Of a DNA stretch of 60,398 bases, positions 1 through 60,398 are shown in pieces. Position 1 is the first letter of the stretch, and every line of letters starts with the position of its first letter. This DNA is from an uncultured Lachnospiraceae bacterium (lineage in GTDB: Bacteria > Bacillota > Clostridia > Lachnospirales > Lachnospiraceae): NCBI GenBank assembly GCA_900316625.1, contig ONDO01000017.1, positions 1 through 60,398 on the forward strand, given 5' to 3'. The translations under genes were made by a program, and so were the position numbers. The notes under the pieces are model-generated. The model was not told the DNA's origin and did no database searches. It saw nothing but the letters and a program-made list of their open reading frames with translations.

Positions 1-1
1 T

Positions 2-121
2 ACCGATATGGCTAAGGAAATGGTTAACTACAGCAAGAACAACATTCTTGCTCAGGCAGGTCAGTCCATGCTGGCTCAGGCTAACCAGTCCACTCAGGGT
101 GTTCTTTCCCTCCTTCAGTAA
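2..121 (+). CDS. Flagellin, C-terminal end (partial)
   Basis: The frame enters from outside the window and ends at TAA 119-121. The 39 visible residues include MAKEMVNYSKNNILAQAGQS followed by a Q/S/L-rich tail ending in VLSLLQ, the classic C-terminal D0 helix of flagellin. This helix packs in the core of the flagellar filament and carries the export/assembly surface. A strong terminator follows. The glycosyltransferase genes directly downstream suggest that this flagellin may be glycosylated, which is inference from position. Confidence 0.93.
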   Translation, partial: TDMAKEMVNYSKNNILAQAGQSMLAQANQSTQGVLSLLQ

Positions 122-153
122 TTGAAGGCTTAAGCTAGACAACTTTATATTAG

Positions 154-201
154 AAATCCCGATCTGTCCGACTCTCATCCGGCTGATCGGGATTTCTTTT
201 A
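154..201 (+). terminator. Rho-independent terminator of flagellin gene
   Basis: An 11-bp inverted repeat (AAATCCCGATC at 154-164, GATCGGGATTT at 185-195) is followed by a T-rich run. It closes the flagellin transcript before the next gene. Confidence 0.9.
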
Positions 202-231
202 TTTATAAATACCCAAATACAGGAGCAATCA

Positions 232-1650
232 ATGAGTCGTATCTTAAGAAAACGTGCGTTAGAACTTCATAATATGTTAGGTCAGATGTATGAGAATATT
301 TCTGTACCTGAACCCCTGGATCAAGATGCTGTAACGAATGCTTTTGAGCAGATACAGAGTATGGTCATCGAATTGGGTAGTGGTATCGAAGCGGGCTATG
401 GTCATGCGGACCTGATCACTGACTACGAAGCATATTGTGAAAACGTATATCAGATCACGCAGCATCTCTATGATGGCGGACTTCGCTTATTGCTCAGCGA
501 ACAGAAGAAGCTTCTTGAAAAGATGAATAAAGATCTCGATGCAGTTCTTCCGGACCGCTTTGAGGCAGTATTCTTCCCCTATAAGAGTGCGATGTGGGAT
601 TCGATGGAGAGCATATATCTGGCAGCGGAAGCAGACGATGAAACAGACGCTTTTATTGTGCCGATACCTTATTTTGACCGGAATCCGGATAAGAGTTTCG
701 GGCAGATGCATTATGAGGGAGATGAAATCGCAAGGAACTATAAAGTGATAAGATATGACAACTATGACGTGGAACATAGAATGCCGGATTTTATCTTTAT
801 CCATAATCCTTATGATGATGGGAACTATGTAACGTCTGTGCATCCGGATTACTATGCCAAGAGATTGCGAAACTTCACATTGGGCCTGGTATATGCACCT
901 TATTTCGTACAGAACGGGATGTATCGCTCTGTTAACACCGTACAAACGAGTGGTGTTGTCTACTCGAACTATATTCTTGCCCAGACAGAAATGGAAAAGG
1001 CAGATTATGTGAAATATATGAAAGAACTGTCTGAGGAATTGGATATCTCTGATAAAATCATTACGATTGGTTCTCCTCAGTTTGATAAGGCAAGAGGAAT
1101 CAAAGGATCGAAACTCAACATACCAGAGAGTTGGCTTCCAAGGATGGATCATAAGAAAGTGGTGTTATATAATACCTCAATTGGAGATATGCTCTACTGG
1201 GATGCATATCTGGATAAATTGGAAAGTGTTTTTACCTTTTTTGAAGAATCGGAAGAATATACTGTGATATGGAGACCACATCCACTGCTTGAGGCGAGTT
1301 TTCAATCGATGAGACCAGGATTGTACAAGCGTTTTCTTGGAATGAAGGAACGTTTCTTGTCGATCGGTAAGGGAATCTACGATGCAATGCCGGATCCCTA
1401 CTATGCAATCAAGTCATCCGATTTATATTATGGAGATGCAAGTTCGGTGATTTACCTCTGCAAAGCCGCCGGCATCCCCATTATTCGCCAGGATTTTGAC
1501 GATCTCGAGAACAGAGAACTGATGGATGAGAAACTATCTGAGGTCGATTACTGGTATGGTGAAGATCACCCGCTGCCGGATAATATTGGTCTTGAAATCT
1601 GGAAGGAATTAAAGAAAAGAGTGACAGCCTCCGAAGAAGCGTCACTCTGA
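232..1650 (+). CDS. CDP-glycerol glycerophosphotransferase-like / GT-B transferase
   Basis: This 472-residue cytoplasmic protein has no signal peptide. Its C-terminal half resembles the CDP-glycerol:polyglycerophosphate transferase fold: a VVLYNTS strand near residue 309, WRPHP near 346, and YYGDASSVIYLC near 399, comparable to the SDYSSV donor-site motif of TagF-like enzymes. The first 130 residues are helical and I do not recognise them. The start is ATG after AGGAGC. It directly follows flagellin and converges with the CgeB genes, so transfer of a phospho-polyol or sugar to flagellin or a wall polymer is plausible but unproven. A teichoic-acid role is less likely because no tag/tar genes are present. 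Confidence 0.7.
   Translation: MSRILRKRALELHNMLGQMYENISVPEPLDQDAVTNAFEQIQSMVIELGSGIEAGYGHADLITDYEAYCENVYQITQHLYDGGLRLLLSEQKKLLEKMNKDLDAVLPDRFEAVFFPYKSAMWDSMESIYLAAEADDETDAFIVPIPYFDRNPDKSFGQMHYEGDEIARNYKVIRYDNYDVEHRMPDFIFIHNPYDDGNYVTSVHPDYYAKRLRNFTLGLVYAPYFVQNGMYRSVNTVQTSGVVYSNYILAQTEMEKADYVKYMKELSEELDISDKIITIGSPQFDKARGIKGSKLNIPESWLPRMDHKKVVLYNTSIGDMLYWDAYLDKLESVFTFFEESEEYTVIWRPHPLLEASFQSMRPGLYKRFLGMKERFLSIGKGIYDAMPDPYYAIKSSDLYYGDASSVIYLCKAAGIPIIRQDFDDLENRELMDEKLSEVDYWYGEDHPLPDNIGLEIWKELKKRVTASEEASL
1611..1648 (-). terminator. Reverse-strand terminator embedded in the opposing gene
   Basis: AGAGTGAC (1618-1625) pairs with GTCACTCT (1641-1648). Read on the minus strand it is followed by TTTCTTT. 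It would end the two-gene minus transcript inside the 3' end of the convergent plus-strand gene. Confidence 0.7.
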
Positions 1651-1653
1651 GAA

Positions 1654-2820
1654 TCAGATCTCTCCGGAAATCTCTAAGATCTTACGGAAAGTCTCCACAA
1701 AATTATAATCTCTTTTCATTCGCTCGCGCCCCGCGCGGGCGATTTCCTTTCTCTCCTTATCATGTTCGAGATAGTAGGCAATCTTGTCTAACATATCCTC
1801 TTCCGATTCGAAGAGAACGACTTCTTCATTCGGAACGAACATCTCTGCCATATCCTCCTGGTAATTGGACAGAAGGAAGCCGCCACATGCCATGATATCA
1901 AGAACGCGAAGGGGAGCACCGCTCACGATGCTGCGCAGAGTAAAGTTGAGGTTGATCTTGCTATGTCGGAAGACCTGAGGCATCTCGCTGGTGTACTCAG
2001 CGATTCCCATATTTCGCACACCGGGAATGAAGACGGACTGGTCAAGGGTGTAGAGCCTGCACTTTCCAGGGAAGGCACTGCCAATCAATTGCAGGTAACG
2101 GAAGCGTTCCTTGGAGGTTAGCTTTCTGCAGATGAGGTAGTTCTCGTAGATATAGGAAGGCGCCTCGATGCTGCCGCGATCAGGTTCATAAGGAAAGGCT
2201 TTCTTAAGGTGCTCTAGAATATCAGGGGTAAGGGTATCTCCGATCAGGCTGGATCCATAGATCAGGTGCTGGGCATCCATGACACCCTCTAAGTAACCAT
2301 TTAGATACCTGTCCCCTTGCTTCTCCATCATCTCGTAGAAGTTATGCTGTTCATTATAGAGTCCGCCAACGAAGGAAATCTCTGCCTCCACACGCTTTGG
2401 ATCATAAGGCTGGCGGCACTGCAGATCACGGAAGGATGGGTCTCCCGGCAGCGGCATATAATAGACATTTTGCAAACCGCCCCGGGCGAAGACCTTATAT
2501 TCGTGTCGATCGAAGAGGAAGACGCGATTGGTCTCATAAGCCAGGGTATAGGAATAGAGATTGTCATAGAGGAAGGAGATGTAGAGCATACCGGCCTTAT
2601 GACAAGCTTCAGATAGTACGGGATAGTAATTCCAGGAGAAACATAGATCGGGCGATTCCTTGTCGATGAACTGATTGTAAGCTTCCTCGAAGTCACTGCT
2701 GACGCGCTCCTGGTAGGCAGCATGCTTAAAGAAGACCACTTCATAGCCCAATTCCCGGAAAGCACTTACGGTGCTCTCTCTGCTAAAAAATCCCCAATCG
2801 AGGATCATTACTTTCTTCAT
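1654..2820 (-). CDS. CgeB-family glycosyltransferase (DUF3880 + Glyco_trans_1_2), copy 2 of minus pair
   Basis: A 388-residue GT-B-like protein. The N-terminal half has the DUF3880 pattern: SWNYYPVLSEACHKAGMLYI near residue 60, then RVFLFDR near 98. The C-terminal half has SKINLNFT and PLRVLDIMACGGFLLSNYQ near residues 280-325, as in CgeB spore-coat and protein-glycosylating transferases. It overlaps the upstream paralogue by four bases (ATGA), so the pair is translationally coupled. The donor and acceptor cannot be read from sequence. Three further paralogues lie in this window, at 2817, 5251 and 29456. Confidence 0.85.
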   Translation of the reverse strand: MKKVMILDWGFFSRESTVSAFRELGYEVVFFKHAAYQERVSSDFEEAYNQFIDKESPDLCFSWNYYPVLSEACHKAGMLYISFLYDNLYSYTLAYETNRVFLFDRHEYKVFARGGLQNVYYMPLPGDPSFRDLQCRQPYDPKRVEAEISFVGGLYNEQHNFYEMMEKQGDRYLNGYLEGVMDAQHLIYGSSLIGDTLTPDILEHLKKAFPYEPDRGSIEAPSYIYENYLICRKLTSKERFRYLQLIGSAFPGKCRLYTLDQSVFIPGVRNMGIAEYTSEMPQVFRHSKINLNFTLRSIVSGAPLRVLDIMACGGFLLSNYQEDMAEMFVPNEEVVLFESEEDMLDKIAYYLEHDKERKEIARAGRERMKRDYNFVETFRKILEISGEI

Positions 2821-4013
2821 GATGATTCTCCTTGCTCTGCATCTTGGAAGGCGCTAAGTAACATGCGGCTAAGCACTGCTTCCATGGAATATCGTTCCAT
2901 CAGCGTGCGACGTCCCTGCTCTGCAATCTCCCGTCTTATGGACTCGTGTTCCAGATAATAGTGGCATAGCTCGACCATCTCCTCCATGGAGGTGTAGACG
3001 GCAAGGTCCTGTCCGGGGGTGAACAGTTCCGGAATCTCGGACTGATAATTCGAGAGAACGAAGCCTCCGGCTGATAGGATATCGAAGATTCTAAGAGGCA
3101 GACCCGTTCGGATTGCCTTGGATGTGGTGTTGATATTAATCTTCGATTCGTGGAAGATGACCGGCATCTCAGTAAGCGACTTGGCGTGCCCTAGATTTTC
3201 GACGGGAAGACGACTTGTGTCAGAGCCTGTATAGATGGATACATGGAAATGTGAACCGAGCGTTCGGAAGGTATCTTCCCTCTCCATGGCAGTGATCTTA
3301 TTACCGATATAGAGCTGGGACAGGGTGATGCGATCCGTTAAGAAGGATGATTCGGGCAGGCGGTAGAAACTGGGGTGACACTCTGCGAAAGTGGATATAA
3401 TGTCATCCGTCAGAAGCTCGTCGATGAAGTAGTAGCCGTAGACGTTCTCCTGCGCTCTCATAATACCGTCGAGGTAACCCCTGACCTGGGGCGGCAGATT
3501 CTGAACCTTGTCATAAGGTGATTTCTCAGAATAGAGGGAGCCGACAAAGGCAATCTCATGCGAGAACTTCTTCCTGCAGGCTGCGGAAGTCTGCTGAAAT
3601 AACTGATCCTTTGGCTGGGTCCTCGCTCCTAAGGGGAGGTGGAAGACGCAGCTTGGATTCAGTGGATGAATCTCATCATATTGTGCCCGGTCGAAGAGAA
3701 AGGTTCTGTTCCAGGAATTCTGAATGGATGATGTGAAGAGCTCCATAACGGGGCTGTCCACAGTCCAGGAAATATAACGTAGATGAAATTTCTCGCAGAT
3801 CTCCGATACATAAGGGAAGAAATTCACAGAGAAGACGAAATCGGCCGGATGGTCGAGAAGATATCTGCCGAATCGCAAAATGAGTTCCGATGGTGATAAG
3901 TTTTTTTCGGTCATCTCGAGATCAAAGGTGTCACAGTCGAGACCGATTTCCTGGAATGCAGCCAGAATATCCGGTTCGATGATGCTGTTGTATCGGTAGA
4001 AGAGAACTTTCAT
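2817..4013 (-). CDS. CgeB-family glycosyltransferase, copy 1 of minus pair
   Basis: A 398-residue paralogue of its neighbour. DUF3880-type features are DFVFSVNFFPYVSEICEKFH and RTFLFDRAQYDEI. The C-terminal CgeB core is SKININTTSKA...PLRIFDILSAGGFVLSNYQ. I placed the start at ATG 4013, preceded by AGGAGA, not at the longer frame start upstream, because MKVLFYRYN is the normal family N-terminus. It is transcribed divergently from the GT2-TPR gene at 4103 and is the promoter-proximal gene of the minus pair. It probably transfers a sugar in the cytoplasm. Confidence 0.85.
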   Translation of the reverse strand: MKVLFYRYNSIIEPDILAAFQEIGLDCDTFDLEMTEKNLSPSELILRFGRYLLDHPADFVFSVNFFPYVSEICEKFHLRYISWTVDSPVMELFTSSIQNSWNRTFLFDRAQYDEIHPLNPSCVFHLPLGARTQPKDQLFQQTSAACRKKFSHEIAFVGSLYSEKSPYDKVQNLPPQVRGYLDGIMRAQENVYGYYFIDELLTDDIISTFAECHPSFYRLPESSFLTDRITLSQLYIGNKITAMEREDTFRTLGSHFHVSIYTGSDTSRLPVENLGHAKSLTEMPVIFHESKININTTSKAIRTGLPLRIFDILSAGGFVLSNYQSEIPELFTPGQDLAVYTSMEEMVELCHYYLEHESIRREIAEQGRRTLMERYSMEAVLSRMLLSAFQDAEQGESS

Positions 4014-4102
4014 CCCAGTCTCCTGACGTGTGATTTGGATATCGTACTTTAGACAAAAACAGTATATCATAAAGAGGTCGAAATAATAGATTGAGAGGTT
4101 TT

Positions 4103-5245
4103 ATGGTGGACATCCCGATCAGCCTTTGTGTTATGACGAAAAATGCGGCAGATTCCCTGGAGCGCTGCCTGAAATCTGCGTCCCGGTATCCCTTTGAAAT
4201 TGTGGTCCTGGACACAGGTTCTGACGACCAGAGTGTGGAAATAGCACACCGCTATACGAAGAATGTTCATGTGCATAACTGGGAGGATGACTTTGCGCTG
4301 ATGCGGAACATTCTGGCAGGGTATGCAAGGACGGATTATGTCCTGATGTTAGATGATGATGAAGAGATCGAGAAGCTGGATTGGAAGGCCCTGCAGGAGA
4401 TGCTCCACAGAGAAGAAACTCTTCTTGGCAGCATCCATATTCGAAATCTCTTTCATGATGGCGAAGAGGAGCGATATGAGAATGCTTATGTTCCCCGCCT
4501 CTACAAGAGATCTTCCTTCCATTTCACTGGCAGCATTCATGAACAACTATGTCCCCTTCGGGGAAATGCAGGGCAGACATCGAAGGCTGGTATGGCTCGA
4601 CCTGCCCTCCTTCCCATGGATTGTATCCATTATGGCTATGATCTGTCGCCGGAAGAAAAGCAGAAGAAAACAGACCGGAATATTGCTCTTCTTAAAATAG
4701 AATTAGAGAAATGGCAGAAGGCACATGAGAATGTCGAAAGAGCAAGTCTTGAGGACCAGGACGCCTGTGCTTATATTCTCTATCAGTTAGGAAAAAGTGA
4801 GTCTATGGCAGGCAGATTCCATGAGGCAGCAGAATACTTCGGAGAGGCTCTGTATTTTGATCTGAATCCTGAGAAAGTATACGTCTGTGACCTGATCTCA
4901 TCCTATGCGAATGCCTTGATGCGGGATGATCGTGCAGAAGAGGCCTGGGGATTGTCGGACGGAGATATTAAATCTGCATTTGGTCATAGTTCGGATTACT
5001 GCTTTGCCATGGGACTTGCAGGTATGCAAACCGGACATCTGGAAGAGGCAAAAGAATTCTTCTATCAGGCCATGGAAGCGGATACGGTTCAGGTGGAGGG
5101 AACGAATTCCTACCTGGCCTGGTATAACCTCGGCGTGATGGAAGAAGTAGCATACAAGAACCCGGATCAGGCAAAAGTGGATTACAAGAAAGCGTTTCCT
5201 TATATAAAGGCAGTGAACAGGCTGAGACAAATCGAGGCAGAGTAG
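4103..5245 (+). CDS. GT2 glycosyltransferase fused to TPR-like repeats
   Basis: The N-terminal GT-A domain is clear: SLCVMTKNAADSLERCL, VVLDTGSDDQS, and an acidic metal-binding stretch LMLDDDEEIEK near residue 85. After residue 190 the protein is helical with TPR-like periodicity (YILYQLGKSESMAGRFHEAAEYF and similar) to residue 380. This layout matches SunS/TPR-GT2 enzymes that glycosylate peptides or proteins, the TPR part binding the acceptor. The start is ATG 4103 after GAGAGG; a TTG at 4091 is possible. Only five bases separate it from the next CgeB gene. A protein acceptor such as flagellin is an inference. Confidence 0.82.
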   Translation: MVDIPISLCVMTKNAADSLERCLKSASRYPFEIVVLDTGSDDQSVEIAHRYTKNVHVHNWEDDFALMRNILAGYARTDYVLMLDDDEEIEKLDWKALQEMLHREETLLGSIHIRNLFHDGEEERYENAYVPRLYKRSSFHFTGSIHEQLCPLRGNAGQTSKAGMARPALLPMDCIHYGYDLSPEEKQKKTDRNIALLKIELEKWQKAHENVERASLEDQDACAYILYQLGKSESMAGRFHEAAEYFGEALYFDLNPEKVYVCDLISSYANALMRDDRAEEAWGLSDGDIKSAFGHSSDYCFAMGLAGMQTGHLEEAKEFFYQAMEADTVQVEGTNSYLAWYNLGVMEEVAYKNPDQAKVDYKKAFPYIKAVNRLRQIEAE

Positions 5246-5250
5246 AGAAA

Positions 5251-6426
5251 ATGAATCGTATTTTAATATATCGCTGGAAAGCATATTTATATGAAGATAT
5301 TATTGAGGCCTTTCATCGTCTGGGCTATGAGACGGAGGAGATGTCGCAGCACCTTCTGAATTATGAGCTGGATGATGACTTCGCGGAGAAGATGCGGATG
5401 AAGCTTCACGAAGGCAGGTATGCCTTTGTCTTCACGGTGAATTACTTTCCTTTGATCTCTGAAATATGCCATGAGGAAGGAATTCTCTATGTAAGCTGGG
5501 CTTGCGACAGTCCCCTGATCAGTATGTATCACGCATCGGTTTTCTATGATACCAATCGGATCTTCCACTTTGATCGGGTTGCGGAACAGGAATTCTATGA
5601 TGCTGGCGTGAAGAACCTCTGGCATCTGCCTCTTACGACGAATATAGAGCGAAACCGGAAGGCAATAGAGAATCCGGGAAGAGTCGCGGGGGCGGAACAT
5701 GACATTAGTTTCATCGGAAGGCTCTACGAGAGGAATTCTTATGATCGAGTGGAGGGGAATCTTCCGGACTATCTGAAAGGATATCTGGATTCGGCGATCC
5801 TGGCACAAAGTGGTCTCTATGGAGCGAATATCATTGATCGGATTCTGACACCAGATATATTGGCAGAACTTGGATTGTATTTTGAACTGAAAAAGTCAGA
5901 GGAGTCCTTCTCTTCCCTGGGACTGATCTTCGAGACAACGACCCTCGGCTTTAAGATCGCTCAGGTGCAGAGGAATAGGGCACTGACGATGCTGTCTCAG
6001 AATTATCCACATCGTGTATTTCTCTACACTTCGGTGCCGACGCCGGATCTCATGCTTGTGGAGAATATGGGATTGGTGGATTACTGGGAAGAAGCACCCT
6101 ATATATTCCATCACACGAAGGTCAATCTGAATCTCACGATTCCCAATATACGTATGGGTATTCCCTTAAGAGTGTGGGATGTTATGGGTTCTGCCGGGGC
6201 TTGCTTAACGAATTATCAGGCGGAACTGGAAGAGTACTTTACCAATGGAAAGGAACTTATGTGGTTCCGGAGCCAGGAGGAGATGAAGGATCGCGTGGAT
6301 TTCCTTCTTCGACATGAAGATGAACGGCAGCGGATGGCGCAAAGAGGCTTGGAGGCGGTCGAGGAACTGGGCGGTTATGAGGACCGACTGAAGGAAATCC
6401 TTCGTATGATAAAAGTAACGTCATAG
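5251..6426 (+). CDS. CgeB-family glycosyltransferase (third copy)
   Basis: 391 residues. The N-terminal segment has FVFTVNYFPLISEICHEEG and NRIFHFDRVAEQEF; the C-terminal segment has TKVNLNLTIPNIRMGIPLR and WDVMGSAGACLTNYQ. It follows the GT2-TPR gene by five bases, so the two probably form one operon and may build the same glycan. No terminator is evident after it. The family name rests on motif pattern; the sugar is unknown. Confidence 0.85.
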   Translation: MNRILIYRWKAYLYEDIIEAFHRLGYETEEMSQHLLNYELDDDFAEKMRMKLHEGRYAFVFTVNYFPLISEICHEEGILYVSWACDSPLISMYHASVFYDTNRIFHFDRVAEQEFYDAGVKNLWHLPLTTNIERNRKAIENPGRVAGAEHDISFIGRLYERNSYDRVEGNLPDYLKGYLDSAILAQSGLYGANIIDRILTPDILAELGLYFELKKSEESFSSLGLIFETTTLGFKIAQVQRNRALTMLSQNYPHRVFLYTSVPTPDLMLVENMGLVDYWEEAPYIFHHTKVNLNLTIPNIRMGIPLRVWDVMGSAGACLTNYQAELEEYFTNGKELMWFRSQEEMKDRVDFLLRHEDERQRMAQRGLEAVEELGGYEDRLKEILRMIKVTS

Positions 6427-6522
6427 ATCTTGTAGTTGAGAAATTGCATATACCACATTCTGACGACGAAATCTAATGAATTTATAAAAGTACAGAAAAG
6501 TACAGAAAAAAGTACAAAAAGA

Positions 6523-6551
6523 GTGACATTTTATAGATAGTGTGATAAGAT
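6523..6551 (+). promoter_or_regulatory. Promoter of the FliD-like gene
   Basis: GTGACA (6523-6528), a 17-base spacer and TAAGAT (6546-6551), with an extended TG just before the -10. Upstream (6488-6517) lie three spaced copies of a short AAGTACA(G/A)AA unit. I do not see a clear sigma-28 GCCGATA element here. Confidence 0.5.
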
Positions 6552-6630
6552 GTAGGCAGATAAATGGACTTTTATACCCCTACGAAGGGTTAAACTTCGT
6601 AATTTCATGGAAGAAAGGAGGGGACGTCTC

Positions 6631-7911
6631 ATGGCAGCAATCGATTCTGTCTATAATTATTATCTGACGACGTATGGTAAGACGTCGTCTTCTTCCCGCT
6701 ATGATGCACATAAGAAGAGTGAACTTCGCGATACGTATAACCGTATCGTTAAGTCTAATAAAGATACCCCTCTTTATAAGATTCAGTTGAATGACGAGAC
6801 AGAACGTTTTGTGATTGATCTGAAGGAGAGAGCGAAGAATGCGAAGAATGTCGCAGCTTCTCTTTCCATGAATGGAGAGGGCCTTGAAGGACTCTTCCAT
6901 AAGAAGATAGCTCAGTCCTCTGATGAGAGATCAGTAGGTGTTGAGTATATCGGCGAAGATGATGAGAGCGAGAGAAGGGGCTTTTCTCTCGGCGTTAAGT
7001 CACTCGCCAGGCCCCAGCTTACAACAGGAACCTTCCTGCGCTCTAAGGGACACGACTTCGAGGCGGGGAACTTCTCCTTTGATCTGGATACTCCGAATAA
7101 TTCTTATGAATTCCAGTTTGAACTGGATGGCTCTGAGACGAATACGGAAGTACAGGATAAGATCGCTAAGCTGATCAACCGTTCCAACATCGGCATCAAT
7201 GCCAGAGTTCTGGAGGATGGATCTGGTAATACAGCCTTGGAATTATCATCTAAGCAGACGGGATTATCGGAGGGAGAGGACTATCTCTTCCGTATTCAGT
7301 CCGGTTCTTCCTGGAATGAGGTTCACAGGCTTGGCATTGATCAGGTGACATCACCGGCAACGAATGCAGAGTTCACGCTGAATGGCACGGAACATACTGC
7401 ACTGTCGAACGAGTTCACGATTAATAATGAATTCGAAGTCACTCTGAAAGCTCCGACCAATGGCGAGGCACAGATTGGTTTCAAGGCGAACTCGGAAGCA
7501 GTTAAGGATAGTGTAGGTCAGTTGACAGAGACCTATAACTCCCTGGTGAGAGCCGGACAGGCTTTCAGAGAGTCTCAGAAGAATCCCAGATTCTACAATG
7601 AGATTACAGGAGTTGGAAGGTCCATGGCAGGAGATCTGTCCTCTGTTGGTATTACGGCAGATGAGGATGGCTTCCTTTCGGTTGATGAGAGCAAGCTTGA
7701 AGAAAAACTGCAGGGAGATGAAGCAAAAGACACTTTCAATACGCTTAACAAATTCCGTAATGCGGTATCCAGGGAAGCGGATCGTGTCTCTGTGAACCCT
7801 ATGAATTACGTGAATAAGCTGATCGTTGAATACAAGAATCCGGGACGTACCTTTAGTGCTCCCTATGCAACAAGTGTTTATGCGGGGATGATGGTTGATC
7901 GTTCCCTGTAA
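6631..7911 (+). CDS. FliD-like flagellar filament cap / hook-associated protein
   Basis: 426 residues. It resembles the C-terminal part of FliD (HAP2): a beta-rich middle with FELDGSETNTEVQDKIAKLI and NNEFEVTLKAPTNGEAQIGF, then SVGQLTETYNSLV and DGFLSVDESKLEEKL. It lacks the canonical FliD N-terminal D0 segment and the long terminal coiled coil. The tail NPMNYVNKLIVEYKNPGRTF is typical of unnamed Clostridial flagellar proteins. ATG 6631 follows AAGGAGGGG; an upstream ATG at 6607 lacks an RBS. It may be a filament-associated variant capping or decorating protein. Its place among glycosyltransferases makes it a candidate glycosylation substrate. Confidence 0.65.
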   Translation: MAAIDSVYNYYLTTYGKTSSSSRYDAHKKSELRDTYNRIVKSNKDTPLYKIQLNDETERFVIDLKERAKNAKNVAASLSMNGEGLEGLFHKKIAQSSDERSVGVEYIGEDDESERRGFSLGVKSLARPQLTTGTFLRSKGHDFEAGNFSFDLDTPNNSYEFQFELDGSETNTEVQDKIAKLINRSNIGINARVLEDGSGNTALELSSKQTGLSEGEDYLFRIQSGSSWNEVHRLGIDQVTSPATNAEFTLNGTEHTALSNEFTINNEFEVTLKAPTNGEAQIGFKANSEAVKDSVGQLTETYNSLVRAGQAFRESQKNPRFYNEITGVGRSMAGDLSSVGITADEDGFLSVDESKLEEKLQGDEAKDTFNTLNKFRNAVSREADRVSVNPMNYVNKLIVEYKNPGRTFSAPYATSVYAGMMVDRSL

Positions 7912-7926
7912 AGGCTGTACTCTTTT

Positions 7927-7954
7927 AAGGACCACCGGGATGGTGGTCCTTTTT
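7927..7954 (+). terminator. Terminator of the FliD-like gene
   Basis: AGGACCACC (7928-7936) pairs with GGTGGTCCT (7942-7950), followed by T residues. Confidence 0.88.
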
Positions 7955-8040
7955 GGATGCGTGGTGACGCATCTCTTGATGTGACCTGATCGTAACAATC
8001 TGATGAGCGTGTGACTTACATGTGGTTGCAGGAGGATGAT

Positions 8041-9024
8041 ATGCCCTTAGTGTCTGTAATTGTTCCTATATATAATGCCGAGAAGACGATTGCAAGATGT
8101 CTTGCGAATCTGGTGCATCAATCGCTTACGGATATAGAGATCCTTCTGGTGGACGATGCGTCTGTTGATGGAACATTATCTATATTAGAAGCGTGTGAGA
8201 GAGAGTTTCCGGAGAAAGTGCGCCTCTTTCGTCAGATGAAAAATGCAGGACCGGGAGTGGCACGAAATCTTGCCCTAAAGAGTGCAAGAGGATCCTGGAT
8301 CGGATTCGTCGATGCAGATGATATGGTAGATGTCTCAATGTATGAGAAACTATATAAGGAAGCAGTTCGTACGGACGCTGATATCGTAGATGCTGCCTTC
8401 TATCGGGAAGCAAAGGATCTTGCCTTACAGCAGATTACCCCAGACATGGCAGGCAAATTAACTGCTGAGAAAAAGTCCTTGCTGATCGCTTCGGGTGGAT
8501 ATACGGTTAGCAAACTATTTAGAAAAGACCTGCTCTTGTCCATGTCTGATCTGTTTCGCCCTGTATATATGCTGGAAGATATGGATTTTCTAATTGAGGC
8601 GGTTGCAAGAGCACGGTTTGTGGCTTCAATTCCGGAGGTGCTCTATATTTATAAAGAAACAAGGGATTCTCTGTCTTCGGATCCGGACCTGATGAAGTTC
8701 TATGCCAGCCATCTGGGAGCGATGGCCGGAATCTATGACAGGCTGAAACGGCTTGCGGATTATGAGGATTACAGGATGGCGGCGGAATATGCCATGATTG
8801 TCATGTATTCGGAAGCAGTAGAAAGTGTGGCACGGCTGATGCCGGATGAAGAGGTGGCCGTCACCATGATCGAGCAGGCGATTGCTCTGTACCAGGCCAC
8901 AATCGAGACAGATCTTTCTCGAAATCCCTTCTGTATGAATCCGGATAAGATGGATCACAAGATGATACATAATATAGAAGAGTCCTTGAAAGACCCGAGA
9001 TTATATTTTAGAAACTTTCATTGA
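8041..9024 (+). CDS. GT2 family glycosyltransferase
   Basis: A 327-residue GT-A enzyme. It begins LVSVIVPIYNAEKTIARCL, with the nucleotide-binding LLVDDASVDGT and the DxD-type FVDADDMVD near residue 90. ATG 8041 follows AGGAGGATGAT; the frame extends ten codons further upstream without an RBS. No membrane anchor is seen. It is the last accessory gene before the ribosomal block, and its stop codon lies within the -35 box of the rpmG promoter. The substrate is unknown. Confidence 0.85.
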   Translation: MPLVSVIVPIYNAEKTIARCLANLVHQSLTDIEILLVDDASVDGTLSILEACEREFPEKVRLFRQMKNAGPGVARNLALKSARGSWIGFVDADDMVDVSMYEKLYKEAVRTDADIVDAAFYREAKDLALQQITPDMAGKLTAEKKSLLIASGGYTVSKLFRKDLLLSMSDLFRPVYMLEDMDFLIEAVARARFVASIPEVLYIYKETRDSLSSDPDLMKFYASHLGAMAGIYDRLKRLADYEDYRMAAEYAMIVMYSEAVESVARLMPDEEVAVTMIEQAIALYQATIETDLSRNPFCMNPDKMDHKMIHNIEESLKDPRLYFRNFH

Positions 9025-9050
9025 CAGGTCTTGCATCGCCGTGCTATATT
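9021..9050 (+). promoter_or_regulatory. Sigma-A promoter of rpmG-secE-nusG
   Basis: TTGACA (9021-9026), an 18-base spacer and TATATT (9045-9050). The TGA stop of the upstream glycosyltransferase is inside the -35 box, so the accessory island abuts the core promoter without spare sequence. Confidence 0.82.
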
Positions 9051-9131
9051 AGTACGGCGATGGAAATAAGGTCTTTTTTTTATGCCCAAAATTAGGGCAT
9101 GAGCAAACTAAATTAACTGGAGGTGGAAGTT

Positions 9132-9281
9132 GTGCGCACGAAGATAACATTAGAGTGTACCGAATGCAAGCATCGGAATTACAATCTTACCAAGGAAAAG
9201 CGTCTTCATCCTGATCGTATGGAACTGAAGAAGTATTGCCCTAACTGCAAGAAGCATACCTTACATAAGGAAACAAAATAA
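9132..9281 (+). CDS. rpmG: Ribosomal protein L33 (zinc-ribbon form)
   Basis: A 49-residue 50S subunit protein, begins [17 protein letters not shown]. The GTG start follows GGAGGTGGAAGTT. Two CxxC pairs (CTEC near residues 9-12 and CPNC near 36-39) form the zinc ribbon, so this is the C+ zinc-dependent type. The C-terminus KHTLHKETK is typical. It is ten bases upstream of secE, the standard Firmicute order rpmG-secE-nusG. Confidence 0.95.
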
Positions 9282-9291
9282 GGAGTGCATC

Positions 9292-9492
9292 ATGGCAAAA
9301 GAAGGTAAGAAGACCATGGCAGACCGCTTCAATGCTCTCAAGGGAGAGTTTCAGAAGGTGGCTTGGCTTGATCGCAATACGGTTGGCAGACAGACCACTG
9401 CCGTCGTAATCGTATCTGTGATCGTGGGAATCCTGATCGCCGTTATTGACATGTTCGTTAAGAATGGCGTTGATTTCCTGGTTAAACTGTAA
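9292..9492 (+). CDS. secE: Preprotein translocase subunit SecE
   Basis: 66 residues with a basic cytoplasmic part, the conserved amphipathic GEFQKVAWLDRNTV segment, and a single C-terminal membrane helix (AVVIVSVIVGILIAVIDMFV). SecE clamps the SecY channel of the general secretion system. It sits between rpmG and nusG, as in most Firmicutes. The short single-helix form is usual for Gram-positive bacteria. Confidence 0.95.
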   Translation: MAKEGKKTMADRFNALKGEFQKVAWLDRNTVGRQTTAVVIVSVIVGILIAVIDMFVKNGVDFLVKL

Positions 9493-9507
9493 TGGAGGCT
9501 CGGTAAT

Positions 9508-10041
9508 ATGGCAGAGGCACAGTGGTATGTAGCACATACCTATTCTGGCTACGAAAACAAAGTCAAGACCAACATCGAGAAAGCAATCGAGAACCGTCAT
9601 CTCGAGGAACAGATCCTTGAGGTTCGTATCCCGATGATCGATGTTATGGAAATGAAGAATGGTGCGAGGAAGCAGGTTTCCCGCAAGATGTTCCCGGGAT
9701 ATGTTTTTGTGCATATGATCATGAATGACGATACCTGGTACGTCGTACGGAATACCCGTGGATGTACAGGATTTGTCGGACCCGGATCCAAGCCTGTACC
9801 CCTTACCGACGCAGAGATGCGACGTTTTGGTATCCAGCAGGACGACCAGACCGCAGCACCGATCGAAGTCGACTTCACAACGGGAGACACGGTCACCGTT
9901 ATCGGAGGAGTATGGAAGGACACCGTGGGTGTAATCCAGAATATGAATCCGTCTAAGCAGACTGTTACGATCAATGTTGAGCTCTTCGACCGTGAGACAC
10001 CGGTAGAGATCAGCTATGCGGACGTCGAAAAAATGAAATAA
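9508..10041 (+). CDS. nusG: Transcription termination/antitermination factor NusG
   Basis: 177 residues. The NGN domain starts QWYVAHTYSGYENKVKTNI, and the C-terminal KOW domain contains DTVTVIGGVWKDTVGVIQNM. NusG binds RNA polymerase and modulates pausing, termination and transcription-translation coupling. It begins 15 bases after secE and ends 20 bases before rplK. Length and motifs are standard. Confidence 0.97.
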   Translation: MAEAQWYVAHTYSGYENKVKTNIEKAIENRHLEEQILEVRIPMIDVMEMKNGARKQVSRKMFPGYVFVHMIMNDDTWYVVRNTRGCTGFVGPGSKPVPLTDAEMRRFGIQQDDQTAAPIEVDFTTGDTVTVIGGVWKDTVGVIQNMNPSKQTVTINVELFDRETPVEISYADVEKMK

Positions 10042-10061
10042 AATAAGGAGGAACTTTCCAA

Positions 10062-10487
10062 ATGGCAAAGAAAGTAGAAGGCTATATTAAGCTTCAGATC
10101 GCAGCCGGAAAAGCTACACCGGCTCCCCCCGTTGGACCGGCACTCGGCCAGCACGGAGTTAACATCGTTGAATTCACCAAGCAGTTCAACGCTCAGACAG
10201 CACAGATGGGTGACACCATCGTTCCTGTCGTAATCACTGTATATCAGGATCGTAGTTTTACGTTCGTCACCAAGACCCCTCCTGCAGCAGTTCTCATCAA
10301 GAAGGCTGCAAAGATTCAGAAGGCTTCCGGCGAACCTAACAAGAACAAGGTAGCTAAGATCACCAAGGCACAGGTTCAGGAAATCGCTGAGACCAAGATG
10401 CCGGACCTTAATGCAGCATCTATCGAGTCTGCAATGAGCATGATCGCTGGTACCGCAAGATCCATGGGTGTTGAAGTCGTAGACTGA
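10062..10487 (+). CDS. rplK: Ribosomal protein L11
   Basis: A 141-residue stalk-base protein of the 50S subunit. The N-terminal [20 protein letters not shown] and ALGQHGVNI motifs and the C-terminal rRNA-binding domain ending SMGVEVVD are all present. It organises the GTPase-associated centre. RBS AAGGAGGAA. It is followed by a structured 98-base gap and then rplA. Confidence 0.98.
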
Positions 10488-10499
10488 TAACCCAAGATA

Positions 10500-10580
10500 C
10501 ATAGCGTAAGAAATACGTGGGAGGGCGGAGCCTGTTTTCCGGGCTACCATCGCACACCCGACCGAACCACAGGAGGAAAA
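10500..10580 (+). promoter_or_regulatory. Candidate L1 autoregulatory leader between rplK and rplA
   Basis: The rplK-rplA gap contains GTGGGAGGGC (from about 10517) and a later ACCGAACCAC just before the rplA RBS (AGGAGG). Together they can fold into a stem that brackets the translation start region. In Firmicutes this gap commonly carries a GTGGGAGG...CCAC element recognised by L1. The internal pairing is only partly clear here, so this is a candidate. Confidence 0.45.
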
Positions 10581-10585
10581 CAATC

Positions 10586-11299
10586 ATGAAACACGGAAAG
10601 AAGTATAACGAGGTCGTTAAGTCTTACGACAAGTCTGTACAGTACGATCCCGCTGAAGCAATCGCTATCGCTAAGAAGAATGCAGTTGCTAAGTTCGACG
10701 AAACAATCGAAGTTCATATCCGTACCGGATGTGACGGCCGTCACGCTGATCAGCAGATCCGCGGAGCAGTCGTTCTTCCCCACGGAACTGGTAAGACCGT
10801 TAAGGTTCTCGTATTCGCAAAGGGACCCAAGGCTGATGAAGCTACCGCTGCCGGCGCTGACTTCGTTGGTGCTGAGGAACTTATTCCGAAGATCCAGAAT
10901 GACGGTTGGTTTGATTTCGACGTAGTCGTTGCAACTCCCGATATGATGGGTGTTGTTGGACGTCTTGGTCGTGTCCTTGGACCTAAGGGCTTAATGCCTA
11001 ACCCCAAGGCTGGCACCGTAACCATGGATGTCACCAAGGCTATCGCTGATATCAAGGCTGGTAAGGTTGAGTATCGTCTGGACAAGGCAAACATCATTCA
11101 TGTTGCGATTGGAAAGGCTTCCTTCACTGAAGAGCAGTTATCCGACAACTTCCAGACCTTAATGAATGCCATCAACAAGGCTCGCCCTTCTTCCCTGAAG
11201 GGTACCTACCTCAAGAACGTTACTCTTGCTCCCACCATGGGACCTGGCGTAAAGGTTAACCCTCTGAAGGTTACCTCTGCCGCTGCTACTGAAGAGTAA
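10586..11299 (+). CDS. rplA: Ribosomal protein L1
   Basis: 237 residues, the usual length for L1. The start is ATG 10586 after AGGAGGAAAACAATC, giving [15 protein letters not shown]; the frame reads further upstream but into the structured leader. The conserved [20 protein letters not shown] is present. L1 forms the mobile L1 stalk and in many bacteria represses its own operon by binding mRNA. Confidence 0.97.
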
Positions 11300-11306
11300 T
11301 TTTCGG

Positions 11307-11335
11307 TTGACATCAGGCAAAATACATAATATAAT
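11307..11335 (+). promoter_or_regulatory. Strong sigma-A promoter of rplJ-rplL
   Basis: TTGACA (11307-11312), a 17-base spacer and TATAAT (11330-11335): an exact consensus promoter directly behind the rplA stop codon. It allows rplJL expression separate from rplKA. Confidence 0.93.
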
Positions 11336-11341
11336 GTAGAA

Positions 11342-11460
11342 CGCAAATGCCGAAGACAGCAGGTGTCGCAAGACGTAACGCATGCTACCTGCCGAGGGAT
11401 GAGTGAACATTAATGAAATGTTAACCTCTCTGTCTACGGACGGAGAGGTTTTTCTTATCT
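11342..11460 (+). ncRNA. L10 leader (rplJ 5' UTR with attenuator)
   Basis: The roughly 160-base leader of rplJ has several paired segments (for example GCAGGT near 11360 with ACCTGC near 11391) and ends in a terminator-like hairpin AACCTCTC (11423-11430)/GAGAGGTT (11443-11450) plus T run, still upstream of the gene. Position, size and the terminator fit the known L10 leader RNA, where the L10-(L12)n complex binds and promotes premature termination. Calling it Rfam L10_leader is by context; no covariance search was done. Confidence 0.75.
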
Positions 11461-11504
11461 CAATTCGCATTTGGTAACCAAAATACGATAAGGAGGTAAA
11501 ATTC

Positions 11505-12053
11505 GTGGCAAAAGTTGAATTAAAACAGCCTATCGTTCAGGAGATCTCTGAAAACGTTAAGGACGCACAGTCTGTAGTAGTCGTTGATTACCGTGGACTT
11601 ACCGTTGACCAGGACACCAAGCTTCGTAAGGAGCTCCGTGAAGCTGGCGTAACGTACAAGGTTTACAAGAATACGATGATGAACTTCGCATTCAAGGGAA
11701 CCGATTTTGAGAGCCTTGCACCGGTACTTGAAGGACCGAGCGCAATCGCAATCTCTAAGGACGATGCAACAGCACCTGCAAGAATCGTAGCTAAGTTTGC
11801 TGAAAATGCACCTGCACTTGAAATCAAGGCTGGTGTTGTAGAAGGTACTTTCTATGATGCAGAGGGCATGAAGGCAATCGCTAAGATTCCTTCCAGAAAC
11901 GAGCTTCTTTCCAGACTGCTTGGTTCCCTGCAGAGCCCTATGGCAAACTTCGCTCGCGTTATCAATCAGATCGCAGAGAAGACACCCGCTGCAGCTACCG
12001 CAGAAGCACCTGCAGAAGCACCCGCAGCAGAAGAAGCACCTGCAGAAGCATAA
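11505..12053 (+). CDS. rplJ: Ribosomal protein L10
   Basis: 182 residues. GTG 11505 follows AAGGAGGTAAAATTC. The N-terminal rRNA-binding domain has VVVDYRGLTVDQDTKLRKEL, and the C-terminal helix binds L7/L12. The last 20 residues are an Ala/Glu/Pro-rich tail (AEAPAEAPAAEEAPAEA), a low-complexity extension beyond the usual end. It heads the rplJL unit under the L10 leader. Confidence 0.97.
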   Translation: MAKVELKQPIVQEISENVKDAQSVVVVDYRGLTVDQDTKLRKELREAGVTYKVYKNTMMNFAFKGTDFESLAPVLEGPSAIAISKDDATAPARIVAKFAENAPALEIKAGVVEGTFYDAEGMKAIAKIPSRNELLSRLLGSLQSPMANFARVINQIAEKTPAAATAEAPAEAPAAEEAPAEA

Positions 12054-12101
12054 TGCTTATTGCAGTATTGTAAAAAATCTAATTAATGGAGGAAATTTAT
12101 C

Positions 12102-12482
12102 ATGGCAAAGTTATCCAATGATGAGATCATCGCAGCTATCAAAGAGCTTAGCGTTATGGAACTTAACGACCTCGTTAAGGCATGTGAGGAAGAGTTCGGC
12201 GTATCCGCAGCAGCTGGTGTTGTTGTAGCAGCAGGCGCAGGCGCAGGCGCTGGCGCAGCAGCAGAAGAGAAGACTGAGTTCGACGTAGAGCTTACCGAAG
12301 TTGGTCCTAACAAGGTTAAGGTTATCAAGGTTGTTCGTGAAGCTACCGGTCTTGGACTTAAGGAAGCTAAGGATCTTGTTGACGGCGCTCCTAAGGTTGT
12401 TAAGGAGCAGGCTGACAAGGCTACCGCTGATGACATCAAGGCTAAGCTTGAGGCTGAAGGCGCAAAGGTTACCCTTAAGTAA
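12102..12482 (+). CDS. rplL: Ribosomal protein L7/L12
   Basis: 126 residues. An N-terminal dimerisation helix pair ([16 protein letters not shown]), an Ala/Gly-rich hinge near residues 37-55, and the C-terminal factor-binding domain ([21 protein letters not shown]). It recruits translational GTPases to the ribosome. RBS GGAGG; a terminator lies about 95 bases downstream. Confidence 0.98.
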
Positions 12483-12576
12483 TTGCCGAAAAGCATACAT
12501 GTCCAAAGACAGCGAACAAACTTGTTTGCAAGTTGCCTTTAAAATGCGAAGCAATTTATATGCTTGGTAACAATAC

Positions 12577-12641
12577 AGAGAGATGGCGTACGCACCCGCC
12601 CTTTATCCGGGAGCGAATAACGCTATCTCTCTATTTTTTTA
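12577..12641 (+). terminator. Terminator after rplL
   Basis: AGAGAGATGGCG (12577-12588) pairs with CGCTATCTCTCT (12621-12632, one G-T wobble), followed by ATTTTTTT. The remaining sequence to rpoB (12642-12750) holds no recognisable gene. Confidence 0.88.
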
Positions 12642-12750
12642 TACTTACAAATCAGTTTTTTGATGGAAAAAAACCAAAGTGAAGGCGTCGCAAATGTGGA
12701 GCAATAGATAAGAATTGATCGCAACTTACATGGAAGGCTGGAAAAAATCC

Positions 12751-12780
12751 TTGACGAAAGGACTTGATTCTTGCTATGAT
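12751..12780 (+). promoter_or_regulatory. Sigma-A promoter of rpoBC with leader hairpin
   Basis: TTGACG (12751-12756), an 18-base spacer and TATGAT (12775-12780). The leader carries a 7-bp hairpin TCGAGCG/CGCTCGA (12797-12815) without a T run. This gives rpoBC a promoter independent of rplJL. Confidence 0.8.
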
Positions 12781-12872
12781 GTACGTTGCGTCATTGTCGA
12801 GCGCTATACGCTCGATCAATATAGATCAATTGGTGTGCAACAAAAGTTAAGTTTTCGAGAGGTGAAACGTCA

Positions 12873-15800
12873 ATGAATGAGAACAGAATGCGTCCGGTAA
12901 AATCGGGCAAAGGCATGCGAATGAGTCTCGCACGCCAGAAGGAAGTTCTTGAAATGCCGAATTTCATCGAAGTGCAGAAGGACTCTTATGAGTGGTTTCT
13001 GCGTGAAGGGTTGAAAGAAGCATTTGAGGATATCTCCCCGATTACCGATTACAGCGGACATCTGAGCCTGGAATTCACGGATTTCAAGCTTTGTACCGAC
13101 GAAACCAAGTACACGATCCCTCAGTGTAAAGAGCGTGATGCTACTTATGCAGCACCTCTGAAGGTTAAGGTGCGTCTCTATAATAAGGAGACAGATGAGA
13201 TCAATGAGCATGAGATCTTCATGGGCGATCTCCCTCTTATGACTGCTACCGGTACTTTCGTAATCAACGGTGCTGAGCGAGTAATCGTTTCCCAGCTCGT
13301 TCGTTCCCCTGGTATCTACTACGATATTACCCAGGATAAGATTGGTAAGGACCTCTACTCCTGCACTGTCATCCCTAACCGTGGTGCATGGCTTGAGTAT
13401 GAGACGGATTCCAACGATGTCTTCTGGGTTCGTGTTGACCGTACTCGTAAGGTTCCTATTACTGTATTCTTACGTGCACTTGGTCTTGGAACCAATCAGG
13501 AGATTATTGACCTCTTCGGCGAGGAAAAGAAGATCCTCGCTTCCTTCGAGAAAGATCCTTCGATTAATGAGAAGGCTCCTCAGGGATCCTATGAAGGCGG
13601 TCTTCTGGAACTCTACCGCAAGATTCGCCCTGGCGAACCTCTGTCTGTAGATAGTGCAGAGACTCTGATCAATGGTATGTTCTTCGATCCCAGACGTTAT
13701 GATCTGGCAAAGGTTGGACGTTATAAGTTCAACAAGAAGCTCGCTCTGAAGAATCGTATCTATAAGAAGAGACTGGCTGAAGATGTTGTTGATATGACAA
13801 CCGGTGAGATCATCGCTGAGGCTGGTACTTCCGTAAGCAGAGAGCTTGCAGATCGGATTCAGAACGCTGGTATCCCTTATGTCATGATCCAGACAGAAGA
13901 GAAGAACGTTAAGGTTCTCTCCAACATGATGGTTGACATTACAAAGTATGTTGACTGCAATCCTGAAGAGCTGGGAATTCACGAAGCAGTTTACTATCCT
14001 GAACTTATGCAGCTCATTGAGAAGTATGAGGATAAGGAAGATCTTCTGGATGCAATCCGTCGTGATGTTCATGAACTTGTTCCCAAGCACATCACTATGG
14101 AAGATATCTTCGCATCCATCAACTACAATATGCATCTTGAGTCCGGAGTTGGCCATAAGGATGATATCGATCATCTGGGCAACCGTCGTATCCGTGCTGT
14201 CGGCGAACTGCTTCAGAACCAGTACCGTATCGGTCTGTCCCGTATGGAGCGTGTTGTTCGTGAGCGTATGACCACTCAGGATATTGAAGGAATCTCTCCT
14301 CAGAGCCTGATCAACATCAAGCCGGTAACTGCAGCAGTTAAGGAATTCTTCGGATCTTCCCAGCTGTCTCAGTTCATGGATCAGAACAACCCTCTGGGCG
14401 AGCTGACTCATAAGAGACGTCTGTCTGCACTTGGACCTGGTGGTCTGTCCCGTGATCGTGCCGGATTCGAGGTTCGAGATGTCCACTACACCCATTATGG
14501 ACGTATGTGCCCTATTGAGACTCCTGAAGGACCCAACATCGGTCTGATCAACTCTCTGGCATCCTATGCTCGTATTAACGAGTATGGATTCGTTGAGGCA
14601 CCTTATCGTATTATCGATCGTTCTGATCCTGCTAATCCTCGTGTAACTTCTGAAGTAGTTTATATGACTGCAGACGAAGAGGATAACTACCATGTAGCAC
14701 AGGCATCCGCTCCGATTGATGAGAACGGATACTTCACAACAGATACAGTTTCCGGTCGATTCAGAGAAGAGACCCAGGCATACGACAAGACCATGTTCGA
14801 GTACATGGATGTCTCCCCTAGAATGGTATTCTCTGTTGCAACTGCACTGATCCCTTTCCTGCAGAACGATGACCCGACTCGTGCACTGATGGGATCTAAC
14901 ATGCAGCGCCAGGCCGTTCCTCTTCTTACCACAGAACCTCCTGTAGTAGGAACCGGTATGGAGCCTAAGACAGCTGTTGACTCTGGTGTCTGCGTCCTTG
15001 CAAAGCGTCCTGGTACTGTACTTCGTTCTGAGTCTAACCGCATCATCATTAAGTCAGATGATGGTAAGACAGATGAATATAACCTGACCAAGTTCGAGAG
15101 ATCGAACCAGTCTAACTGCTACAATCAGCGTCCTATCGTCTACAAGGGCGATCATGTTGAAAAGGGCGAAGTTATTGCAGATGGTCCTTCTACTTCCATG
15201 GGTGAACTTGCACTTGGTAAGAACCCTCTGATCGGATTCATGGAATGGGAAGGTTATAACTACGAGGATGCTGTCCTGATCTCTGAGCGTCTGGTAGAGG
15301 ATGATGTCTATACCTCTATTCATATTGAAGAGTTCGAGATAGAAGCTCGTGATACCAAGCTTGGACCTGAAGAGATCACCCGTGACGTCGCTGGTGTTGG
15401 TGATGACGCTCTGAAGGATCTGGATGAGAATGGTATTATCCGTATCGGTGCTGAAGTTCGTGCCGGTGATATCCTTGTTGGTAAGGTTACTCCTAAGGGA
15501 GAGACCGAGCTTACTGCTGAGGAGAGACTGCTTCGTGCGATCTTCGGCGAAAAGGCAAGAGAAGTCCGTGATACCTCCCTTAAGGTACCTCATGGTGAAT
15601 ATGGTATCGTTGTAGATGCTAAGGTCTTCACAAGAGAGAATGGCGATGAGCTGTCTCCTGGTGTTAACAAGGCAGTTCGTATCTACATCGCTCAGAAGCG
15701 TAAGATCTCCGTCGGTGATAAGATGGCAGGTCGTCATGGTAACAAGGGTGTCGTTTCCAGAGTACTTCCCGTAGAAGACATGCCATTCCTTCCGAATGGT

Positions 15801-16763
15801 CGTCCTCTGGACATCGTTCTGAATCCTCTGGGCGTACCTTCACGTATGAATATCGGACAGGTCCTCGAGATTCATCTGTCCCTTGCAGCCAAGGTACTTG
15901 GTTTCAATATTGAGACTCCTGTATTCGATGGTGCAAACGAGGAAGATATCCATAACCTTCTTATTATGGCTAACGATTACGTCAATACCGATTGGGATGA
16001 GTTCAAGAAGAAGTATAAGGACTCGGTCAGACCTGAGGTTATGGATTATCTGCATGATAATTATGACCACAGAAAGCTCTGGGAAGGTGTTCCTATTCGT
16101 CCTGATGGTAAGGTTCAGCTTCGTGACGGACGTACCGGTGAGAACTTCGATTCTCCTGTTACCATTGGTCACATGCATTACCTCAAGCTCCACCATCTGG
16201 TAGACGATAAGATCCATGCACGTTCCACTGGTCCGTACTCCCTGGTTACCCAGCAGCCTCTGGGTGGTAAGGCACAGTTCGGTGGACAGCGTTTCGGAGA
16301 AATGGAAGTTTGGGCGCTCGAAGCATACGGCGCTGCATATACTCTTCAGGAAATCCTGACCGTTAAGTCCGATGACGTTGTTGGTCGTGTTAAGACTTAT
16401 GAAGCAATCATTAAGGGTGAGAACATTCCTCAGCCTGGTATCCCTGAATCCTTCAAGGTTCTCCTTAAGGAACTGCAGGCACTGGCTCTTGATATGACCC
16501 TTCTTGATGAGGATGGCAATGAAGTGAAGCTGAAGGAGACTTCGGAATACGGTAATACCGATATTAATTCCATTATCTCCGGCAGTGACAGAAACGAAAA
16601 GAATTACGCATTCGATAGCAAAGAGTCTTTCGAAAAGGCAGGATTCACTCAGCAGGAATTCAATTCTGATACGAATGAACTTGTCGATGTCGAAGATGAA
16701 GATGTAGAGCCGGATGATTCCGACTTTGCTGATGCTGCCGATGATTTCGATGACGAAGATTAA
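12873..16763 (+). CDS. rpoB: RNA polymerase beta subunit
   Basis: 1296 residues. Beta-subunit landmarks include [20 protein letters not shown] (the rifampicin-pocket region), [30 protein letters not shown], and the C-terminal [19 protein letters not shown]. The rifampicin region looks wild type. The protein ends in a very acidic tail ([14 protein letters not shown] and beyond). RpoC starts 17 bases downstream in the same operon. Confidence 0.99.
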
Positions 16764-16780
16764 CGGAAGGAGTTTCACTG

Positions 16781-19700
16781 ATGCCAGAGAATATGAATGA
16801 AGTGAAGGAAGCAGTGTCTTTCGATTCCATCCGGATCGGTCTTGCTTCTCCTGAGAAGATCAGGGAATGGTCCCATGGCGAAGTTAAGAAGCCTGAGACG
16901 ATTAACTATCGTACTCTTAAGCCTGAAAAAGATGGTCTGTTCTGCGAGAAGATCTTTGGACCGACCAAGGACTGGGAGTGCCATTGCGGAAAATATAAGA
17001 AGATTCGCTATAAGGGTGTTGTCTGCGATCGATGCGGTGTAGAGGTCACCAAGGCCTCCGTCCGTCGTGAGCGTATGGGCCACATCGAGCTTGCAGCTCC
17101 TGTTTCCCATATCTGGTACTTCAAGGGTATCCCTTCCCGTATGGGACTGATCCTTGATATCTCCCCCAGAATTCTGGAGCGCGTTCTCTATTTCGCAAGC
17201 TATATCGTACTTGACCCGGGCGATACTCCGCTTACCTACAAGCAGATTCTGTCCGAGCAGGAATACAGCGATGCAAAAGATCAGTATGGCGATCGTTTCC
17301 GTGCGGGAATGGGCGCTGAATCTGTACAGGAACTTCTTAGAGCGATTGATCTCGAGAAGGAGGCAGCTGATCTTACCGAGGAACTGAAGAACGCAAACGG
17401 ACAGAAGCGTGCCCGTATTGTTAAGAGACTTGATGTTATCGAAGCATTCCGTGCTTCCGGCAACAAGCCTGAGTGGATGATTATGACCGTAATTCCGGTT
17501 ATTCCTCCTGATCTTCGTCCTATGGTTCAGCTCGATGGTGGCCGTTTCGCTACTTCTGATCTGAATGATCTGTACAGAAGAATTATTAACCGTAATAACC
17601 GTCTGAGAAGACTTCTTGAGCTTAAGGCCCCGGACATCATCGTTCGTAACGAGAAGCGTATGCTTCAGGAAGCTGTTGATGCTCTGATCGATAACGGTCG
17701 TCGTGGACGTCCCGTTACCGGACCTGGTAACAGACCTCTTAAGTCTCTCTCTGACATGCTGAAGGGTAAGTCCGGACGTTTCAGACAGAACCTGCTCGGA
17801 AAGCGTGTTGACTATTCCGGACGTTCCGTTATCGTCGTAGGACCCGATCTGAAGATCTTCCAGTGCGGTCTTCCTAAGGAGATGGCCATCGAGCTCTTCA
17901 AGCCCTTCGTTATGAAGGAACTTGTTCAGCGCGGTAAGGCTCATAACATCAAGTCTGCAAAGAAGATGGTAGAGCGTGCTAAGGATGATGAAGTATGGAA
18001 TATCCTTGAAAACGTCATCAAGGAGCATCCTGTTATGCTGAACCGTGCTCCGACACTTCACCGTCTGGGTATCCAGGCATTCGAACCCATCCTTGTAGAA
18101 GGTAAGGCAATCCGTCTTCATCCTCTTGCATGTATGGCATTCAATGCCGACTTCGATGGTGACCAGATGGCAGCCCATCTTCCTCTTACCCAGGAAGCTC
18201 AGGCAGAGTGCCGCTTCATGCTGCTCTCTCCGAACAACCTGCTTAAGCCTTCCGATGGTGGTGTAGTTGCCGTACCCGCACAGGATATGGTCCTCGGTGT
18301 TTACTATCTGACACAGCAGCGTGATGGCGAGCCTGGTGAAGGCATGTGTTTCAAGGACAATAATGAAGCAATCATGGCATACCAGAACCATTACATCACC
18401 CTTCAGTCTAAGATTAAGGTACGTCGTTCCAAGACTCTTGCTGATGGTAGTGTGAAGTCTGCAATGATCGAGACTAATCTTGGACGTATTATCTTCAATG
18501 AAGTTATTCCTCAGGATCTTGGATATGTTGATCGTTCCATTCCTGAAAACGAGCTTAAGTTCGAGATTGACTTCCTCGTTCGTAAGAAGGAGCTTAAGGG
18601 TATCCTTGAGCATGTAATCAATATCCACGGCGCAACCAAGACTGCTGAAGTTCTGGATGCTGTTAAGGCTATGGGTTACAAGTACTCCACAATCTCTGCA
18701 ATGACCGTATCTGTCGCAGATATGACCATCCCTGCATCCAAGCAGGAACTCCTTGACGAGGCAGAAGATACGATTGCTAAGATCACTCGTAAGTATAAGA
18801 GAGGTCTCCTTACCGAAGAAGGGCGTTATAACGAAGTTATCGACACTTGGAAGAAGACAGATGCACAGCTTACCAAGGATCTGCTGTCCGGTCTTGATAA
18901 GTACAACAACATCTTCATGATGGCTGACTCTGGAGCCCGTGGTTCCGATAAGCAGATCAAACAGCTTGCTGGTATGCGTGGTCTGATGGCTGATACAACC
19001 GGTAAGACCATCGAACTGCCTATTAAGTCAAACTTCCGTGAAGGTCTTGACGTACTCGAGTACTTCATGTCTGCACATGGTGCTCGTAAGGGTCTGTCCG
19101 ATACCGCTCTTCGTACCGCTGACTCCGGTTACCTGACCAGACGTCTTGTAGACGTATCTCAGGAACTGATCGTTCGTGATCAGGACTGTGTCAATGCCAA
19201 GGAAATCGATGAGATTCCTGGTATGTGGGTAGAAGCATTCCTTGATGGTGATGATATGATCGAAACTCTCGAAGAGAGAATTACCGGTCGTTTCTCCTGC
19301 TATACAATCAAGAATGCAGCTGGTGACGTTATCGTTAAACGTAACCACATGATCACCCGTTCTCGCGCAAAGCGCGTTGTAACTGAGGGTGTTGATGAGA
19401 ATGGTAAGCCGATCGAGAGGGTAAAGATTCGTACAATTCTTACCTGCCGCAGCCTGGATGGCGTCTGTGCAAGATGTTATGGTATGAACCTGGCAACAGG
19501 TCAGCCTGTGCAGGTTGGTGAAGCTGTTGGTATTATTGCAGCACAGTCCATCGGTGAGCCTGGTACACAGCTTACAATGAGAACCTTCCATACCGGTGGT
19601 GTCGCTGGTTCCGATATTACACAGGGTCTTCCCCGTGTCGAGGAATTGTTCGAAGCACGTAGACCTAAGGGACTTGCAATCATCTCCGAGATCGATGGTA

Positions 19701-20479
19701 ATGTAACAATTACTGACGTTAAGAAGGCGAAGGAAGCTCTCATTACGAACAAGGAAACCGGTGAAAGCAAGAAGTATCTGATTCCTTTCGGATCTCATAT
19801 TAAGGTTGCTGACGGTCAGGATGTCCTTGCCGGAGATCCTCTTACCGAAGGTTCTGTTAACCCTCATGACCTCCTGAAGATTAAGGGTGTTCGTGCAGTT
19901 CAGGATTACCTGCTGCGTGAAGTACTTCGTGTATATCGTCTTCAGGGTGTTGATATCAACGATAAGCATATCGAAGTTATCATCCACCAGATGCTGAAGC
20001 GTGTTCGTGTTGAGACGCAGGGCGATTCTAATCTGCTTCCCGGCTCTCTGATCGGATGGCTTGAGCTTGATAAAATCAATGAAAAGCTTCGTGCTGAAGG
20101 TAAGGAAGAGGCAACGGCAGAGCAGGAACTTCTCGGTATCACCAAGGCTTCCCTTGCAACCGAGTCCTTCATGTCAGCTGCATCCTTCCAGGAGACCACC
20201 AAGGTTCTTACAGATGCTGCAATCAAGGGTAAGACCGATCACCTTCTTGGACTCAAGGAGAATGTTATCATCGGTCAGCTGATCCCTGCAGGTACAGGTA
20301 TGAAGATCTACAGAAAGATCGGCCTCTCTACCGATTACGCAGAAGAGATGCGTAAGAAGCTGCTTGCTGCTGAAGAAGAAGCTGCTAAGCGTGCTGCTCG
20401 TGAGGGCAGAACCGATGGCGCTGCTCCTGCTGAAGAAGTAGCCGCTCAGGATAAGAACGAAGACAACGAAGAAGAGTAA
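16781..20479 (+). CDS. rpoC: RNA polymerase beta' subunit
   Basis: 1232 residues. The zinc site is [20 protein letters not shown], the catalytic magnesium loop is [10 protein letters not shown], the trigger-loop region includes [19 protein letters not shown], and a second zinc cluster is formed by [13 protein letters not shown]. The protein ends in an Ala/Glu-rich acidic tail. RBS GGAAGGAG. A large antisense frame across its first half is a coding-bias shadow. Confidence 0.99.
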
Positions 20480-20505
20480 TTCGAATCTGTTTCTTCTTAG
20501 AAATG

Positions 20506-20545
20506 AAGAGCAGTGCTTTCCTTTGTGGGAGCACTGCTCTTTTTC
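20506..20545 (+). terminator. Terminator after rpoC
   Basis: AGAGCAGTGCT (20507-20517) pairs perfectly with AGCACTGCTCT (20530-20540), followed by TTTT. Confidence 0.92.
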
Positions 20546-20549
20546 ATGC

Positions 20550-20578
20550 TTGACATTAAGAAAATGCGCTTATATAAT
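20550..20578 (+). promoter_or_regulatory. Sigma-A promoter of rpsL-rpsG-fusA
   Basis: TTGACA (20550-20555), a 17-base spacer and TATAAT (20573-20578): an exact consensus promoter. Confidence 0.93.
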
Positions 20579-20652
20579 AATCTAGCGTGTCACAAAGTGC
20601 GCTTATTTTGCGTGCAAAGAAATGGCATAGAAATCCATAGGAGGTGAAAGTA

Positions 20653-21072
20653 ATGCCAACATTTAACCAGTTAGTAAGAAAGGGAAGACAGACATCCGTA
20701 AAGAAGTCTAAGTCTCCGGCACTTCAGAGCGGTTTCAACTCTCTGAACAAGCGTCCCATCGAGACCAATTCTCCGCAGAAGCGTGGTGTTTGTACCGCAG
20801 TTAAGACTGCAACCCCTAAAAAGCCTAACTCAGCTCTTCGTAAGATTGCCAGAGTTCGTCTTTCCAACGGTATCGAAGTTACTTCGTATATCCCTGGCGA
20901 AGGACACAATCTTCAGGAGCACAGCGTCGTTCTGATTCGTGGCGGACGTGTTAAGGATCTTCCCGGTACACGTTACCATATCATCAGAGGAACTCTGGAT
21001 ACCGCTGGTGTCGCAGACCGTAAGCAGGCTCGTTCCAAGTACGGCGTTAAGAGACCTAAGGCCTCTAAGTAA
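20653..21072 (+). CDS. rpsL: Ribosomal protein S12
   Basis: 139 residues. ATG 20653 follows AGGAGGTGAAAGTA and gives [13 protein letters not shown]. The decoding-centre loop [11 protein letters not shown] retains the lysine whose change gives streptomycin resistance. [20 protein letters not shown] is standard. The 132-base gap to rpsG holds no gene and no strong terminator. Confidence 0.98.
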
Positions 21073-21204
21073 TTATTAACGCGTAATCGCAAAGTTATTT
21101 GGTTAGTGTTGAATATTATTTTCACTTCTGGAAGATACATTCCGCACGAACACATAACATGTGAGTACCAATGAATTAATCAAGTGATTAAGGAGGGAAG
21201 TAAC

Positions 21205-21675
21205 GTGCCACGTAAAGGACATACCCAGCACAGAGACGTTCTGGCAGATCCCGTATACAACAGTAAGGTTGTAACCAAGCTTGTCAACAGCATCATGCAG
21301 GATGGTAAGAAGGGTGTTGCTCAGAAGATCGTCTATGGAGCTTTCGCTAAGGTCGAAGAAAAGGCCGGAAAGCCCGCACTCGAAGTATTCGAGGAAGCAA
21401 TGAACAATGTAATGCCGGTTCTCGAAGTTAAGGCTAGAAGAATCGGTGGAGCTACCTATCAGGTTCCTATCGAAGTCCGCCCGGATCGTCGTCAGGCACT
21501 TGGTCTTAGATGGCTTACGCAGTTCTCCCGCACTCGTTCCGAGAAGACCATGGCAGATCGCCTGGCAAACGAGATTTTAGATGCAGCTAACAACACTGGT
21601 GCATCTGTAAAGCGTAAGGAAGAAATGCACAGAATGGCAGATGCAAACAAGGCATTTGCTCACTACAGATTCTAA
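21205..21675 (+). CDS. rpsG: Ribosomal protein S7
   Basis: 156 residues, exactly the usual length when started at GTG 21205 (RBS AAGGAGGGAAGTAAC), giving [12 protein letters not shown]. Core motifs [19 protein letters not shown] and the tail [20 protein letters not shown] are present. S7 nucleates assembly of the 30S head. Confidence 0.98.
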
Positions 21676-21693
21676 TTTTAGGAGGAATATATC

Positions 21694-23811
21694 TTGGCTG
21701 AAAGAGAATATCCCCTTGAGCGTACCAGAAACATCGGTATTATGGCCCACATCGATGCAGGTAAGACCACTCTTACAGAGCGTATCCTGTACTACACCGG
21801 TGTAAACTATAAGATCGGTGAGACTTACGAAGGAACCGCTACCATGGACTGGATGGAGCAGGAGCAGGAGCGTGGTATTACCATCACTTCCGCAGCTACC
21901 ACCTGTCACTGGACCGAGCAGTTCCAGGCTAAACCCAAAAAGGGCGCTAAGGAACACAGAATCAATATCATCGATACCCCGGGCCACGTTGACTTCACCG
22001 TAGAAGTTGAGCGTTCTCTCCGTGTACTCGACGGCGCTGTCGGCGTCTTCGATGCAAAGGGTGGTGTTGAGCCTCAGTCTGAGAACGTATGGCGTCAGGC
22101 TGATACCTATAACGTACCCCGTATGGCATTCGTCAATAAGATGGATATCCTGGGTGCAAATTTCGAGAATACCGTATCTGAAATCGTAAGCAAGCTCGGT
22201 AAGAACCCTGTATGCTGCGAATATCCTATCGGTAAGGAAGATCATTTCGAAGGTGTCATCGACCTCTTCGAGATGAAGGAATATCTCTACAATGATAAGA
22301 CTGGTCAGGACATCACCATCTGCGATATCCGTGATGAACTCAAGGATGAGGCTGAACTTGCTCACTCTGAAATGGTAGAGAAGATCTGCGAACTTGATGA
22401 TGATCTTCTTGAAAAGTACCTTGAAGGTGAAGAGCCTTCTATTGACGAGCTTAAGGCTGGTCTTCGCAAGGGTACTATCGCAAACCAGGCAGTTCCTGTA
22501 TTCTGCGGATCTGCACATCAGAACAAGGGTATCCAGAAGCTTCTTGATGCAATCGTAGAATACATGCCTGCTCCTACTGATATCGAAGATATCAAGGGTG
22601 TTGACTTGGAAGGTAACGAAATCACCCGTGTTTCCGGTGATGATCAGCCTTTCTCCGCACTTGCATTCAAGATCATGACCGATCCTTTCGTAGGACGTCT
22701 CGCATTCATCCGTGTTTACTCCGGTGTCTGCAAGTCCGGTTCTTACGTACTTAATTCAACCAAGGATAAGAAGGAAAGAGTTGGACGTCTGCTCCAGATG
22801 CACGCTAACAAGCGTCAGGAAATTGACGAAGTATTCTCCGGTGATATCGCAGCAGTTGTTGGTTTCAAGATGACCGCTACCGGTGATACCATCTGTGATG
22901 AACAGCATCCTGTAATCCTTGAGTCCATGGAATTCCCTGAGCCCGTTATTCAGCTCGCTATCGAGCCGAAGACCAAGGCTGACCAGCAGAAGATGGGCGA
23001 AGCTCTTGCAAAGCTTGCAGAAGAAGATCCTACCTTCCGCGCACATACCGATACCGAGACTGGTCAGACCATCATCGCTGGTATGGGTGAGCTTCACCTT
23101 GAAATCATCGTTGACCGTCTGAAGAGAGAGTTCAATGTAGAGGCTAACGTAGGTGCACCTCAGGTTGCTTACAAGGAAACCTTTACAAAGGCTGTCGATC
23201 AGGAATACAAGTATGCAAAGCAGTCCGGCGGACGTGGACAGTATGGTCACTGTAAGGTACGTTTCACCCCTATGGATGCAAACGCTGAAGAGACCTACAA
23301 GTTCATCAACTCCGTTACCGGTGGTGCTATTCCTAAGGAATACATTCCTGCAGTTGACGAAGGTATCCAGGAAGCAGCTCTCTCCGGTATCCTCGCAGGT
23401 TATCCTGTAGTTGGTATCCAGGCAGACTGCTACGATGGTTCCTACCATGAAGTCGACTCTTCTGAAATGGCATTCCACATTGCTGGTTCCATGTGCTTCA
23501 AGGAAGCTATGGCAAAGGCAGATCCTGTACTTCTTGAGCCTATCATGAAGGTAGAAGTTACCATGCCTGAAGAATACATGGGCGATGTAATCGGTGATCT
23601 GAACGCCCGTCGTGGTATGGTTCAGGGTATGGACGATGTCGGAAACGGCAAGATCGTTAAGGCTCTGGTACCTCTGTCCGAGATGTTCGGATACTCCACC
23701 ACTCTTCGTTCTGCTACTCAGGGACGTGGTAACTACTCCATGTTCTTCGAGAAATATGAACCAGCTCCGAAGAATGTACAGCAGAAGGTTATCGACGACC
23801 TGAAGAAATAA
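21694..23811 (+). CDS. fusA: Elongation factor G
   Basis: A 705-residue translocation GTPase. TTG start after TAGGAGGAATATATC. G motifs: [29 protein letters not shown] and NKMDI. A short basic insert ([11 protein letters not shown]) precedes the DTPGH motif. Domain IV ([13 protein letters not shown]) and the C-terminal domain are intact. It is the last gene of the str-type operon before tuf, which has its own promoter. Confidence 0.98.
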
Positions 23812-23832
23812 TTGTGAAGTCTTCGAAAACTG

Positions 23833-23861
23833 TTGAAAACAGTTGAAAACTCGCATATAAT
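23833..23861 (+). promoter_or_regulatory. Sigma-A promoter of tuf
   Basis: TTGAAA (23833-23838), a 17-base spacer and TATAAT (23856-23861). The -35 overlaps two tandem GTTGAAAAC units. Confidence 0.88.
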
Positions 23862-23865
23862 CAAT

Positions 23866-23894
23866 CCTATCTGAGGGTTTTGCCCTCAGGTAGG
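23866..23894 (+). promoter_or_regulatory. 5'-terminal stem-loop of the tuf mRNA
   Basis: CCTATCTGAGGG (23866-23877) pairs with CCCTCAGGTAGG (23883-23894), a 12-bp stem with one G-T wobble and a 5-base loop. It begins 5 bases after the -10, about where transcription should start. No T run follows, so it is not a terminator. A 5'-end mRNA-stabilising hairpin is the simplest reading. Confidence 0.65.
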
Positions 23895-23948
23895 TAAATA
23901 AGTATATCAATTACCGAAAAGGTAAAAGTTTTAAGGAGGAAGTTTCAA

Positions 23949-25187
23949 ATGGCAAAGGCTAAATTTGAGAGAACCAAACCCCATGTAAACATTGGTACCA
24001 TCGGTCACGTTGACCATGGTAAGACCACCACTACCGCTGCAATTACCAAGATTCTGTCTGAGCGTGTTGCTGGTAATGCAAAGGTTGACTTCGAGAACAT
24101 CGATAAGGCACCGGAAGAGCGTGAGCGTGGTATTACCATTAACTCCGCACACGTTGAGTATCAGACCGAGAAGCGTCATTATGCACACGTTGACTGCCCG
24201 GGTCATGCTGACTATGTAAAGAACATGATCACCGGTGCAGCTCAGATGGATGGTTCCATCCTCGTTGTTGCTGCTACTGATGGTGTTATGGCTCAGACCA
24301 AGGAGCACATCCTTCTGTCCCGTCAGGTAGGTGTTCCTTACATCGTAGTATTCCTTAACAAGTGCGATATGATCGATGATCCTGAACTTCTTGAGCTCGT
24401 TGAGATGGAAGTTACCGAGCAGCTCGAAGAGTACGGATTCGAAGGATGCCCTATCGTAAGAGGTTCTGCTCTTCAGGCACTTGAGAACGAGTCTGGTAAG
24501 GCTGTACTTGCTAACGGTGATCCCCTTGATCCTTCTAACCCCGACAAGAACTGGGGAGATTGCATCATGGAACTCATGAACACTATTGATGAGTATGTTC
24601 CTGAACCCCAGCGTGATACCGACAAGCCTTTCCTTATGCCTGTCGAGGACGTATTCACCATCTCCGGTCGTGGTACTGTTGCTACCGGACGTGTTGAGCG
24701 TGGTACTCTTCACCTCAATGACCCCGTTGAAATCCTTGGTATCCGTGAGGACAAGGAGGAGTCTGTTGCTACCGGTATCGAAATGTTCCGTAAGCAGATG
24801 GACGAAGCAATGGCTGGTGATAACATCGGTGTTCTTCTCCGTGGTATCGACCGTGACAAGATCGAGCGTGGACAGGTTGTCGCTAAGCCCGGCACTGTTA
24901 CCTGCCACAAGAAGTTTACCGCTCAGGTTTACGTTCTGACCAAGGATGAAGGTGGACGTCATACTCCTTTCTTCAACAACTATCGTCCTCAGTTCTACTT
25001 CAGAACTACCGACGTTACCGGTCTTATCTCCCTTCCTGAAGGAACTGAGATGTGCATGCCTGGTGATAACATCGAGATGACCGTTGAGCTTATCCATCCC
25101 GTAGCTATGGAGCAGGGTCTTACTTTCGCTATCCGTGAAGGTGGACGTACCGTAGGATCCGGACGTGTATCCAGCGTTATCGAGTAA
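23949..25187 (+). CDS. tuf: Elongation factor Tu
   Basis: 412 residues, against about 395-400 for most EF-Tu. It delivers aminoacyl-tRNA to the ribosome. G motifs [27 protein letters not shown] and NKCD are intact, and the C-terminus [18 protein letters not shown] is typical. The extra length is an insertion near residues 179-200 in the G domain ([20 protein letters not shown]). RBS TAAGGAGGAAG. It is a single gene between its own promoter and a large terminator. Confidence 0.98.
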
Positions 25188-25205
25188 ACTCAAAAGAGAA
25201 TAACT

Positions 25206-25270
25206 CAAGATCAATAAGGAGAGAGTCGCTGCAAGCTTGCTTGCATGCGGCTCTCTTTTTATTGATCAAG
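25206..25270 (+). terminator. Terminator of tuf (extended inverted repeat)
   Basis: GGAGAGAGTCGCTGCAAGC (from 25218) pairs with GCTTGC...GCGGCTCTCT (to 25256), followed by TTTTT. The flanks GATCAATAA (25209-25217) and TTATTGATC extend the symmetry, so it could also act on the other strand. Confidence 0.88.
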
Positions 25271-25297
25271 GAGTTGTTCTCAGCCTATCCCACCCTA

Positions 25298-25306
25298 TGA
25301 TATAAT
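25298..25306 (+). promoter_or_regulatory. Extended -10 promoter at the clipped glycosyltransferase
   Basis: TGATATAAT (TGn plus TATAAT, 25298-25306) directly abuts the GTG at 25308. No good -35 stands 17 bases upstream. If used, transcription would start inside the annotated frame, which is at odds with the GTG start. Confidence 0.4.
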
Positions 25307-25307
25307 T

Positions 25308-27107
25308 GTGAAGGTACTTGCCCAGACCTACCAGGACTGGGAACTGATTGTAGTGAACGATGCTTCCACCGATGAGACAGAGGAGCTTCTTCGCAGATAT
25401 GAAGCGAAGGATCATCGGATCCGTCACATCACTTTTGAGAAGAATCGTGGTGTAGTAGCTGCAAGAAATGCCGGGATCCAGGATTCTGTCTTTGAATGGA
25501 TTGCTTTCCAGGATAGTGATGATGTCTGGTTGCCAGAGAAACTTGAACTTCAAATCCGCTCTATTGAGGAGAAAGATAAGGAGAATCCCAATGAGTCTGT
25601 GGATGCCATCTATAGTGATTTCGAATATTATCTGAACGACGAATTCCTAGGGATTAGTCCGGATCAGAATGTTAATGAAGAGGTGAAGAACGGCAAAATC
25701 CAGTTACCACTTCTTGTTCGGAATCTTGTCGCCTGCCCTACCCTTGTGGTCCGAAGAGAACTATTAGATCAGGTTGGATATTTTGATCCGTCCTATCGAT
25801 GTTTGGAAGATTGGGAACTCGCACTCCGACTTACGGCTGCAGGAAACTTCCTGCATGTGCCTAAGGCATTAGTGCAGGCATATTCGACCGATTCCGGTGT
25901 ATCATCCAATCTCGAATATTATTTTGATGCCAGATGTAAACTTCTGGCAAAATATCGTAATATCTGTGACCGAGCAGGAATCCTCGAGGATGTGGCTAGA
26001 GACATTATGAACCGGGCCATGGATACCGGCATGATGGAGAAGATAGCTGATGATCTTGGTGCCATTCTCGAGCAACCTGAGATCAAAGTGACCATTATCA
26101 TGCCTGTGCATAACTCCATGAGATATCTGGGAGAAGCACTCAGTTCTATTGATTTGCAGACTATGGATAAGAAGAATATCCAGGTGATTGCTGTAGATGA
26201 TGCCTCCACAGATGCGAGCAGAGAGTTCTTACAGAGTTTTGCATCACAGTTCGAGGGTGAGATCAAGCTTATTTTCCGGGAAGAGAACGGACGCCAGGGC
26301 GCAGCAAGAAATGATGCCTTATCTTATGTGCGTGGAAAGTACATGATCTTCCTGGACTCAGATGATGTCCTGACCAAGGGTACATGTGAGGTCCTCTATC
26401 AGCTGGCAGAGCAGAATCATCTGGATCTCATTCAGTGTGCGCATGTGAATTTCATCGATGCAGAACATACAGAGAAGGTGGAAGCCGGAGAATTAATGGG
26501 ACTGTTAGATCTGTCCGACCCGGAACTCAAGAAGGAATTTCTGGCGCGCCAGATTGTAAATACCGGGCATTGGAATAAGTTCTACCGTAGCCGCCTAGTT
26601 GCTGAGACAGGCTCTACGTTTGCCGAAGGCGTCATGTATGAGGAACCTAAGTTTGTCTATCCGATTCTCCTGGAAGTTAAGAGAGTGGCAGTCGTAGATT
26701 TTGTCACGCATTATGTGAGGATCCATGCGGATTCGACCATGCAGTCGAATTGGGGAGAAGAGAATCTGCTCATGCAGCATCCCATGGTACAACGAGATCT
26801 CTATCACTGGCTTATGGAGAGAAGAGAGCACTATGCCCCATTCTGGGATGAGATCGAGTATTACTATTTCCTCACCTATTATGTCGAGACGATTCTCTTT
26901 AGTGTACGAGAAGGGAAAGAGATTCGCCCTGATTCCTATAAGGGCCTTGTGCAGACAATGCAGACAGAACTACCGAACCTAAAGCAGAATCCCTATATCA
27001 AGAGCAATGAAGTCCTCAAAAAACTGGTAAGTGAGATGACAGAAGAAAATGCGAAGGACCAGGAAACGCTGGAAGCTTATATGAAATCGCTTGCGGAGAA
27101 GTTCTAG
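25308..27107 (+). CDS. Two-domain GT2 glycosyltransferase, first domain lacking its N-terminus
   Basis: 599 residues with two GT-A domains. The first starts abruptly at VLAQTYQDWELIVVNDAST, so about 30 residues with the first beta strand (the usual VSIIIPTYN segment) are missing. No upstream frame back to the tuf terminator supplies them. The rest of domain 1 (FEWIAFQDSDDVW) and domain 2 (VTIIMPVHNSMRYLGEAL, VDDASTDAS, IFLDSDDVLTKG, near residues 264-360) are intact. The GTG has no recognisable RBS. It may be a 5'-truncated gene, possibly expressed from an internal start with only domain 2 active. Confidence 0.7.
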   Translation: MKVLAQTYQDWELIVVNDASTDETEELLRRYEAKDHRIRHITFEKNRGVVAARNAGIQDSVFEWIAFQDSDDVWLPEKLELQIRSIEEKDKENPNESVDAIYSDFEYYLNDEFLGISPDQNVNEEVKNGKIQLPLLVRNLVACPTLVVRRELLDQVGYFDPSYRCLEDWELALRLTAAGNFLHVPKALVQAYSTDSGVSSNLEYYFDARCKLLAKYRNICDRAGILEDVARDIMNRAMDTGMMEKIADDLGAILEQPEIKVTIIMPVHNSMRYLGEALSSIDLQTMDKKNIQVIAVDDASTDASREFLQSFASQFEGEIKLIFREENGRQGAARNDALSYVRGKYMIFLDSDDVLTKGTCEVLYQLAEQNHLDLIQCAHVNFIDAEHTEKVEAGELMGLLDLSDPELKKEFLARQIVNTGHWNKFYRSRLVAETGSTFAEGVMYEEPKFVYPILLEVKRVAVVDFVTHYVRIHADSTMQSNWGEENLLMQHPMVQRDLYHWLMERREHYAPFWDEIEYYYFLTYYVETILFSVREGKEIRPDSYKGLVQTMQTELPNLKQNPYIKSNEVLKKLVSEMTEENAKDQETLEAYMKSLAEKF

Positions 27108-27249
27108 ATTAGAAAAGCAAAGATAGACATCGGGTGGACTTCCTGGGCAGAAGAGATGCGAAGAAGTGCCGCGATCCTGCGCTTTCTTTTACGGAGCAGG
27201 GGGATATATTTTACGATGCTATCATGGATCTCTTATAGTAGGAGGGCAC

Positions 27250-28167
27250 GTGAACATACTATTTGCAACCAACAGAAAATTCATAGAGCCGGCTGCAACC
27301 ATGCTCTATTCCCTCTTCGAATCACACCCTGGGATCGATATGGACATCTATCTGGCATATTCGAACTTGAGCGAAGAAGATCTCGAGAGGTTTGCATCCT
27401 ATATCGCAGCCTTCCCGGGGAAGGTCTTCCATCCCATCTATGTCGGAGAGGAATTTCAGGATAAGGTAGAAGCCCACAACCATATCTCTATCGAGTCATA
27501 TTACAGGGTTCTGGCTCTGCCTCTTTTACCAGAGAGCCTGGACCGCATCCTATACTTAGACAGTGACCTTGTAGTACGGGGTGATCTAAGTGACCTCTAC
27601 CATATGGACCTGGGAGAAGCCCCGTTTTCGGCCGCAGAAGACATTATCGGTATTCTGAATGATTTTCATCAGGCGAATATGTATCGCCTCTCTATACCGG
27701 CAAATCGGTCCTATTTCAACACCGGTGTTATGGTATTCAATCTCCCGGTCACAAGAGAGATGCATATGACGGAATATATCATCGACCGGGTATATGAGAA
27801 TTATGAGCGTTATGAGTATAACGAGCAGGATGCCCTGAATGAAGTCTATTACAACAAGGTGAGGTATATCGACTGGGATATCTATAACTTCCCTCCCGGA
27901 CTCTATTATCTGGATATGAAGGAGCTTGAGGTCGGAAAGGTTCGCTTCCTGTCCTACAAGGAGATCAAGGAACTCCAGGCGAGCGGAGAACTGGAAGGTC
28001 ATGCAAGAGATATGACGAGTCAGCTCTATGCACAGAACAAGATCCTGCATTATATGGGAAAATCCAAGCCCTGGGACAGTCTGGCAGAGGAATCAGACCT
28101 CTTTAGAGCATTTACACCCATTTACCGGGAGATGAATGAGAAAGCTATGAAGATATGGACAAGATAA
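27250..28167 (+). CDS. GT8-family glycosyltransferase
   Basis: 305 residues. GTG 27250 follows AGGAGGGCAC and gives MNILFATNRKFIEPAATML; the frame upstream lacks an RBS. The GT8 signatures are RILYLDSDLVVRGDLSDLY with the DxD at residues 104-106, then YFNTGVMVFNL and LHYMGKSKPW. These are retaining galactosyl/glucosyltransferases. It overlaps the next GT8 gene by 13 bases. The preceding 142 bases hold no clear gene. Confidence 0.88.
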   Translation: MNILFATNRKFIEPAATMLYSLFESHPGIDMDIYLAYSNLSEEDLERFASYIAAFPGKVFHPIYVGEEFQDKVEAHNHISIESYYRVLALPLLPESLDRILYLDSDLVVRGDLSDLYHMDLGEAPFSAAEDIIGILNDFHQANMYRLSIPANRSYFNTGVMVFNLPVTREMHMTEYIIDRVYENYERYEYNEQDALNEVYYNKVRYIDWDIYNFPPGLYYLDMKELEVGKVRFLSYKEIKELQASGELEGHARDMTSQLYAQNKILHYMGKSKPWDSLAEESDLFRAFTPIYREMNEKAMKIWTR

Positions 28168-29459
28168 ATATTGCAAGTGCCCTGAATGAGGAATATGTGC
28201 CCTACACCTACACCATGCTCTATTCCCTCCTCGAGAATCATAAGGAGGAGACCAGAGTAAGGGTTTTCCTCTTATGCAATGATCTAAGAGAAGATAGTAA
28301 GAAGAAGCTGGAAGATCTGGCGAAAAACTATGATAGCGAGATTGTATTCCTGACTCCGGATTCCTCCGCTTTCGATAGCAAGATGCTCGAGCAGGGGGAG
28401 TGGAGTATAGAGACTCTCTATCGCCTGCAGCTCTTCGATCTCCTTCCTGGAAATGTGGACCGAATTCTCTACCTGGATGGAGATATGATCATTAACCGTG
28501 ACATCAGTCAGCTGTATGGCATGGACTTTGCATCCAGCCATCTGATTGTGACGCATGACATGACCATGACCCCGGAATCGGGACCGGTCTATGGTCATCT
28601 CCATTCAGAACATTTTAATCAGATGATCCGGGAGAACCGTTATTTTAATGCAGGAATGATCCTGATGGATGCCCGTTATCTTAAGGAACATTACAATCTG
28701 GAGTCTTACCTTCGTCGCGCAGAAGAACTCGATTTTGACATCTTCGCTCCGGATCAGGATCTCTTAAATGATCTTCATCAGGATGAGTGTAAGTATATTG
28801 ATGCCTTGGAATACGACCTTTTTGCCTGCAATGCAGCGGGGAATGGAATCTCCTATGAGAAGATGAAGAAGGATACGGTGATTGTCCACTATGTAGGAGA
28901 CAAGCCTTGGAATGCAGGAGACCATCTGCCTTACCGGGAGGAGATGCTCTGGTGGGATTATGCAAGCAGGACGATCTATGCGGAAGAGTTCCTGAATCAG
29001 TATCTGAAGGACATGATCAGTCGAAGTGAACTCTATGAAGCCATTCAAAGTGTCATAGATGAGAATGCGAAGATCAAAAGAATGATTGAGGATACCCTGG
29101 AACTGACCCGGAAGACCCTATCCATGAATTCTGAGAAGAAATCCGAGGACAAGGGATCCGAGGAAAAGGAATCTGCTGGAAAAATATCTTCGTCCAAGGA
29201 CGGCGGCAGCAGTCAGAGAGAAGATATAGTACCTGGCTTCCTGCCCAAGGGGGGCATTGAAGAATATCTGGCCCAGGAAAGTCATGATGATCTGGACCGG
29301 GATGCTGTTCTGGAACTGATTAGGGAATATCTCCTGGAAGATATGATGCATGATTATATCGAGAGACTGAGGGAAGAAAATGCAGATCTCAAGCTGGCAT
29401 GGCAGACGGTGCAGAAGCAGTTCGCAGCAATTGGTGAAGGAATGGGAGTGACAGAATGA
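28155..29459 (+). CDS. GT8-family glycosyltransferase with C-terminal extension
   Basis: 434 residues. The first 280 are a GT8 domain: INIASALNEEYVPYTYTML, RILYLDGDMIINRDISQLY (DxD 108-110), YFNAGMILMDARYL and IVHYVGDKPWNAG. A Lys/Glu/Ser-rich low-complexity linker (residues about 325-360) and a helical tail follow, possibly for protein contacts. It is coupled to both neighbours by overlap (13 bases upstream, 4 bases downstream), so it works in one operon with the CgeB-like gene. Confidence 0.87.
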   Translation: MDKINIASALNEEYVPYTYTMLYSLLENHKEETRVRVFLLCNDLREDSKKKLEDLAKNYDSEIVFLTPDSSAFDSKMLEQGEWSIETLYRLQLFDLLPGNVDRILYLDGDMIINRDISQLYGMDFASSHLIVTHDMTMTPESGPVYGHLHSEHFNQMIRENRYFNAGMILMDARYLKEHYNLESYLRRAEELDFDIFAPDQDLLNDLHQDECKYIDALEYDLFACNAAGNGISYEKMKKDTVIVHYVGDKPWNAGDHLPYREEMLWWDYASRTIYAEEFLNQYLKDMISRSELYEAIQSVIDENAKIKRMIEDTLELTRKTLSMNSEKKSEDKGSEEKESAGKISSSKDGGSSQREDIVPGFLPKGGIEEYLAQESHDDLDRDAVLELIREYLLEDMMHDYIERLREENADLKLAWQTVQKQFAAIGEGMGVTE

Positions 29460-30646
29460 GGATTCTCTTCGCAAGAGTATTCGAATCATATTATGACAAG
29501 TCTGTCCCTGCAGCTTTCAGAAAGCTGGGACATGAAGTAGAGGAAATCACTTACTTTACGCCTCAGGATCCTTACCAGGATGAGAAACTGGAAGAGATGC
29601 TGGAGAAGAATCTGAGGGACAAGGCATATGATACAGTATTTACAGTGAATTTCTGGCCTCTGATCGGAAAGGTATGTGCCGCACAGGGCCTGCCTTATAT
29701 CGCCTGGTCCTACGACTGCCCCCAGAATCTGCCAGACAATCGTGGAATGAAACTGGAGTCAAATCATATCTTCCTCTTCGATCGATCTGAAGTAGAACGC
29801 TATCGTAAGGAAGGCGCGAGCAGAGTCTTCCATATGCCACTGGCAACGGATGTGGATGGATTTGAGCAAAGGCTCTCTAATACCTACTCTGGAAAGAGGA
29901 AGTTAACATCGGACATCTCGCTCTTAGGCTCTCTCTATACGACGGCTTCCATGCCGGCGATTCTGCAGAATGCAGATGACTACACCCAGGGCTATCTGAG
30001 AGGAATTCTGCGTGCCCAGCAGTCCATCTATGGCTACTGGATGATTCCTGACCTGCTGACAGAAGAGAAGACGGAAGAGATCCGTAAGGCACTTCCGGAC
30101 AGTGATCTCACTCGTGAGAAGACTGCGGTGATGCAGAAGAAACTTGCCTTTGCAGCAGCAGAATATCTGACTTATCAGGACCGATTACTATTAATGAGGA
30201 TCGCAGCCGGGAAATCTGCCAATGTTGCACTCTATACCTGGAAAATTACGGAGGATGAGAAGAAGCTGCTTCCGGGAATTGATCTAAGACCGGCAGCGGA
30301 TTATCATACGGAGATGCCCTATGTTTTCCAAGGCTCGAAGATCAATCTCTGCCCGACGCTTCGCTGCATCGGCAGCGGCATTCCCTTAAGAGCACTGGAT
30401 ATTATGGCCTGCGGTGGACTTCTAATGACACCTGTACAGCCGGAACTATTAGAATACTTTGTACCGAACCAGGATGCCATCATCTATTCATCGATGGAAG
30501 AAGCAGCAGATCTCATGAGCTTCTATCTGCAGCATGAAGATGCCATGGAACTGCTTCGGAAGAATGGACGGGAGAAGATCAGAGCAGCCTTTCGTATGGA
30601 AGACCGCCTGCAGATGATACTGGATCAGGTATTCTGCAAAGCATGA
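29456..30646 (+). CDS. CgeB-family glycosyltransferase (fourth copy)
   Basis: 396 residues. DUF3880-type features are TVFTVNFWPLIGKVCAAQGL, SYDCPQNLP and HIFLFDRSEVERY. The C-terminal core is SKINLCPTLRCIGSGIPLR followed by ALDIMACGGLLMTPVQPELL. The start ATG overlaps the stop of the GT8 gene. Its closest relatives in this window are the three CgeB-like genes of the flagellin island, which links the two islands functionally. Confidence 0.85.
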   Translation: MRILFARVFESYYDKSVPAAFRKLGHEVEEITYFTPQDPYQDEKLEEMLEKNLRDKAYDTVFTVNFWPLIGKVCAAQGLPYIAWSYDCPQNLPDNRGMKLESNHIFLFDRSEVERYRKEGASRVFHMPLATDVDGFEQRLSNTYSGKRKLTSDISLLGSLYTTASMPAILQNADDYTQGYLRGILRAQQSIYGYWMIPDLLTEEKTEEIRKALPDSDLTREKTAVMQKKLAFAAAEYLTYQDRLLLMRIAAGKSANVALYTWKITEDEKKLLPGIDLRPAADYHTEMPYVFQGSKINLCPTLRCIGSGIPLRALDIMACGGLLMTPVQPELLEYFVPNQDAIIYSSMEEAADLMSFYLQHEDAMELLRKNGREKIRAAFRMEDRLQMILDQVFCKA

Positions 30647-30712
30647 AGCATTTTGGGCTTCGCAGAGTGTATCGTGCTCTTGAGGGGAAGACGAGATTTA
30701 GGTGAAGACAGA

Positions 30713-31903
30713 ATGACAAAGGACAAGATTAAAATCTATATTATGGCGCATAAGAAGTTCACCCCGCCGGAGGAGAAGGGGTATATCCCCCTGCAGGTCG
30801 GCGCTGCCCTTCATGAGGACCTGGGATATCTGAGGGATGATGTCGGCGAGAACATCTCGGATCGAAATCAAAATTACAGTGAGCTGACCGGACTCTACTG
30901 GATCTGGAAGAACGAAAAGGAAGCCGATATCACAGGATTAGTCCACTATCGCCGCTATTTCCTGAATGCGCGTGGAGAGATCTTAAGCGAAGAGGAAATC
31001 TCGGAGACCCTCGGCAAATGTAAAGCAATCGTAAGCCCCCTGGCAGAATTCGAAGAAGGCGTTACCGTAAGGTCTTTCTATGCTTCTAAGCACCATGAGA
31101 AGGATCTGGATATTCTGTCCGGCGTCATCCATGAACTCTGTCCGGAATATGACAAGGCTTTCGAGGAAGTGATGAATGGCAGAGTACAGAACTATGCCAA
31201 TATGATGATCTGCAGGAGAGAGCTCTTAGATGCCTATGCGTCCTGGCTCTTTAAGGTTCTATTTGAAGTAGAGAAGAGATGCCATATCTCGGACTATGAT
31301 TCCTATAACCAGAGAATCTTCGGATTTATGAGTGAGCGACTGCTTACGGTATATCTGAGGAAGAATGAAATCGAAACCACGAGCTTCATAGCGGATATCC
31401 GGGAAGAGAAGGCGGACATAACAGAAGCGGTAGAAGAAGCCTTTCGGCTTCTCGATGAAGAGGGAAGAGAAGCGTTCGAGAGGTATCTTGTGGAGCTGGA
31501 AAGATGCCATGCTGACTACTTCTTCCCGGATGCGGATGTGCTCTTTCGATTACGCGGGCTAAAGACCATGCTTCCTCTTCTGTCCATAGAAGAAGGAAAG
31601 GTTTTCGAGGAATTACGGAAACAAAAGCTTCATGCAAAAGAGATTCTGAAGTCCTTTCTTCGTATCGCAAGAGCGATGCAGGATGGCCAGGAAGAGGCAA
31701 AACTCTGTGAGCTAATCTATGAAGAGGATCTTCCAGCCTCCTTTCTTCTTGCAATGATCTCTTCCTTCGAAGAGGACAAGCTTCGGAGGATGAGGATCTA
31801 CAGTGGCCTGGCGGAAAAATATGCTACCTCAGGTCAGATGGATCGTGTTATGATCTATGCGCAGGTAGCAATGCAGGAAGGCAGGAAGCTAGGAACGCAG
31901 TAG
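30713..31903 (+). CDS. DUF4422-type glycosyltransferase
   Basis: 396 residues. The N-terminal 250 residues carry the DUF4422 pattern: IKIYIMAHKKFTPPE, GYIPLQVGAAL, YSELTGLYWIWKN and GLVHYRRYF. The family is found in capsule and glycan loci and is predicted to be transferase-like. The remaining 140 residues are helical with no recognised domain. ATG 30713 follows AGGTGAAGACAG; the longer frame from 30653 has no RBS. It ends the second glycosyltransferase island. The 103 bases after it contain no strong terminator. Confidence 0.8.
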   Translation: MTKDKIKIYIMAHKKFTPPEEKGYIPLQVGAALHEDLGYLRDDVGENISDRNQNYSELTGLYWIWKNEKEADITGLVHYRRYFLNARGEILSEEEISETLGKCKAIVSPLAEFEEGVTVRSFYASKHHEKDLDILSGVIHELCPEYDKAFEEVMNGRVQNYANMMICRRELLDAYASWLFKVLFEVEKRCHISDYDSYNQRIFGFMSERLLTVYLRKNEIETTSFIADIREEKADITEAVEEAFRLLDEEGREAFERYLVELERCHADYFFPDADVLFRLRGLKTMLPLLSIEEGKVFEELRKQKLHAKEILKSFLRIARAMQDGQEEAKLCELIYEEDLPASFLLAMISSFEEDKLRRMRIYSGLAEKYATSGQMDRVMIYAQVAMQEGRKLGTQ

Positions 31904-32006
31904 TGGTTGAAGCAGGAAGTTTGCCTCATATCCTGAGAAACAGAAAAAATGACTAGAAGATGGGCATAGAGAAACAGGTCTTATATATGCCAGAAAGGAA
32001 AAGAAA

Positions 32007-33155
32007 ATGGATATTTCAGAACAGATTCGTTATGTAGGATGCGATGATCGCAGTCTGGACCTCTTCGAGAGCCAGTATCCCATCCCCAACGGGGTGTCTT
32101 ATAACTCTTATGTGATCCTGGATGAGAAGATTGCAATCATGGATACGGTGGATAAGAGAGCCGGAGAAGAATGGTTGAAGAAGGTAGAAAAACTTCTCGG
32201 TGAGAAGACACCGGACTATCTCGTGGTACACCATCTGGAACCGGATCACAGTGCCAATATCGGAGTACTGGCAGACCGTTATCCCAAGATGCAGATTGTT
32301 CTGACCGCAAAGGCTGCTGCCATGCTGCCCCAGTTCTTCGACCAGGATCTTTCGAATCGCCTGATTCAGGTGAAGGAGGGAGATAGTCTCTCCCTTGGCA
32401 GTCATACCCTTCACTTTATCTTAGCGCCTATGGTACATTGGCCGGAAGTTATGGTGTCATATGAAGATAGTGAGAAGGTCCTCTTCTCTGCGGATGGATT
32501 TGGTACCTTCGGGGCAATCAGCGAGAATCTTCCCTGGATTAGGGAAGCTCGCCGCTACTTCATCAATATTGTTGGCAAGTATGGCCCTAGTGTTCAGGGA
32601 CTCCTCAAGAAGGCGGCTGCTCTGGACATTGAGACGATTGCGCCTCTGCATGGTCCGGTGTTAAGTGACAAGCTCGAGGAGTACATCGGCTACTACGATA
32701 CCTGGTCCAGGTATGAAGCAGAAGAAGAGGGAATAGTGATCCCTTATGCAAGTGCACATGGCAATACCAAGGAAGCGGCACTTTTCATGGCTGATCTCTT
32801 AGAGAAGGCTGGACAGAAGGTAATTCCCATGGACTTGAATCGTGAGGATATGGCTAAGGCAGTAGAGAATGCATTTCGTTATGATCGCATGATCCTTGCA
32901 GCGATTACTTATGATGGAGCACTCTTCCCTGCAATGGAAGACTTCCTCTATCACCTCGAGATCAAGAACTTCCAGAAGAGAAAGGTTGGAATCATCGAGA
33001 ATGGTTCCTGGGGTCCTCTTGCAGGCAAGAAGATGAGAGAGCATCTCGAGTCCATGAAGGAGATCGAGATTGTAGAGCCAGTTGTCACGATCAGGACCAG
33101 AAGACAATCTAAGGATCAGGCTCAGTTTGAAGCGCTAAGAGATGCTATGCTCTGA
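32007..33155 (+). CDS. Flavodiiron protein (class A flavoprotein, FprA-like)
   Basis: 382 residues. An N-terminal metallo-beta-lactamase-like diiron domain has the HxExDH motif at residues 76-81 (HLEPDH), further His ligands in MVHWPE and LHGPVL, and ADGFGTFG. A C-terminal flavodoxin domain begins VIPYASAHGNTKE near residue 250. Such enzymes reduce O2 or NO to protect anaerobes. It lacks a fused rubredoxin or flavin reductase, so electrons must come from a separate donor. It stands alone, convergent with the next gene. Confidence 0.93.
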   Translation: MDISEQIRYVGCDDRSLDLFESQYPIPNGVSYNSYVILDEKIAIMDTVDKRAGEEWLKKVEKLLGEKTPDYLVVHHLEPDHSANIGVLADRYPKMQIVLTAKAAAMLPQFFDQDLSNRLIQVKEGDSLSLGSHTLHFILAPMVHWPEVMVSYEDSEKVLFSADGFGTFGAISENLPWIREARRYFINIVGKYGPSVQGLLKKAAALDIETIAPLHGPVLSDKLEEYIGYYDTWSRYEAEEEGIVIPYASAHGNTKEAALFMADLLEKAGQKVIPMDLNREDMAKAVENAFRYDRMILAAITYDGALFPAMEDFLYHLEIKNFQKRKVGIIENGSWGPLAGKKMREHLESMKEIEIVEPVVTIRTRRQSKDQAQFEALRDAML

Positions 33156-33188
33156 TTCCCAGGGAATGGAATCATGGGCGGGACTTGC

Positions 33189-34403
33189 TTAATAGCTTCC
33201 GTCAGGATTTTCTTCCAGGAAATTCCCCAGAATCTCCTTGGTGAGTATACGAATCTCATCGAAGAGAGCAGGACGCTTTAGCTCCTTGCAGACCTGCATG
33301 AGTTCTGCAAGCCAGGGCTCCCAGTCCTGAATCAGTAGAACGGATGCGGCTGCAATCTCCAGAGGAGTAAAGTAAGACGATGAGAGATCGGACACAATTT
33401 GTGTCCGGTCTTTCTTGTATTCGGTTCGAATCAGATCAGATACCATGCGGTCCCAGCGATGAAGAAGATCGGTGACTTCATCTTCTGTCTTCCAGAAGCC
33501 CTGTCCTAGCTGGATACCTCGTTTCCTTTCCTCTTCCGTGACAAAAGCAATCTTCTTCAGCTGCTTCAGCTGGAAGTGCATAGAAATAGCCTTACGGTAC
33601 TGCAAAATGAGGGAGAGTGCCTCGGAAGGTTTATGCTCTACATTTACGAGGGATTCGATATAGGAGTGGAAGTCGGACATGTCCTGATCGTGTTGTCTGC
33701 GATAGGAGATGAATGCCTCGCGAGCCTGAACGACGGATTCGTCTTCTTCTGTGAATGCTTCGGGATAGTTCTTGCGGAAGGTCAAGAGCTCTGCAAAGTA
33801 GTTGTAGAGATTGGAAGACTCTGTGTAGTGATAGCACCAGGGACCCTTCGCCTGAGTGATGCAGGCGGTCTCATAGCCTGCCCGGCGGAAGTTCATGGTC
33901 TGGGCGATGTCGTAGAAGTCAAAATGATGGAAGATATCCTCGGACCAGGGCAGGTCGACCTGTGTCGCTAACAGATAGCCGTCCAGAGCGACGCAGGGGA
34001 GGCAGGAATCCTCTACCGGAGGAATCTCTGCCTGGAAGATCATAGGTCCGGCAACGGCACCGTAGTCAAAATGAGTGACATAGATACCGCTGGGAACTGC
34101 TTTGCTTGCTCCGGCGAGACCGAGAAGGCCTGTCTTGGGGTGACTTTCGAAGATGGAGATGAGATCGCCGATGAAGTTCTCGTGCATGATCCAGACATCG
34201 TGATGCAGGTAGACCTTATACTTGGCATCCGATGATTTCAGGGCACGATTATAGCCTTCACACATGCTCCTGGCATCACGTATGATACGAAACTCCGTAT
34301 CGATGCCAGAAGGAACAGGTAACTTATGGATATAGAAGAGCGCTTCGGATAGCTTTTCTTCATCATTTGAACAGAGAATAAAACAGAGCTTATTAGGATT
34401 CAT
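33189..34403 (-). CDS. Glycosyltransferase-like protein (GT2-type, StrF-like N-terminus)
   Basis: 404 residues. The N-terminal 230 residues fit the GT2-like domain found in StrF-type proteins: KLCFILCSNDEEKLSEALFY, GYNRALKSSDAKYKVYLHHD (HHD in place of DxD), GLLGLAGA, and CLPCVALDGYLLAT. The C-terminal 170 residues are helical and not recognised. It lies downstream of truA on the same strand with a 65-base gap. It may act on the same targets as the glycosyltransferase islands; the substrate is unknown. Confidence 0.72.
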   Translation of the reverse strand: MNPNKLCFILCSNDEEKLSEALFYIHKLPVPSGIDTEFRIIRDARSMCEGYNRALKSSDAKYKVYLHHDVWIMHENFIGDLISIFESHPKTGLLGLAGASKAVPSGIYVTHFDYGAVAGPMIFQAEIPPVEDSCLPCVALDGYLLATQVDLPWSEDIFHHFDFYDIAQTMNFRRAGYETACITQAKGPWCYHYTESSNLYNYFAELLTFRKNYPEAFTEEDESVVQAREAFISYRRQHDQDMSDFHSYIESLVNVEHKPSEALSLILQYRKAISMHFQLKQLKKIAFVTEEERKRGIQLGQGFWKTEDEVTDLLHRWDRMVSDLIRTEYKKDRTQIVSDLSSSYFTPLEIAAASVLLIQDWEPWLAELMQVCKELKRPALFDEIRILTKEILGNFLEENPDGSY

Positions 34404-34468
34404 TACTATTTGTTTTCCATAAAATAGATTGGACGATTTAAGAATTCGTCCATGCGAGTATTGTCCTA

Positions 34469-35242
34469 TCAGTAGTCTACTTTCAGAAGACAGAGTCCCT
34501 TCGCCGGTGCCGTTGGCCCGGCGATTTTTCTGTCTCTTGCTTCGAGAATCTTAGGTATATCGTCTACAGCAATACGTCCATAGCCAACCTCAATCAAGGT
34601 TCCGACGATAATTCGAACCATATTCTGAAGGAAGCCGGTGCCATGTACAGTGATATAGATATAGCCCTGGCTGCGTCTTACTTCGAGACGATCTACATTT
34701 CTGACAGTGGACTTCTTCATGCGGGGATTGCCACAGAAGGACTTGAAGTCATGTTCACCCACAATGCGTTCCGCGGCACGAGACATCTTATCCGTGTCGA
34801 TCGGTGTATCCAGATAGGTATAGTACTTGCGGTTGAAAACGGGGCGGACGGGACTGTCACAGAGGGTGTACAGGTAGGTCTTGCCGACGGCGTTATAACG
34901 TGCGTGGAAGCGGTCGGATGCCTCATGAACATCGAGAATGGCAATGTCATCAGGGAGATATCTGTTCATATAATCGCGGATTTCGTCGCAAGTCAGTTCT
35001 GTGTCGAGGAAGACAGATGCGACCATGGCGCGGGCGTGGACACCTGCATCGGTTCGACCCGCTCCGATGACCTCGATGGGGCAGTCTGGCTCCATGAAAT
35101 CGTGACCGCTAAGTTCCAGACCGCACATACGGGCGAGGACATTCTCAATCTTCCCCTGGATGGTATCCTTATCCGGCTGGTGTTCCCAACCGAAATAACG
35201 GCTGCCGTCGTAGGAGATTCGTAATTTATAATTCTTTCGCAT
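34469..35242 (-). CDS. truA: tRNA pseudouridine(38-40) synthase TruA
   Basis: 257 residues. It isomerises uridines 38-40 in the tRNA anticodon arm. The catalytic GAGRTDAGVHARAM motif (Asp in RTDAG), the N-terminal LRISYDGSRYFGWEHQP and the C-terminal GTGFLQNMVRIIVGTLIEVG are all present. I chose ATG 35242 because GGAA lies at suitable distance upstream; ATG 35251 is three codons longer but has its GGAA flush against it. It is transcribed from its own promoter, divergent from the tetR operon. Confidence 0.96.
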   Translation of the reverse strand: MRKNYKLRISYDGSRYFGWEHQPDKDTIQGKIENVLARMCGLELSGHDFMEPDCPIEVIGAGRTDAGVHARAMVASVFLDTELTCDEIRDYMNRYLPDDIAILDVHEASDRFHARYNAVGKTYLYTLCDSPVRPVFNRKYYTYLDTPIDTDKMSRAAERIVGEHDFKSFCGNPRMKKSTVRNVDRLEVRRSQGYIYITVHGTGFLQNMVRIIVGTLIEVGYGRIAVDDIPKILEARDRKIAGPTAPAKGLCLLKVDY

Positions 35243-35306
35243 AGGACTCATTTCCAGAGGTCTGCACTGGTTAGCAGACGAAATCTTACAGCTTCATGCA
35301 GATACA

Positions 35307-35335
35307 ATTATATGCCATAAAACCAGTCAGGGCAA
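35307..35335 (-). promoter_or_regulatory. Promoter of truA (minus strand)
   Basis: Read on the minus strand: TTGCCC (35335-35330), a 17-base spacer and TATAAT (35312-35307). Confidence 0.7.
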
Positions 35336-35403
35336 AGTAGTCGAATAGAAAGGGAATAGGGAATAGGGGAGATGGCAGCACAGAGTGGAAGAAGCAGCTT
35401 GTG

Positions 35404-35432
35404 TTGACGGAGATCATAAAAGGAGATATTAT
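35404..35432 (+). promoter_or_regulatory. Promoter of the tetR operon
   Basis: TTGACG (35404-35409), a 17-base spacer and TATTAT (35427-35432). The -10 is overlapped by an 18-base palindrome, consistent with repression by the first gene product. Confidence 0.78.
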
Positions 35433-35505
35433 GAACGTGTTCATAATAATTATTCTGCAGAATATTTCAAGCAGAATGGAGTAAGTCTTAAGAATTGACT
35501 TACTC
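35429..35505 (+). promoter_or_regulatory. TetR operator and two further dyads
   Basis: Three inverted repeats follow each other: TTATGAAC-GT-GTTCATAA (35429-35446) over the -10; the perfect 14-base palindrome TATTCTGCAGAATA (35451-35464); and GAGTAAGTC/GACTTACTC (35479-35487 and 35497-35505) in the leader. The first is the best operator candidate for the TetR protein encoded 97 bases downstream. Confidence 0.65.
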
Positions 35506-35542
35506 TTGCCCTGGCGGTAGATACCCGAAGTTTGGAGTGGAT

Positions 35543-36043
35543 ATGCCAAAGATTATCGAAAATATAAGAGAGAGTCTCGTGGAAAATGCTGAGAAGGTTC
35601 TGCTGGAAGAGGGGATTTCTGCAGTGACCGTACGCCGGATTTCGGCGGAGAGCGGGATTGCATCAGGTACGGTATATCACTACTTCAGTTCAAAAGAGGA
35701 CATCCTTGCTGCCGTATTCCTGAAGAGATGGATAGAGAAAAAAGAAAAGATCTGTAAGAAAGTTGAGAAGGCAAAGGATTTCCAACAAGCGATGAAGTTA
35801 ATTCACGAGGGATTAATGGAATTCGCTTCAGAAAACAGACCCTACTGGCAGGGGAAGGATATGAACCCGGTGGCCGCCCATCATGCGGCATTGGCAAGTG
35901 AACTCGCAGGTATGGTGGAGAGGTTTTCGAAGGAACTCGGGGATGAGAGGATGGCTTCCTATGCGAGACTGATTGCCGAGAATATCCTGCTCTCACTTCA
36001 TGTAGATGAGAATCTGTTTGATCAGTTTATGGAATTGTTATAG
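35543..36043 (+). CDS. TetR-family transcriptional regulator
   Basis: 166 residues. The N-terminal helix-turn-helix is typical: AEKVLLEEGISAVTVRRISA, then SGIASGTVYHYFSSKEDIL (residues about 12-50). The C-terminal ligand-binding part is short. ATG 35543 follows TTGGAGTGGAT; the frame reads 16 codons further upstream through the third dyad without an RBS. It leads an operon with an oxidoreductase and two membrane proteins and probably represses it in response to a small molecule, perhaps a lipid or toxic compound. Confidence 0.9.
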   Translation: MPKIIENIRESLVENAEKVLLEEGISAVTVRRISAESGIASGTVYHYFSSKEDILAAVFLKRWIEKKEKICKKVEKAKDFQQAMKLIHEGLMEFASENRPYWQGKDMNPVAAHHAALASELAGMVERFSKELGDERMASYARLIAENILLSLHVDENLFDQFMELL

Positions 36044-36056
36044 AAAGAGGTTTGCT

Positions 36057-36908
36057 ATGAAAGTTGCATTATTTGGTGCGTATGGACATCTGGGTTCCGA
36101 TATTCAGAAGGAGCTGGTAAGGCAGGGGCATGAGGTGCTTGCCTGCGATGCAATCGAGAGAGAACTTGTTCTGGAGGGTAGTGGTCGTTCTACATTTGTG
36201 AAGATCGATGCAACCAAGCCGGAAACACTCGAGGGAGTCTGTGAGAACGTGGACTGTGTCATTACGACAGTGGGACTTACCAAGGCATCGGCTACGGTGA
36301 GCTGCTATGATATCGATCTCAATGGTAACAAAAATATTCTCGCTGAGGCCAAACGTGCGGGTGTGAAGAAGTTCGTCTATATCTCTGTGATTCACGCAGA
36401 TGAACATGCAGAGATTCCTATGCTGGATGCCAAGGCGAAGATGGAAGAGGAAGTGAAGAAGAGCGGTATTCCCTATATCATCTACCGTCCGACTGGCTAC
36501 TTCTACGACATTGTCCATGTCTTAAAGCCGATGGTGGAGAAGGGGGCGATCTCTCTTCTTGGCAAAGAACCTGGTGTCGCTAACGTAATTGCAACGGAGG
36601 ACTTCGCAGAATATATAGTTGCCCATCTGGGAGATGAGAACGTGACGGTGTCGATCGGTGGAAGAGAGACCTATAACTATGATGAGATTGCCAAGATGTG
36701 CTTCGATGCGGTAGGAAAGCCCTGCGTCATTAAGCGTGCACCGGTTTTCCTCTTCGATATTCTGATCTTCGTGAATGCACTGAAGAAGAATGGCAAGGCG
36801 GATATTATTAAATTCTCCAAGTTTACCCTGACCGGGGATCTGGTTGGAGAGGTGAAGTATGGAAAGCAGAGTTTCTCTGCATATCTTGAGAAGGAGATGA
36901 AAGCATGA
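36057..36908 (+). CDS. NAD(P)-binding Rossmann protein (NmrA/atypical SDR)
   Basis: 283 residues. The dinucleotide-binding start VALFGAYGHLGSDIQKEL fits an atypical SDR (GxxGxxG-like), followed by VDCVITTVGLTKAS, KRAGVKKFVYISVI and YIIYRPTGYFYDI. These are NmrA/complex-I-39-kDa-like features without a clear YxxxK active site. ATG 36057 follows AAGAGG, 13 bases after tetR. The C-terminus overlaps the next gene by four bases. It may act as a redox sensor or as a reductase paired with the downstream 5-alpha-reductase-like membrane enzyme. Confidence 0.85.
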   Translation: MKVALFGAYGHLGSDIQKELVRQGHEVLACDAIERELVLEGSGRSTFVKIDATKPETLEGVCENVDCVITTVGLTKASATVSCYDIDLNGNKNILAEAKRAGVKKFVYISVIHADEHAEIPMLDAKAKMEEEVKKSGIPYIIYRPTGYFYDIVHVLKPMVEKGAISLLGKEPGVANVIATEDFAEYIVAHLGDENVTVSIGGRETYNYDEIAKMCFDAVGKPCVIKRAPVFLFDILIFVNALKKNGKADIIKFSKFTLTGDLVGEVKYGKQSFSAYLEKEMKA

Positions 36909-37714
36909 CAGTTTTGAACTACCTAATCCTATTTTGTGCATCGCTCGTGCTCTGCTCTGTAGGCTTTAAGAATTTCGTGTATTTTATGTCGGTGGGATAT
37001 GGATTTGCCATCGCAGGACTGGCAATACTCCTTGCTCTTCTATTCCCCAGGTCTCTCACCTTGGCAAGCGGGGTAGCGCTTCTCGTCTTCGTGCTGTATG
37101 GGGCAAGATTGTCTGGCTTTCTGCTCTATCGCGAGTTCAGGAACAAAAACTATAAGAAGGTTTTCAACGAGGCAAGTGGTTCGAATGGACAGATGCCCGC
37201 TTTCGTGAAGATTGCCATCTGGATTGTCTGTGCAGTGCTCTATGTGCTGCAGGTTCTGCCCCTGGCATTCCGCCTTACGAATGCTCCGACAGGAGAAGGA
37301 TTGCTCTGGCTCGGTATCGTATTGTCTGTCCTCGGTCTCATCCTCGAATCGGCAGCGGATCTTGAGAAGTCCGCACAGAAGAAGGAGAGAGCAGATATGG
37401 TTGCCATGAAGGGACTCTATCGCTTCACTCGCTGCCCCAATTATTGTGGTGAAATCCTCTTCTGGACCGGAGTGCTGATCGGTGCGCTGAATACGCTTGC
37501 GGGCCCCTTACAGTGGCTTCTGTCTATTCTGGGATATGTCTCTATTGTCTACGTTATGATCAGTGGAGCAGCCCGATTGGAGAAGAAGCAGAATAAGCGC
37601 TATGGTGACAAGAAGGAATATCAGGAATATGTTAAGAGTACACCGATCCTTCTGCCTCTCATTCCTGTCTACCACCTGTCGAAGCAGGAGGCGAAGAGTG
37701 ATGAAGTCAAATGA
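36905..37714 (+). CDS. DUF1295 membrane protein (steroid 5-alpha-reductase-like)
   Basis: 269 residues with six to seven hydrophobic helices. The C-terminal motif LYRFTRCPNYCGEILFWTG corresponds to the family RHPNYxGE signature (here Cys replaces His), and the tail KKQNKRYGDKKEYQEYVKST is typical. Members are related to steroid reductases and isoprenylcysteine methyltransferases. It overlaps both neighbours, so the operon is tightly coupled. Action on a lipid or isoprenoid is plausible. Confidence 0.85.
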   Translation: MTVLNYLILFCASLVLCSVGFKNFVYFMSVGYGFAIAGLAILLALLFPRSLTLASGVALLVFVLYGARLSGFLLYREFRNKNYKKVFNEASGSNGQMPAFVKIAIWIVCAVLYVLQVLPLAFRLTNAPTGEGLLWLGIVLSVLGLILESAADLEKSAQKKERADMVAMKGLYRFTRCPNYCGEILFWTGVLIGALNTLAGPLQWLLSILGYVSIVYVMISGAARLEKKQNKRYGDKKEYQEYVKSTPILLPLIPVYHLSKQEAKSDEVK

Positions 37715-38195
37715 AGTTCAGGGCTTTACCCTGGGACTTGCTCTGGCAGATGCGATTCCAGTGGTCCTGTTTGCCCTCATCCTATCCTGCATTATGACAC
37801 GCTTTCATAACAATGTGTTTCTATCAGGTGGAATACTGACAATCGTGGGAGGCACATGCAAGGTCTTGTGGAAAATACTGCTGGCTTGCAGGAAGAAGGA
37901 CTACCACTTTCTGAACCGTCCTCTCTTTATTGTGCTCATGCCGTCTGGATTCCTTCTGATGCTCTTAGCACTGGTCATTGCCTGTCTGGAAGGAGAGGCC
38001 AATCTCCTTGGGGTTCTTAGAGCCTGTCTGGGATTCCCTTCTGTCCTCTTTTTTATACCGGGCATTCTGGGTCTGGTCGCGATGACCATATATGTGAAGT
38101 GCCACGATAAGAGTGATGCGAAGAATAACTGGATAGAGCAATTGACCAATAGCTTCGCTCAGCTTATGTTCCTCCTGGGGATTCTCGTAATGTGA
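37701..38195 (+). CDS. Small membrane protein of unknown function
   Basis: 164 residues with about four transmembrane segments (LALADAIPVVLFALILSCIM; LFIVLMPSGFLLMLLALVIA; LFFIPGILGLVAMTIYV; a short C-terminal one). The start is ATG 37701 after GGAGG, overlapping the DUF1295 gene by 14 bases. I do not recognise the family. Its position as last gene of the tetR operon suggests a membrane partner of the DUF1295 enzyme. Confidence 0.75.
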   Translation: MKSNEVQGFTLGLALADAIPVVLFALILSCIMTRFHNNVFLSGGILTIVGGTCKVLWKILLACRKKDYHFLNRPLFIVLMPSGFLLMLLALVIACLEGEANLLGVLRACLGFPSVLFFIPGILGLVAMTIYVKCHDKSDAKNNWIEQLTNSFAQLMFLLGILVM

Positions 38196-38221
38196 TCGGA
38201 TTACAATCGTATATCGTAGAA

Positions 38222-38256
38222 GAAGGCATCTCACCTGGCTGGGGATGCCTTTTTGT
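38222..38256 (+). terminator. Terminator of the tetR operon
   Basis: AAGGCATC (38223-38230) pairs with GATGCCTT (from 38244), followed by TTTT. It lies 27 bases after the last stop codon. Confidence 0.85.
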
Positions 38257-38280
38257 TTGGAAGAGGGAAAAGGACAAGAA

Positions 38281-38344
38281 AAACCTCCGGACGAATCCGG
38301 AGGTGAAGATTTTGGGGAGTGCCAGGAGAATCGCTTCTCCTGGC
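38281..38344. other. Two perfect tandem hairpins in the gap before mbl
   Basis: CCTCCGGA-CGAA-TCCGGAGG (38285-38304) and GCCAGGAGAA-TCGC-TTCTCCTGGC (38321-38344) are perfect stems 16 bases apart. The first is preceded by AAAAA, so on the minus strand it resembles a terminator, yet no minus-strand gene lies upstream of it. The second has no T run on either strand. The rest of the 38196-38649 gap is AT-rich with no gene seen. Confidence 0.6.
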
Positions 38345-38400
38345 TGAGTTATGAAAATTATATTAGCCTGTCAGCTAGTACAGTAAAGACTATAGGGTAA

Positions 38401-38422
38401 AATTGTGAACAAATTGTGAACA
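38401..38422. promoter_or_regulatory. Two-unit 11-bp direct repeat upstream of mbl (WalR-like box)
   Basis: Two exact copies of AATTGTGAACA stand in tandem, giving TGTGAA-N5-TGTGAA. This matches the spacing of OmpR-family tandem sites such as WalR (TGTWAH-N5-TGTWAH), with G at the fourth position. The reverse complement matches the repeats upstream of htrA (55489-55505). Confidence 0.55.
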
Positions 38423-38541
38423 ACCCATAAAAAGATAATTAAGAATTACTGTATTTTAGGGCATTTGAGGAACATTTAGATGCTCGGAAGCTGAATTCTT
38501 CGCGGGGGCACAGAAAATGGGCATCCGATGACGAAAAGGTG

Positions 38542-38569
38542 TTGAATTTGATACTTAAATGGATATAAT
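38542..38569 (+). promoter_or_regulatory. Promoter of mbl
   Basis: TTGAAT (38542-38547), a 16-base spacer and TATAAT (38564-38569), 80 bases before the gene. Confidence 0.72.
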
Positions 38570-38649
38570 ATATCTACAGTGCGTCCTTGTGTGGTTTTTC
38601 GAGTGAAAGACCAATTTTGTAGGAGAATGCATCGGAAAGGAGCCTCGCT

Positions 38650-39648
38650 ATGGTAGCGACCGATATCGGAATTGACCTTGGAACTGCTAGTATCCTGGTC
38701 TATGTAAAAGGAAAAGGCGTGGTACTGAAAGAACCCTCAGTTGTAGCTTTCGACCACGATACGAATAAAATCAGAGCAATTGGTGAAGAAGCACGTCTTA
38801 TGCTTGGACGTACTCCTGGTAACATTGTTGCAGTCCGCCCCCTTCGACAGGGTGTTATCTCTGACTACACGGTGACAGAGAAGATGATCAAGTACTTCAT
38901 CCAGAAGGCGATTGGTAAGAAGTCTTACCGCAAGCCCAGAATCTCTGTCTGTGTACCTTCCGGTGTAACGGAAGTTGAGAAGAGAGCGGTAGAAGATGCA
39001 ACCTATGCTGCAGGTGCACGTGAGGTATCCATTATCGAGGAGCCTATCGCAGCAGCTATCGGTGCCGGCATCGACATCTCCCGTCCCTGCGGTAACATGA
39101 TCGTTGATATCGGTGGTGGTACCGCTGATATCGCTGTTATCTCTCTTGGTGGATCTGTTGTTTCCACCTCTATTAAGATCGCAGGCGATGACTTCGATGA
39201 AGCTATCGTTCGTTATATGCGTAAGAAGCATAATATCCTGATCGGTGAACGTACCGCAGAAGATCTGAAGATCAAGATTGGTACCTGCTATCCCCTTCCG
39301 GAACCTATGACCATGGAGACTCGTGGTCGTAACCTGGTTACCGGCCTTCCTAAGACCATCGAGATCTCTTCTGAGGAACTCGAGGAAGCACTCCGTGAGC
39401 CGACTCTTCAGATTGTTGAAGCAGTTCACAGTGTTCTTGAGAAGACTCCTCCTGAACTGGCAGCCGATGTCGCTGAGCGCGGTATCGTTCTGACTGGTGG
39501 CGGTTCCCTTCTTCGTGGTCTGGAACAGCTGATGGAAGAGCGTACCGGAATCAATACCATGACTGCAGATGATCCTATGACCTGCGTTGCAATTGGTACC
39601 GGTAAGTACATCGAATTCTTAGCAAGTGATCACAAGTCGATCTCTTAA
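38650..39648 (+). CDS. mbl: MreB-family actin-like cell-shape protein (Mbl type)
   Basis: 332 residues. Actin-fold motifs include DIGIDLGTASILVYVKGKGV, the phosphate loop IVDIGGGTADIAVISLGG and VLTGGGSLLRGL. It polymerises under the membrane and guides wall synthesis. No mreC or mreD follows; a terminator and then flagellar rod genes do, the same order as mbl-flhO-flhP of Bacillus subtilis. That synteny is the reason for the Mbl name over MreB. RBS AAAGGAG. Confidence 0.88.
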   Translation: MVATDIGIDLGTASILVYVKGKGVVLKEPSVVAFDHDTNKIRAIGEEARLMLGRTPGNIVAVRPLRQGVISDYTVTEKMIKYFIQKAIGKKSYRKPRISVCVPSGVTEVEKRAVEDATYAAGAREVSIIEEPIAAAIGAGIDISRPCGNMIVDIGGGTADIAVISLGGSVVSTSIKIAGDDFDEAIVRYMRKKHNILIGERTAEDLKIKIGTCYPLPEPMTMETRGRNLVTGLPKTIEISSEELEEALREPTLQIVEAVHSVLEKTPPELAADVAERGIVLTGGGSLLRGLEQLMEERTGINTMTADDPMTCVAIGTGKYIEFLASDHKSIS

Positions 39649-39659
39649 TATGTTTTCAG

Positions 39660-39692
39660 AGGACCTGCGGAATGAATCCGCAGGTCTTTTTG
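39660..39692 (+). terminator. Terminator of mbl
   Basis: GACCTGCGGA (39662-39671) pairs perfectly with TCCGCAGGTC (39677-39686), then TTTTT. Confidence 0.93.
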
Positions 39693-39790
39693 TTTGCTTA
39701 TCGAATGATCTTAGATCAGGACGATATTACTGTTTTTTTGCAGAAAAAGTAATAGAATAAAAATAATATGGCGGATGACAAAGCTGGGGT

Positions 39791-39817
39791 TAAGTATTGC
39801 TGCACATTAGCCGATAC
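39791..39817 (+). promoter_or_regulatory. Sigma-28 (SigD) promoter of the flagellar rod operon
   Basis: TAAG (39791-39794), a 15-base spacer and GCCGATAC (39810-39817) match the sigma-28 consensus TAAA-N15-GCCGATAA. The leader of about 95 bases contains a CCGCC/GGCGG hairpin (near 39838-39853). Confidence 0.75.
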
Positions 39818-39918
39818 AGAAACTAGGAAATCATATCCCGCCATGGAAGGCGGCTTCATTCACATGGACGTGACCGTAGCCTGCAATCGTAACTAGAGCA
39901 AGGGAAAGGAACAGGCAC

Positions 39919-40719
39919 ATGGTCAAGGGCCTCTATACAGCATATACCGGTATGATCGAGGAACAGAGAAGATTGAACGTTCTCTCGAACAATCTCGCGA
40001 ATTCTGATACGACCGGATTCAAAAAAGAAGGCACAGTCAATCAGGCTTTTGCGGATACCCTGGCAATAAGAATTAAAGACTCCGGAACACTTGGCATGCC
40101 CCGTGGATTAGGGAACATCAATCTGGGTGTTGATGTCGGTGAGACTTATACAGACTGGTCCCAGGGCTCCTTCAAGGTTACAGATGTACAGTCCAATCTG
40201 GCTCTTGCCGGTAAGGGCTTCTTCGCTGTAGCAGTGACGGATACAGATGGAAATCAGGCAATCAGATATACCAGAGATGGTGATTTTACCGTGGACATGA
40301 ATGGTTATCTTCGTACTTCGGATGGTGGCTATGTTCTGAACCAGGCGGGTGCTACGAATTCTGCAGCAGCAGAGGCCAACTATGTTCGGGTAAATCCCAA
40401 TCTGGAATATACGATTAGTGAACAGCGCCAGATCTACCAGAATAATCAGCTGGTAGGGAATGTCGGTGTCGTAGATATCGCAGATTATGATTATATCTCC
40501 AAGGTAGGAGATAACTATTACGAACTTGTGGATGGTGGCGCAGTTGTTGCTTCCGATGCAAGGGTTGAGCAGGGAACGCTGGAAACTTCGAATGTCAATG
40601 TTGTGGATGAGATGGTGCAGATGATCACCATTCAGAGGGCTTATGAAGCTGGACAGAAGATGATTCAGACAGAAGACTCCACACTTGATAAGGCGGTGAA
40701 TACGGTAGGTCGTGTTTAA
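39919..40719 (+). CDS. flhO: Flagellar basal-body rod protein (FlgF/FlhO type)
   Basis: 266 residues. The N-terminal rod signature is LYTAYTGMIEEQRRLNVLSN followed by NLANSDTTGFKKEG; the C-terminal helix is SNVNVVDEMVQMITIQRAYE. These two ends pack as in all axial rod/hook proteins, with a variable beta domain between. It builds the proximal/distal rod. RBS GGAAAGGAACAGGCAC. First gene of the sigma-28 operon. Confidence 0.92.
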   Translation: MVKGLYTAYTGMIEEQRRLNVLSNNLANSDTTGFKKEGTVNQAFADTLAIRIKDSGTLGMPRGLGNINLGVDVGETYTDWSQGSFKVTDVQSNLALAGKGFFAVAVTDTDGNQAIRYTRDGDFTVDMNGYLRTSDGGYVLNQAGATNSAAAEANYVRVNPNLEYTISEQRQIYQNNQLVGNVGVVDIADYDYISKVGDNYYELVDGGAVVASDARVEQGTLETSNVNVVDEMVQMITIQRAYEAGQKMIQTEDSTLDKAVNTVGRV

Positions 40720-40767
40720 TCGTTTGTTTGATCTATAGAAACTGGAATTCTCCAGGAGGTGCCAATT

Positions 40768-41586
40768 ATGATGAGATCATTATGGACTGCTGCATCCGGA
40801 ATGAAGGGACAGCAGACGAGCGTTGATACGATTGCAAATAACCTTGCAAACGTTAATACAACTGGATATAAGACCCAGACAACACAGTTTAAGACCCTGC
40901 TCTATCAGACACTGCAGGAAGAGACTACTACAGCAACTGGTGATGTAAAGCCGACCACAGCGCAGGTTGGCCTCGGAACCCGTGTAGCATCGATCAATTC
41001 CATCTACACCCAGGGTATTCAGACAGCCAGCGATAATAAGAGTGCTCTCTACATCAATGGCCAGGGCTTCTTTGCAGTCCGTGGTGCAGACAATAAGACC
41101 TATTACACCAGAAATGGTGATTTCGGCTGGTCCTTAGATGCAAATGGACGTCGTGTGCTGACCAATAGTGATGGACTTGAGGTGCTTGATAACGGAGGCA
41201 ATCCGATTCGTCTTCCGGATGAAGCCGGTACAGATGCAGTTACCTTCGGTACCGACGGTGCGGTAGCATATCGTCGTCCGGATGGAACCTATACCCAGAC
41301 GGGACAGTCAGTTGCCCTCTATCAGTTTGCTAACCCTGTCGGTCTCGAGAAGAACGGTTCTAATCTCTTATCGGTATCGAATAACTCCGGTCAGCCTAGA
41401 AATGAAGCGAATACCAACGGCCTCATCAGAAGTACGATTGCCCAGGGATATATCGAAGGCTCCAACGTCAATGTTGCAGATGAGATGGTTAACATGATCA
41501 TCGCCCAGAGAGCATATGAGATGAACTCTAAGGCAATTACAACCAGTGATTCTATGTTAGATACTGCAAATAACCTGAAGAGATAA
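40768..41586 (+). CDS. flhP: Flagellar basal-body rod protein (FlgG/FlhP type)
   Basis: 272 residues. MMRSLWTAASGMKGQQTSVD and NNLANVNTTGYKTQ at the N-terminus, SNVNVADEMVNMIIAQRAYE at the C-terminus, with FlgG-like GTRVASINSIYTQG after residue 65. I placed the start at ATG 40768 (AGGAGG eight bases upstream); the frame can be read from a GTG at 40759. Makes the distal rod. Confidence 0.93.
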   Translation: MMRSLWTAASGMKGQQTSVDTIANNLANVNTTGYKTQTTQFKTLLYQTLQEETTTATGDVKPTTAQVGLGTRVASINSIYTQGIQTASDNKSALYINGQGFFAVRGADNKTYYTRNGDFGWSLDANGRRVLTNSDGLEVLDNGGNPIRLPDEAGTDAVTFGTDGAVAYRRPDGTYTQTGQSVALYQFANPVGLEKNGSNLLSVSNNSGQPRNEANTNGLIRSTIAQGYIEGSNVNVADEMVNMIIAQRAYEMNSKAITTSDSMLDTANNLKR

Positions 41587-41603
41587 TCAAGGGAGTAAGC
41601 TGG

Positions 41604-41996
41604 ATGGATATATCCTCTGATTACAATATTACAAGCTACTTAGATCAGCTGACCGAGAATACCAAGTCTGCAGATCGAACCAGTAAGGTGCAGTCAGGAC
41701 TGTCGAATCTCTCCTCAACTTCTACGAAGGAAGAACTCGAAGAAGCAGCGAAGACTTTTGAAGCATATTTTGTAGAACAGCTTCTGAAGGAAGAGAAGAA
41801 GTCCATAGAAGCAATGCGCACAAACCAGGAAGACAGCACTGCATCTCAGTACAAGGACCTCTACATGGATACTGTGATACAGGATATCTCTGCACAGATT
41901 GTAGATAAGTACGGCAGTCGCTTTACGGATAGCATGGTAGAGCAGATGATGAGAAGCTATGGAATCAGTGAGAGTACAGAAAGCAATGCAGAGTAA
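41604..41996 (+). CDS. Rod-binding protein (FlgJ N-terminal domain only)
   Basis: 130 residues. It matches the rod-binding domain of FlgJ: EELEEAAKTFEAYFVEQLLK and SQYKDLYMDTVIQDISAQI. The muramidase domain of proteobacterial FlgJ is absent, as usual in Firmicutes. It probably acts as a rod-cap or scaffold in the periplasm-equivalent space. It starts 17 bases after flhP. Confidence 0.88.
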   Translation: MDISSDYNITSYLDQLTENTKSADRTSKVQSGLSNLSSTSTKEELEEAAKTFEAYFVEQLLKEEKKSIEAMRTNQEDSTASQYKDLYMDTVIQDISAQIVDKYGSRFTDSMVEQMMRSYGISESTESNAE

Positions 41997-42040
41997 TTCT
42001 GTATTATTTCTAAACTTCTAAAACTTAAATGAAAAATGCA

Positions 42041-42072
42041 GCCTTCCTTTTTACAGGAAGGCGATTTTTTTA
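42041..42072 (+). terminator. Terminator of the flagellar rod operon
   Basis: GCCTTCC (42041-42047) pairs with GGAAGGC (42056-42062), followed by GATTTTTTT. Confidence 0.9.
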
Positions 42073-42112
42073 TATGATATTTTTATACCCTGCCGAAGAA
42101 GGCAGGAAGTGA

Positions 42113-44437
42113 ATGGGTGAAGGATCAAGGATGGAAGATAAGGATTTCTACGGATATTCAGATGGAAATGTAAAGCAGGACGAAACCTTCGATGAGATCG
42201 AGGGCTATGTTGCGTCCATCATATATCGAAACGCGGAGAACGGATATACGGTTCTCGAACTGGAGATGGGAGATGGTAACCAGATTACCTGCGTGGGAAG
42301 CTTCCCGGGGATCAGTGAAGGCGTTAACCTTTTGGTACGTGGTAATTACATCGAACATCAGAATTATGGAATGCAGCTCAAGGTGACCTCTTTTGAGGAA
42401 ACCATTCCAAAGGATACCGAAGCCATGAAGCGCTATATTGGATCTGGTGCCATCAAAGGAATCGGACCTGCACTGGCAGCCAGAATCGTCCGCAAGTTCG
42501 GAGATAAGACCTTCGATGTCATGGAGAATGAACCGGAACGCTTAGCGGAGATCAAGGGAATCAGCGAGACCAAGGCGATGGAGATTGCAGATCAGATGGT
42601 GGAGAAGCGGGATATGCGCTCTGCCATGATGTATCTGGGAACCTATGGCATCCAGGGGCAGCTGGCACTCAAGCTCTACAATCGATATGGCGCAAGAATC
42701 CGCACGGTACTGGAGACCAATCCTTATCAGGTGGCGGAAGATGTACAGGGCGTCGGCTTTCGGACGGCAGATGAGATTGCAAGGAAGCTTGGCGTTTCGG
42801 CTGATTCCGAATACAGAGTTCGCTGTGGTATTCTCTATGTCCTGTCAACGGCAGCGGGAAGAGGACACACTTACCTCCCCAAGGACCAACTCCTGACGGG
42901 ATTAGAGGAACTACTTAACAGTGATATCACAGGCTTTGAAACCCAAATCGAAAACCTTCTTGTTGATCGTAAGATCCGCGTAGTGGATGGAGAGGAAGTC
43001 TATGCAGCCAACTACTTCCGCCTGGAGCGGGAGAGTGCAGACCTCCTCCTACATTTGAATGAGATATATGATGCATCGGACGAGGGCCTTCTGGATAAGA
43101 TTCGCGAGATTGAAGAGTCTCTTGGCATGGAACTCGATGACATGCAGCGTGATGCAGTAAGGGATGCTGCCACCCATGGTGTCTTCGTTCTGACCGGTGG
43201 ACCTGGTACCGGTAAAACGACGACCATTCGAACCATGATCGAGTACTTCCTCTCTCGTGGTGAGGATGTGCTTCTGGGCGCGCCGACGGGGCGTGCGGCG
43301 AAGAGGATGTCAGAAGCAACAGGATATGAGGCAAGAACTATCCATCGTATGCTGGAAGTGCATGGAATGCAGGATGATACAAATGCCGGAGGGGATGAGC
43401 GTGAGAACCTGGGAATGTTCGAACGGAATTCTTCGAACCCTCTGGAGGCAGATGCTGTTATCATCGATGAGATGTCCATGGTAGATATTACGCTCTTCCA
43501 TTCGCTGCTCCTTGCGATTCCGGAGGGATGCCGCTTGATCCTGGTCGGTGATATCAACCAGTTGCCGTCCGTAGGACCTGGTAATGTTCTGCACGATATT
43601 ATAAACTCCAAGGCCTTCTCGGAAGTCTGCCTGACCAAGATCTTCCGCCAGGCGGCAAGCTCCGATATCGTAGTGAATGCGCACAAGATCAATCATGGGG
43701 AAGAAGTGAAGCTCGATAACAAGAGTGAGGACTTCTTCTTCATGGAGAGAAATGATGCAGACCATATCATCAAGATTATGCTGGATCTGGTTCAGACCAA
43801 CCTGCCGAAATATGTGAATGCATCTCCTTATGATATTCAGATTCTGACACCGACAAGAAAGGGCAGACTGGGAGTGGAGAGCCTAAATGCAATCTTTCAG
43901 AGATACCTGAATCCAAAGTCGGACCGAAAGACGGAATATGTCTCCGGTGACCGTATCTTCCGTGAGGGGGATAAGGTGATGCAGATTAAGAATAATTATC
44001 AGCTGGAATGGACGGTTCAGGGAAGCAAGGGGATTACGACGGAATCCGGAACCGGAGTCTTCAATGGAGACACCGGTATCGTGAAGAAGATCAATCTCTA
44101 TGATTCAAAACTGACGGTGGAATATGAAGAAAACCGTCTGGTGGATTATGATCTGAAAGAATTGTCTGATCTGGAACTGGCCTACGCCGTAACCGTACAC
44201 AAATCTCAGGGCTCTGAGTATCCGGCGGTTGTGATTCCTATGATGCAGGTACCGAGAATGCTGATGAATCGGAATATTCTCTATACAGCCGTAACCAGAG
44301 CTAAGAAGTGTGTTGTTATGGTCGGTGAGGAAGAAGCCTTCCGTAAGATGGTGGCCAATGGGTCCCAACTCCGCAGGTATTCCGGTTTGGAAGAACGTAT
44401 TCAGGAAGAAATCGAAAAAAGGACCGGGCTCTCGTAA
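42113..44437 (+). CDS. recD2: RecD2-type 5'-3' DNA helicase
   Basis: 774 residues. The N-terminal OB-like and helix-hairpin-helix region (IKGIGPALAARIVRKFG) is the RecD2 hallmark. Walker A is TGGPGTGKTTTIRTM near residue 362, then IIDEMSMVD (Walker B), GDINQLPSVGPG, and the C-terminal HKSQGSEYPAVVIPM near 697. RecD2 functions without RecBC in replication repair. ATG 42113 follows AGGAAGTGA; ATG 42131 is an alternative. Confidence 0.93.
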   Translation: MGEGSRMEDKDFYGYSDGNVKQDETFDEIEGYVASIIYRNAENGYTVLELEMGDGNQITCVGSFPGISEGVNLLVRGNYIEHQNYGMQLKVTSFEETIPKDTEAMKRYIGSGAIKGIGPALAARIVRKFGDKTFDVMENEPERLAEIKGISETKAMEIADQMVEKRDMRSAMMYLGTYGIQGQLALKLYNRYGARIRTVLETNPYQVAEDVQGVGFRTADEIARKLGVSADSEYRVRCGILYVLSTAAGRGHTYLPKDQLLTGLEELLNSDITGFETQIENLLVDRKIRVVDGEEVYAANYFRLERESADLLLHLNEIYDASDEGLLDKIREIEESLGMELDDMQRDAVRDAATHGVFVLTGGPGTGKTTTIRTMIEYFLSRGEDVLLGAPTGRAAKRMSEATGYEARTIHRMLEVHGMQDDTNAGGDERENLGMFERNSSNPLEADAVIIDEMSMVDITLFHSLLLAIPEGCRLILVGDINQLPSVGPGNVLHDIINSKAFSEVCLTKIFRQAASSDIVVNAHKINHGEEVKLDNKSEDFFFMERNDADHIIKIMLDLVQTNLPKYVNASPYDIQILTPTRKGRLGVESLNAIFQRYLNPKSDRKTEYVSGDRIFREGDKVMQIKNNYQLEWTVQGSKGITTESGTGVFNGDTGIVKKINLYDSKLTVEYEENRLVDYDLKELSDLELAYAVTVHKSQGSEYPAVVIPMMQVPRMLMNRNILYTAVTRAKKCVVMVGEEEAFRKMVANGSQLRRYSGLEERIQEEIEKRTGLS

Positions 44438-44450
44438 GAGACACCCGGTC
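44414..44450 (-). terminator. Reverse-strand terminator overlapping the recD2 3' end
   Basis: GACCGGG (44422-44428) pairs with CCCGGTC (44444-44450). On the minus strand it is followed by CTTTTTTC, so it ends the lipoprotein transcript within recD2 coding sequence. On the plus strand only a weak TTGTT follows. Confidence 0.75.
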
Positions 44451-44471
44451 TTGTTGGCAAACGATATGTGA

Positions 44472-45638
44472 TTATTCCTCTTCGCTGTCACTGATCTTGA
44501 CCCGCTCGGTGGATGCACCGGGGAGTTCATGATTGAGATAGGAGTCAATCTCATGGAAGGTCTTGGGGAACTCACAGCCATAGGCGTCGGCAATGGAGTT
44601 CTGATAGAGCTTGACCAGGCTGCTTGCAGGAGCAGCTGAGATATCCATCTCGTCGGGCTTGGAACCCTTGACCAGAATCTGATATGCCATGGTTCCGGCC
44701 TCATAGCCGATGGCGAAAGAATCGAGATAGAGGCAGGTAAGCGCATGACGTCCGAAGTTTACATCTCCTGTTACGATGGGGACTCCGGAGATATTGGCGG
44801 TGCCGGCGATGAGAGGCCACTGATCAGTGAGCTTGGAACCCATAGGAATGAAGATGCAATTACATTCAGTAATGGCAAGCTGCATAACGGCATTATTCGC
44901 ATCCCCAATCAGGGATTCCGCCTGATCTTCTGTCATAGCGGGAGGAGTGACACCATCGAGGGAAGTGGTGGCGGTCTTGTAGGCGTCCGAAGCAAGAAGA
45001 GAATATTCCTTCCACTTGATGCCGGCCTGATCCATATATCGCTCCAACTGTCTGCACTGGGAGATAGAGTCTGTATCTTCCGGACTGATGAGAATCGCAA
45101 CCTGCTTGATAGGGTTGATGGTCTCAATAAGAAGGGAAAGGGTATCGGTCATGGAACTTCTCCCCGCAACACCGGTTACGTTCGTTCCGGTGGGGGTGCT
45201 CCATGCTTCGCCTGTGCCTAAGGTCTCCTGGATGTCGTAGACACCTGCGGCAACCACCGGAATCTCATGTGTTGCCTGGGACATAGCCTTGATAGCATTC
45301 TCTCCGTTGGCGAAGATAAGCTGTGTAGATTCATCTGTGACGATGCTTCTGGCATTGTAACGAATGTCATCTATGGAATGAGCATTATATTCATGAATGG
45401 TATAGTTCTTACGGCCAATCATGTCATCGAGGGCAGCGGTGAAACCAATGCGGATGTCCTGATTGTATGTCGCGAATTCGCTGTTCAGAATGGCGATGTC
45501 ATAGGTTGGTGTAAGGCTCTCTTCTGCACCGGTGACCTTATTTCCCTTCTTCGGAGATGAGGAATCTCCACAGGAAGTGAAGAGAAGACCACAGAGAAGA
45601 ACGAGTGCAGTGATACTTTTAAACTGAATTTTTTTCAA
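44472..45638 (-). CDS. ABC transporter substrate-binding lipoprotein (TrpX/ABC_sub_bind type)
   Basis: 388 residues. TTG 45638 follows AAGGAG at eight bases and gives a proper signal peptide, MKKIQFKSITALVLLCGLLF, with the lipobox cysteine at residue 23 (LLFTSC). A longer GTG frame would put charged residues ahead of the signal. The mature protein fits the ABC_sub_bind family: TYDIAILNSEFATYNQDIR, QLIFANGENAIKAMSQ, IPVVAAGVYD, YLDSFAIGYEAGTMAYQILV. Members bind small ligands such as tryptophan. No permease or ATPase gene is adjacent, so it is an orphan here. Confidence 0.85.
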   Translation of the reverse strand: MKKIQFKSITALVLLCGLLFTSCGDSSSPKKGNKVTGAEESLTPTYDIAILNSEFATYNQDIRIGFTAALDDMIGRKNYTIHEYNAHSIDDIRYNARSIVTDESTQLIFANGENAIKAMSQATHEIPVVAAGVYDIQETLGTGEAWSTPTGTNVTGVAGRSSMTDTLSLLIETINPIKQVAILISPEDTDSISQCRQLERYMDQAGIKWKEYSLLASDAYKTATTSLDGVTPPAMTEDQAESLIGDANNAVMQLAITECNCIFIPMGSKLTDQWPLIAGTANISGVPIVTGDVNFGRHALTCLYLDSFAIGYEAGTMAYQILVKGSKPDEMDISAAPASSLVKLYQNSIADAYGCEFPKTFHEIDSYLNHELPGASTERVKISDSEEE

Positions 45639-45664
45639 ATGTATATTCTCCTTATTCTGCACAG

Positions 45665-45693
45665 ATTTTATACATTCAGACGGTTTCCGTCAA
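45665..45693 (-). promoter_or_regulatory. Promoter of the lipoprotein gene (minus strand)
   Basis: Read on the minus strand: TTGACG (45693-45688), a 17-base spacer and TAAAAT (45670-45665). Confidence 0.75.
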
Positions 45694-45711
45694 GATAATG
45701 GAGGTGAAGTG

Positions 45712-46404
45712 ATGTTATTAGAAATGCTATATCCCAATCGATGTCCGGCATGTGATGAGCTGGTGGAGGAGGCCGGCTTCTGCCCCAAATGCCGCAAAAC
45801 AATCCGAATTGCGAGTGAACCGGTTTGCAGATGCTGTGGCAAGAAGCTAAAGGATGACCGCTTTGAATTCTGTTATGACTGCAGGATTGGAAAGCATGAT
45901 TTCGATGAGGCGCGGTCGGTCTACATTTACGAAGGGGGCATGAAGAAGAGCATGTACCGCTTCAAGTATTCGAATCGCAGGGCATACGCGAAAGTCTATG
46001 CGGCACATGCGCTGAAGGCACAGGAATTGTGGCTTGAGCGGATCCGCCCGGAGGTAATCGTTCCGGTTCCCATGTATAAGCCGAAAGAGAGGGCGAGGGG
46101 CTACAACCAGGCGGAGAGTTTTGCGCGGGCTCTGGGGGAACGGCTGGGGGTAGAGGTTAGGACAGACCTCCTGGTTCGTCGTAAGGAAACCAGGGCCATG
46201 AAGACCATGAGCCGCGAGGAGCGCCGTAACAATCTACTTTTGGCTTTTCAAGGCAGGGAATGTGGTGTAAACTTAAAGCGTGTTTTAATCGTTGATGATA
46301 TCTACACAACGGGGGCAACGGCAGATGCTTGCAGCTTCGCGCTGAAGGCAGTCGGTGCAGAAAGTGTATATGTCATGTGCGTCTGCGTAGGCAGGGGTGA
46401 CTGA
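45712..46404 (+). CDS. comFC: ComF-family phosphoribosyltransferase-like protein
   Basis: 230 residues. The N-terminal zinc ribbon has CPACDELVEEAGFCPKC and CRCCGKK...FCYDC. The C-terminal PRTase fold has the PRPP loop VLIVDDIYTTGATADAC near residue 193. Family members function in DNA uptake and processing. ATG 45712 follows GGAGGTGAAGTG. It is followed by a yvyF-like gene, as in Bacillus subtilis comFC-yvyF, but comFA and comFB are not present here. Confidence 0.88.
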   Translation: MLLEMLYPNRCPACDELVEEAGFCPKCRKTIRIASEPVCRCCGKKLKDDRFEFCYDCRIGKHDFDEARSVYIYEGGMKKSMYRFKYSNRRAYAKVYAAHALKAQELWLERIRPEVIVPVPMYKPKERARGYNQAESFARALGERLGVEVRTDLLVRRKETRAMKTMSREERRNNLLLAFQGRECGVNLKRVLIVDDIYTTGATADACSFALKAVGAESVYVMCVCVGRGD

Positions 46405-46424
46405 AACTGCACAGGAGGTGTGCG

Positions 46425-46835
46425 ATGGACGTTCGAAATTGTATGATGTGCGGTCGATTATTCAACTATATGGGAGGGGCTCCCATCTGCGAAGCATGCA
46501 AGGGTAAGATGGAGAATGATTTCCAGAGGGTAAAGGAATACATCCGTGAGAACCCTGGTGCAACGATACAGCAGATTGCGGAAGATAATGATGTAACAAC
46601 ACATCAGATTAAACAGTGGGTTCGCGATGAGAGACTGGAACTTACCCCGGATTCTCCGATCCAGCTGTTCTGTGAGAGCTGTGGAACAAATATTAGAACG
46701 GGTCGTTTCTGTGAGGCTTGTAAGATGAAGTTTGCCAATGGACTTACGGATGCTTTCCGTGATCCGAAATCGGCGCCTCAGCCTGAGACCAAGCGTAAGC
46801 TCGGCAAGGACGACAAGATGAGATTTATAAAGTAA
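46425..46835 (+). CDS. yvyF: YvyF-type flagellar operon protein
   Basis: 136 residues. Two zinc knuckles (CMMCGRLF...CEAC at the N-terminus, CESCGTN...CEAC after residue 80) flank a helix-turn-helix-like stretch (TIQQIAEDNDVTTHQIKQWV). This is the layout of the YvyF family, found next to comFC and flagellar genes in Firmicutes. RBS AGGAGGTGTGCG. It may be a flagellar regulator; its precise role is not established. Confidence 0.85.
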   Translation: MDVRNCMMCGRLFNYMGGAPICEACKGKMENDFQRVKEYIRENPGATIQQIAEDNDVTTHQIKQWVRDERLELTPDSPIQLFCESCGTNIRTGRFCEACKMKFANGLTDAFRDPKSAPQPETKRKLGKDDKMRFIK

Positions 46836-46836
46836 G

Positions 46837-47259
46837 ATGCTGAATGAAGAAAAAGTAAAACAGATGACCAGAGTGGCCATGTATGAGAGCAGGGAGAGAT
46901 ATGATCTTATGCTCGCAGATGGTTTTCGTTCGAAGGATTACCGCGCAGCACATGTGCTGGGCGGCTTCGTGCTGGGTACATTTCTATATGCAATTATATA
47001 TTTTGCGGCAATCGCAATGCTCTTTTATCGCTTCGTTGTGACGCTGCATATGTCGACAGTCTTGCTTACGTGTTTTGCAGGACTGATCCTCTATGTCAGT
47101 CTGATGTTCTTCTATCTAAGAAGAGTCGGACGGAATGCCGACCGGAAATACCGGAGAGCACATAAGAAACTTGAGGTTTTGGATCAGGAAGAGCGTAAGC
47201 TTCGAGAGATCTATCGCAGGGAAGATATGAAGATTCCCGATGAAAGTGAGGAAGAATGA
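46837..47259 (+). CDS. Small membrane protein of unknown function
   Basis: 140 residues with two adjacent transmembrane helices (GFVLGTFLYAIIYFAAIAML and MSTVLLTCFAGLILYVSLMF) and a charged C-terminal helix (RRAHKKLEVLDQEERKLREI). It begins two bases after yvyF ends and overlaps the next gene by four bases. I do not recognise it. Its coupling to the next membrane gene suggests the two form a complex. Confidence 0.7.
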   Translation: MLNEEKVKQMTRVAMYESRERYDLMLADGFRSKDYRAAHVLGGFVLGTFLYAIIYFAAIAMLFYRFVVTLHMSTVLLTCFAGLILYVSLMFFYLRRVGRNADRKYRRAHKKLEVLDQEERKLREIYRREDMKIPDESEEE

Positions 47260-48191
47260 CCACATTTATGCAGATCCGTGATCAGTTGCGCAGTTACGCG
47301 GCCCATCACGAAGTAATGCTGCAGAGAATCTGGCATTTGTGCCTGACTTTGGTTTCTCTGTGGTGTCTTGCAACCGCGTTCCCGGTAGAGGGTGCTCTGC
47401 AGAGCCCGTTGCTTGTTATCGTTTTCTCTGTTTTTGGAATGTTTCTTCCGATCAGTGGCTGTGCGCTTGTGATTCTCTTCTTTGGATTACTGCATCTAGC
47501 CCTGATCTCCACGGTTCCGACCCTGATCGTAGTGGCCTTCTTTATCCTTGGCTACCTGATCTGTGTCTATTACCAGGCGGAGACCAAGTATCATCTTATT
47601 CTCCTTCCTGTCACCTACCAGTTGGGAATTCCTTTCGCATCTCCCCTGGTATCCGGACTCCTTGGAAGCATGAATGATGTTGCGGGCATCGTTGTCGGTG
47701 GATTTATCGCCTTCTATCTCAAGGTGATTCATGATAACATTGCAATCCTTACCGATTCGTCTTCGAAGACCACGGCACTCGCACTTCTTATGAGCCAGAT
47801 GCTTCAGAATCGTATGTTTTATTTCTTTATCATCTCCCTGGTGGCTATGTTCCTTGTAGTCTACCTGGTACGTACGAGAAATATCCGTTTCTCCTGGTTC
47901 TTCGCTGTATTCTTCGGCACTGCAGCCGAGTTCGCCATCATGCTGGCAGGGTATCTCTTCACGGGTAACCGTTCCGGAATTCCGGCGCTTCTGCTTGGAA
48001 ACCTGGTTACGCTGCTCCTTGGAATCCTCATGACCTATTTCCTGATGGACCTCGACTACAACCGTGTAGAGAAGGTACAGTTTGAAGATGATGACTATTA
48101 TTACTATGTAACAGCTGTTCCTAAGATCAAGTTATCGAAGGAAGAGAAGACAGTTAAGAAGATAACTCACGGAAGAAGAGGAAGGAAGTGA
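47256..48191 (+). CDS. Polytopic membrane protein of unknown function
   Basis: 311 residues with about eight hydrophobic segments through residue 265, then a cytoplasmic tail with an unusual acidic-aromatic patch (QFEDDDYYYYVTAVPKIKLS) and a basic end (KKITHGRRGRK). It starts at an ATGA overlap and ends six bases before cdaA, so it is co-expressed with the cyclic-di-AMP module. I cannot assign a function; it may tie envelope status to c-di-AMP synthesis. Confidence 0.72.
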   Translation: MTTFMQIRDQLRSYAAHHEVMLQRIWHLCLTLVSLWCLATAFPVEGALQSPLLVIVFSVFGMFLPISGCALVILFFGLLHLALISTVPTLIVVAFFILGYLICVYYQAETKYHLILLPVTYQLGIPFASPLVSGLLGSMNDVAGIVVGGFIAFYLKVIHDNIAILTDSSSKTTALALLMSQMLQNRMFYFFIISLVAMFLVVYLVRTRNIRFSWFFAVFFGTAAEFAIMLAGYLFTGNRSGIPALLLGNLVTLLLGILMTYFLMDLDYNRVEKVQFEDDDYYYYVTAVPKIKLSKEEKTVKKITHGRRGRK

Positions 48192-48197
48192 TTCCCT

Positions 48198-49073
48198 TTG
48201 TCGGATCTGTTTAGTAATATATCCGCTTTCCTAAATGATTATTTCGGGGCAAGTCTTCCGAATGTTCATGTAACTGATGTGATCGAGATTCTGATCATCG
48301 CTTTCTTCATCTATCAGTTCTTAAAGTGGATCAAAAACACCAGAGCCTGGGTACTGTTCAAGGGTATCGCTGTCATTGCGGTATTCTTCATTATCGCGGC
48401 TCTGTTTCGCATGTCTACGATCCTATGGCTCGGATCCAAACTCCTGAATGCAGGTATTATCGCTCTGATCGTCGTCTTCCAGCCGGAACTGAGAAGAGCA
48501 CTCGAGAGACTGGGAAGACAGAACTTCTTCCACGTACTCTTCTCCTTGGGCTTCGGCCGCGGAGCAGTGCAGCGCTTCGATGATCACACCAAGAATGATC
48601 TGGTAAAAGCTGCATACGAAATGGGTGCTGTTAAGACAGGAGCCCTGATTGTCATCGAGCGGGATGTCCAGTTAGAAGAATATGTGAGAACCGGAATCAA
48701 TGTGGATGCAATCCTGACAAGACAGCTCCTCATTAACATCTTCGAGAAAAATACCCCCCTGCATGATGGTGCAGTGATCGTAAGAGGTGACAGAGTTGTC
48801 TCCGCAACCTGCTATCTTCCTCTTACCGATTCGAACAGCATCTCAAAGGATCTGGGAACCAGACACAGAGCAGCAATTGGCATCTCTGAAGTATCGGATG
48901 CGCTTACCATTGTTGTATCGGAGGAAACGGGTAAGATCTCCGTAACCATGGAAGGTGAATTGAGAAGAGATCTCAGTCCGGATGAACTCCTGGAGGCTCT
49001 GACACAGATTCAGTATGCAAAGGGCAGTGAAGACGCTGAAGAAGAGAAGAAGCAGGAAGGAGAGCAGTCATGA
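48198..49073 (+). CDS. cdaA: Diadenylate cyclase CdaA
   Basis: 291 residues. Three N-terminal membrane helices (residues about 25-100) precede the DAC domain, with the catalytic DGAVIVRG near residue 191 and GTRHRAAIG near 220. It makes cyclic di-AMP from two ATP, controlling potassium and wall homeostasis. TTG start, GGAAGG about 11 bases upstream. It overlaps cdaR by four bases; the cdaA-cdaR-glmM order is conserved in Firmicutes. Confidence 0.96.
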   Translation: MSDLFSNISAFLNDYFGASLPNVHVTDVIEILIIAFFIYQFLKWIKNTRAWVLFKGIAVIAVFFIIAALFRMSTILWLGSKLLNAGIIALIVVFQPELRRALERLGRQNFFHVLFSLGFGRGAVQRFDDHTKNDLVKAAYEMGAVKTGALIVIERDVQLEEYVRTGINVDAILTRQLLINIFEKNTPLHDGAVIVRGDRVVSATCYLPLTDSNSISKDLGTRHRAAIGISEVSDALTIVVSEETGKISVTMEGELRRDLSPDELLEALTQIQYAKGSEDAEEEKKQEGEQS

Positions 49074-50383
49074 AGACGAAGATCAAAGACACCCTCCTGA
49101 GCAACCTGGGACTGAAACTTCTCTCCCTCGTCATTGCAGCAGTTCTCTGGTTCGTTGTGGTCAACGTCGAGAATCCGGAGACCAGAAAGAATTTTACCGT
49201 GAATGTAACTTTCACCAATGAGGCATCACTTGCAGAGCAGAACCTCTACTACAAGGTGAATGGTACCGGAACGGTTAAGGTGACGCTCAGCGGAAAGCGC
49301 TCCATCATTGAGAAACTGAGCACCTCAGATATCAGCGCAGTCGCGGATCTGAGTCGTCGCGAGGAAGGCAAGGTGCCGGTGGATATCAGTCTGAATCGAT
49401 ATTCCGGTCAGGTAACACCCTCTTCCAAGCAGTTATACATCGCGATTGAGGTAGGAGATATGGCAACCAATCGCTTCAATGTGACCGGACAGACAACCGG
49501 GACACCGTCTAGTGGCCACGTTCTGAATTCTGTCTCCGTATCACCGAATGTGATTACAGTGGAAGGACCCGGAGAGATCGTATCTACCATCGATCTGGTT
49601 ACTGCAACCTGTAATATCGATGGTGCAAGTGACGATATCACTGAGGCGGTTGTTCCTAAGTTCTATGATGAAAATGGAAAGCAGGTCGACACCTCCGAAC
49701 TCACCATCAATGTCACCACCGTAGAAGTGACGGCAGACATCCAGGGTGCAAAATCGGTTGATGTCAATGCATCGGCTTCCGGCAGTCTTCCGGAAGGTTT
49801 GGAATTATCCGGTATTAGTGTGGATCCTTCCAATGTGATGATTAAGGGTGAGCCTGCAACACTGAATGAGATCTCCTCCATTGAGATTCCGGATAGTGTT
49901 ATTGATCTGTCAACCATTACCGGAGAGTGGACGACGACGGTAGATCTGTCCACCTATCTGCCGGAAGGTGTGAGCTTGGTGGATTCTTCTAAGGCACAGG
50001 CAACACTTACGGTGAGACTGGCTGGAGAAAATTCCGTTACGGTACAGCTGCCAACCAGCAATCTAACGGTAAGGAATCTGGCGGATGGTTATAGTTCTGC
50101 TTTTGAAGCCTTAGAAGTTCCCCTTACTGTCTCTGGCAGTCCGGATCTGATCAAGAGTCTCTCGGTCGAGAATATTACGGGTTATGTAGATGCGACCGGC
50201 TTAAAGGATGGCTCTAGCAAGTTAAATGTTGTTGTCAGTCTGCCGGAAGGACTTACGGCGTCGCCTCTTACCACCAACCTGACCATCACCAAGGATGCGG
50301 TGAAGAAAGAGGAAACAGAGAAAACGACAAGCAGCGAGAAAGAGACGGCAGAAACGACTGCAAAGACAGAAAAGACAAAGTAG
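49070..50383 (+). CDS. cdaR: CdaA regulator CdaR (YbbR domains), apparently shortened by a TAG
   Basis: 437 residues. An N-terminal membrane anchor (LGLKLLSLVIAAVLWFVVVN) is followed by four YbbR-like extracellular repeats (for example RKNFTVNVTFTNEASL, NRFNVTGQTTGTPSSG) and a Lys/Glu/Thr tail. The frame ends at TAG 50381-50383, but the same frame continues for 23 codons of the same composition (ESSSDSENTEKETGTKSESQ...) to TAA 50453-50455. The longer frame is probably ancestral. CdaR binds and modulates CdaA from outside. Confidence 0.9.
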   Translation: MKTKIKDTLLSNLGLKLLSLVIAAVLWFVVVNVENPETRKNFTVNVTFTNEASLAEQNLYYKVNGTGTVKVTLSGKRSIIEKLSTSDISAVADLSRREEGKVPVDISLNRYSGQVTPSSKQLYIAIEVGDMATNRFNVTGQTTGTPSSGHVLNSVSVSPNVITVEGPGEIVSTIDLVTATCNIDGASDDITEAVVPKFYDENGKQVDTSELTINVTTVEVTADIQGAKSVDVNASASGSLPEGLELSGISVDPSNVMIKGEPATLNEISSIEIPDSVIDLSTITGEWTTTVDLSTYLPEGVSLVDSSKAQATLTVRLAGENSVTVQLPTSNLTVRNLADGYSSAFEALEVPLTVSGSPDLIKSLSVENITGYVDATGLKDGSSKLNVVVSLPEGLTASPLTTNLTITKDAVKKEETEKTTSSEKETAETTAKTEKTK

Positions 50384-50455
50384 GAGAGCAGTTCAGATAG
50401 TGAGAATACGGAGAAGGAGACCGGGACAAAATCGGAATCACAGAGCCGCAAATAA
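50384..50455 (+). other. In-frame continuation of cdaR beyond TAG
   Basis: After TAG, 23 sense codons rich in Glu, Ser, Thr and Lys run to TAA 50453-50455, matching the preceding tail in frame and bias. It could be a recent nonsense change or a readthrough extension. Separate from it, 50493-50515 holds a short tandem unit (AGCAGGATAGT twice) just before glmM. Confidence 0.6.
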
Positions 50456-50535
50456 AGTTAAACTTGTAGCTTAAACCGCATGGTAGAATCGTAGCAGGAT
50501 AGTAGCAGGATAGTAGTAAAATAGGAGAAATTTAC

Positions 50536-51888
50536 ATGTCCAGGATGTTTGGAACAGATGGTGTACGTGGTGTTGCAGGAACAGAGCTTTCCATTGATCT
50601 TGCAACCAAGCTTGGTCAGGCAGGAGCTTATGTTCTTACCGAGGGAAGGGGAGATAAGAAACCGACAATCCTTGTTGGATGTGATACACGTATCTCCGGT
50701 GGAATGCTTGCCAATGCCTTGATTGCAGGTATCTGCTCTGTAGGTGCAGATGCTGTCTATGCTGGTGTTATGCCGACACCGGCAGTTGCATACCTTACCA
50801 GAAAGCATGGATTTGATGCAGGTGTTGTGATCTCTGCATCACATAATCCTATGGAATTCAATGGTATCAAGTTCTTCAACCGCGATGGATACAAGCTTCC
50901 GGACTCCATGGAAGATGAGATTCAAAGACAGATTGAGAGTGGTATGGCTGATATCGAGTCCCCTACCGGAGAAAAGATCGGTCATGTAAAGTATGCTTTC
51001 GACATGGATCGCGAATATGTCGATTTCGAGAAGGAGAATGTTCCTATCGATCTCTCTGGAATGAAGATTGTTGTGGACTGTGCAGAGGGAGCATCCTATA
51101 AGACCAATACACAGGTTCTGAAAGAATTAGGAGCAGATCTGGTAGCAATCCATACACATCCGACGGGAACCAATATCAATGACCATTGTGGTTCTACCCA
51201 TATGGAACAGCTCGCTCAGCGTGTTTGTGATGAGAAGGCTGACATCGGTATCGCATTCGATGGTGATGCGGATAGAATGCTCGCCGTCGATGAGAATGGT
51301 AATATGGTTGATGGCGACCAGATCATGGCGATCTGTGCGAACTTCATGAAGAAGCAGGGAACACTGAAGAAAAATACGGTTGTTGTAACCGTTATGTCCA
51401 ACCTCGGCTTTACTCTTATGGGTGAGCGCGAAGGACTTCATATCGCAACCACGCAGGTCGGAGATCGTTATGTTCTCGAGCGTATGAAGGCAGAAGGATA
51501 CAATATCGGCGGTGAGCAGTCCGGTCATATTATCTTCCTTGACAGCAATACAACCGGTGATGGAATGCTCTCTGCACTCCGCCTCTTGGAAGTTATGGTA
51601 ACGGAGAAGAAGCCTCTGTCCGAACTGGCATCAGTAATGGAAGTGCTTCCTCAGGCACTTGTAAATGCACATGTTCCGAATGACAGAAAAACGAGTTATA
51701 ATGATTATTCAGAGATTCGCGAGGGTATCCGTAAATTAGAGGATAAGTTCGCAGGCCAGGGAAGAATCCTGATCCGTCCTTCCGGAACAGAACCCCTGGT
51801 TCGTGTAATGATCGAAGGCAAGAACCAGAATGAAATCGATCGTGATGCGCATGAACTCGCAAGTCTGATCGAAAAGGTAATGAACTAG
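50536..51888 (+). CDS. glmM: Phosphoglucosamine mutase
   Basis: 450 residues. It interconverts glucosamine-6-P and glucosamine-1-P for UDP-GlcNAc synthesis. The catalytic serine loop is VVISASHNPMEFNGIKFF near residue 100, the metal loop is AFDGDADRMLAVD near 242, and the phosphate-binding RPSGTEPLVRVM is near 415. RBS AGGAGAAATTTAC. It follows cdaR; GlmM is known to restrain CdaA activity in Firmicutes. Confidence 0.97.
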   Translation: MSRMFGTDGVRGVAGTELSIDLATKLGQAGAYVLTEGRGDKKPTILVGCDTRISGGMLANALIAGICSVGADAVYAGVMPTPAVAYLTRKHGFDAGVVISASHNPMEFNGIKFFNRDGYKLPDSMEDEIQRQIESGMADIESPTGEKIGHVKYAFDMDREYVDFEKENVPIDLSGMKIVVDCAEGASYKTNTQVLKELGADLVAIHTHPTGTNINDHCGSTHMEQLAQRVCDEKADIGIAFDGDADRMLAVDENGNMVDGDQIMAICANFMKKQGTLKKNTVVVTVMSNLGFTLMGEREGLHIATTQVGDRYVLERMKAEGYNIGGEQSGHIIFLDSNTTGDGMLSALRLLEVMVTEKKPLSELASVMEVLPQALVNAHVPNDRKTSYNDYSEIREGIRKLEDKFAGQGRILIRPSGTEPLVRVMIEGKNQNEIDRDAHELASLIEKVMN

Positions 51889-51933
51889 TCCCTGGATAGA
51901 GAATCATCTAAGACGATAAACGGAGGCAATTTA

Positions 51934-52209
51934 GTGCAGAGCAAAAAGGTTACTGTAATGAACCCGACGGGTCTCCATCTGAGACCGGCAGGAGTTCTCT
52001 GCGACACGGCCGTGAGATTCCATTCTCATGTCGCCTTCCGCTACGGGGAAGAATGGCGTGGGGAAGCAAATGCAAAATCCGTGCTGTCGATACTCGGCGC
52101 ATGTGTGAAGTCCGGAGACACGATTGAGATCGTGACTGAGGGCGAAGATGAAGTGGAGGCACTTGAGAGTGTCGTAAGACTCTTCGAAAATGGATTTGGT
52201 GAGGCGTAA
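51934..52209 (+). CDS. HPr-family phosphocarrier protein
   Basis: 91 residues. GTG start after GGAGGCAATTTA. The active histidine is exactly residue 15 in PTGLHLRPAG (Leu in place of the usual Ala after it). A serine equivalent to the regulatory Ser46 is in NAKSVLSILGACVKSG, shifted to 49 by a three-residue insertion. It carries phosphate from enzyme I to PTS permeases and may serve catabolite control. No enzyme I gene is adjacent; it precedes leuA by 58 bases. Confidence 0.88.
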   Translation: MQSKKVTVMNPTGLHLRPAGVLCDTAVRFHSHVAFRYGEEWRGEANAKSVLSILGACVKSGDTIEIVTEGEDEVEALESVVRLFENGFGEA

Positions 52210-52267
52210 GCCAGGAACCACAGGAATTTAGGAAATGGAAAAGAAAAAAGAAGAAAGGCAGGAGACT

Positions 52268-53947
52268 ATGAATTTTCAGAAGTACCAGAAAAATCCGGTC
52301 GTAAACTATCCTGAGCGAGAGTGGCCGAACAAAGAAATCGAACATGCACCCATTTGGGTTTCTGTAGATCTTAGAGATGGTAATCAGGCTCTTGTGGAAC
52401 CGATGAACGTCAATGAGAAGATGGAGATGTTTGAGCTCCTCTTAAAGCTTGGATTTAAGGAAATCGAGATTGGTTTCCCGGCAGCATCTCAGATTGAGTT
52501 TGACTTCTTACGCAAACTGGTTCGTGAGAATAAGATTCCGGATGACGTCAAAGTACAGGTCCTGACCCAGTGCCGTAAGGAACTGATCGATCGTACTTTT
52601 GAGGCGGTAGAGGGTATTAAGAACGTTGTCATTCATATCTATAACTCAACATCCGTTCTTCAGAGAGATGTTGTTTTCCACAAGGAAAAGGACGAAATCA
52701 CCCAGATCGCTATCGAGGGTGTTCGTATGGTCAAGGATCATCTGAATTCCTTTGATGGCAATGTCTGGTTAGAGTACTCTCCGGAGAGCTTCTCCGGTAC
52801 GGAGCCGGAATATGCTGCAGAGATCTGCAACGCAGTAATCAAGGAATGGAATCACGCAACTCCCTATCCTGTGATCATCAATCTGCCGAATACCGTTGAG
52901 ATGAATACACCTAATGTGTATGCCGACCAGGTAGAGTGGGTTTCCAAGCATCTTATTGATCGCGACAATGTCCTTGTATCCATCCATCCTCACAATGACA
53001 GAGGTACCGGAACAGCAGCAACAGAACTTGCTCTTCTTGCAGGCGCAGATCGTGTCGAAGGAACCTTGCTTGGCAATGGTGAGCGAACCGGAAATGTCGA
53101 CATTCTGAATGTTGCATATAATATGTTTTCTCAGGGAATCGATCCGAAACTGGATATTGATAATATTCAGGAAATCATTGATGTCTATGAGCGTTGCACC
53201 AAGATGCCCATCGATGCACGTCATCCTTATGCCGGTAAACTGGTCTTTACCGCATTCTCCGGATCCCATCAGGATGCCATCAATAAGGGTATGCATGCAA
53301 TGAAGGAGAGAGATTCGAAGATCTGGGCAGTGCCCTATCTTCCGATCGATGCAGCAGATATCGGACGTGAATATGAGCCTGTCGTTCGTATTAACTCCCA
53401 GTCCGGCAAGGGTGGCGTTGCCTTTGTTATGGATACGGTTTATGGTTACAAGCTTCCCAAGAAGATGCAGAGAGAATTCGCTGATGTGATTCAGCTGATC
53501 TCTGAGCAGGAAGGTGGAGAAGTAAAGCCTGAGAGAATCATGAAGGCATTCAAGGAACAGTATCTGGATCGCAAGGATCCCTTCGAACTGCTTCATGTCG
53601 ATATCGACGATAATACCGGATCCGATGATACACATGTATGTATCAATTACAAATATAATGGAGAAGAGATCTGCTCTGAGGCGGACGGTAATGGCCCTAT
53701 CGATGCAGTCAAGCTCGCAATTCATCAGACTGTCCCCGGGGTGGAGTTTACCGTACAGGATTATTTCGAACATTCCCTTGGAGTCGGCTCCCATGCGAAG
53801 GCTGCAGCTTATATTGAGCTGGAAGACAGCCGCAATGGCAATATCATCTTTGGTGTCGGTGTAAGTTCGAATATTACCCGTGCATCCATTCGTGCCGTCT
53901 TCTCCGCGTTGAACAGAATGGCAGATAAGTCCAAAGAATACGTATGA
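52268..53947 (+). CDS. leuA: 2-isopropylmalate synthase (long form)
   Basis: 559 residues. It condenses acetyl-CoA with 2-ketoisovalerate, the first step of leucine synthesis. The HMGL-like barrel has SVDLRDGNQALVEPMNVNEK and HPHNDRGTGTAATELALLAG, then the leucine-sensing dimer domain at the C-terminus (LGVGSHAKAAAYIELE). It is the yeast/actinobacterial-type length class. ATG 52268 follows GGCAGGAGACT. No T-box or leader peptide is seen in the 58-base gap. It overlaps the next gene by four bases. Confidence 0.94.
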   Translation: MNFQKYQKNPVVNYPEREWPNKEIEHAPIWVSVDLRDGNQALVEPMNVNEKMEMFELLLKLGFKEIEIGFPAASQIEFDFLRKLVRENKIPDDVKVQVLTQCRKELIDRTFEAVEGIKNVVIHIYNSTSVLQRDVVFHKEKDEITQIAIEGVRMVKDHLNSFDGNVWLEYSPESFSGTEPEYAAEICNAVIKEWNHATPYPVIINLPNTVEMNTPNVYADQVEWVSKHLIDRDNVLVSIHPHNDRGTGTAATELALLAGADRVEGTLLGNGERTGNVDILNVAYNMFSQGIDPKLDIDNIQEIIDVYERCTKMPIDARHPYAGKLVFTAFSGSHQDAINKGMHAMKERDSKIWAVPYLPIDAADIGREYEPVVRINSQSGKGGVAFVMDTVYGYKLPKKMQREFADVIQLISEQEGGEVKPERIMKAFKEQYLDRKDPFELLHVDIDDNTGSDDTHVCINYKYNGEEICSEADGNGPIDAVKLAIHQTVPGVEFTVQDYFEHSLGVGSHAKAAAYIELEDSRNGNIIFGVGVSSNITRASIRAVFSALNRMADKSKEYV

Positions 53948-55437
53948 ATGAAGTAAGATTTAGTGTCCTTGTCTATCTGAAAAATCCAGATCCCGATAAG
54001 TACAGAGAGATGCTCCTGTCGCTTGCAGAGGAGGGGTACAGCAACTTTGAGCTGTACCTCCTGCAGGCGTCCGGGGCATCTTCTCGTGAAAAGAATAATG
54101 ATAGCCTGGAGAAGCAGGCAGCATATTCAGAGTATGCAAGAATGGCGGCAGAGATCTTCCCCAGGGAAGGGAAAGTGCATTTCAGACAGATTGGCCAGGA
54201 TGCTACGGCTGCCCGTGCCTATAATACCGGCATTCGCTTTGCGAGTGGAGATTATGTGATCTTCCTGGGCCAGGAAGATATGCTATCTCCAGACTATATG
54301 GAGGCAGTCGAGAAAGAAGTCATTCAGACACTGGTCGAAGGAGAAGCAGGAACCCTGGATTTTGACGACCTGAGAAGGGCGGCTTCCGGCAATAAGCTCA
54401 GACAGTGGAAGGAGACAGCACCAGACCTCATCTACACAGATCATGATGAGCTGGTACAGGGGACCCGTATGAATCCTCATTTTAAGGGAGGCTTCAACCG
54501 GGAACTGCTCCTGCAGTCCGATTACATCGGATGCAGTCAGGTGATCTCCATGGGATTGTTAAGAAAGTTGGGCTTCTTCGATGAGAGTCTGGATGCCTGT
54601 GAGCTCTATGACTATATGCTCCGGATCGAAGGCCTTCTTCGAGAGGGGACCAAGCTTCGCATTGTTCGTATTCCCCATCTGCTCTATCACCAGAGAATCA
54701 AGGAAGTTCCGGAGTCGGTATTCAGAAGACTTCTGGCAGACCGCTATAATACCTATCTGAAGGTAGCGGAAGCCCATCGCAAAAAGTACGCCATCGAAGG
54801 GCAGTATAAAAGGGATGCGCAGTATCGCTTCTGGAGACTGGAGAGAAAAGGAAGAGACTACAGAGTTCATCGTGGGTCCTACATTTTCGTAAAGGACAGA
54901 GGAATAGAGGCCAGAGGAATGCGTGTATTGCCCAGGCTCTATGCTCATCTAAGGGAGCCCGATGTTGCTGTCGTTGCCCTGAAGATCACGAACCGGGAAG
55001 GCAGGGTGGACAACTGTGGCTTCATCTATGATGAAGAGGGCATCTCTTATCCGGCATGTGCGAAGATGCATCCGTCGGAAGAGGGCTATGCGGGGCGCCT
55101 TCTGATCTCCCAGGAGATATCCTGCGCAGATCCGGGCTGTTGTCTGATTGACGCTGCTGTCTATAAGAAGCTGAGAGGCTTCCGTAAGGACCTGGCAGAA
55201 CGGGACCGCATGCTGGACTTCTGCCTGCGCGCCAGAGCTGCCGGATACCGAATCATCTACGAGCCGCAGGCGACCGCGAGAAGGAAGGAACAGAGTCCGG
55301 AGTCTTCCCGCTATTCGCATGAGAAGATGATGAAAATGTATGGCCCCTCCGGAGAGAATACCCATATCCGCTTCGGTCAGGGCGATCCTTACTATAATCC
55401 CAATCTCCCTATGGGTGTCACAAATTATACTCTGTGA
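53944..55437 (+). CDS. GT2-like glycosyltransferase coupled to leuA
   Basis: 497 residues. GT-A-like N-terminus: VRFSVLVYLKNPDPDKYREM, AYNTGIRFASGDYVIFLGQE with an acidic QED in the DxD position, DLIYTDHDELVQGTRMNPHF, and LRKLGFFDESLDACELYDYM. These resemble rhamnan/O-antigen-type GT2 enzymes of large glycan loci. The C-terminal 200 residues contain a second GT2-like fragment (VAVVALKITNREGRVDNCGF; CCLIDAAVYKKLRGF). The ATGA overlap couples it to leuA, an unusual pairing. Confidence 0.78.
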   Translation: MNEVRFSVLVYLKNPDPDKYREMLLSLAEEGYSNFELYLLQASGASSREKNNDSLEKQAAYSEYARMAAEIFPREGKVHFRQIGQDATAARAYNTGIRFASGDYVIFLGQEDMLSPDYMEAVEKEVIQTLVEGEAGTLDFDDLRRAASGNKLRQWKETAPDLIYTDHDELVQGTRMNPHFKGGFNRELLLQSDYIGCSQVISMGLLRKLGFFDESLDACELYDYMLRIEGLLREGTKLRIVRIPHLLYHQRIKEVPESVFRRLLADRYNTYLKVAEAHRKKYAIEGQYKRDAQYRFWRLERKGRDYRVHRGSYIFVKDRGIEARGMRVLPRLYAHLREPDVAVVALKITNREGRVDNCGFIYDEEGISYPACAKMHPSEEGYAGRLLISQEISCADPGCCLIDAAVYKKLRGFRKDLAERDRMLDFCLRARAAGYRIIYEPQATARRKEQSPESSRYSHEKMMKMYGPSGENTHIRFGQGDPYYNPNLPMGVTNYTL

Positions 55438-55445
55438 TGACAATT

Positions 55446-55520
55446 TCACAGAAATGTCCACATTCCTTCACAAAATATATGGGTTTTGGTCACAATTTAG
55501 TCACAGCAGACACCTATACT
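55446..55520. promoter_or_regulatory. 11-bp-phased TCACA repeats and -10 of htrA
   Basis: TCACA units begin at 55446, 55468, 55490 and 55501, with a TCCACA at 55457: steps of 11 or 22 bases on one face of the helix. TATACT (55515-55520) is a likely -10 with no good -35, which the last two repeats overlap. On the minus strand they read TGTGAC-N5-TGTGAC. This is the format of OmpR-family activator sites (PhoP, WalR, CssR). Confidence 0.6.
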
Positions 55521-55575
55521 TCTCTTCAGAAATCAAGAAATGACAAGAAATCCTGATATGAAAGGAAGCGTACAT

Positions 55576-57129
55576 ATGAGTCTTTATGAACATGGATTTG
55601 ATGGCAGCTCGGATCAGGGCGGCCACGATATGAACAATCAGATGAATCAGAATGGTCAGATGAATCAGAATGCAGCCCAGAATGGATATGGTCAGAATGG
55701 CCAGCCAGGCTATGGACAAAGTACAGGCAGTGGCTATGGCCAGTCCAATCCCTACGGAAATCCTTACGGGAATCCGACTCCCCGGCAGCCCAAGCAGAAG
55801 AAACCGAGAAAGCAGCATCCTTTTGCGAAGAAGGTCGCAGGCGCTGCAGCAATCGCGCTGGTCGTTGGTGCCGTTGGTGGAGCAGCTTTCACCGGAACAT
55901 CTTATCTGGCAGGTAAGGCTCTTCCGAGTCAGCAGTCTGAAAGCAATCCATCCACAAGTGGAACGACCCTGGGCAGAGGCTCCGGAAATATCGATTCCAC
56001 AGCGGTCTCCAACGCAACCACAGTTACGGATGTATCTGATGTGGTCTCCAACGTAATGCCCGCCATCGTACAGGTAACCAATCTGTCCGTTGAGGAATAC
56101 CGCAGTCTGTTTGGTACCTACACCAAGCCCAGCCAGTCCGCAGGATCCGGCATTATTATCAGCCAGGATAGTGACTACATCTATATCGCAACCAATAATC
56201 ACGTCGTAGAGAATGCAACCACCCTTACCATCACCTTCGTGGATGGCAATGCAGTGACCGCAGAAGTACAGGGTACGGATCCTGAGACCGACCTCGGTGT
56301 CGTTAAGGTTCGCCTCAGCGATATCAGTTCCGAGACCATGTCAGCCATTAAGGTTGCAACCCTTGGATCTTCCGATAATCTCTCTGTCGGTGAATCTGCC
56401 GTTGTTATCGGTAATGCACTCGGCTATGGACAGTCCGTAACGACCGGTGTCATCAGTGGCCTGGACCGTGAAGTTGCCCTGCAAGGAGATGACGGAACGA
56501 TAATCAAGAATAAGCTGATTCAGACCGATGCGGCCGTTAACCCTGGTAACTCTGGTGGTGCCCTTCTGAATATGAATGGTGAAGTTGTCGGTATCGTATC
56601 TGCGAAGTATTCCAGCACTGAGGTTGAAGGCGTAGGTTACGCAATTCCGATCTCTTCCGCTTCTTCCATTATCCAGAGCCTGATGAAGGGTGAAGAAGTA
56701 AATCACGAAGATGAAGTTGCACAGACGGGTTCCGGCGCTTACCTTGGCATCTACGGAATGGATATCAACAGCGAATCCTCGATCGCTTACAATATTCCCG
56801 TAGGCGTCTACGTCACCCAGGCCATCGAAGGTGAAGCTGCCGATCAGGCAGGTATCCGCAAGGGTGATGTCATTACAGCCATCAATGATACTTCCGTATC
56901 TTCCATGAGTGCGCTCAAGAGTGTGCTCTCCGGCATGAACCCCGGAGACAGCGTCAAGCTGACCGTCTGCCAGGTGAACAAGGGCTATAAGCAGAGCCAG
57001 GTAGATGTTGTACTCGGCGAGGTGAAGGATGATGACAAGGCCCAGAACAGTCAGTCCGAGGAAGAGGAGACACCGGAAGAGCATGAGGAACAAGGTTTCC
57101 AGCAGATGCTTCCCACTCCCAGACAGTAA
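55576..57129 (+). CDS. htrA: HtrA/DegP-like membrane-anchored serine protease
   Basis: 517 residues. A cytoplasmic N-terminal region of about 75 residues is Gln/Asn/Gly/Met-rich (MNNQMNQNGQMNQNAAQNGY), then basic residues and one membrane helix (AIALVVGAVGGAAFTGTSYL, about 91-110). The trypsin-like domain has His209 (TNNHVVENA), Asp239 (PETDLGVV) and Ser326 (NPGNSGGAL). One PDZ domain follows (YVTQAIEGEAADQAGIRKGD), then an acidic tail. It degrades misfolded exported proteins. ATG 55576 follows AAGGAAG. Confidence 0.94.
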   Translation: MSLYEHGFDGSSDQGGHDMNNQMNQNGQMNQNAAQNGYGQNGQPGYGQSTGSGYGQSNPYGNPYGNPTPRQPKQKKPRKQHPFAKKVAGAAAIALVVGAVGGAAFTGTSYLAGKALPSQQSESNPSTSGTTLGRGSGNIDSTAVSNATTVTDVSDVVSNVMPAIVQVTNLSVEEYRSLFGTYTKPSQSAGSGIIISQDSDYIYIATNNHVVENATTLTITFVDGNAVTAEVQGTDPETDLGVVKVRLSDISSETMSAIKVATLGSSDNLSVGESAVVIGNALGYGQSVTTGVISGLDREVALQGDDGTIIKNKLIQTDAAVNPGNSGGALLNMNGEVVGIVSAKYSSTEVEGVGYAIPISSASSIIQSLMKGEEVNHEDEVAQTGSGAYLGIYGMDINSESSIAYNIPVGVYVTQAIEGEAADQAGIRKGDVITAINDTSVSSMSALKSVLSGMNPGDSVKLTVCQVNKGYKQSQVDVVLGEVKDDDKAQNSQSEEEETPEEHEEQGFQQMLPTPRQ

Positions 57130-57163
57130 GTCTCCTTCGTAAATATAAAGCAAGATCTAAGTT

Positions 57164-57198
57164 CGGTCTCGTCCATAGGAATGGACGGGACCGATTTT
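57164..57198 (+). terminator. Terminator of htrA
   Basis: A 13-bp stem CGGTCTCGTCCAT (57164-57176)/ATGGACGGGACCG (57181-57193), with two G-T wobbles, followed by ATTTT. Confidence 0.85.
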
Positions 57199-57231
57199 GC
57201 GTGAGGCTTTCTTTTGCAGATAGCTCGAATA

Positions 57232-57240
57232 TGATAAGAT
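57232..57240 (+). promoter_or_regulatory. Extended -10 (TGATAAGAT) of the C39-like gene
   Basis: TGA-TAAGAT at 57232-57240, 25 bases before the TTG start. The same nonamer serves as likely -10 at 6543-6551 and 58096-58104. Confidence 0.5.
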
Positions 57241-57265
57241 GAATATAGTTTTCCGGAGGTGCCCC

Positions 57266-58069
57266 TTGAACAGCAAACAGAAGAGAAAACTGAAGATTCT
57301 GATTGCCATCATGCTGATTCTTCTTACTGCTATGATCAGTGCTTATCTTACCTTCTTTGAGATGAGAAAGATGAGAACGATTACCAAAACGCAGGTAGAG
57401 ACGGAACGAATTGTTGAGACCAGATATATGTTACCGGACCAGAATCCGAATCCATCGATTGATACGATTCGACTGGCGGTGAAGAATATAGAACAGAATC
57501 CGGAATTACCAACCGGATGTGAGATTACCGCTCTCTGTATCGCATTGAACTATTATCAGCCGGACAGCATAGATAAAGTGACTCTGAGTGATAAATATCT
57601 GCCCCAGGGAGCGATCGGAGAAGTATCACCGGAGACCTGCTTCCTTGGTGATCCCAAGACGACGGAAGGTCTCGGCTGTCATGCGCCGGTAATTGTGCAG
57701 GCTGCCAATAACTACTTCAATGACCAGGGATTAGATGACTATACGGTTTATGATCTTACCGGAACACCTTTTGTCAATCTCTTCCAGGAAGTGGCCAATG
57801 GTAATCCGGTATTGATGTGGACAGCTGGTGGTACTGATGCAACTCAGGAATATCAGTGGGAGATCAACGGGGAAAATGTGTCCTTCCTCAATAATGAGCA
57901 CTGCAGGGTTTTGGTAGGATACGATATGACAGAAGGAACCCTTACCTTCTGTGATCCAAAGAGCCCTGATAACTACACCACGGTGAAGGCATCGGAGGTT
58001 CAGGGACCCTATGAGAACCTGGGAGGACAGGCAGTGGTGATCCACAAGATCAAGGATCTGAACCAGTGA
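57266..58069 (+). CDS. Membrane-anchored C39-like cysteine protease
   Basis: 267 residues. TTG 57266 follows GGAGGTGCCCC. An N-terminal signal anchor (ILIAIMLILLTAMISAYLTF, about residues 11-32) places the rest outside the cell. The Peptidase_C39_2-type domain has Cys85 in PTGCEITALCIALNYY and His212 in NNEHCRVLVGYD, followed by LTFCDPKSPDNY with the Asp. Family members cleave peptides or wall-associated proteins; the substrate is unknown. It follows htrA, so a surface proteolysis role is likely. Confidence 0.85.
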   Translation: MNSKQKRKLKILIAIMLILLTAMISAYLTFFEMRKMRTITKTQVETERIVETRYMLPDQNPNPSIDTIRLAVKNIEQNPELPTGCEITALCIALNYYQPDSIDKVTLSDKYLPQGAIGEVSPETCFLGDPKTTEGLGCHAPVIVQAANNYFNDQGLDDYTVYDLTGTPFVNLFQEVANGNPVLMWTAGGTDATQEYQWEINGENVSFLNNEHCRVLVGYDMTEGTLTFCDPKSPDNYTTVKASEVQGPYENLGGQAVVIHKIKDLNQ

Positions 58070-58095
58070 GCATGACTACCATCTCTCGATAGATG

Positions 58096-58104
58096 TGATA
58101 AGAT
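58096..58104 (+). promoter_or_regulatory. Extended -10 (TGATAAGAT) of arcC
   Basis: TGA-TAAGAT at 58096-58104 lies 39 bases before the start codon; no strong -35 is seen. Confidence 0.45.
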
Positions 58105-58142
58105 AAGCAGGTAGATTCTGTTCTTACAGAAAGAGGAAAAGT

Positions 58143-59075
58143 ATGAAAAAGAAAATCGTAATCGCACTTGGACATGACGCGCTTGGTACGACCCTTCCGG
58201 AACAGCAGGAAGCAACCAAGAGAACGGCAAAGGCAGTCGCTGAATTCATCTCACAGGGCTATGAAGTCTGCATTACACACTCCAATGGACCCCAGGTCGG
58301 AATGATCCATATGGCTATGGCAGAACTCCATAAGGCATATCCTGAATACACAGCAACGCCAATGAGCGTATGCTCCGCCATGAGCCAGGGCTATATCGGT
58401 TATGATCTTCAGAATGCAATTCGTTCCGAACTCTTAGCAAGAGGCGTATATAAGAGCGTAGCCACGATCCTTACCCAGATTACAGTGGATCCTTACGATG
58501 AAGCATTCTATCGTCCGACGAAGGTGATTGGCCGGATTCTTACTGATGCAGAAGCAGAAGAGGAAGATAAGAAGGGAAATCATGTTGTTAAGACAGAGGA
58601 TGGCTATCGCAGAATCCTTGCGACCCCCAAGCCCATCTCTATCGTAGAAATCGACGCAATCAAAGCACTGATGGATGCAGATCAGGTAGTGATCGCTGCC
58701 GGTGGTGGTGGAATCCCTGTTCTCGAGCAGGACAGACTCTTAAAGGGTGCATCTGCGGTGATTGAGAAAGACTCTGCAGCAGGCTTGCTTGCATCAGAAC
58801 TCGATGCAGATATGCTGGTTATCCTGACCGGTGTTGAGAAGGTATGTAAGAATTTCGGTAAGGAAGATGAGACACCGATTGATTATATGACCGTAGAAGA
58901 GGCAAAGGAACTGATGGCAGAAGGCCAGTTTGAAGAAGGCACCATGCTTCCTAAGATTCAGGCTGCAATTGATTTCATCGGCGACTCCGCAATCCGTAAG
59001 GTTCTGATTACCAAATTAGATCCTAAGGGCACAGCTCCGGAGGGTAAGGCTGGTACCATGATTGGTAAGGGCTGA
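58143..59075 (+). CDS. arcC: Carbamate kinase
   Basis: 310 residues, normal length. It makes ATP from carbamoyl phosphate and ADP. The amino-acid-kinase motifs THSNGPQVGMIHMAMAEL, VVIAAGGGGIPV, EKDSAAGLLASELDADMLVI and the C-terminal GTAPEGKAGTMIGKG are present. The first glycine loop reads ALGHDALGTT where most have ALGGNA. No arcA or argF neighbour is present, so it may serve purine or agmatine breakdown. RBS AGAGGAAAAGT. Confidence 0.88.
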   Translation: MKKKIVIALGHDALGTTLPEQQEATKRTAKAVAEFISQGYEVCITHSNGPQVGMIHMAMAELHKAYPEYTATPMSVCSAMSQGYIGYDLQNAIRSELLARGVYKSVATILTQITVDPYDEAFYRPTKVIGRILTDAEAEEEDKKGNHVVKTEDGYRRILATPKPISIVEIDAIKALMDADQVVIAAGGGGIPVLEQDRLLKGASAVIEKDSAAGLLASELDADMLVILTGVEKVCKNFGKEDETPIDYMTVEEAKELMAEGQFEEGTMLPKIQAAIDFIGDSAIRKVLITKLDPKGTAPEGKAGTMIGKG

Positions 59076-59117
59076 TTCTGGAATAAAAGAAAACGTCGTC
59101 CGATAGCGCGAACGACT

Positions 59118-59155
59118 AAAAAGAAACGTCCACCGAATCCGGTGGACGTTTTTCT
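59118..59155. terminator. Bidirectional terminator between arcC and dtxR-like gene
   Basis: AAACGTCCACCG-AATC-CGGTGGACGTTT (59124-59151) is perfectly symmetric, with A-rich sequence before and T-rich after, so it serves both the arcC and the convergent regulator transcripts. Confidence 0.92.
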
Positions 59156-59169
59156 TATGCTTATATAGT

Positions 59170-59538
59170 TTATTTCTGCTTCTTCAGATAATCCTTAAGA
59201 GCGCGGAAGGTGGTGGCAGAGATGTAATGCTCGATACGACAGGCATCAGCTTCTGCGATATCATCCGGAACACCAAGCTTTTCGAGGCAATCGGTCAGGA
59301 CCTGATGACGCTCATAAGTCTCCTTGGCAATCTTCTCGCCTTCCTCTGTTAAACGGATGTGATTATGTTCATTGACGGTTACATAACCATTCTCACGAAG
59401 CTGCTTTAAGAAAACGGATACGGTAGCTCGCGCATATCCGAAGTAGTCACATATGTCTTTTGCACGTACGATTTCCTGCTCCTTGGTCAGAACGAGGATG
59501 GACTCGAGATAGTCTTGTGCGGATTCCTGGATTTTCAT
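59170..59538 (-). CDS. DtxR/MntR-family metal-dependent regulator
   Basis: 122 residues. An N-terminal winged helix (QESAQDYLESILVLTKEQEI, VRAKDICDYFGYARATVSVF) is followed by a dimerisation/metal domain with likely ligands in VPDDIAEADACRIEHYIS. The SH3-like third domain of DtxR is missing, so it resembles MntR in size. It stands divergent to the feo operon with repeated TAAC half-sites in between, so iron-responsive repression of feo is likely. RBS AAGGAGATCAGAC. Confidence 0.9.
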   Translation of the reverse strand: MKIQESAQDYLESILVLTKEQEIVRAKDICDYFGYARATVSVFLKQLRENGYVTVNEHNHIRLTEEGEKIAKETYERHQVLTDCLEKLGVPDDIAEADACRIEHYISATTFRALKDYLKKQK

Positions 59539-59646
59539 GTCTGATCTCCTTAGTGTCTGGTGTTGGTATACACCGCTTTAGAGAGGCTGTTGCCAAGCTC
59601 TTACAGCGATTCTATCAGAGTTAGCTCTGAGATTCAATAAAACTGA

Positions 59647-59760
59647 GATGTAAGGAATAACTAACAAATATTTCATAAAAGTTAGTTTCGCAAAACATTT
59701 ACTTGACTGAAATGTTAGAAGATGCTAACATACGTCGATGTAAGGAATGACTAACATATG
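59647..59760. promoter_or_regulatory. feo promoter and metalloregulator operator region
   Basis: The feoA promoter is TTGACT (59703-59708), 17 bases, TAACAT (59726-59731). Between the boxes lies the dyad TGTTAG-AAGATG-CTAACA (59713-59730). A wider dyad AACTAAC/GTTAGTT is at 59659-59687. A 24-base element starting GATGTAAGGAAT occurs at 59647 and again at 59737 with three differences. Together they form a likely DtxR-type control region for both divergent genes. Confidence 0.72.
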
Positions 59761-59803
59761 AAATGATGTGGAGAAGGCTCCATACATTAGAGAGAAGAGA
59801 GTT

Positions 59804-60043
59804 ATGTTTCCATTAGCAATGGCAAAAACAGGTGACCTGGTTATGGTTGCGAAGATAGGTGGACCAATCGAAGTACGAAAACACCTGGAGGACCTGGGTT
59901 TTGTGCCTGGTTCCAGAGTGGACATCATCGCGGCAGGCGGTGATGGGAATATTATTGTAAATCTCAAGGGTGCCCGTCTGGCAATCACAGAAGAGATGGC
60001 AAGAAGAATTATGGTAAGTCCGTCGCGGAAAGCTGCGATGTAA
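59804..60043 (+). CDS. feoA: FeoA-domain protein (first copy)
   Basis: 79 residues, an SH3-like fold: GDLVMVAKIGGPIEVRKHLE, LGFVPGSRVDIIAAGGDGN and LKGARLAITEEMARRIMV. FeoA supports ferrous iron import through FeoB. ATG 59804 follows AGAGAAGAGAG; the frame opens earlier at 59768 without an RBS. It is the first gene of the feo operon. Confidence 0.92.
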   Translation: MFPLAMAKTGDLVMVAKIGGPIEVRKHLEDLGFVPGSRVDIIAAGGDGNIIVNLKGARLAITEEMARRIMVSPSRKAAM

Positions 60044-60060
60044 ATTGAAGGAGGAGAGAG

Positions 60061-60282
60061 ATGAAGACGCTTCGAGACATCAATGTAGGAGAGGCTTCCA
60101 AGGTTGTGAAGATTCATGGCCAGGGAGCACTGAAGAAGAGAATTATGGATATGGGTATTACGAAGGGTACCGAGATTTATGTCAGAAAGGTAGCTCCTCT
60201 GGGCGATCCAATTGAAGTAACCGTAAGAGGTTATGAACTGACACTTAGAAAAGATGATGCGGATATTCTGGAGATGGAGTAA
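60061..60282 (+). CDS. feoA: FeoA-domain protein (second copy)
   Basis: 73 residues. TLRDINVGEASKVVKIHGQG, LKKRIMDMGITKGTEIYVRK and the classic APLGDPIEVTVRGYELTLRK are present. It is closer to the canonical FeoA than the first copy. RBS GGAGGAGAG. Two FeoA genes ahead of feoB is a known Clostridial arrangement. Confidence 0.95.
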   Translation: MKTLRDINVGEASKVVKIHGQGALKKRIMDMGITKGTEIYVRKVAPLGDPIEVTVRGYELTLRKDDADILEME

Positions 60283-60291
60283 GGAGAGAAA

Positions 60292-60398
60292 ATGGAAATC
60301 AAGATTGCACTTGCTGGTAACCCGAACTGTGGTAAGACAACCCTGTTCAATGACCTGACCGGATCTAATCAGTACGTTGGTAACTGGCCCGGCGTAAC
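60292..60398 (+). CDS. feoB: Ferrous iron transporter FeoB (N-terminal fragment)
   Basis: Only the first 35 codons are inside the window. They give the G1 motif in [20 protein letters not shown] and QYVGNWPGV of the FeoB G domain. [14 protein letters not shown]. It drives ferrous iron import across the membrane; the rest lies beyond the window edge. Confidence 0.93.

Follow-up and report, generated by a model that had tools for sequence, protein, structure and literature searches.

Two places in a Lachnospiraceae genome, one upstream of the surface protease gene htrA and the other beside the cell-shape gene mbl, carry matching TCACA repeats, raising the question of what these repeats control. 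The DNA analyzed here (the window) is a 60,398-nt stretch from an uncultured member of the Lachnospiraceae, a family of dominant gut bacteria. The original prediction read the repeats as sites at which one envelope-stress regulator acts on both genes. The comparisons described below indicate that the box formed by the repeats probably switches on htrA and an uncatalogued small RNA (sRNA) via one two-component system in this large gut-bacterial family.

Repeats and promoter layout at htrA and mbl

The repeat units upstream of htrA are located where they had been predicted, with TCACA at 55446, 55468, 55490, and 55501 and TCCACA at 55457, and the spacing among all five units is a multiple of 11, as claimed. 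The four exact TCACA units within the 138 nt at 55438-55575 all fall in a single mod-11 phase, which was observed in 0 of 20,000 dinucleotide-preserving shuffles of the same region; at least four TCACA units in any phase were observed in 0.3% of these shuffles. The last two units form the promoter layout TCACA-N6-TCACA-N9-TATACT. The five-unit array was thus correct in its positions, whereas the promoter unit consists of the last two repeats only. A third half-site, lying further upstream (Table 1), is reflected in the profile of 37 htrA sites by C at -21 in 86% and A at -20 in 89%, and the units at 55446 and 55457 have no visible conservation in the profile of the relatives' htrA promoters. 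Transcription of htrA would start at about 55527. The longest htrA frame opens at 55540, and an alternative start at 55576, preceded by GAAAGGAAG, is favored because the start region is alike among the genus relatives. By eye, HtrA has an N-terminal hydrophobic segment.

The repeat on the mbl side, at about 38400-38422, is a perfect 11-nt tandem that reads TCACA-N6-TCACA-N9-TATAGT on the minus strand, the same promoter as that of htrA. Since the layout of half-sites and -10 element is readable on the minus strand only, this second promoter faces away from mbl. The identical promoter layout supports the earlier claim of one signal common to htrA and the 38401-38422 repeat, and the repeats at both places are confirmed as real, non-chance features.

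Table 1. Positions of the features in the window
Feature	Positions	Strand	Evidence
Ribosomal protein L10 leader	11332-11463	+	Rfam RF00557, 76.6 bits
sRNA gene, ~103 nt	38279..38381	-	Fold, R1 match 38313-38381, covariation
sRNA intrinsic terminator, 9-bp stem then T-rich tail	38283..38304	-	Sequence
Second sRNA stem-loop (GCCAGGAGAA GCGA TTCTCCTGGC)	38321..38344	-	Fold and covariation
sRNA -10 element TATAGT, 9 nt past box	38389..38394	-	Genome scan; profile of 63 promoters
sRNA regulator box TCACAATTTGTTCACA	38404..38419	-	Same box as htrA
mbl sigma-70 type promoter TTGAAT-N16-TATAAT, apart from box	38542..38569	+	Conserved in relatives
mbl (MreB/Mbl), divergent from sRNA	38650..39648	+	Pfam MreB_Mbl
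Extra in-phase units TCACA 55446, TCCACA 55457	55446..55462	+	Sequence, shuffles
Third half-site, two helical turns (22 nt) upstream	55468..55472	+	Partly conserved in htrA promoters
htrA regulator box TCACA-N6-TCACA, half-sites 11 nt apart	55490..55505	+	Kept in 37/39 htrA loci
htrA -10 element TATACT, 9 nt past box	55515..55520	+	Sequence
htrA, trypsin-like serine protease with PDZ	55576..57129	+	Pfam Trypsin_2, PDZ

In the genome scanned (1.93 Mb, 83.65% complete), TCACA-N6-TCACA-N9-TATANT has exactly two perfect matches, which are the htrA and sRNA promoters. The genome scan for TGTGAH-N5-TGTGAH, proposed earlier as a check, returned six exact matches, two of them in the window, versus none in the reversed control. 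With up to three mismatches, the promoter pattern yielded mostly noise in this genome (52 matches versus 30 reversed), and the bare pattern at up to two mismatches exhibited no excess within the window (32 versus a chance mean of 38.7). The tandem boxes at C11:17355 and C15:71805 have no -10 element at the 9-nt position. At the former (G000:C11:17355-17371, L002), TTCACA-N5-TTCACA lies just 5' of a CIRCE-like heat-shock operator (TTAGCACTC...GTGCTAA), which suggests a link to heat-shock genes.

For htrA, the box at one mismatch or fewer, together with a -10 element at two mismatches or fewer, was found in 37 of 39 loci (30 family genera and nine genus genomes) versus 0.9% of 2340 shuffles. The genomes of the two boxless exceptions (G151 and G022) hold a second, boxed htrA, and the box is kept in all nine genus genomes. 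The gap between the box and the -10 element is 9 nt in 28 of the 30 family htrA loci (8-10 nt allowed).

A structured small RNA and other genes behind the box

The stretch behind the mbl-side promoter folds into three stem-loops (fold z -5.6) and contains no ATG, GTG, or TTG. The predicted RNA comprises, in order, a small 5' stem-loop, unpaired AAUUUUCAUAACUC, a covarying stem-loop, unpaired ACUCCCC, and the terminator. Among six genus copies, 6 of the 10 main-stem pairs are changed on both sides, and in 35 sequences all 10 pairs of the second stem-loop exhibit double-sided changes. Over these 35 copies, whose alignment was fitted to the covariance model and leans towards the structure, 16 of 18 pairs are double-changed, and the covariation was higher than in any of 500 shuffles or six slid controls. 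Sequence comparison thus shows the structure of the predicted sRNA. No match to Rfam 15 at the gathering score was found over the sRNA in the window or at 20 further loci, which excludes a known Rfam family; the best sub-threshold match in 38200-38660 was NsiR1 (16 bits, E 1.3). The family was not found in the open-licence literature, where papers without sequences or with other wording would escape, nor was a catalogue of Lachnospiraceae regulatory RNAs, a little-described group. The available part of a report on a C. phytofermentans ncRNA (PMC5171806) gave no link to the sRNA.

A DNA search found the sRNA in five of nine genus genomes, one of which has two copies, and diverged copies adjoining mbl in G001 and G006, missed by this search, were seen by eye. 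Of 299 family genomes, at least 39 contain the sRNA according to the covariance model R1 (E <= 0.001); this count is a lower bound because R1 derives from six sequences, all from a single genus, and the filters applied were strict. Scanning genome records with a sequence pattern yielded 84 sRNA stretches. Among the 80 listed (L080-L159), which were used for the shuffle and mbl-neighbor counts, nearly all come from records of Lachnospiraceae, its genera, Eubacterium, or Clostridiales/Eubacteriales, and L080 and L119 (Prevotellaceae, Bacteroidia records), which look like chance matches, were kept in the counts. The sRNA-bearing species include Roseburia hominis, R. inulinivorans, R. porci, Lachnotalea glycerini, and Acetitomaculum ruminis.

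The box was found at one mismatch or fewer in 67 of all 84 sRNA copies and exactly in 46. For the first 80 copies, the corresponding numbers are 63 and 42, versus 0.7% of 1600 shuffles at one mismatch or fewer and none exact. The copies in R. inulinivorans and R. hominis are among those that carry the box. Thirteen of the 80 have no box at two mismatches or fewer, 11 of which are without mbl in the DNA covered, and some boxless copies visibly have other promoters. Two copies without the TCACA box, L017 (upstream of 1576, minus) and L019 (upstream of 422, minus), carry TTGCATGT followed by a TATA/ACAAG stretch near -35, which resembles a sugar-repressor operator by eye; these may represent the same RNA wired to another signal.

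Across 63 sRNA and 37 htrA promoters, all preselected at one mismatch or fewer, the half-sites are nearly invariant with an 11-nt period, and the -10 element is well conserved over the 63 sRNA promoters without having been selected for. Direct half-sites about one helical turn apart, at a fixed place just 5' of the -10 element, characterize sites of the OmpR/PhoB family, and the predicted OmpR-family type of site is supported by this comparison. The TCACA pattern at one mismatch or fewer gave 31 matches in 12 sRNA-positive genomes versus 4 in the reversed control, and WCACA-N6-WCACA-N9-TANANT gave 81 matches in 38 genomes versus 5. At the level of sequence, genome comparison shows this promoter architecture and its linkage to htrA and the sRNA, as well as to a regulator gene described below.

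The 81 matches comprise 32 at htrA, 7 at the sRNA, 12 at other terminator-ended non-coding stretches, 21 at protein genes, and 9 unassigned. The terminator test that defines the non-coding class is crude: L231, really a regulator leader, is counted among the 12, and several RNA-like stretches, with the same RNA motifs by eye, were left among the 9 unassigned. TTTTCAT occurs in 6 of the 12 (0.3 expected from shuffled letters), and a CTCC-like motif in 9 of the 12 versus 5.3 expected, a weak enrichment. In the folds of 14 stretches, hand-picked from the box-driven non-coding matches, TTTTCAT is entirely unpaired in 9 of its 14 copies and CTCC in 8 of its 15. The box is also found before these other sRNA-like stretches, which bear putative anti-start and anti-Shine-Dalgarno motifs.

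Five box-driven non-coding stretches (L183, L189, L192, L195, and L197) occur in the single genome G111, an expanded sRNA set. They begin with ATAACCATC(G/A)AAGGAA and carry TTTTTCATAATCTC and CTCCC-type motifs, and some lie near repetitive or masked sequence. A different type of box-driven RNA, with CUCCCCCCUCAUA and a strong terminator-like hairpin, is seen in L246, L262, and L271 from three genera. In two genera, genes for lipoproteins that are trigger-factor/foldase-like by eye (L248 and L276) have start codons 42 and 71 nt past the boxed -10 element, respectively, and are possible further envelope-quality members. The TwoAYGGAY motif (Rfam RF01731) lies near box-driven sRNA genes at L096 4443-4609 and L185 1666-1831 (minus), with no overlap.

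The targets of the sRNA were sought among 290 genes from ~0.46 Mb of this genome. The binding energies were alike for 32 secretory-type genes and 258 others (P 0.21 to 0.26), the overall binding of some shuffled seeds was stronger than that of the real one, and in 1 of 30 shuffles the two groups were told apart just as well. The ranking of the 290 genes yielded no clear target set, and secretory-protein genes as the preferred targets were dropped after this test.

The candidate regulator and rival readings

The regulator had been predicted to lie outside the window, and a candidate was found elsewhere in the genome, at G000:C32:2884-3576. This protein (P0008), one of six OmpR-family regulators in the genome, is RegX3/PhoB-like, with RegX3 as its closest PDB entry, and its gene adjoins that of a HAMP-HisKA-HATPase histidine kinase. 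At E <= 1e-70, a threshold of the analyst's choice, P0008 has a single match per genus in 29 of 30 genera, with identities of 61-72%. With one of the 29 loci left out because its upstream stretch was too short, the box was found upstream of 17 of 28 orthologs (0.16% of shuffles) when the second half-site was widened to WCAYA, a choice made after the sites had been seen; with the strict pattern, the count was 16 of 28 (0.09% of shuffles). The remaining 11 of the 28 have no box upstream. For the regulator in G271, which is 70% identical to P0008, the start codon lies 35 nt past the boxed -10 element. In its own genome, P0008 has no box upstream, and its gene closely trails others in a longer gene run. 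The specificity of P0008 is not readable from its residues, because those with which M. tuberculosis PhoP contacts TCACAGC are not conserved in it. A P0008-type RegX3/PhoB-like protein is the best candidate for the regulator, although its own copy here is boxless. A gene 3' of the candidate kinase gene (L355 5186-5950) encodes a lipoprotein by eye, without a Pfam match, and this lipoprotein might be a sensor partner.

The same regulon could instead be under another OmpR-family regulator, such as the WalR-like one on C13, the boxed regulator gene being merely a target; this reading is unlikely. The genome has six such regulators, of which the C32 type alone was traced across genera, and the boxed response regulators (L187, L231, L245, L257, and L283) include types other than P0008, each boxed in one or two genera (L187/L231, L245, and L283), so that the regulator assignment is not unique. 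However, 17 of 28 genera carry the box at their C32-type regulator, and none was found within 250 nt upstream of the remaining five regulator genes here; the C32 gene itself is likewise boxless. WalR itself had been suggested by the original prediction. WalR/YycF is an OmpR-family regulator that recognizes a direct repeat with an 11-nt period, TGTWAH-N5-TGTWAH, and thus shares this arrangement with the box, but requires A or T where the box has C/G: 98-100% of sites have G at position 4 (C when read from the opposite strand). The WalR-like regulator of this genome (P0005, C13), whose best model is YycF at 257 bits versus a cut-off of 340, differs from the one that is boxed in other genera. WalR was discarded as the regulator because of the half-site mismatch, and no box was found at the P0005 gene of this genome. 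No CiaR-named model was among the best 25 NCBIfam models for each regulator.

Less probable still is the reading in which htrA and mbl are both targets of a single OmpR-family regulator. The box lies between the sRNA and mbl in a conserved divergent layout: the sRNA is divergent beside mbl in 60 of 80 loci, and 58 of these 60 mbl-adjacent copies have the box at two mismatches or fewer, at a median of 211 nt from mbl (largest 2054). However, the half-sites, with their 9-nt gap to the -10 element, face the divergent sRNA, and mbl has its own sigma-70 promoter. The best match to this promoter has one mismatch in 41 of 61 loci and two mismatches in 18 of 61, versus 0.9% and 13.7% of shuffles, respectively, the match in the window taken alone being no better than shuffles. 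Moreover, boxed sRNA copies occur without mbl in the 1.5-3 kb upstream covered (L109, L114, and L129). Among the 14 sRNA loci without mbl for which at least 500 nt upstream is covered, these 3 are boxed and 11 are boxless; 5 more boxed loci have too little DNA to judge, and another locus has mbl elsewhere. In the genus, five mbl loci have both the sRNA and the box (two of them diverged, seen by eye), and G002 and G007 keep mbl and show neither; the locus of G008 is cut by a contig end, and the ortholog of G004 was not found. Loss of the repeats in relatives that keep htrA and mbl, named in advance as evidence against the original prediction, was therefore seen at mbl (G002 and G007) and not at htrA (9/9 boxed). 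The proposal of mbl as a direct second target was rejected as the main reading, since mbl has its own promoter and the box is missing in G002 and G007, where no adjoining sRNA was seen. Given the divergent placement of the sRNA next to mbl at 60 of the 80 loci, mbl may be affected secondarily.

A plus-strand mbl leader or small upstream ORF (GGAG-TT-ATG-AAAAATTATATTAGC) in place of the RNA is highly improbable and was rejected. Some copies do have a start codon and a short frame, but only 2 nt separate GGAG from ATG, and the A run that follows the start codon differs in length from copy to copy, so that no common frame is preserved. Moreover, it is the minus strand that carries both the promoter and the T-tailed terminator, and 14 copies (at least 500 nt upstream covered) are without mbl.

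Comparison with known systems and the proposed circuit

With these readings weighed, it is likely, as judged from the compared sequences, that the repeats form the site through which a conserved envelope-type stress regulon of the Lachnospiraceae is activated. In this regulon, the C32 regulator, as the best candidate, would act on htrA, on sRNAs, and often on its own gene. In the proposed mechanism, the regulator (G000:C32:2884-3576) would work with the neighboring histidine kinase, presumably in response to an envelope-type stress signal, and would bind, as an OmpR-family response regulator, the two TCACA half-sites one helical turn apart. The bound regulator would recruit RNA polymerase to the -10 element located 9 nt downstream, replacing a -35 element. 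It would thereby turn on htrA, so that damaged surface proteins are degraded or refolded, and one or more sRNAs of ~100 nt. We infer that the anti-start (UUUUCAUAA) and anti-Shine-Dalgarno (CUCCCC) segments of the sRNA would keep target mRNAs from initiating translation. The regulator would also act on its own gene in many genera.

One of the closest parallels is streptococcal CiaRH, a two-component system that activates htrA and the csRNAs via TTTAAG-N5-TTTAAG (PMC3091779). The csRNAs are typically stem-loop RNAs that end in a terminator and leave unpaired a segment complementary to the Shine-Dalgarno/AUG, and the various species have several types of them (PMC3091779; PMC8186281). The two systems share an 11-nt direct repeat before htrA and small RNA genes. 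htrA lies under the box here too (37/39), for a box of the WCACA type. In contrast, the Lachnospiraceae box is WCACA-N6-WCACA, with TTTAAG-N5-TTTAAG not found, and the host belongs to a different bacterial class. The window RNA and five genus copies are csRNA-like, being terminator-ended with an unpaired stretch complementary to the Shine-Dalgarno sequence and start codon, where complementarity was judged from the sequence and unpairedness from the fold. Unlike the csRNAs, the main Lachnospiraceae RNA has a conserved 5' stem-loop and usually adjoins mbl.

Two other systems share some features. M. tuberculosis PhoP, whose site is TCACAGC-N4-TCACAGC (PMC4832192), resembles the present system in its direct TCACA half-sites, 11-nt period, and OmpR/PhoB family, whereas the Lachnospiraceae box has no GC after TCACA and the targets differ. 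HtrA is a surface quality-control protease that is often under two-component control, and B. subtilis CssRS is likewise a two-component system that raises HtrA, under secretion stress, according to the available text (PMC12826053); in contrast to the Lachnospiraceae system, that portion of the source names no sRNA branch for CssRS.

In its logic, the proposed circuit matches the streptococcal one of CiaRH, htrA, and the csRNAs but uses a different box and different RNAs. An evenly balanced judgment is that the system is the independently assembled Lachnospiraceae counterpart of CiaRH/csRNA, family-wide and often self-regulating, which combines surface proteolysis by HtrA with split-antisense sRNAs directed at translation start sites (anti-SD and anti-AUG segments flanking a stem-loop), with the main sRNA gene kept beside mbl in much of the family and duplicates under other promoters.

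Overall, the analysis gives a candidate regulator, its putative binding site and core targets, and a structured sRNA family without an Rfam 15 match, which are testable in culturable genera such as Roseburia. If the proposed circuit is true, the pairing of HtrA with translation-blocking sRNAs would extend from streptococci to Clostridia, with a different site and different RNAs, suggesting a general Gram-positive solution to envelope protein stress.
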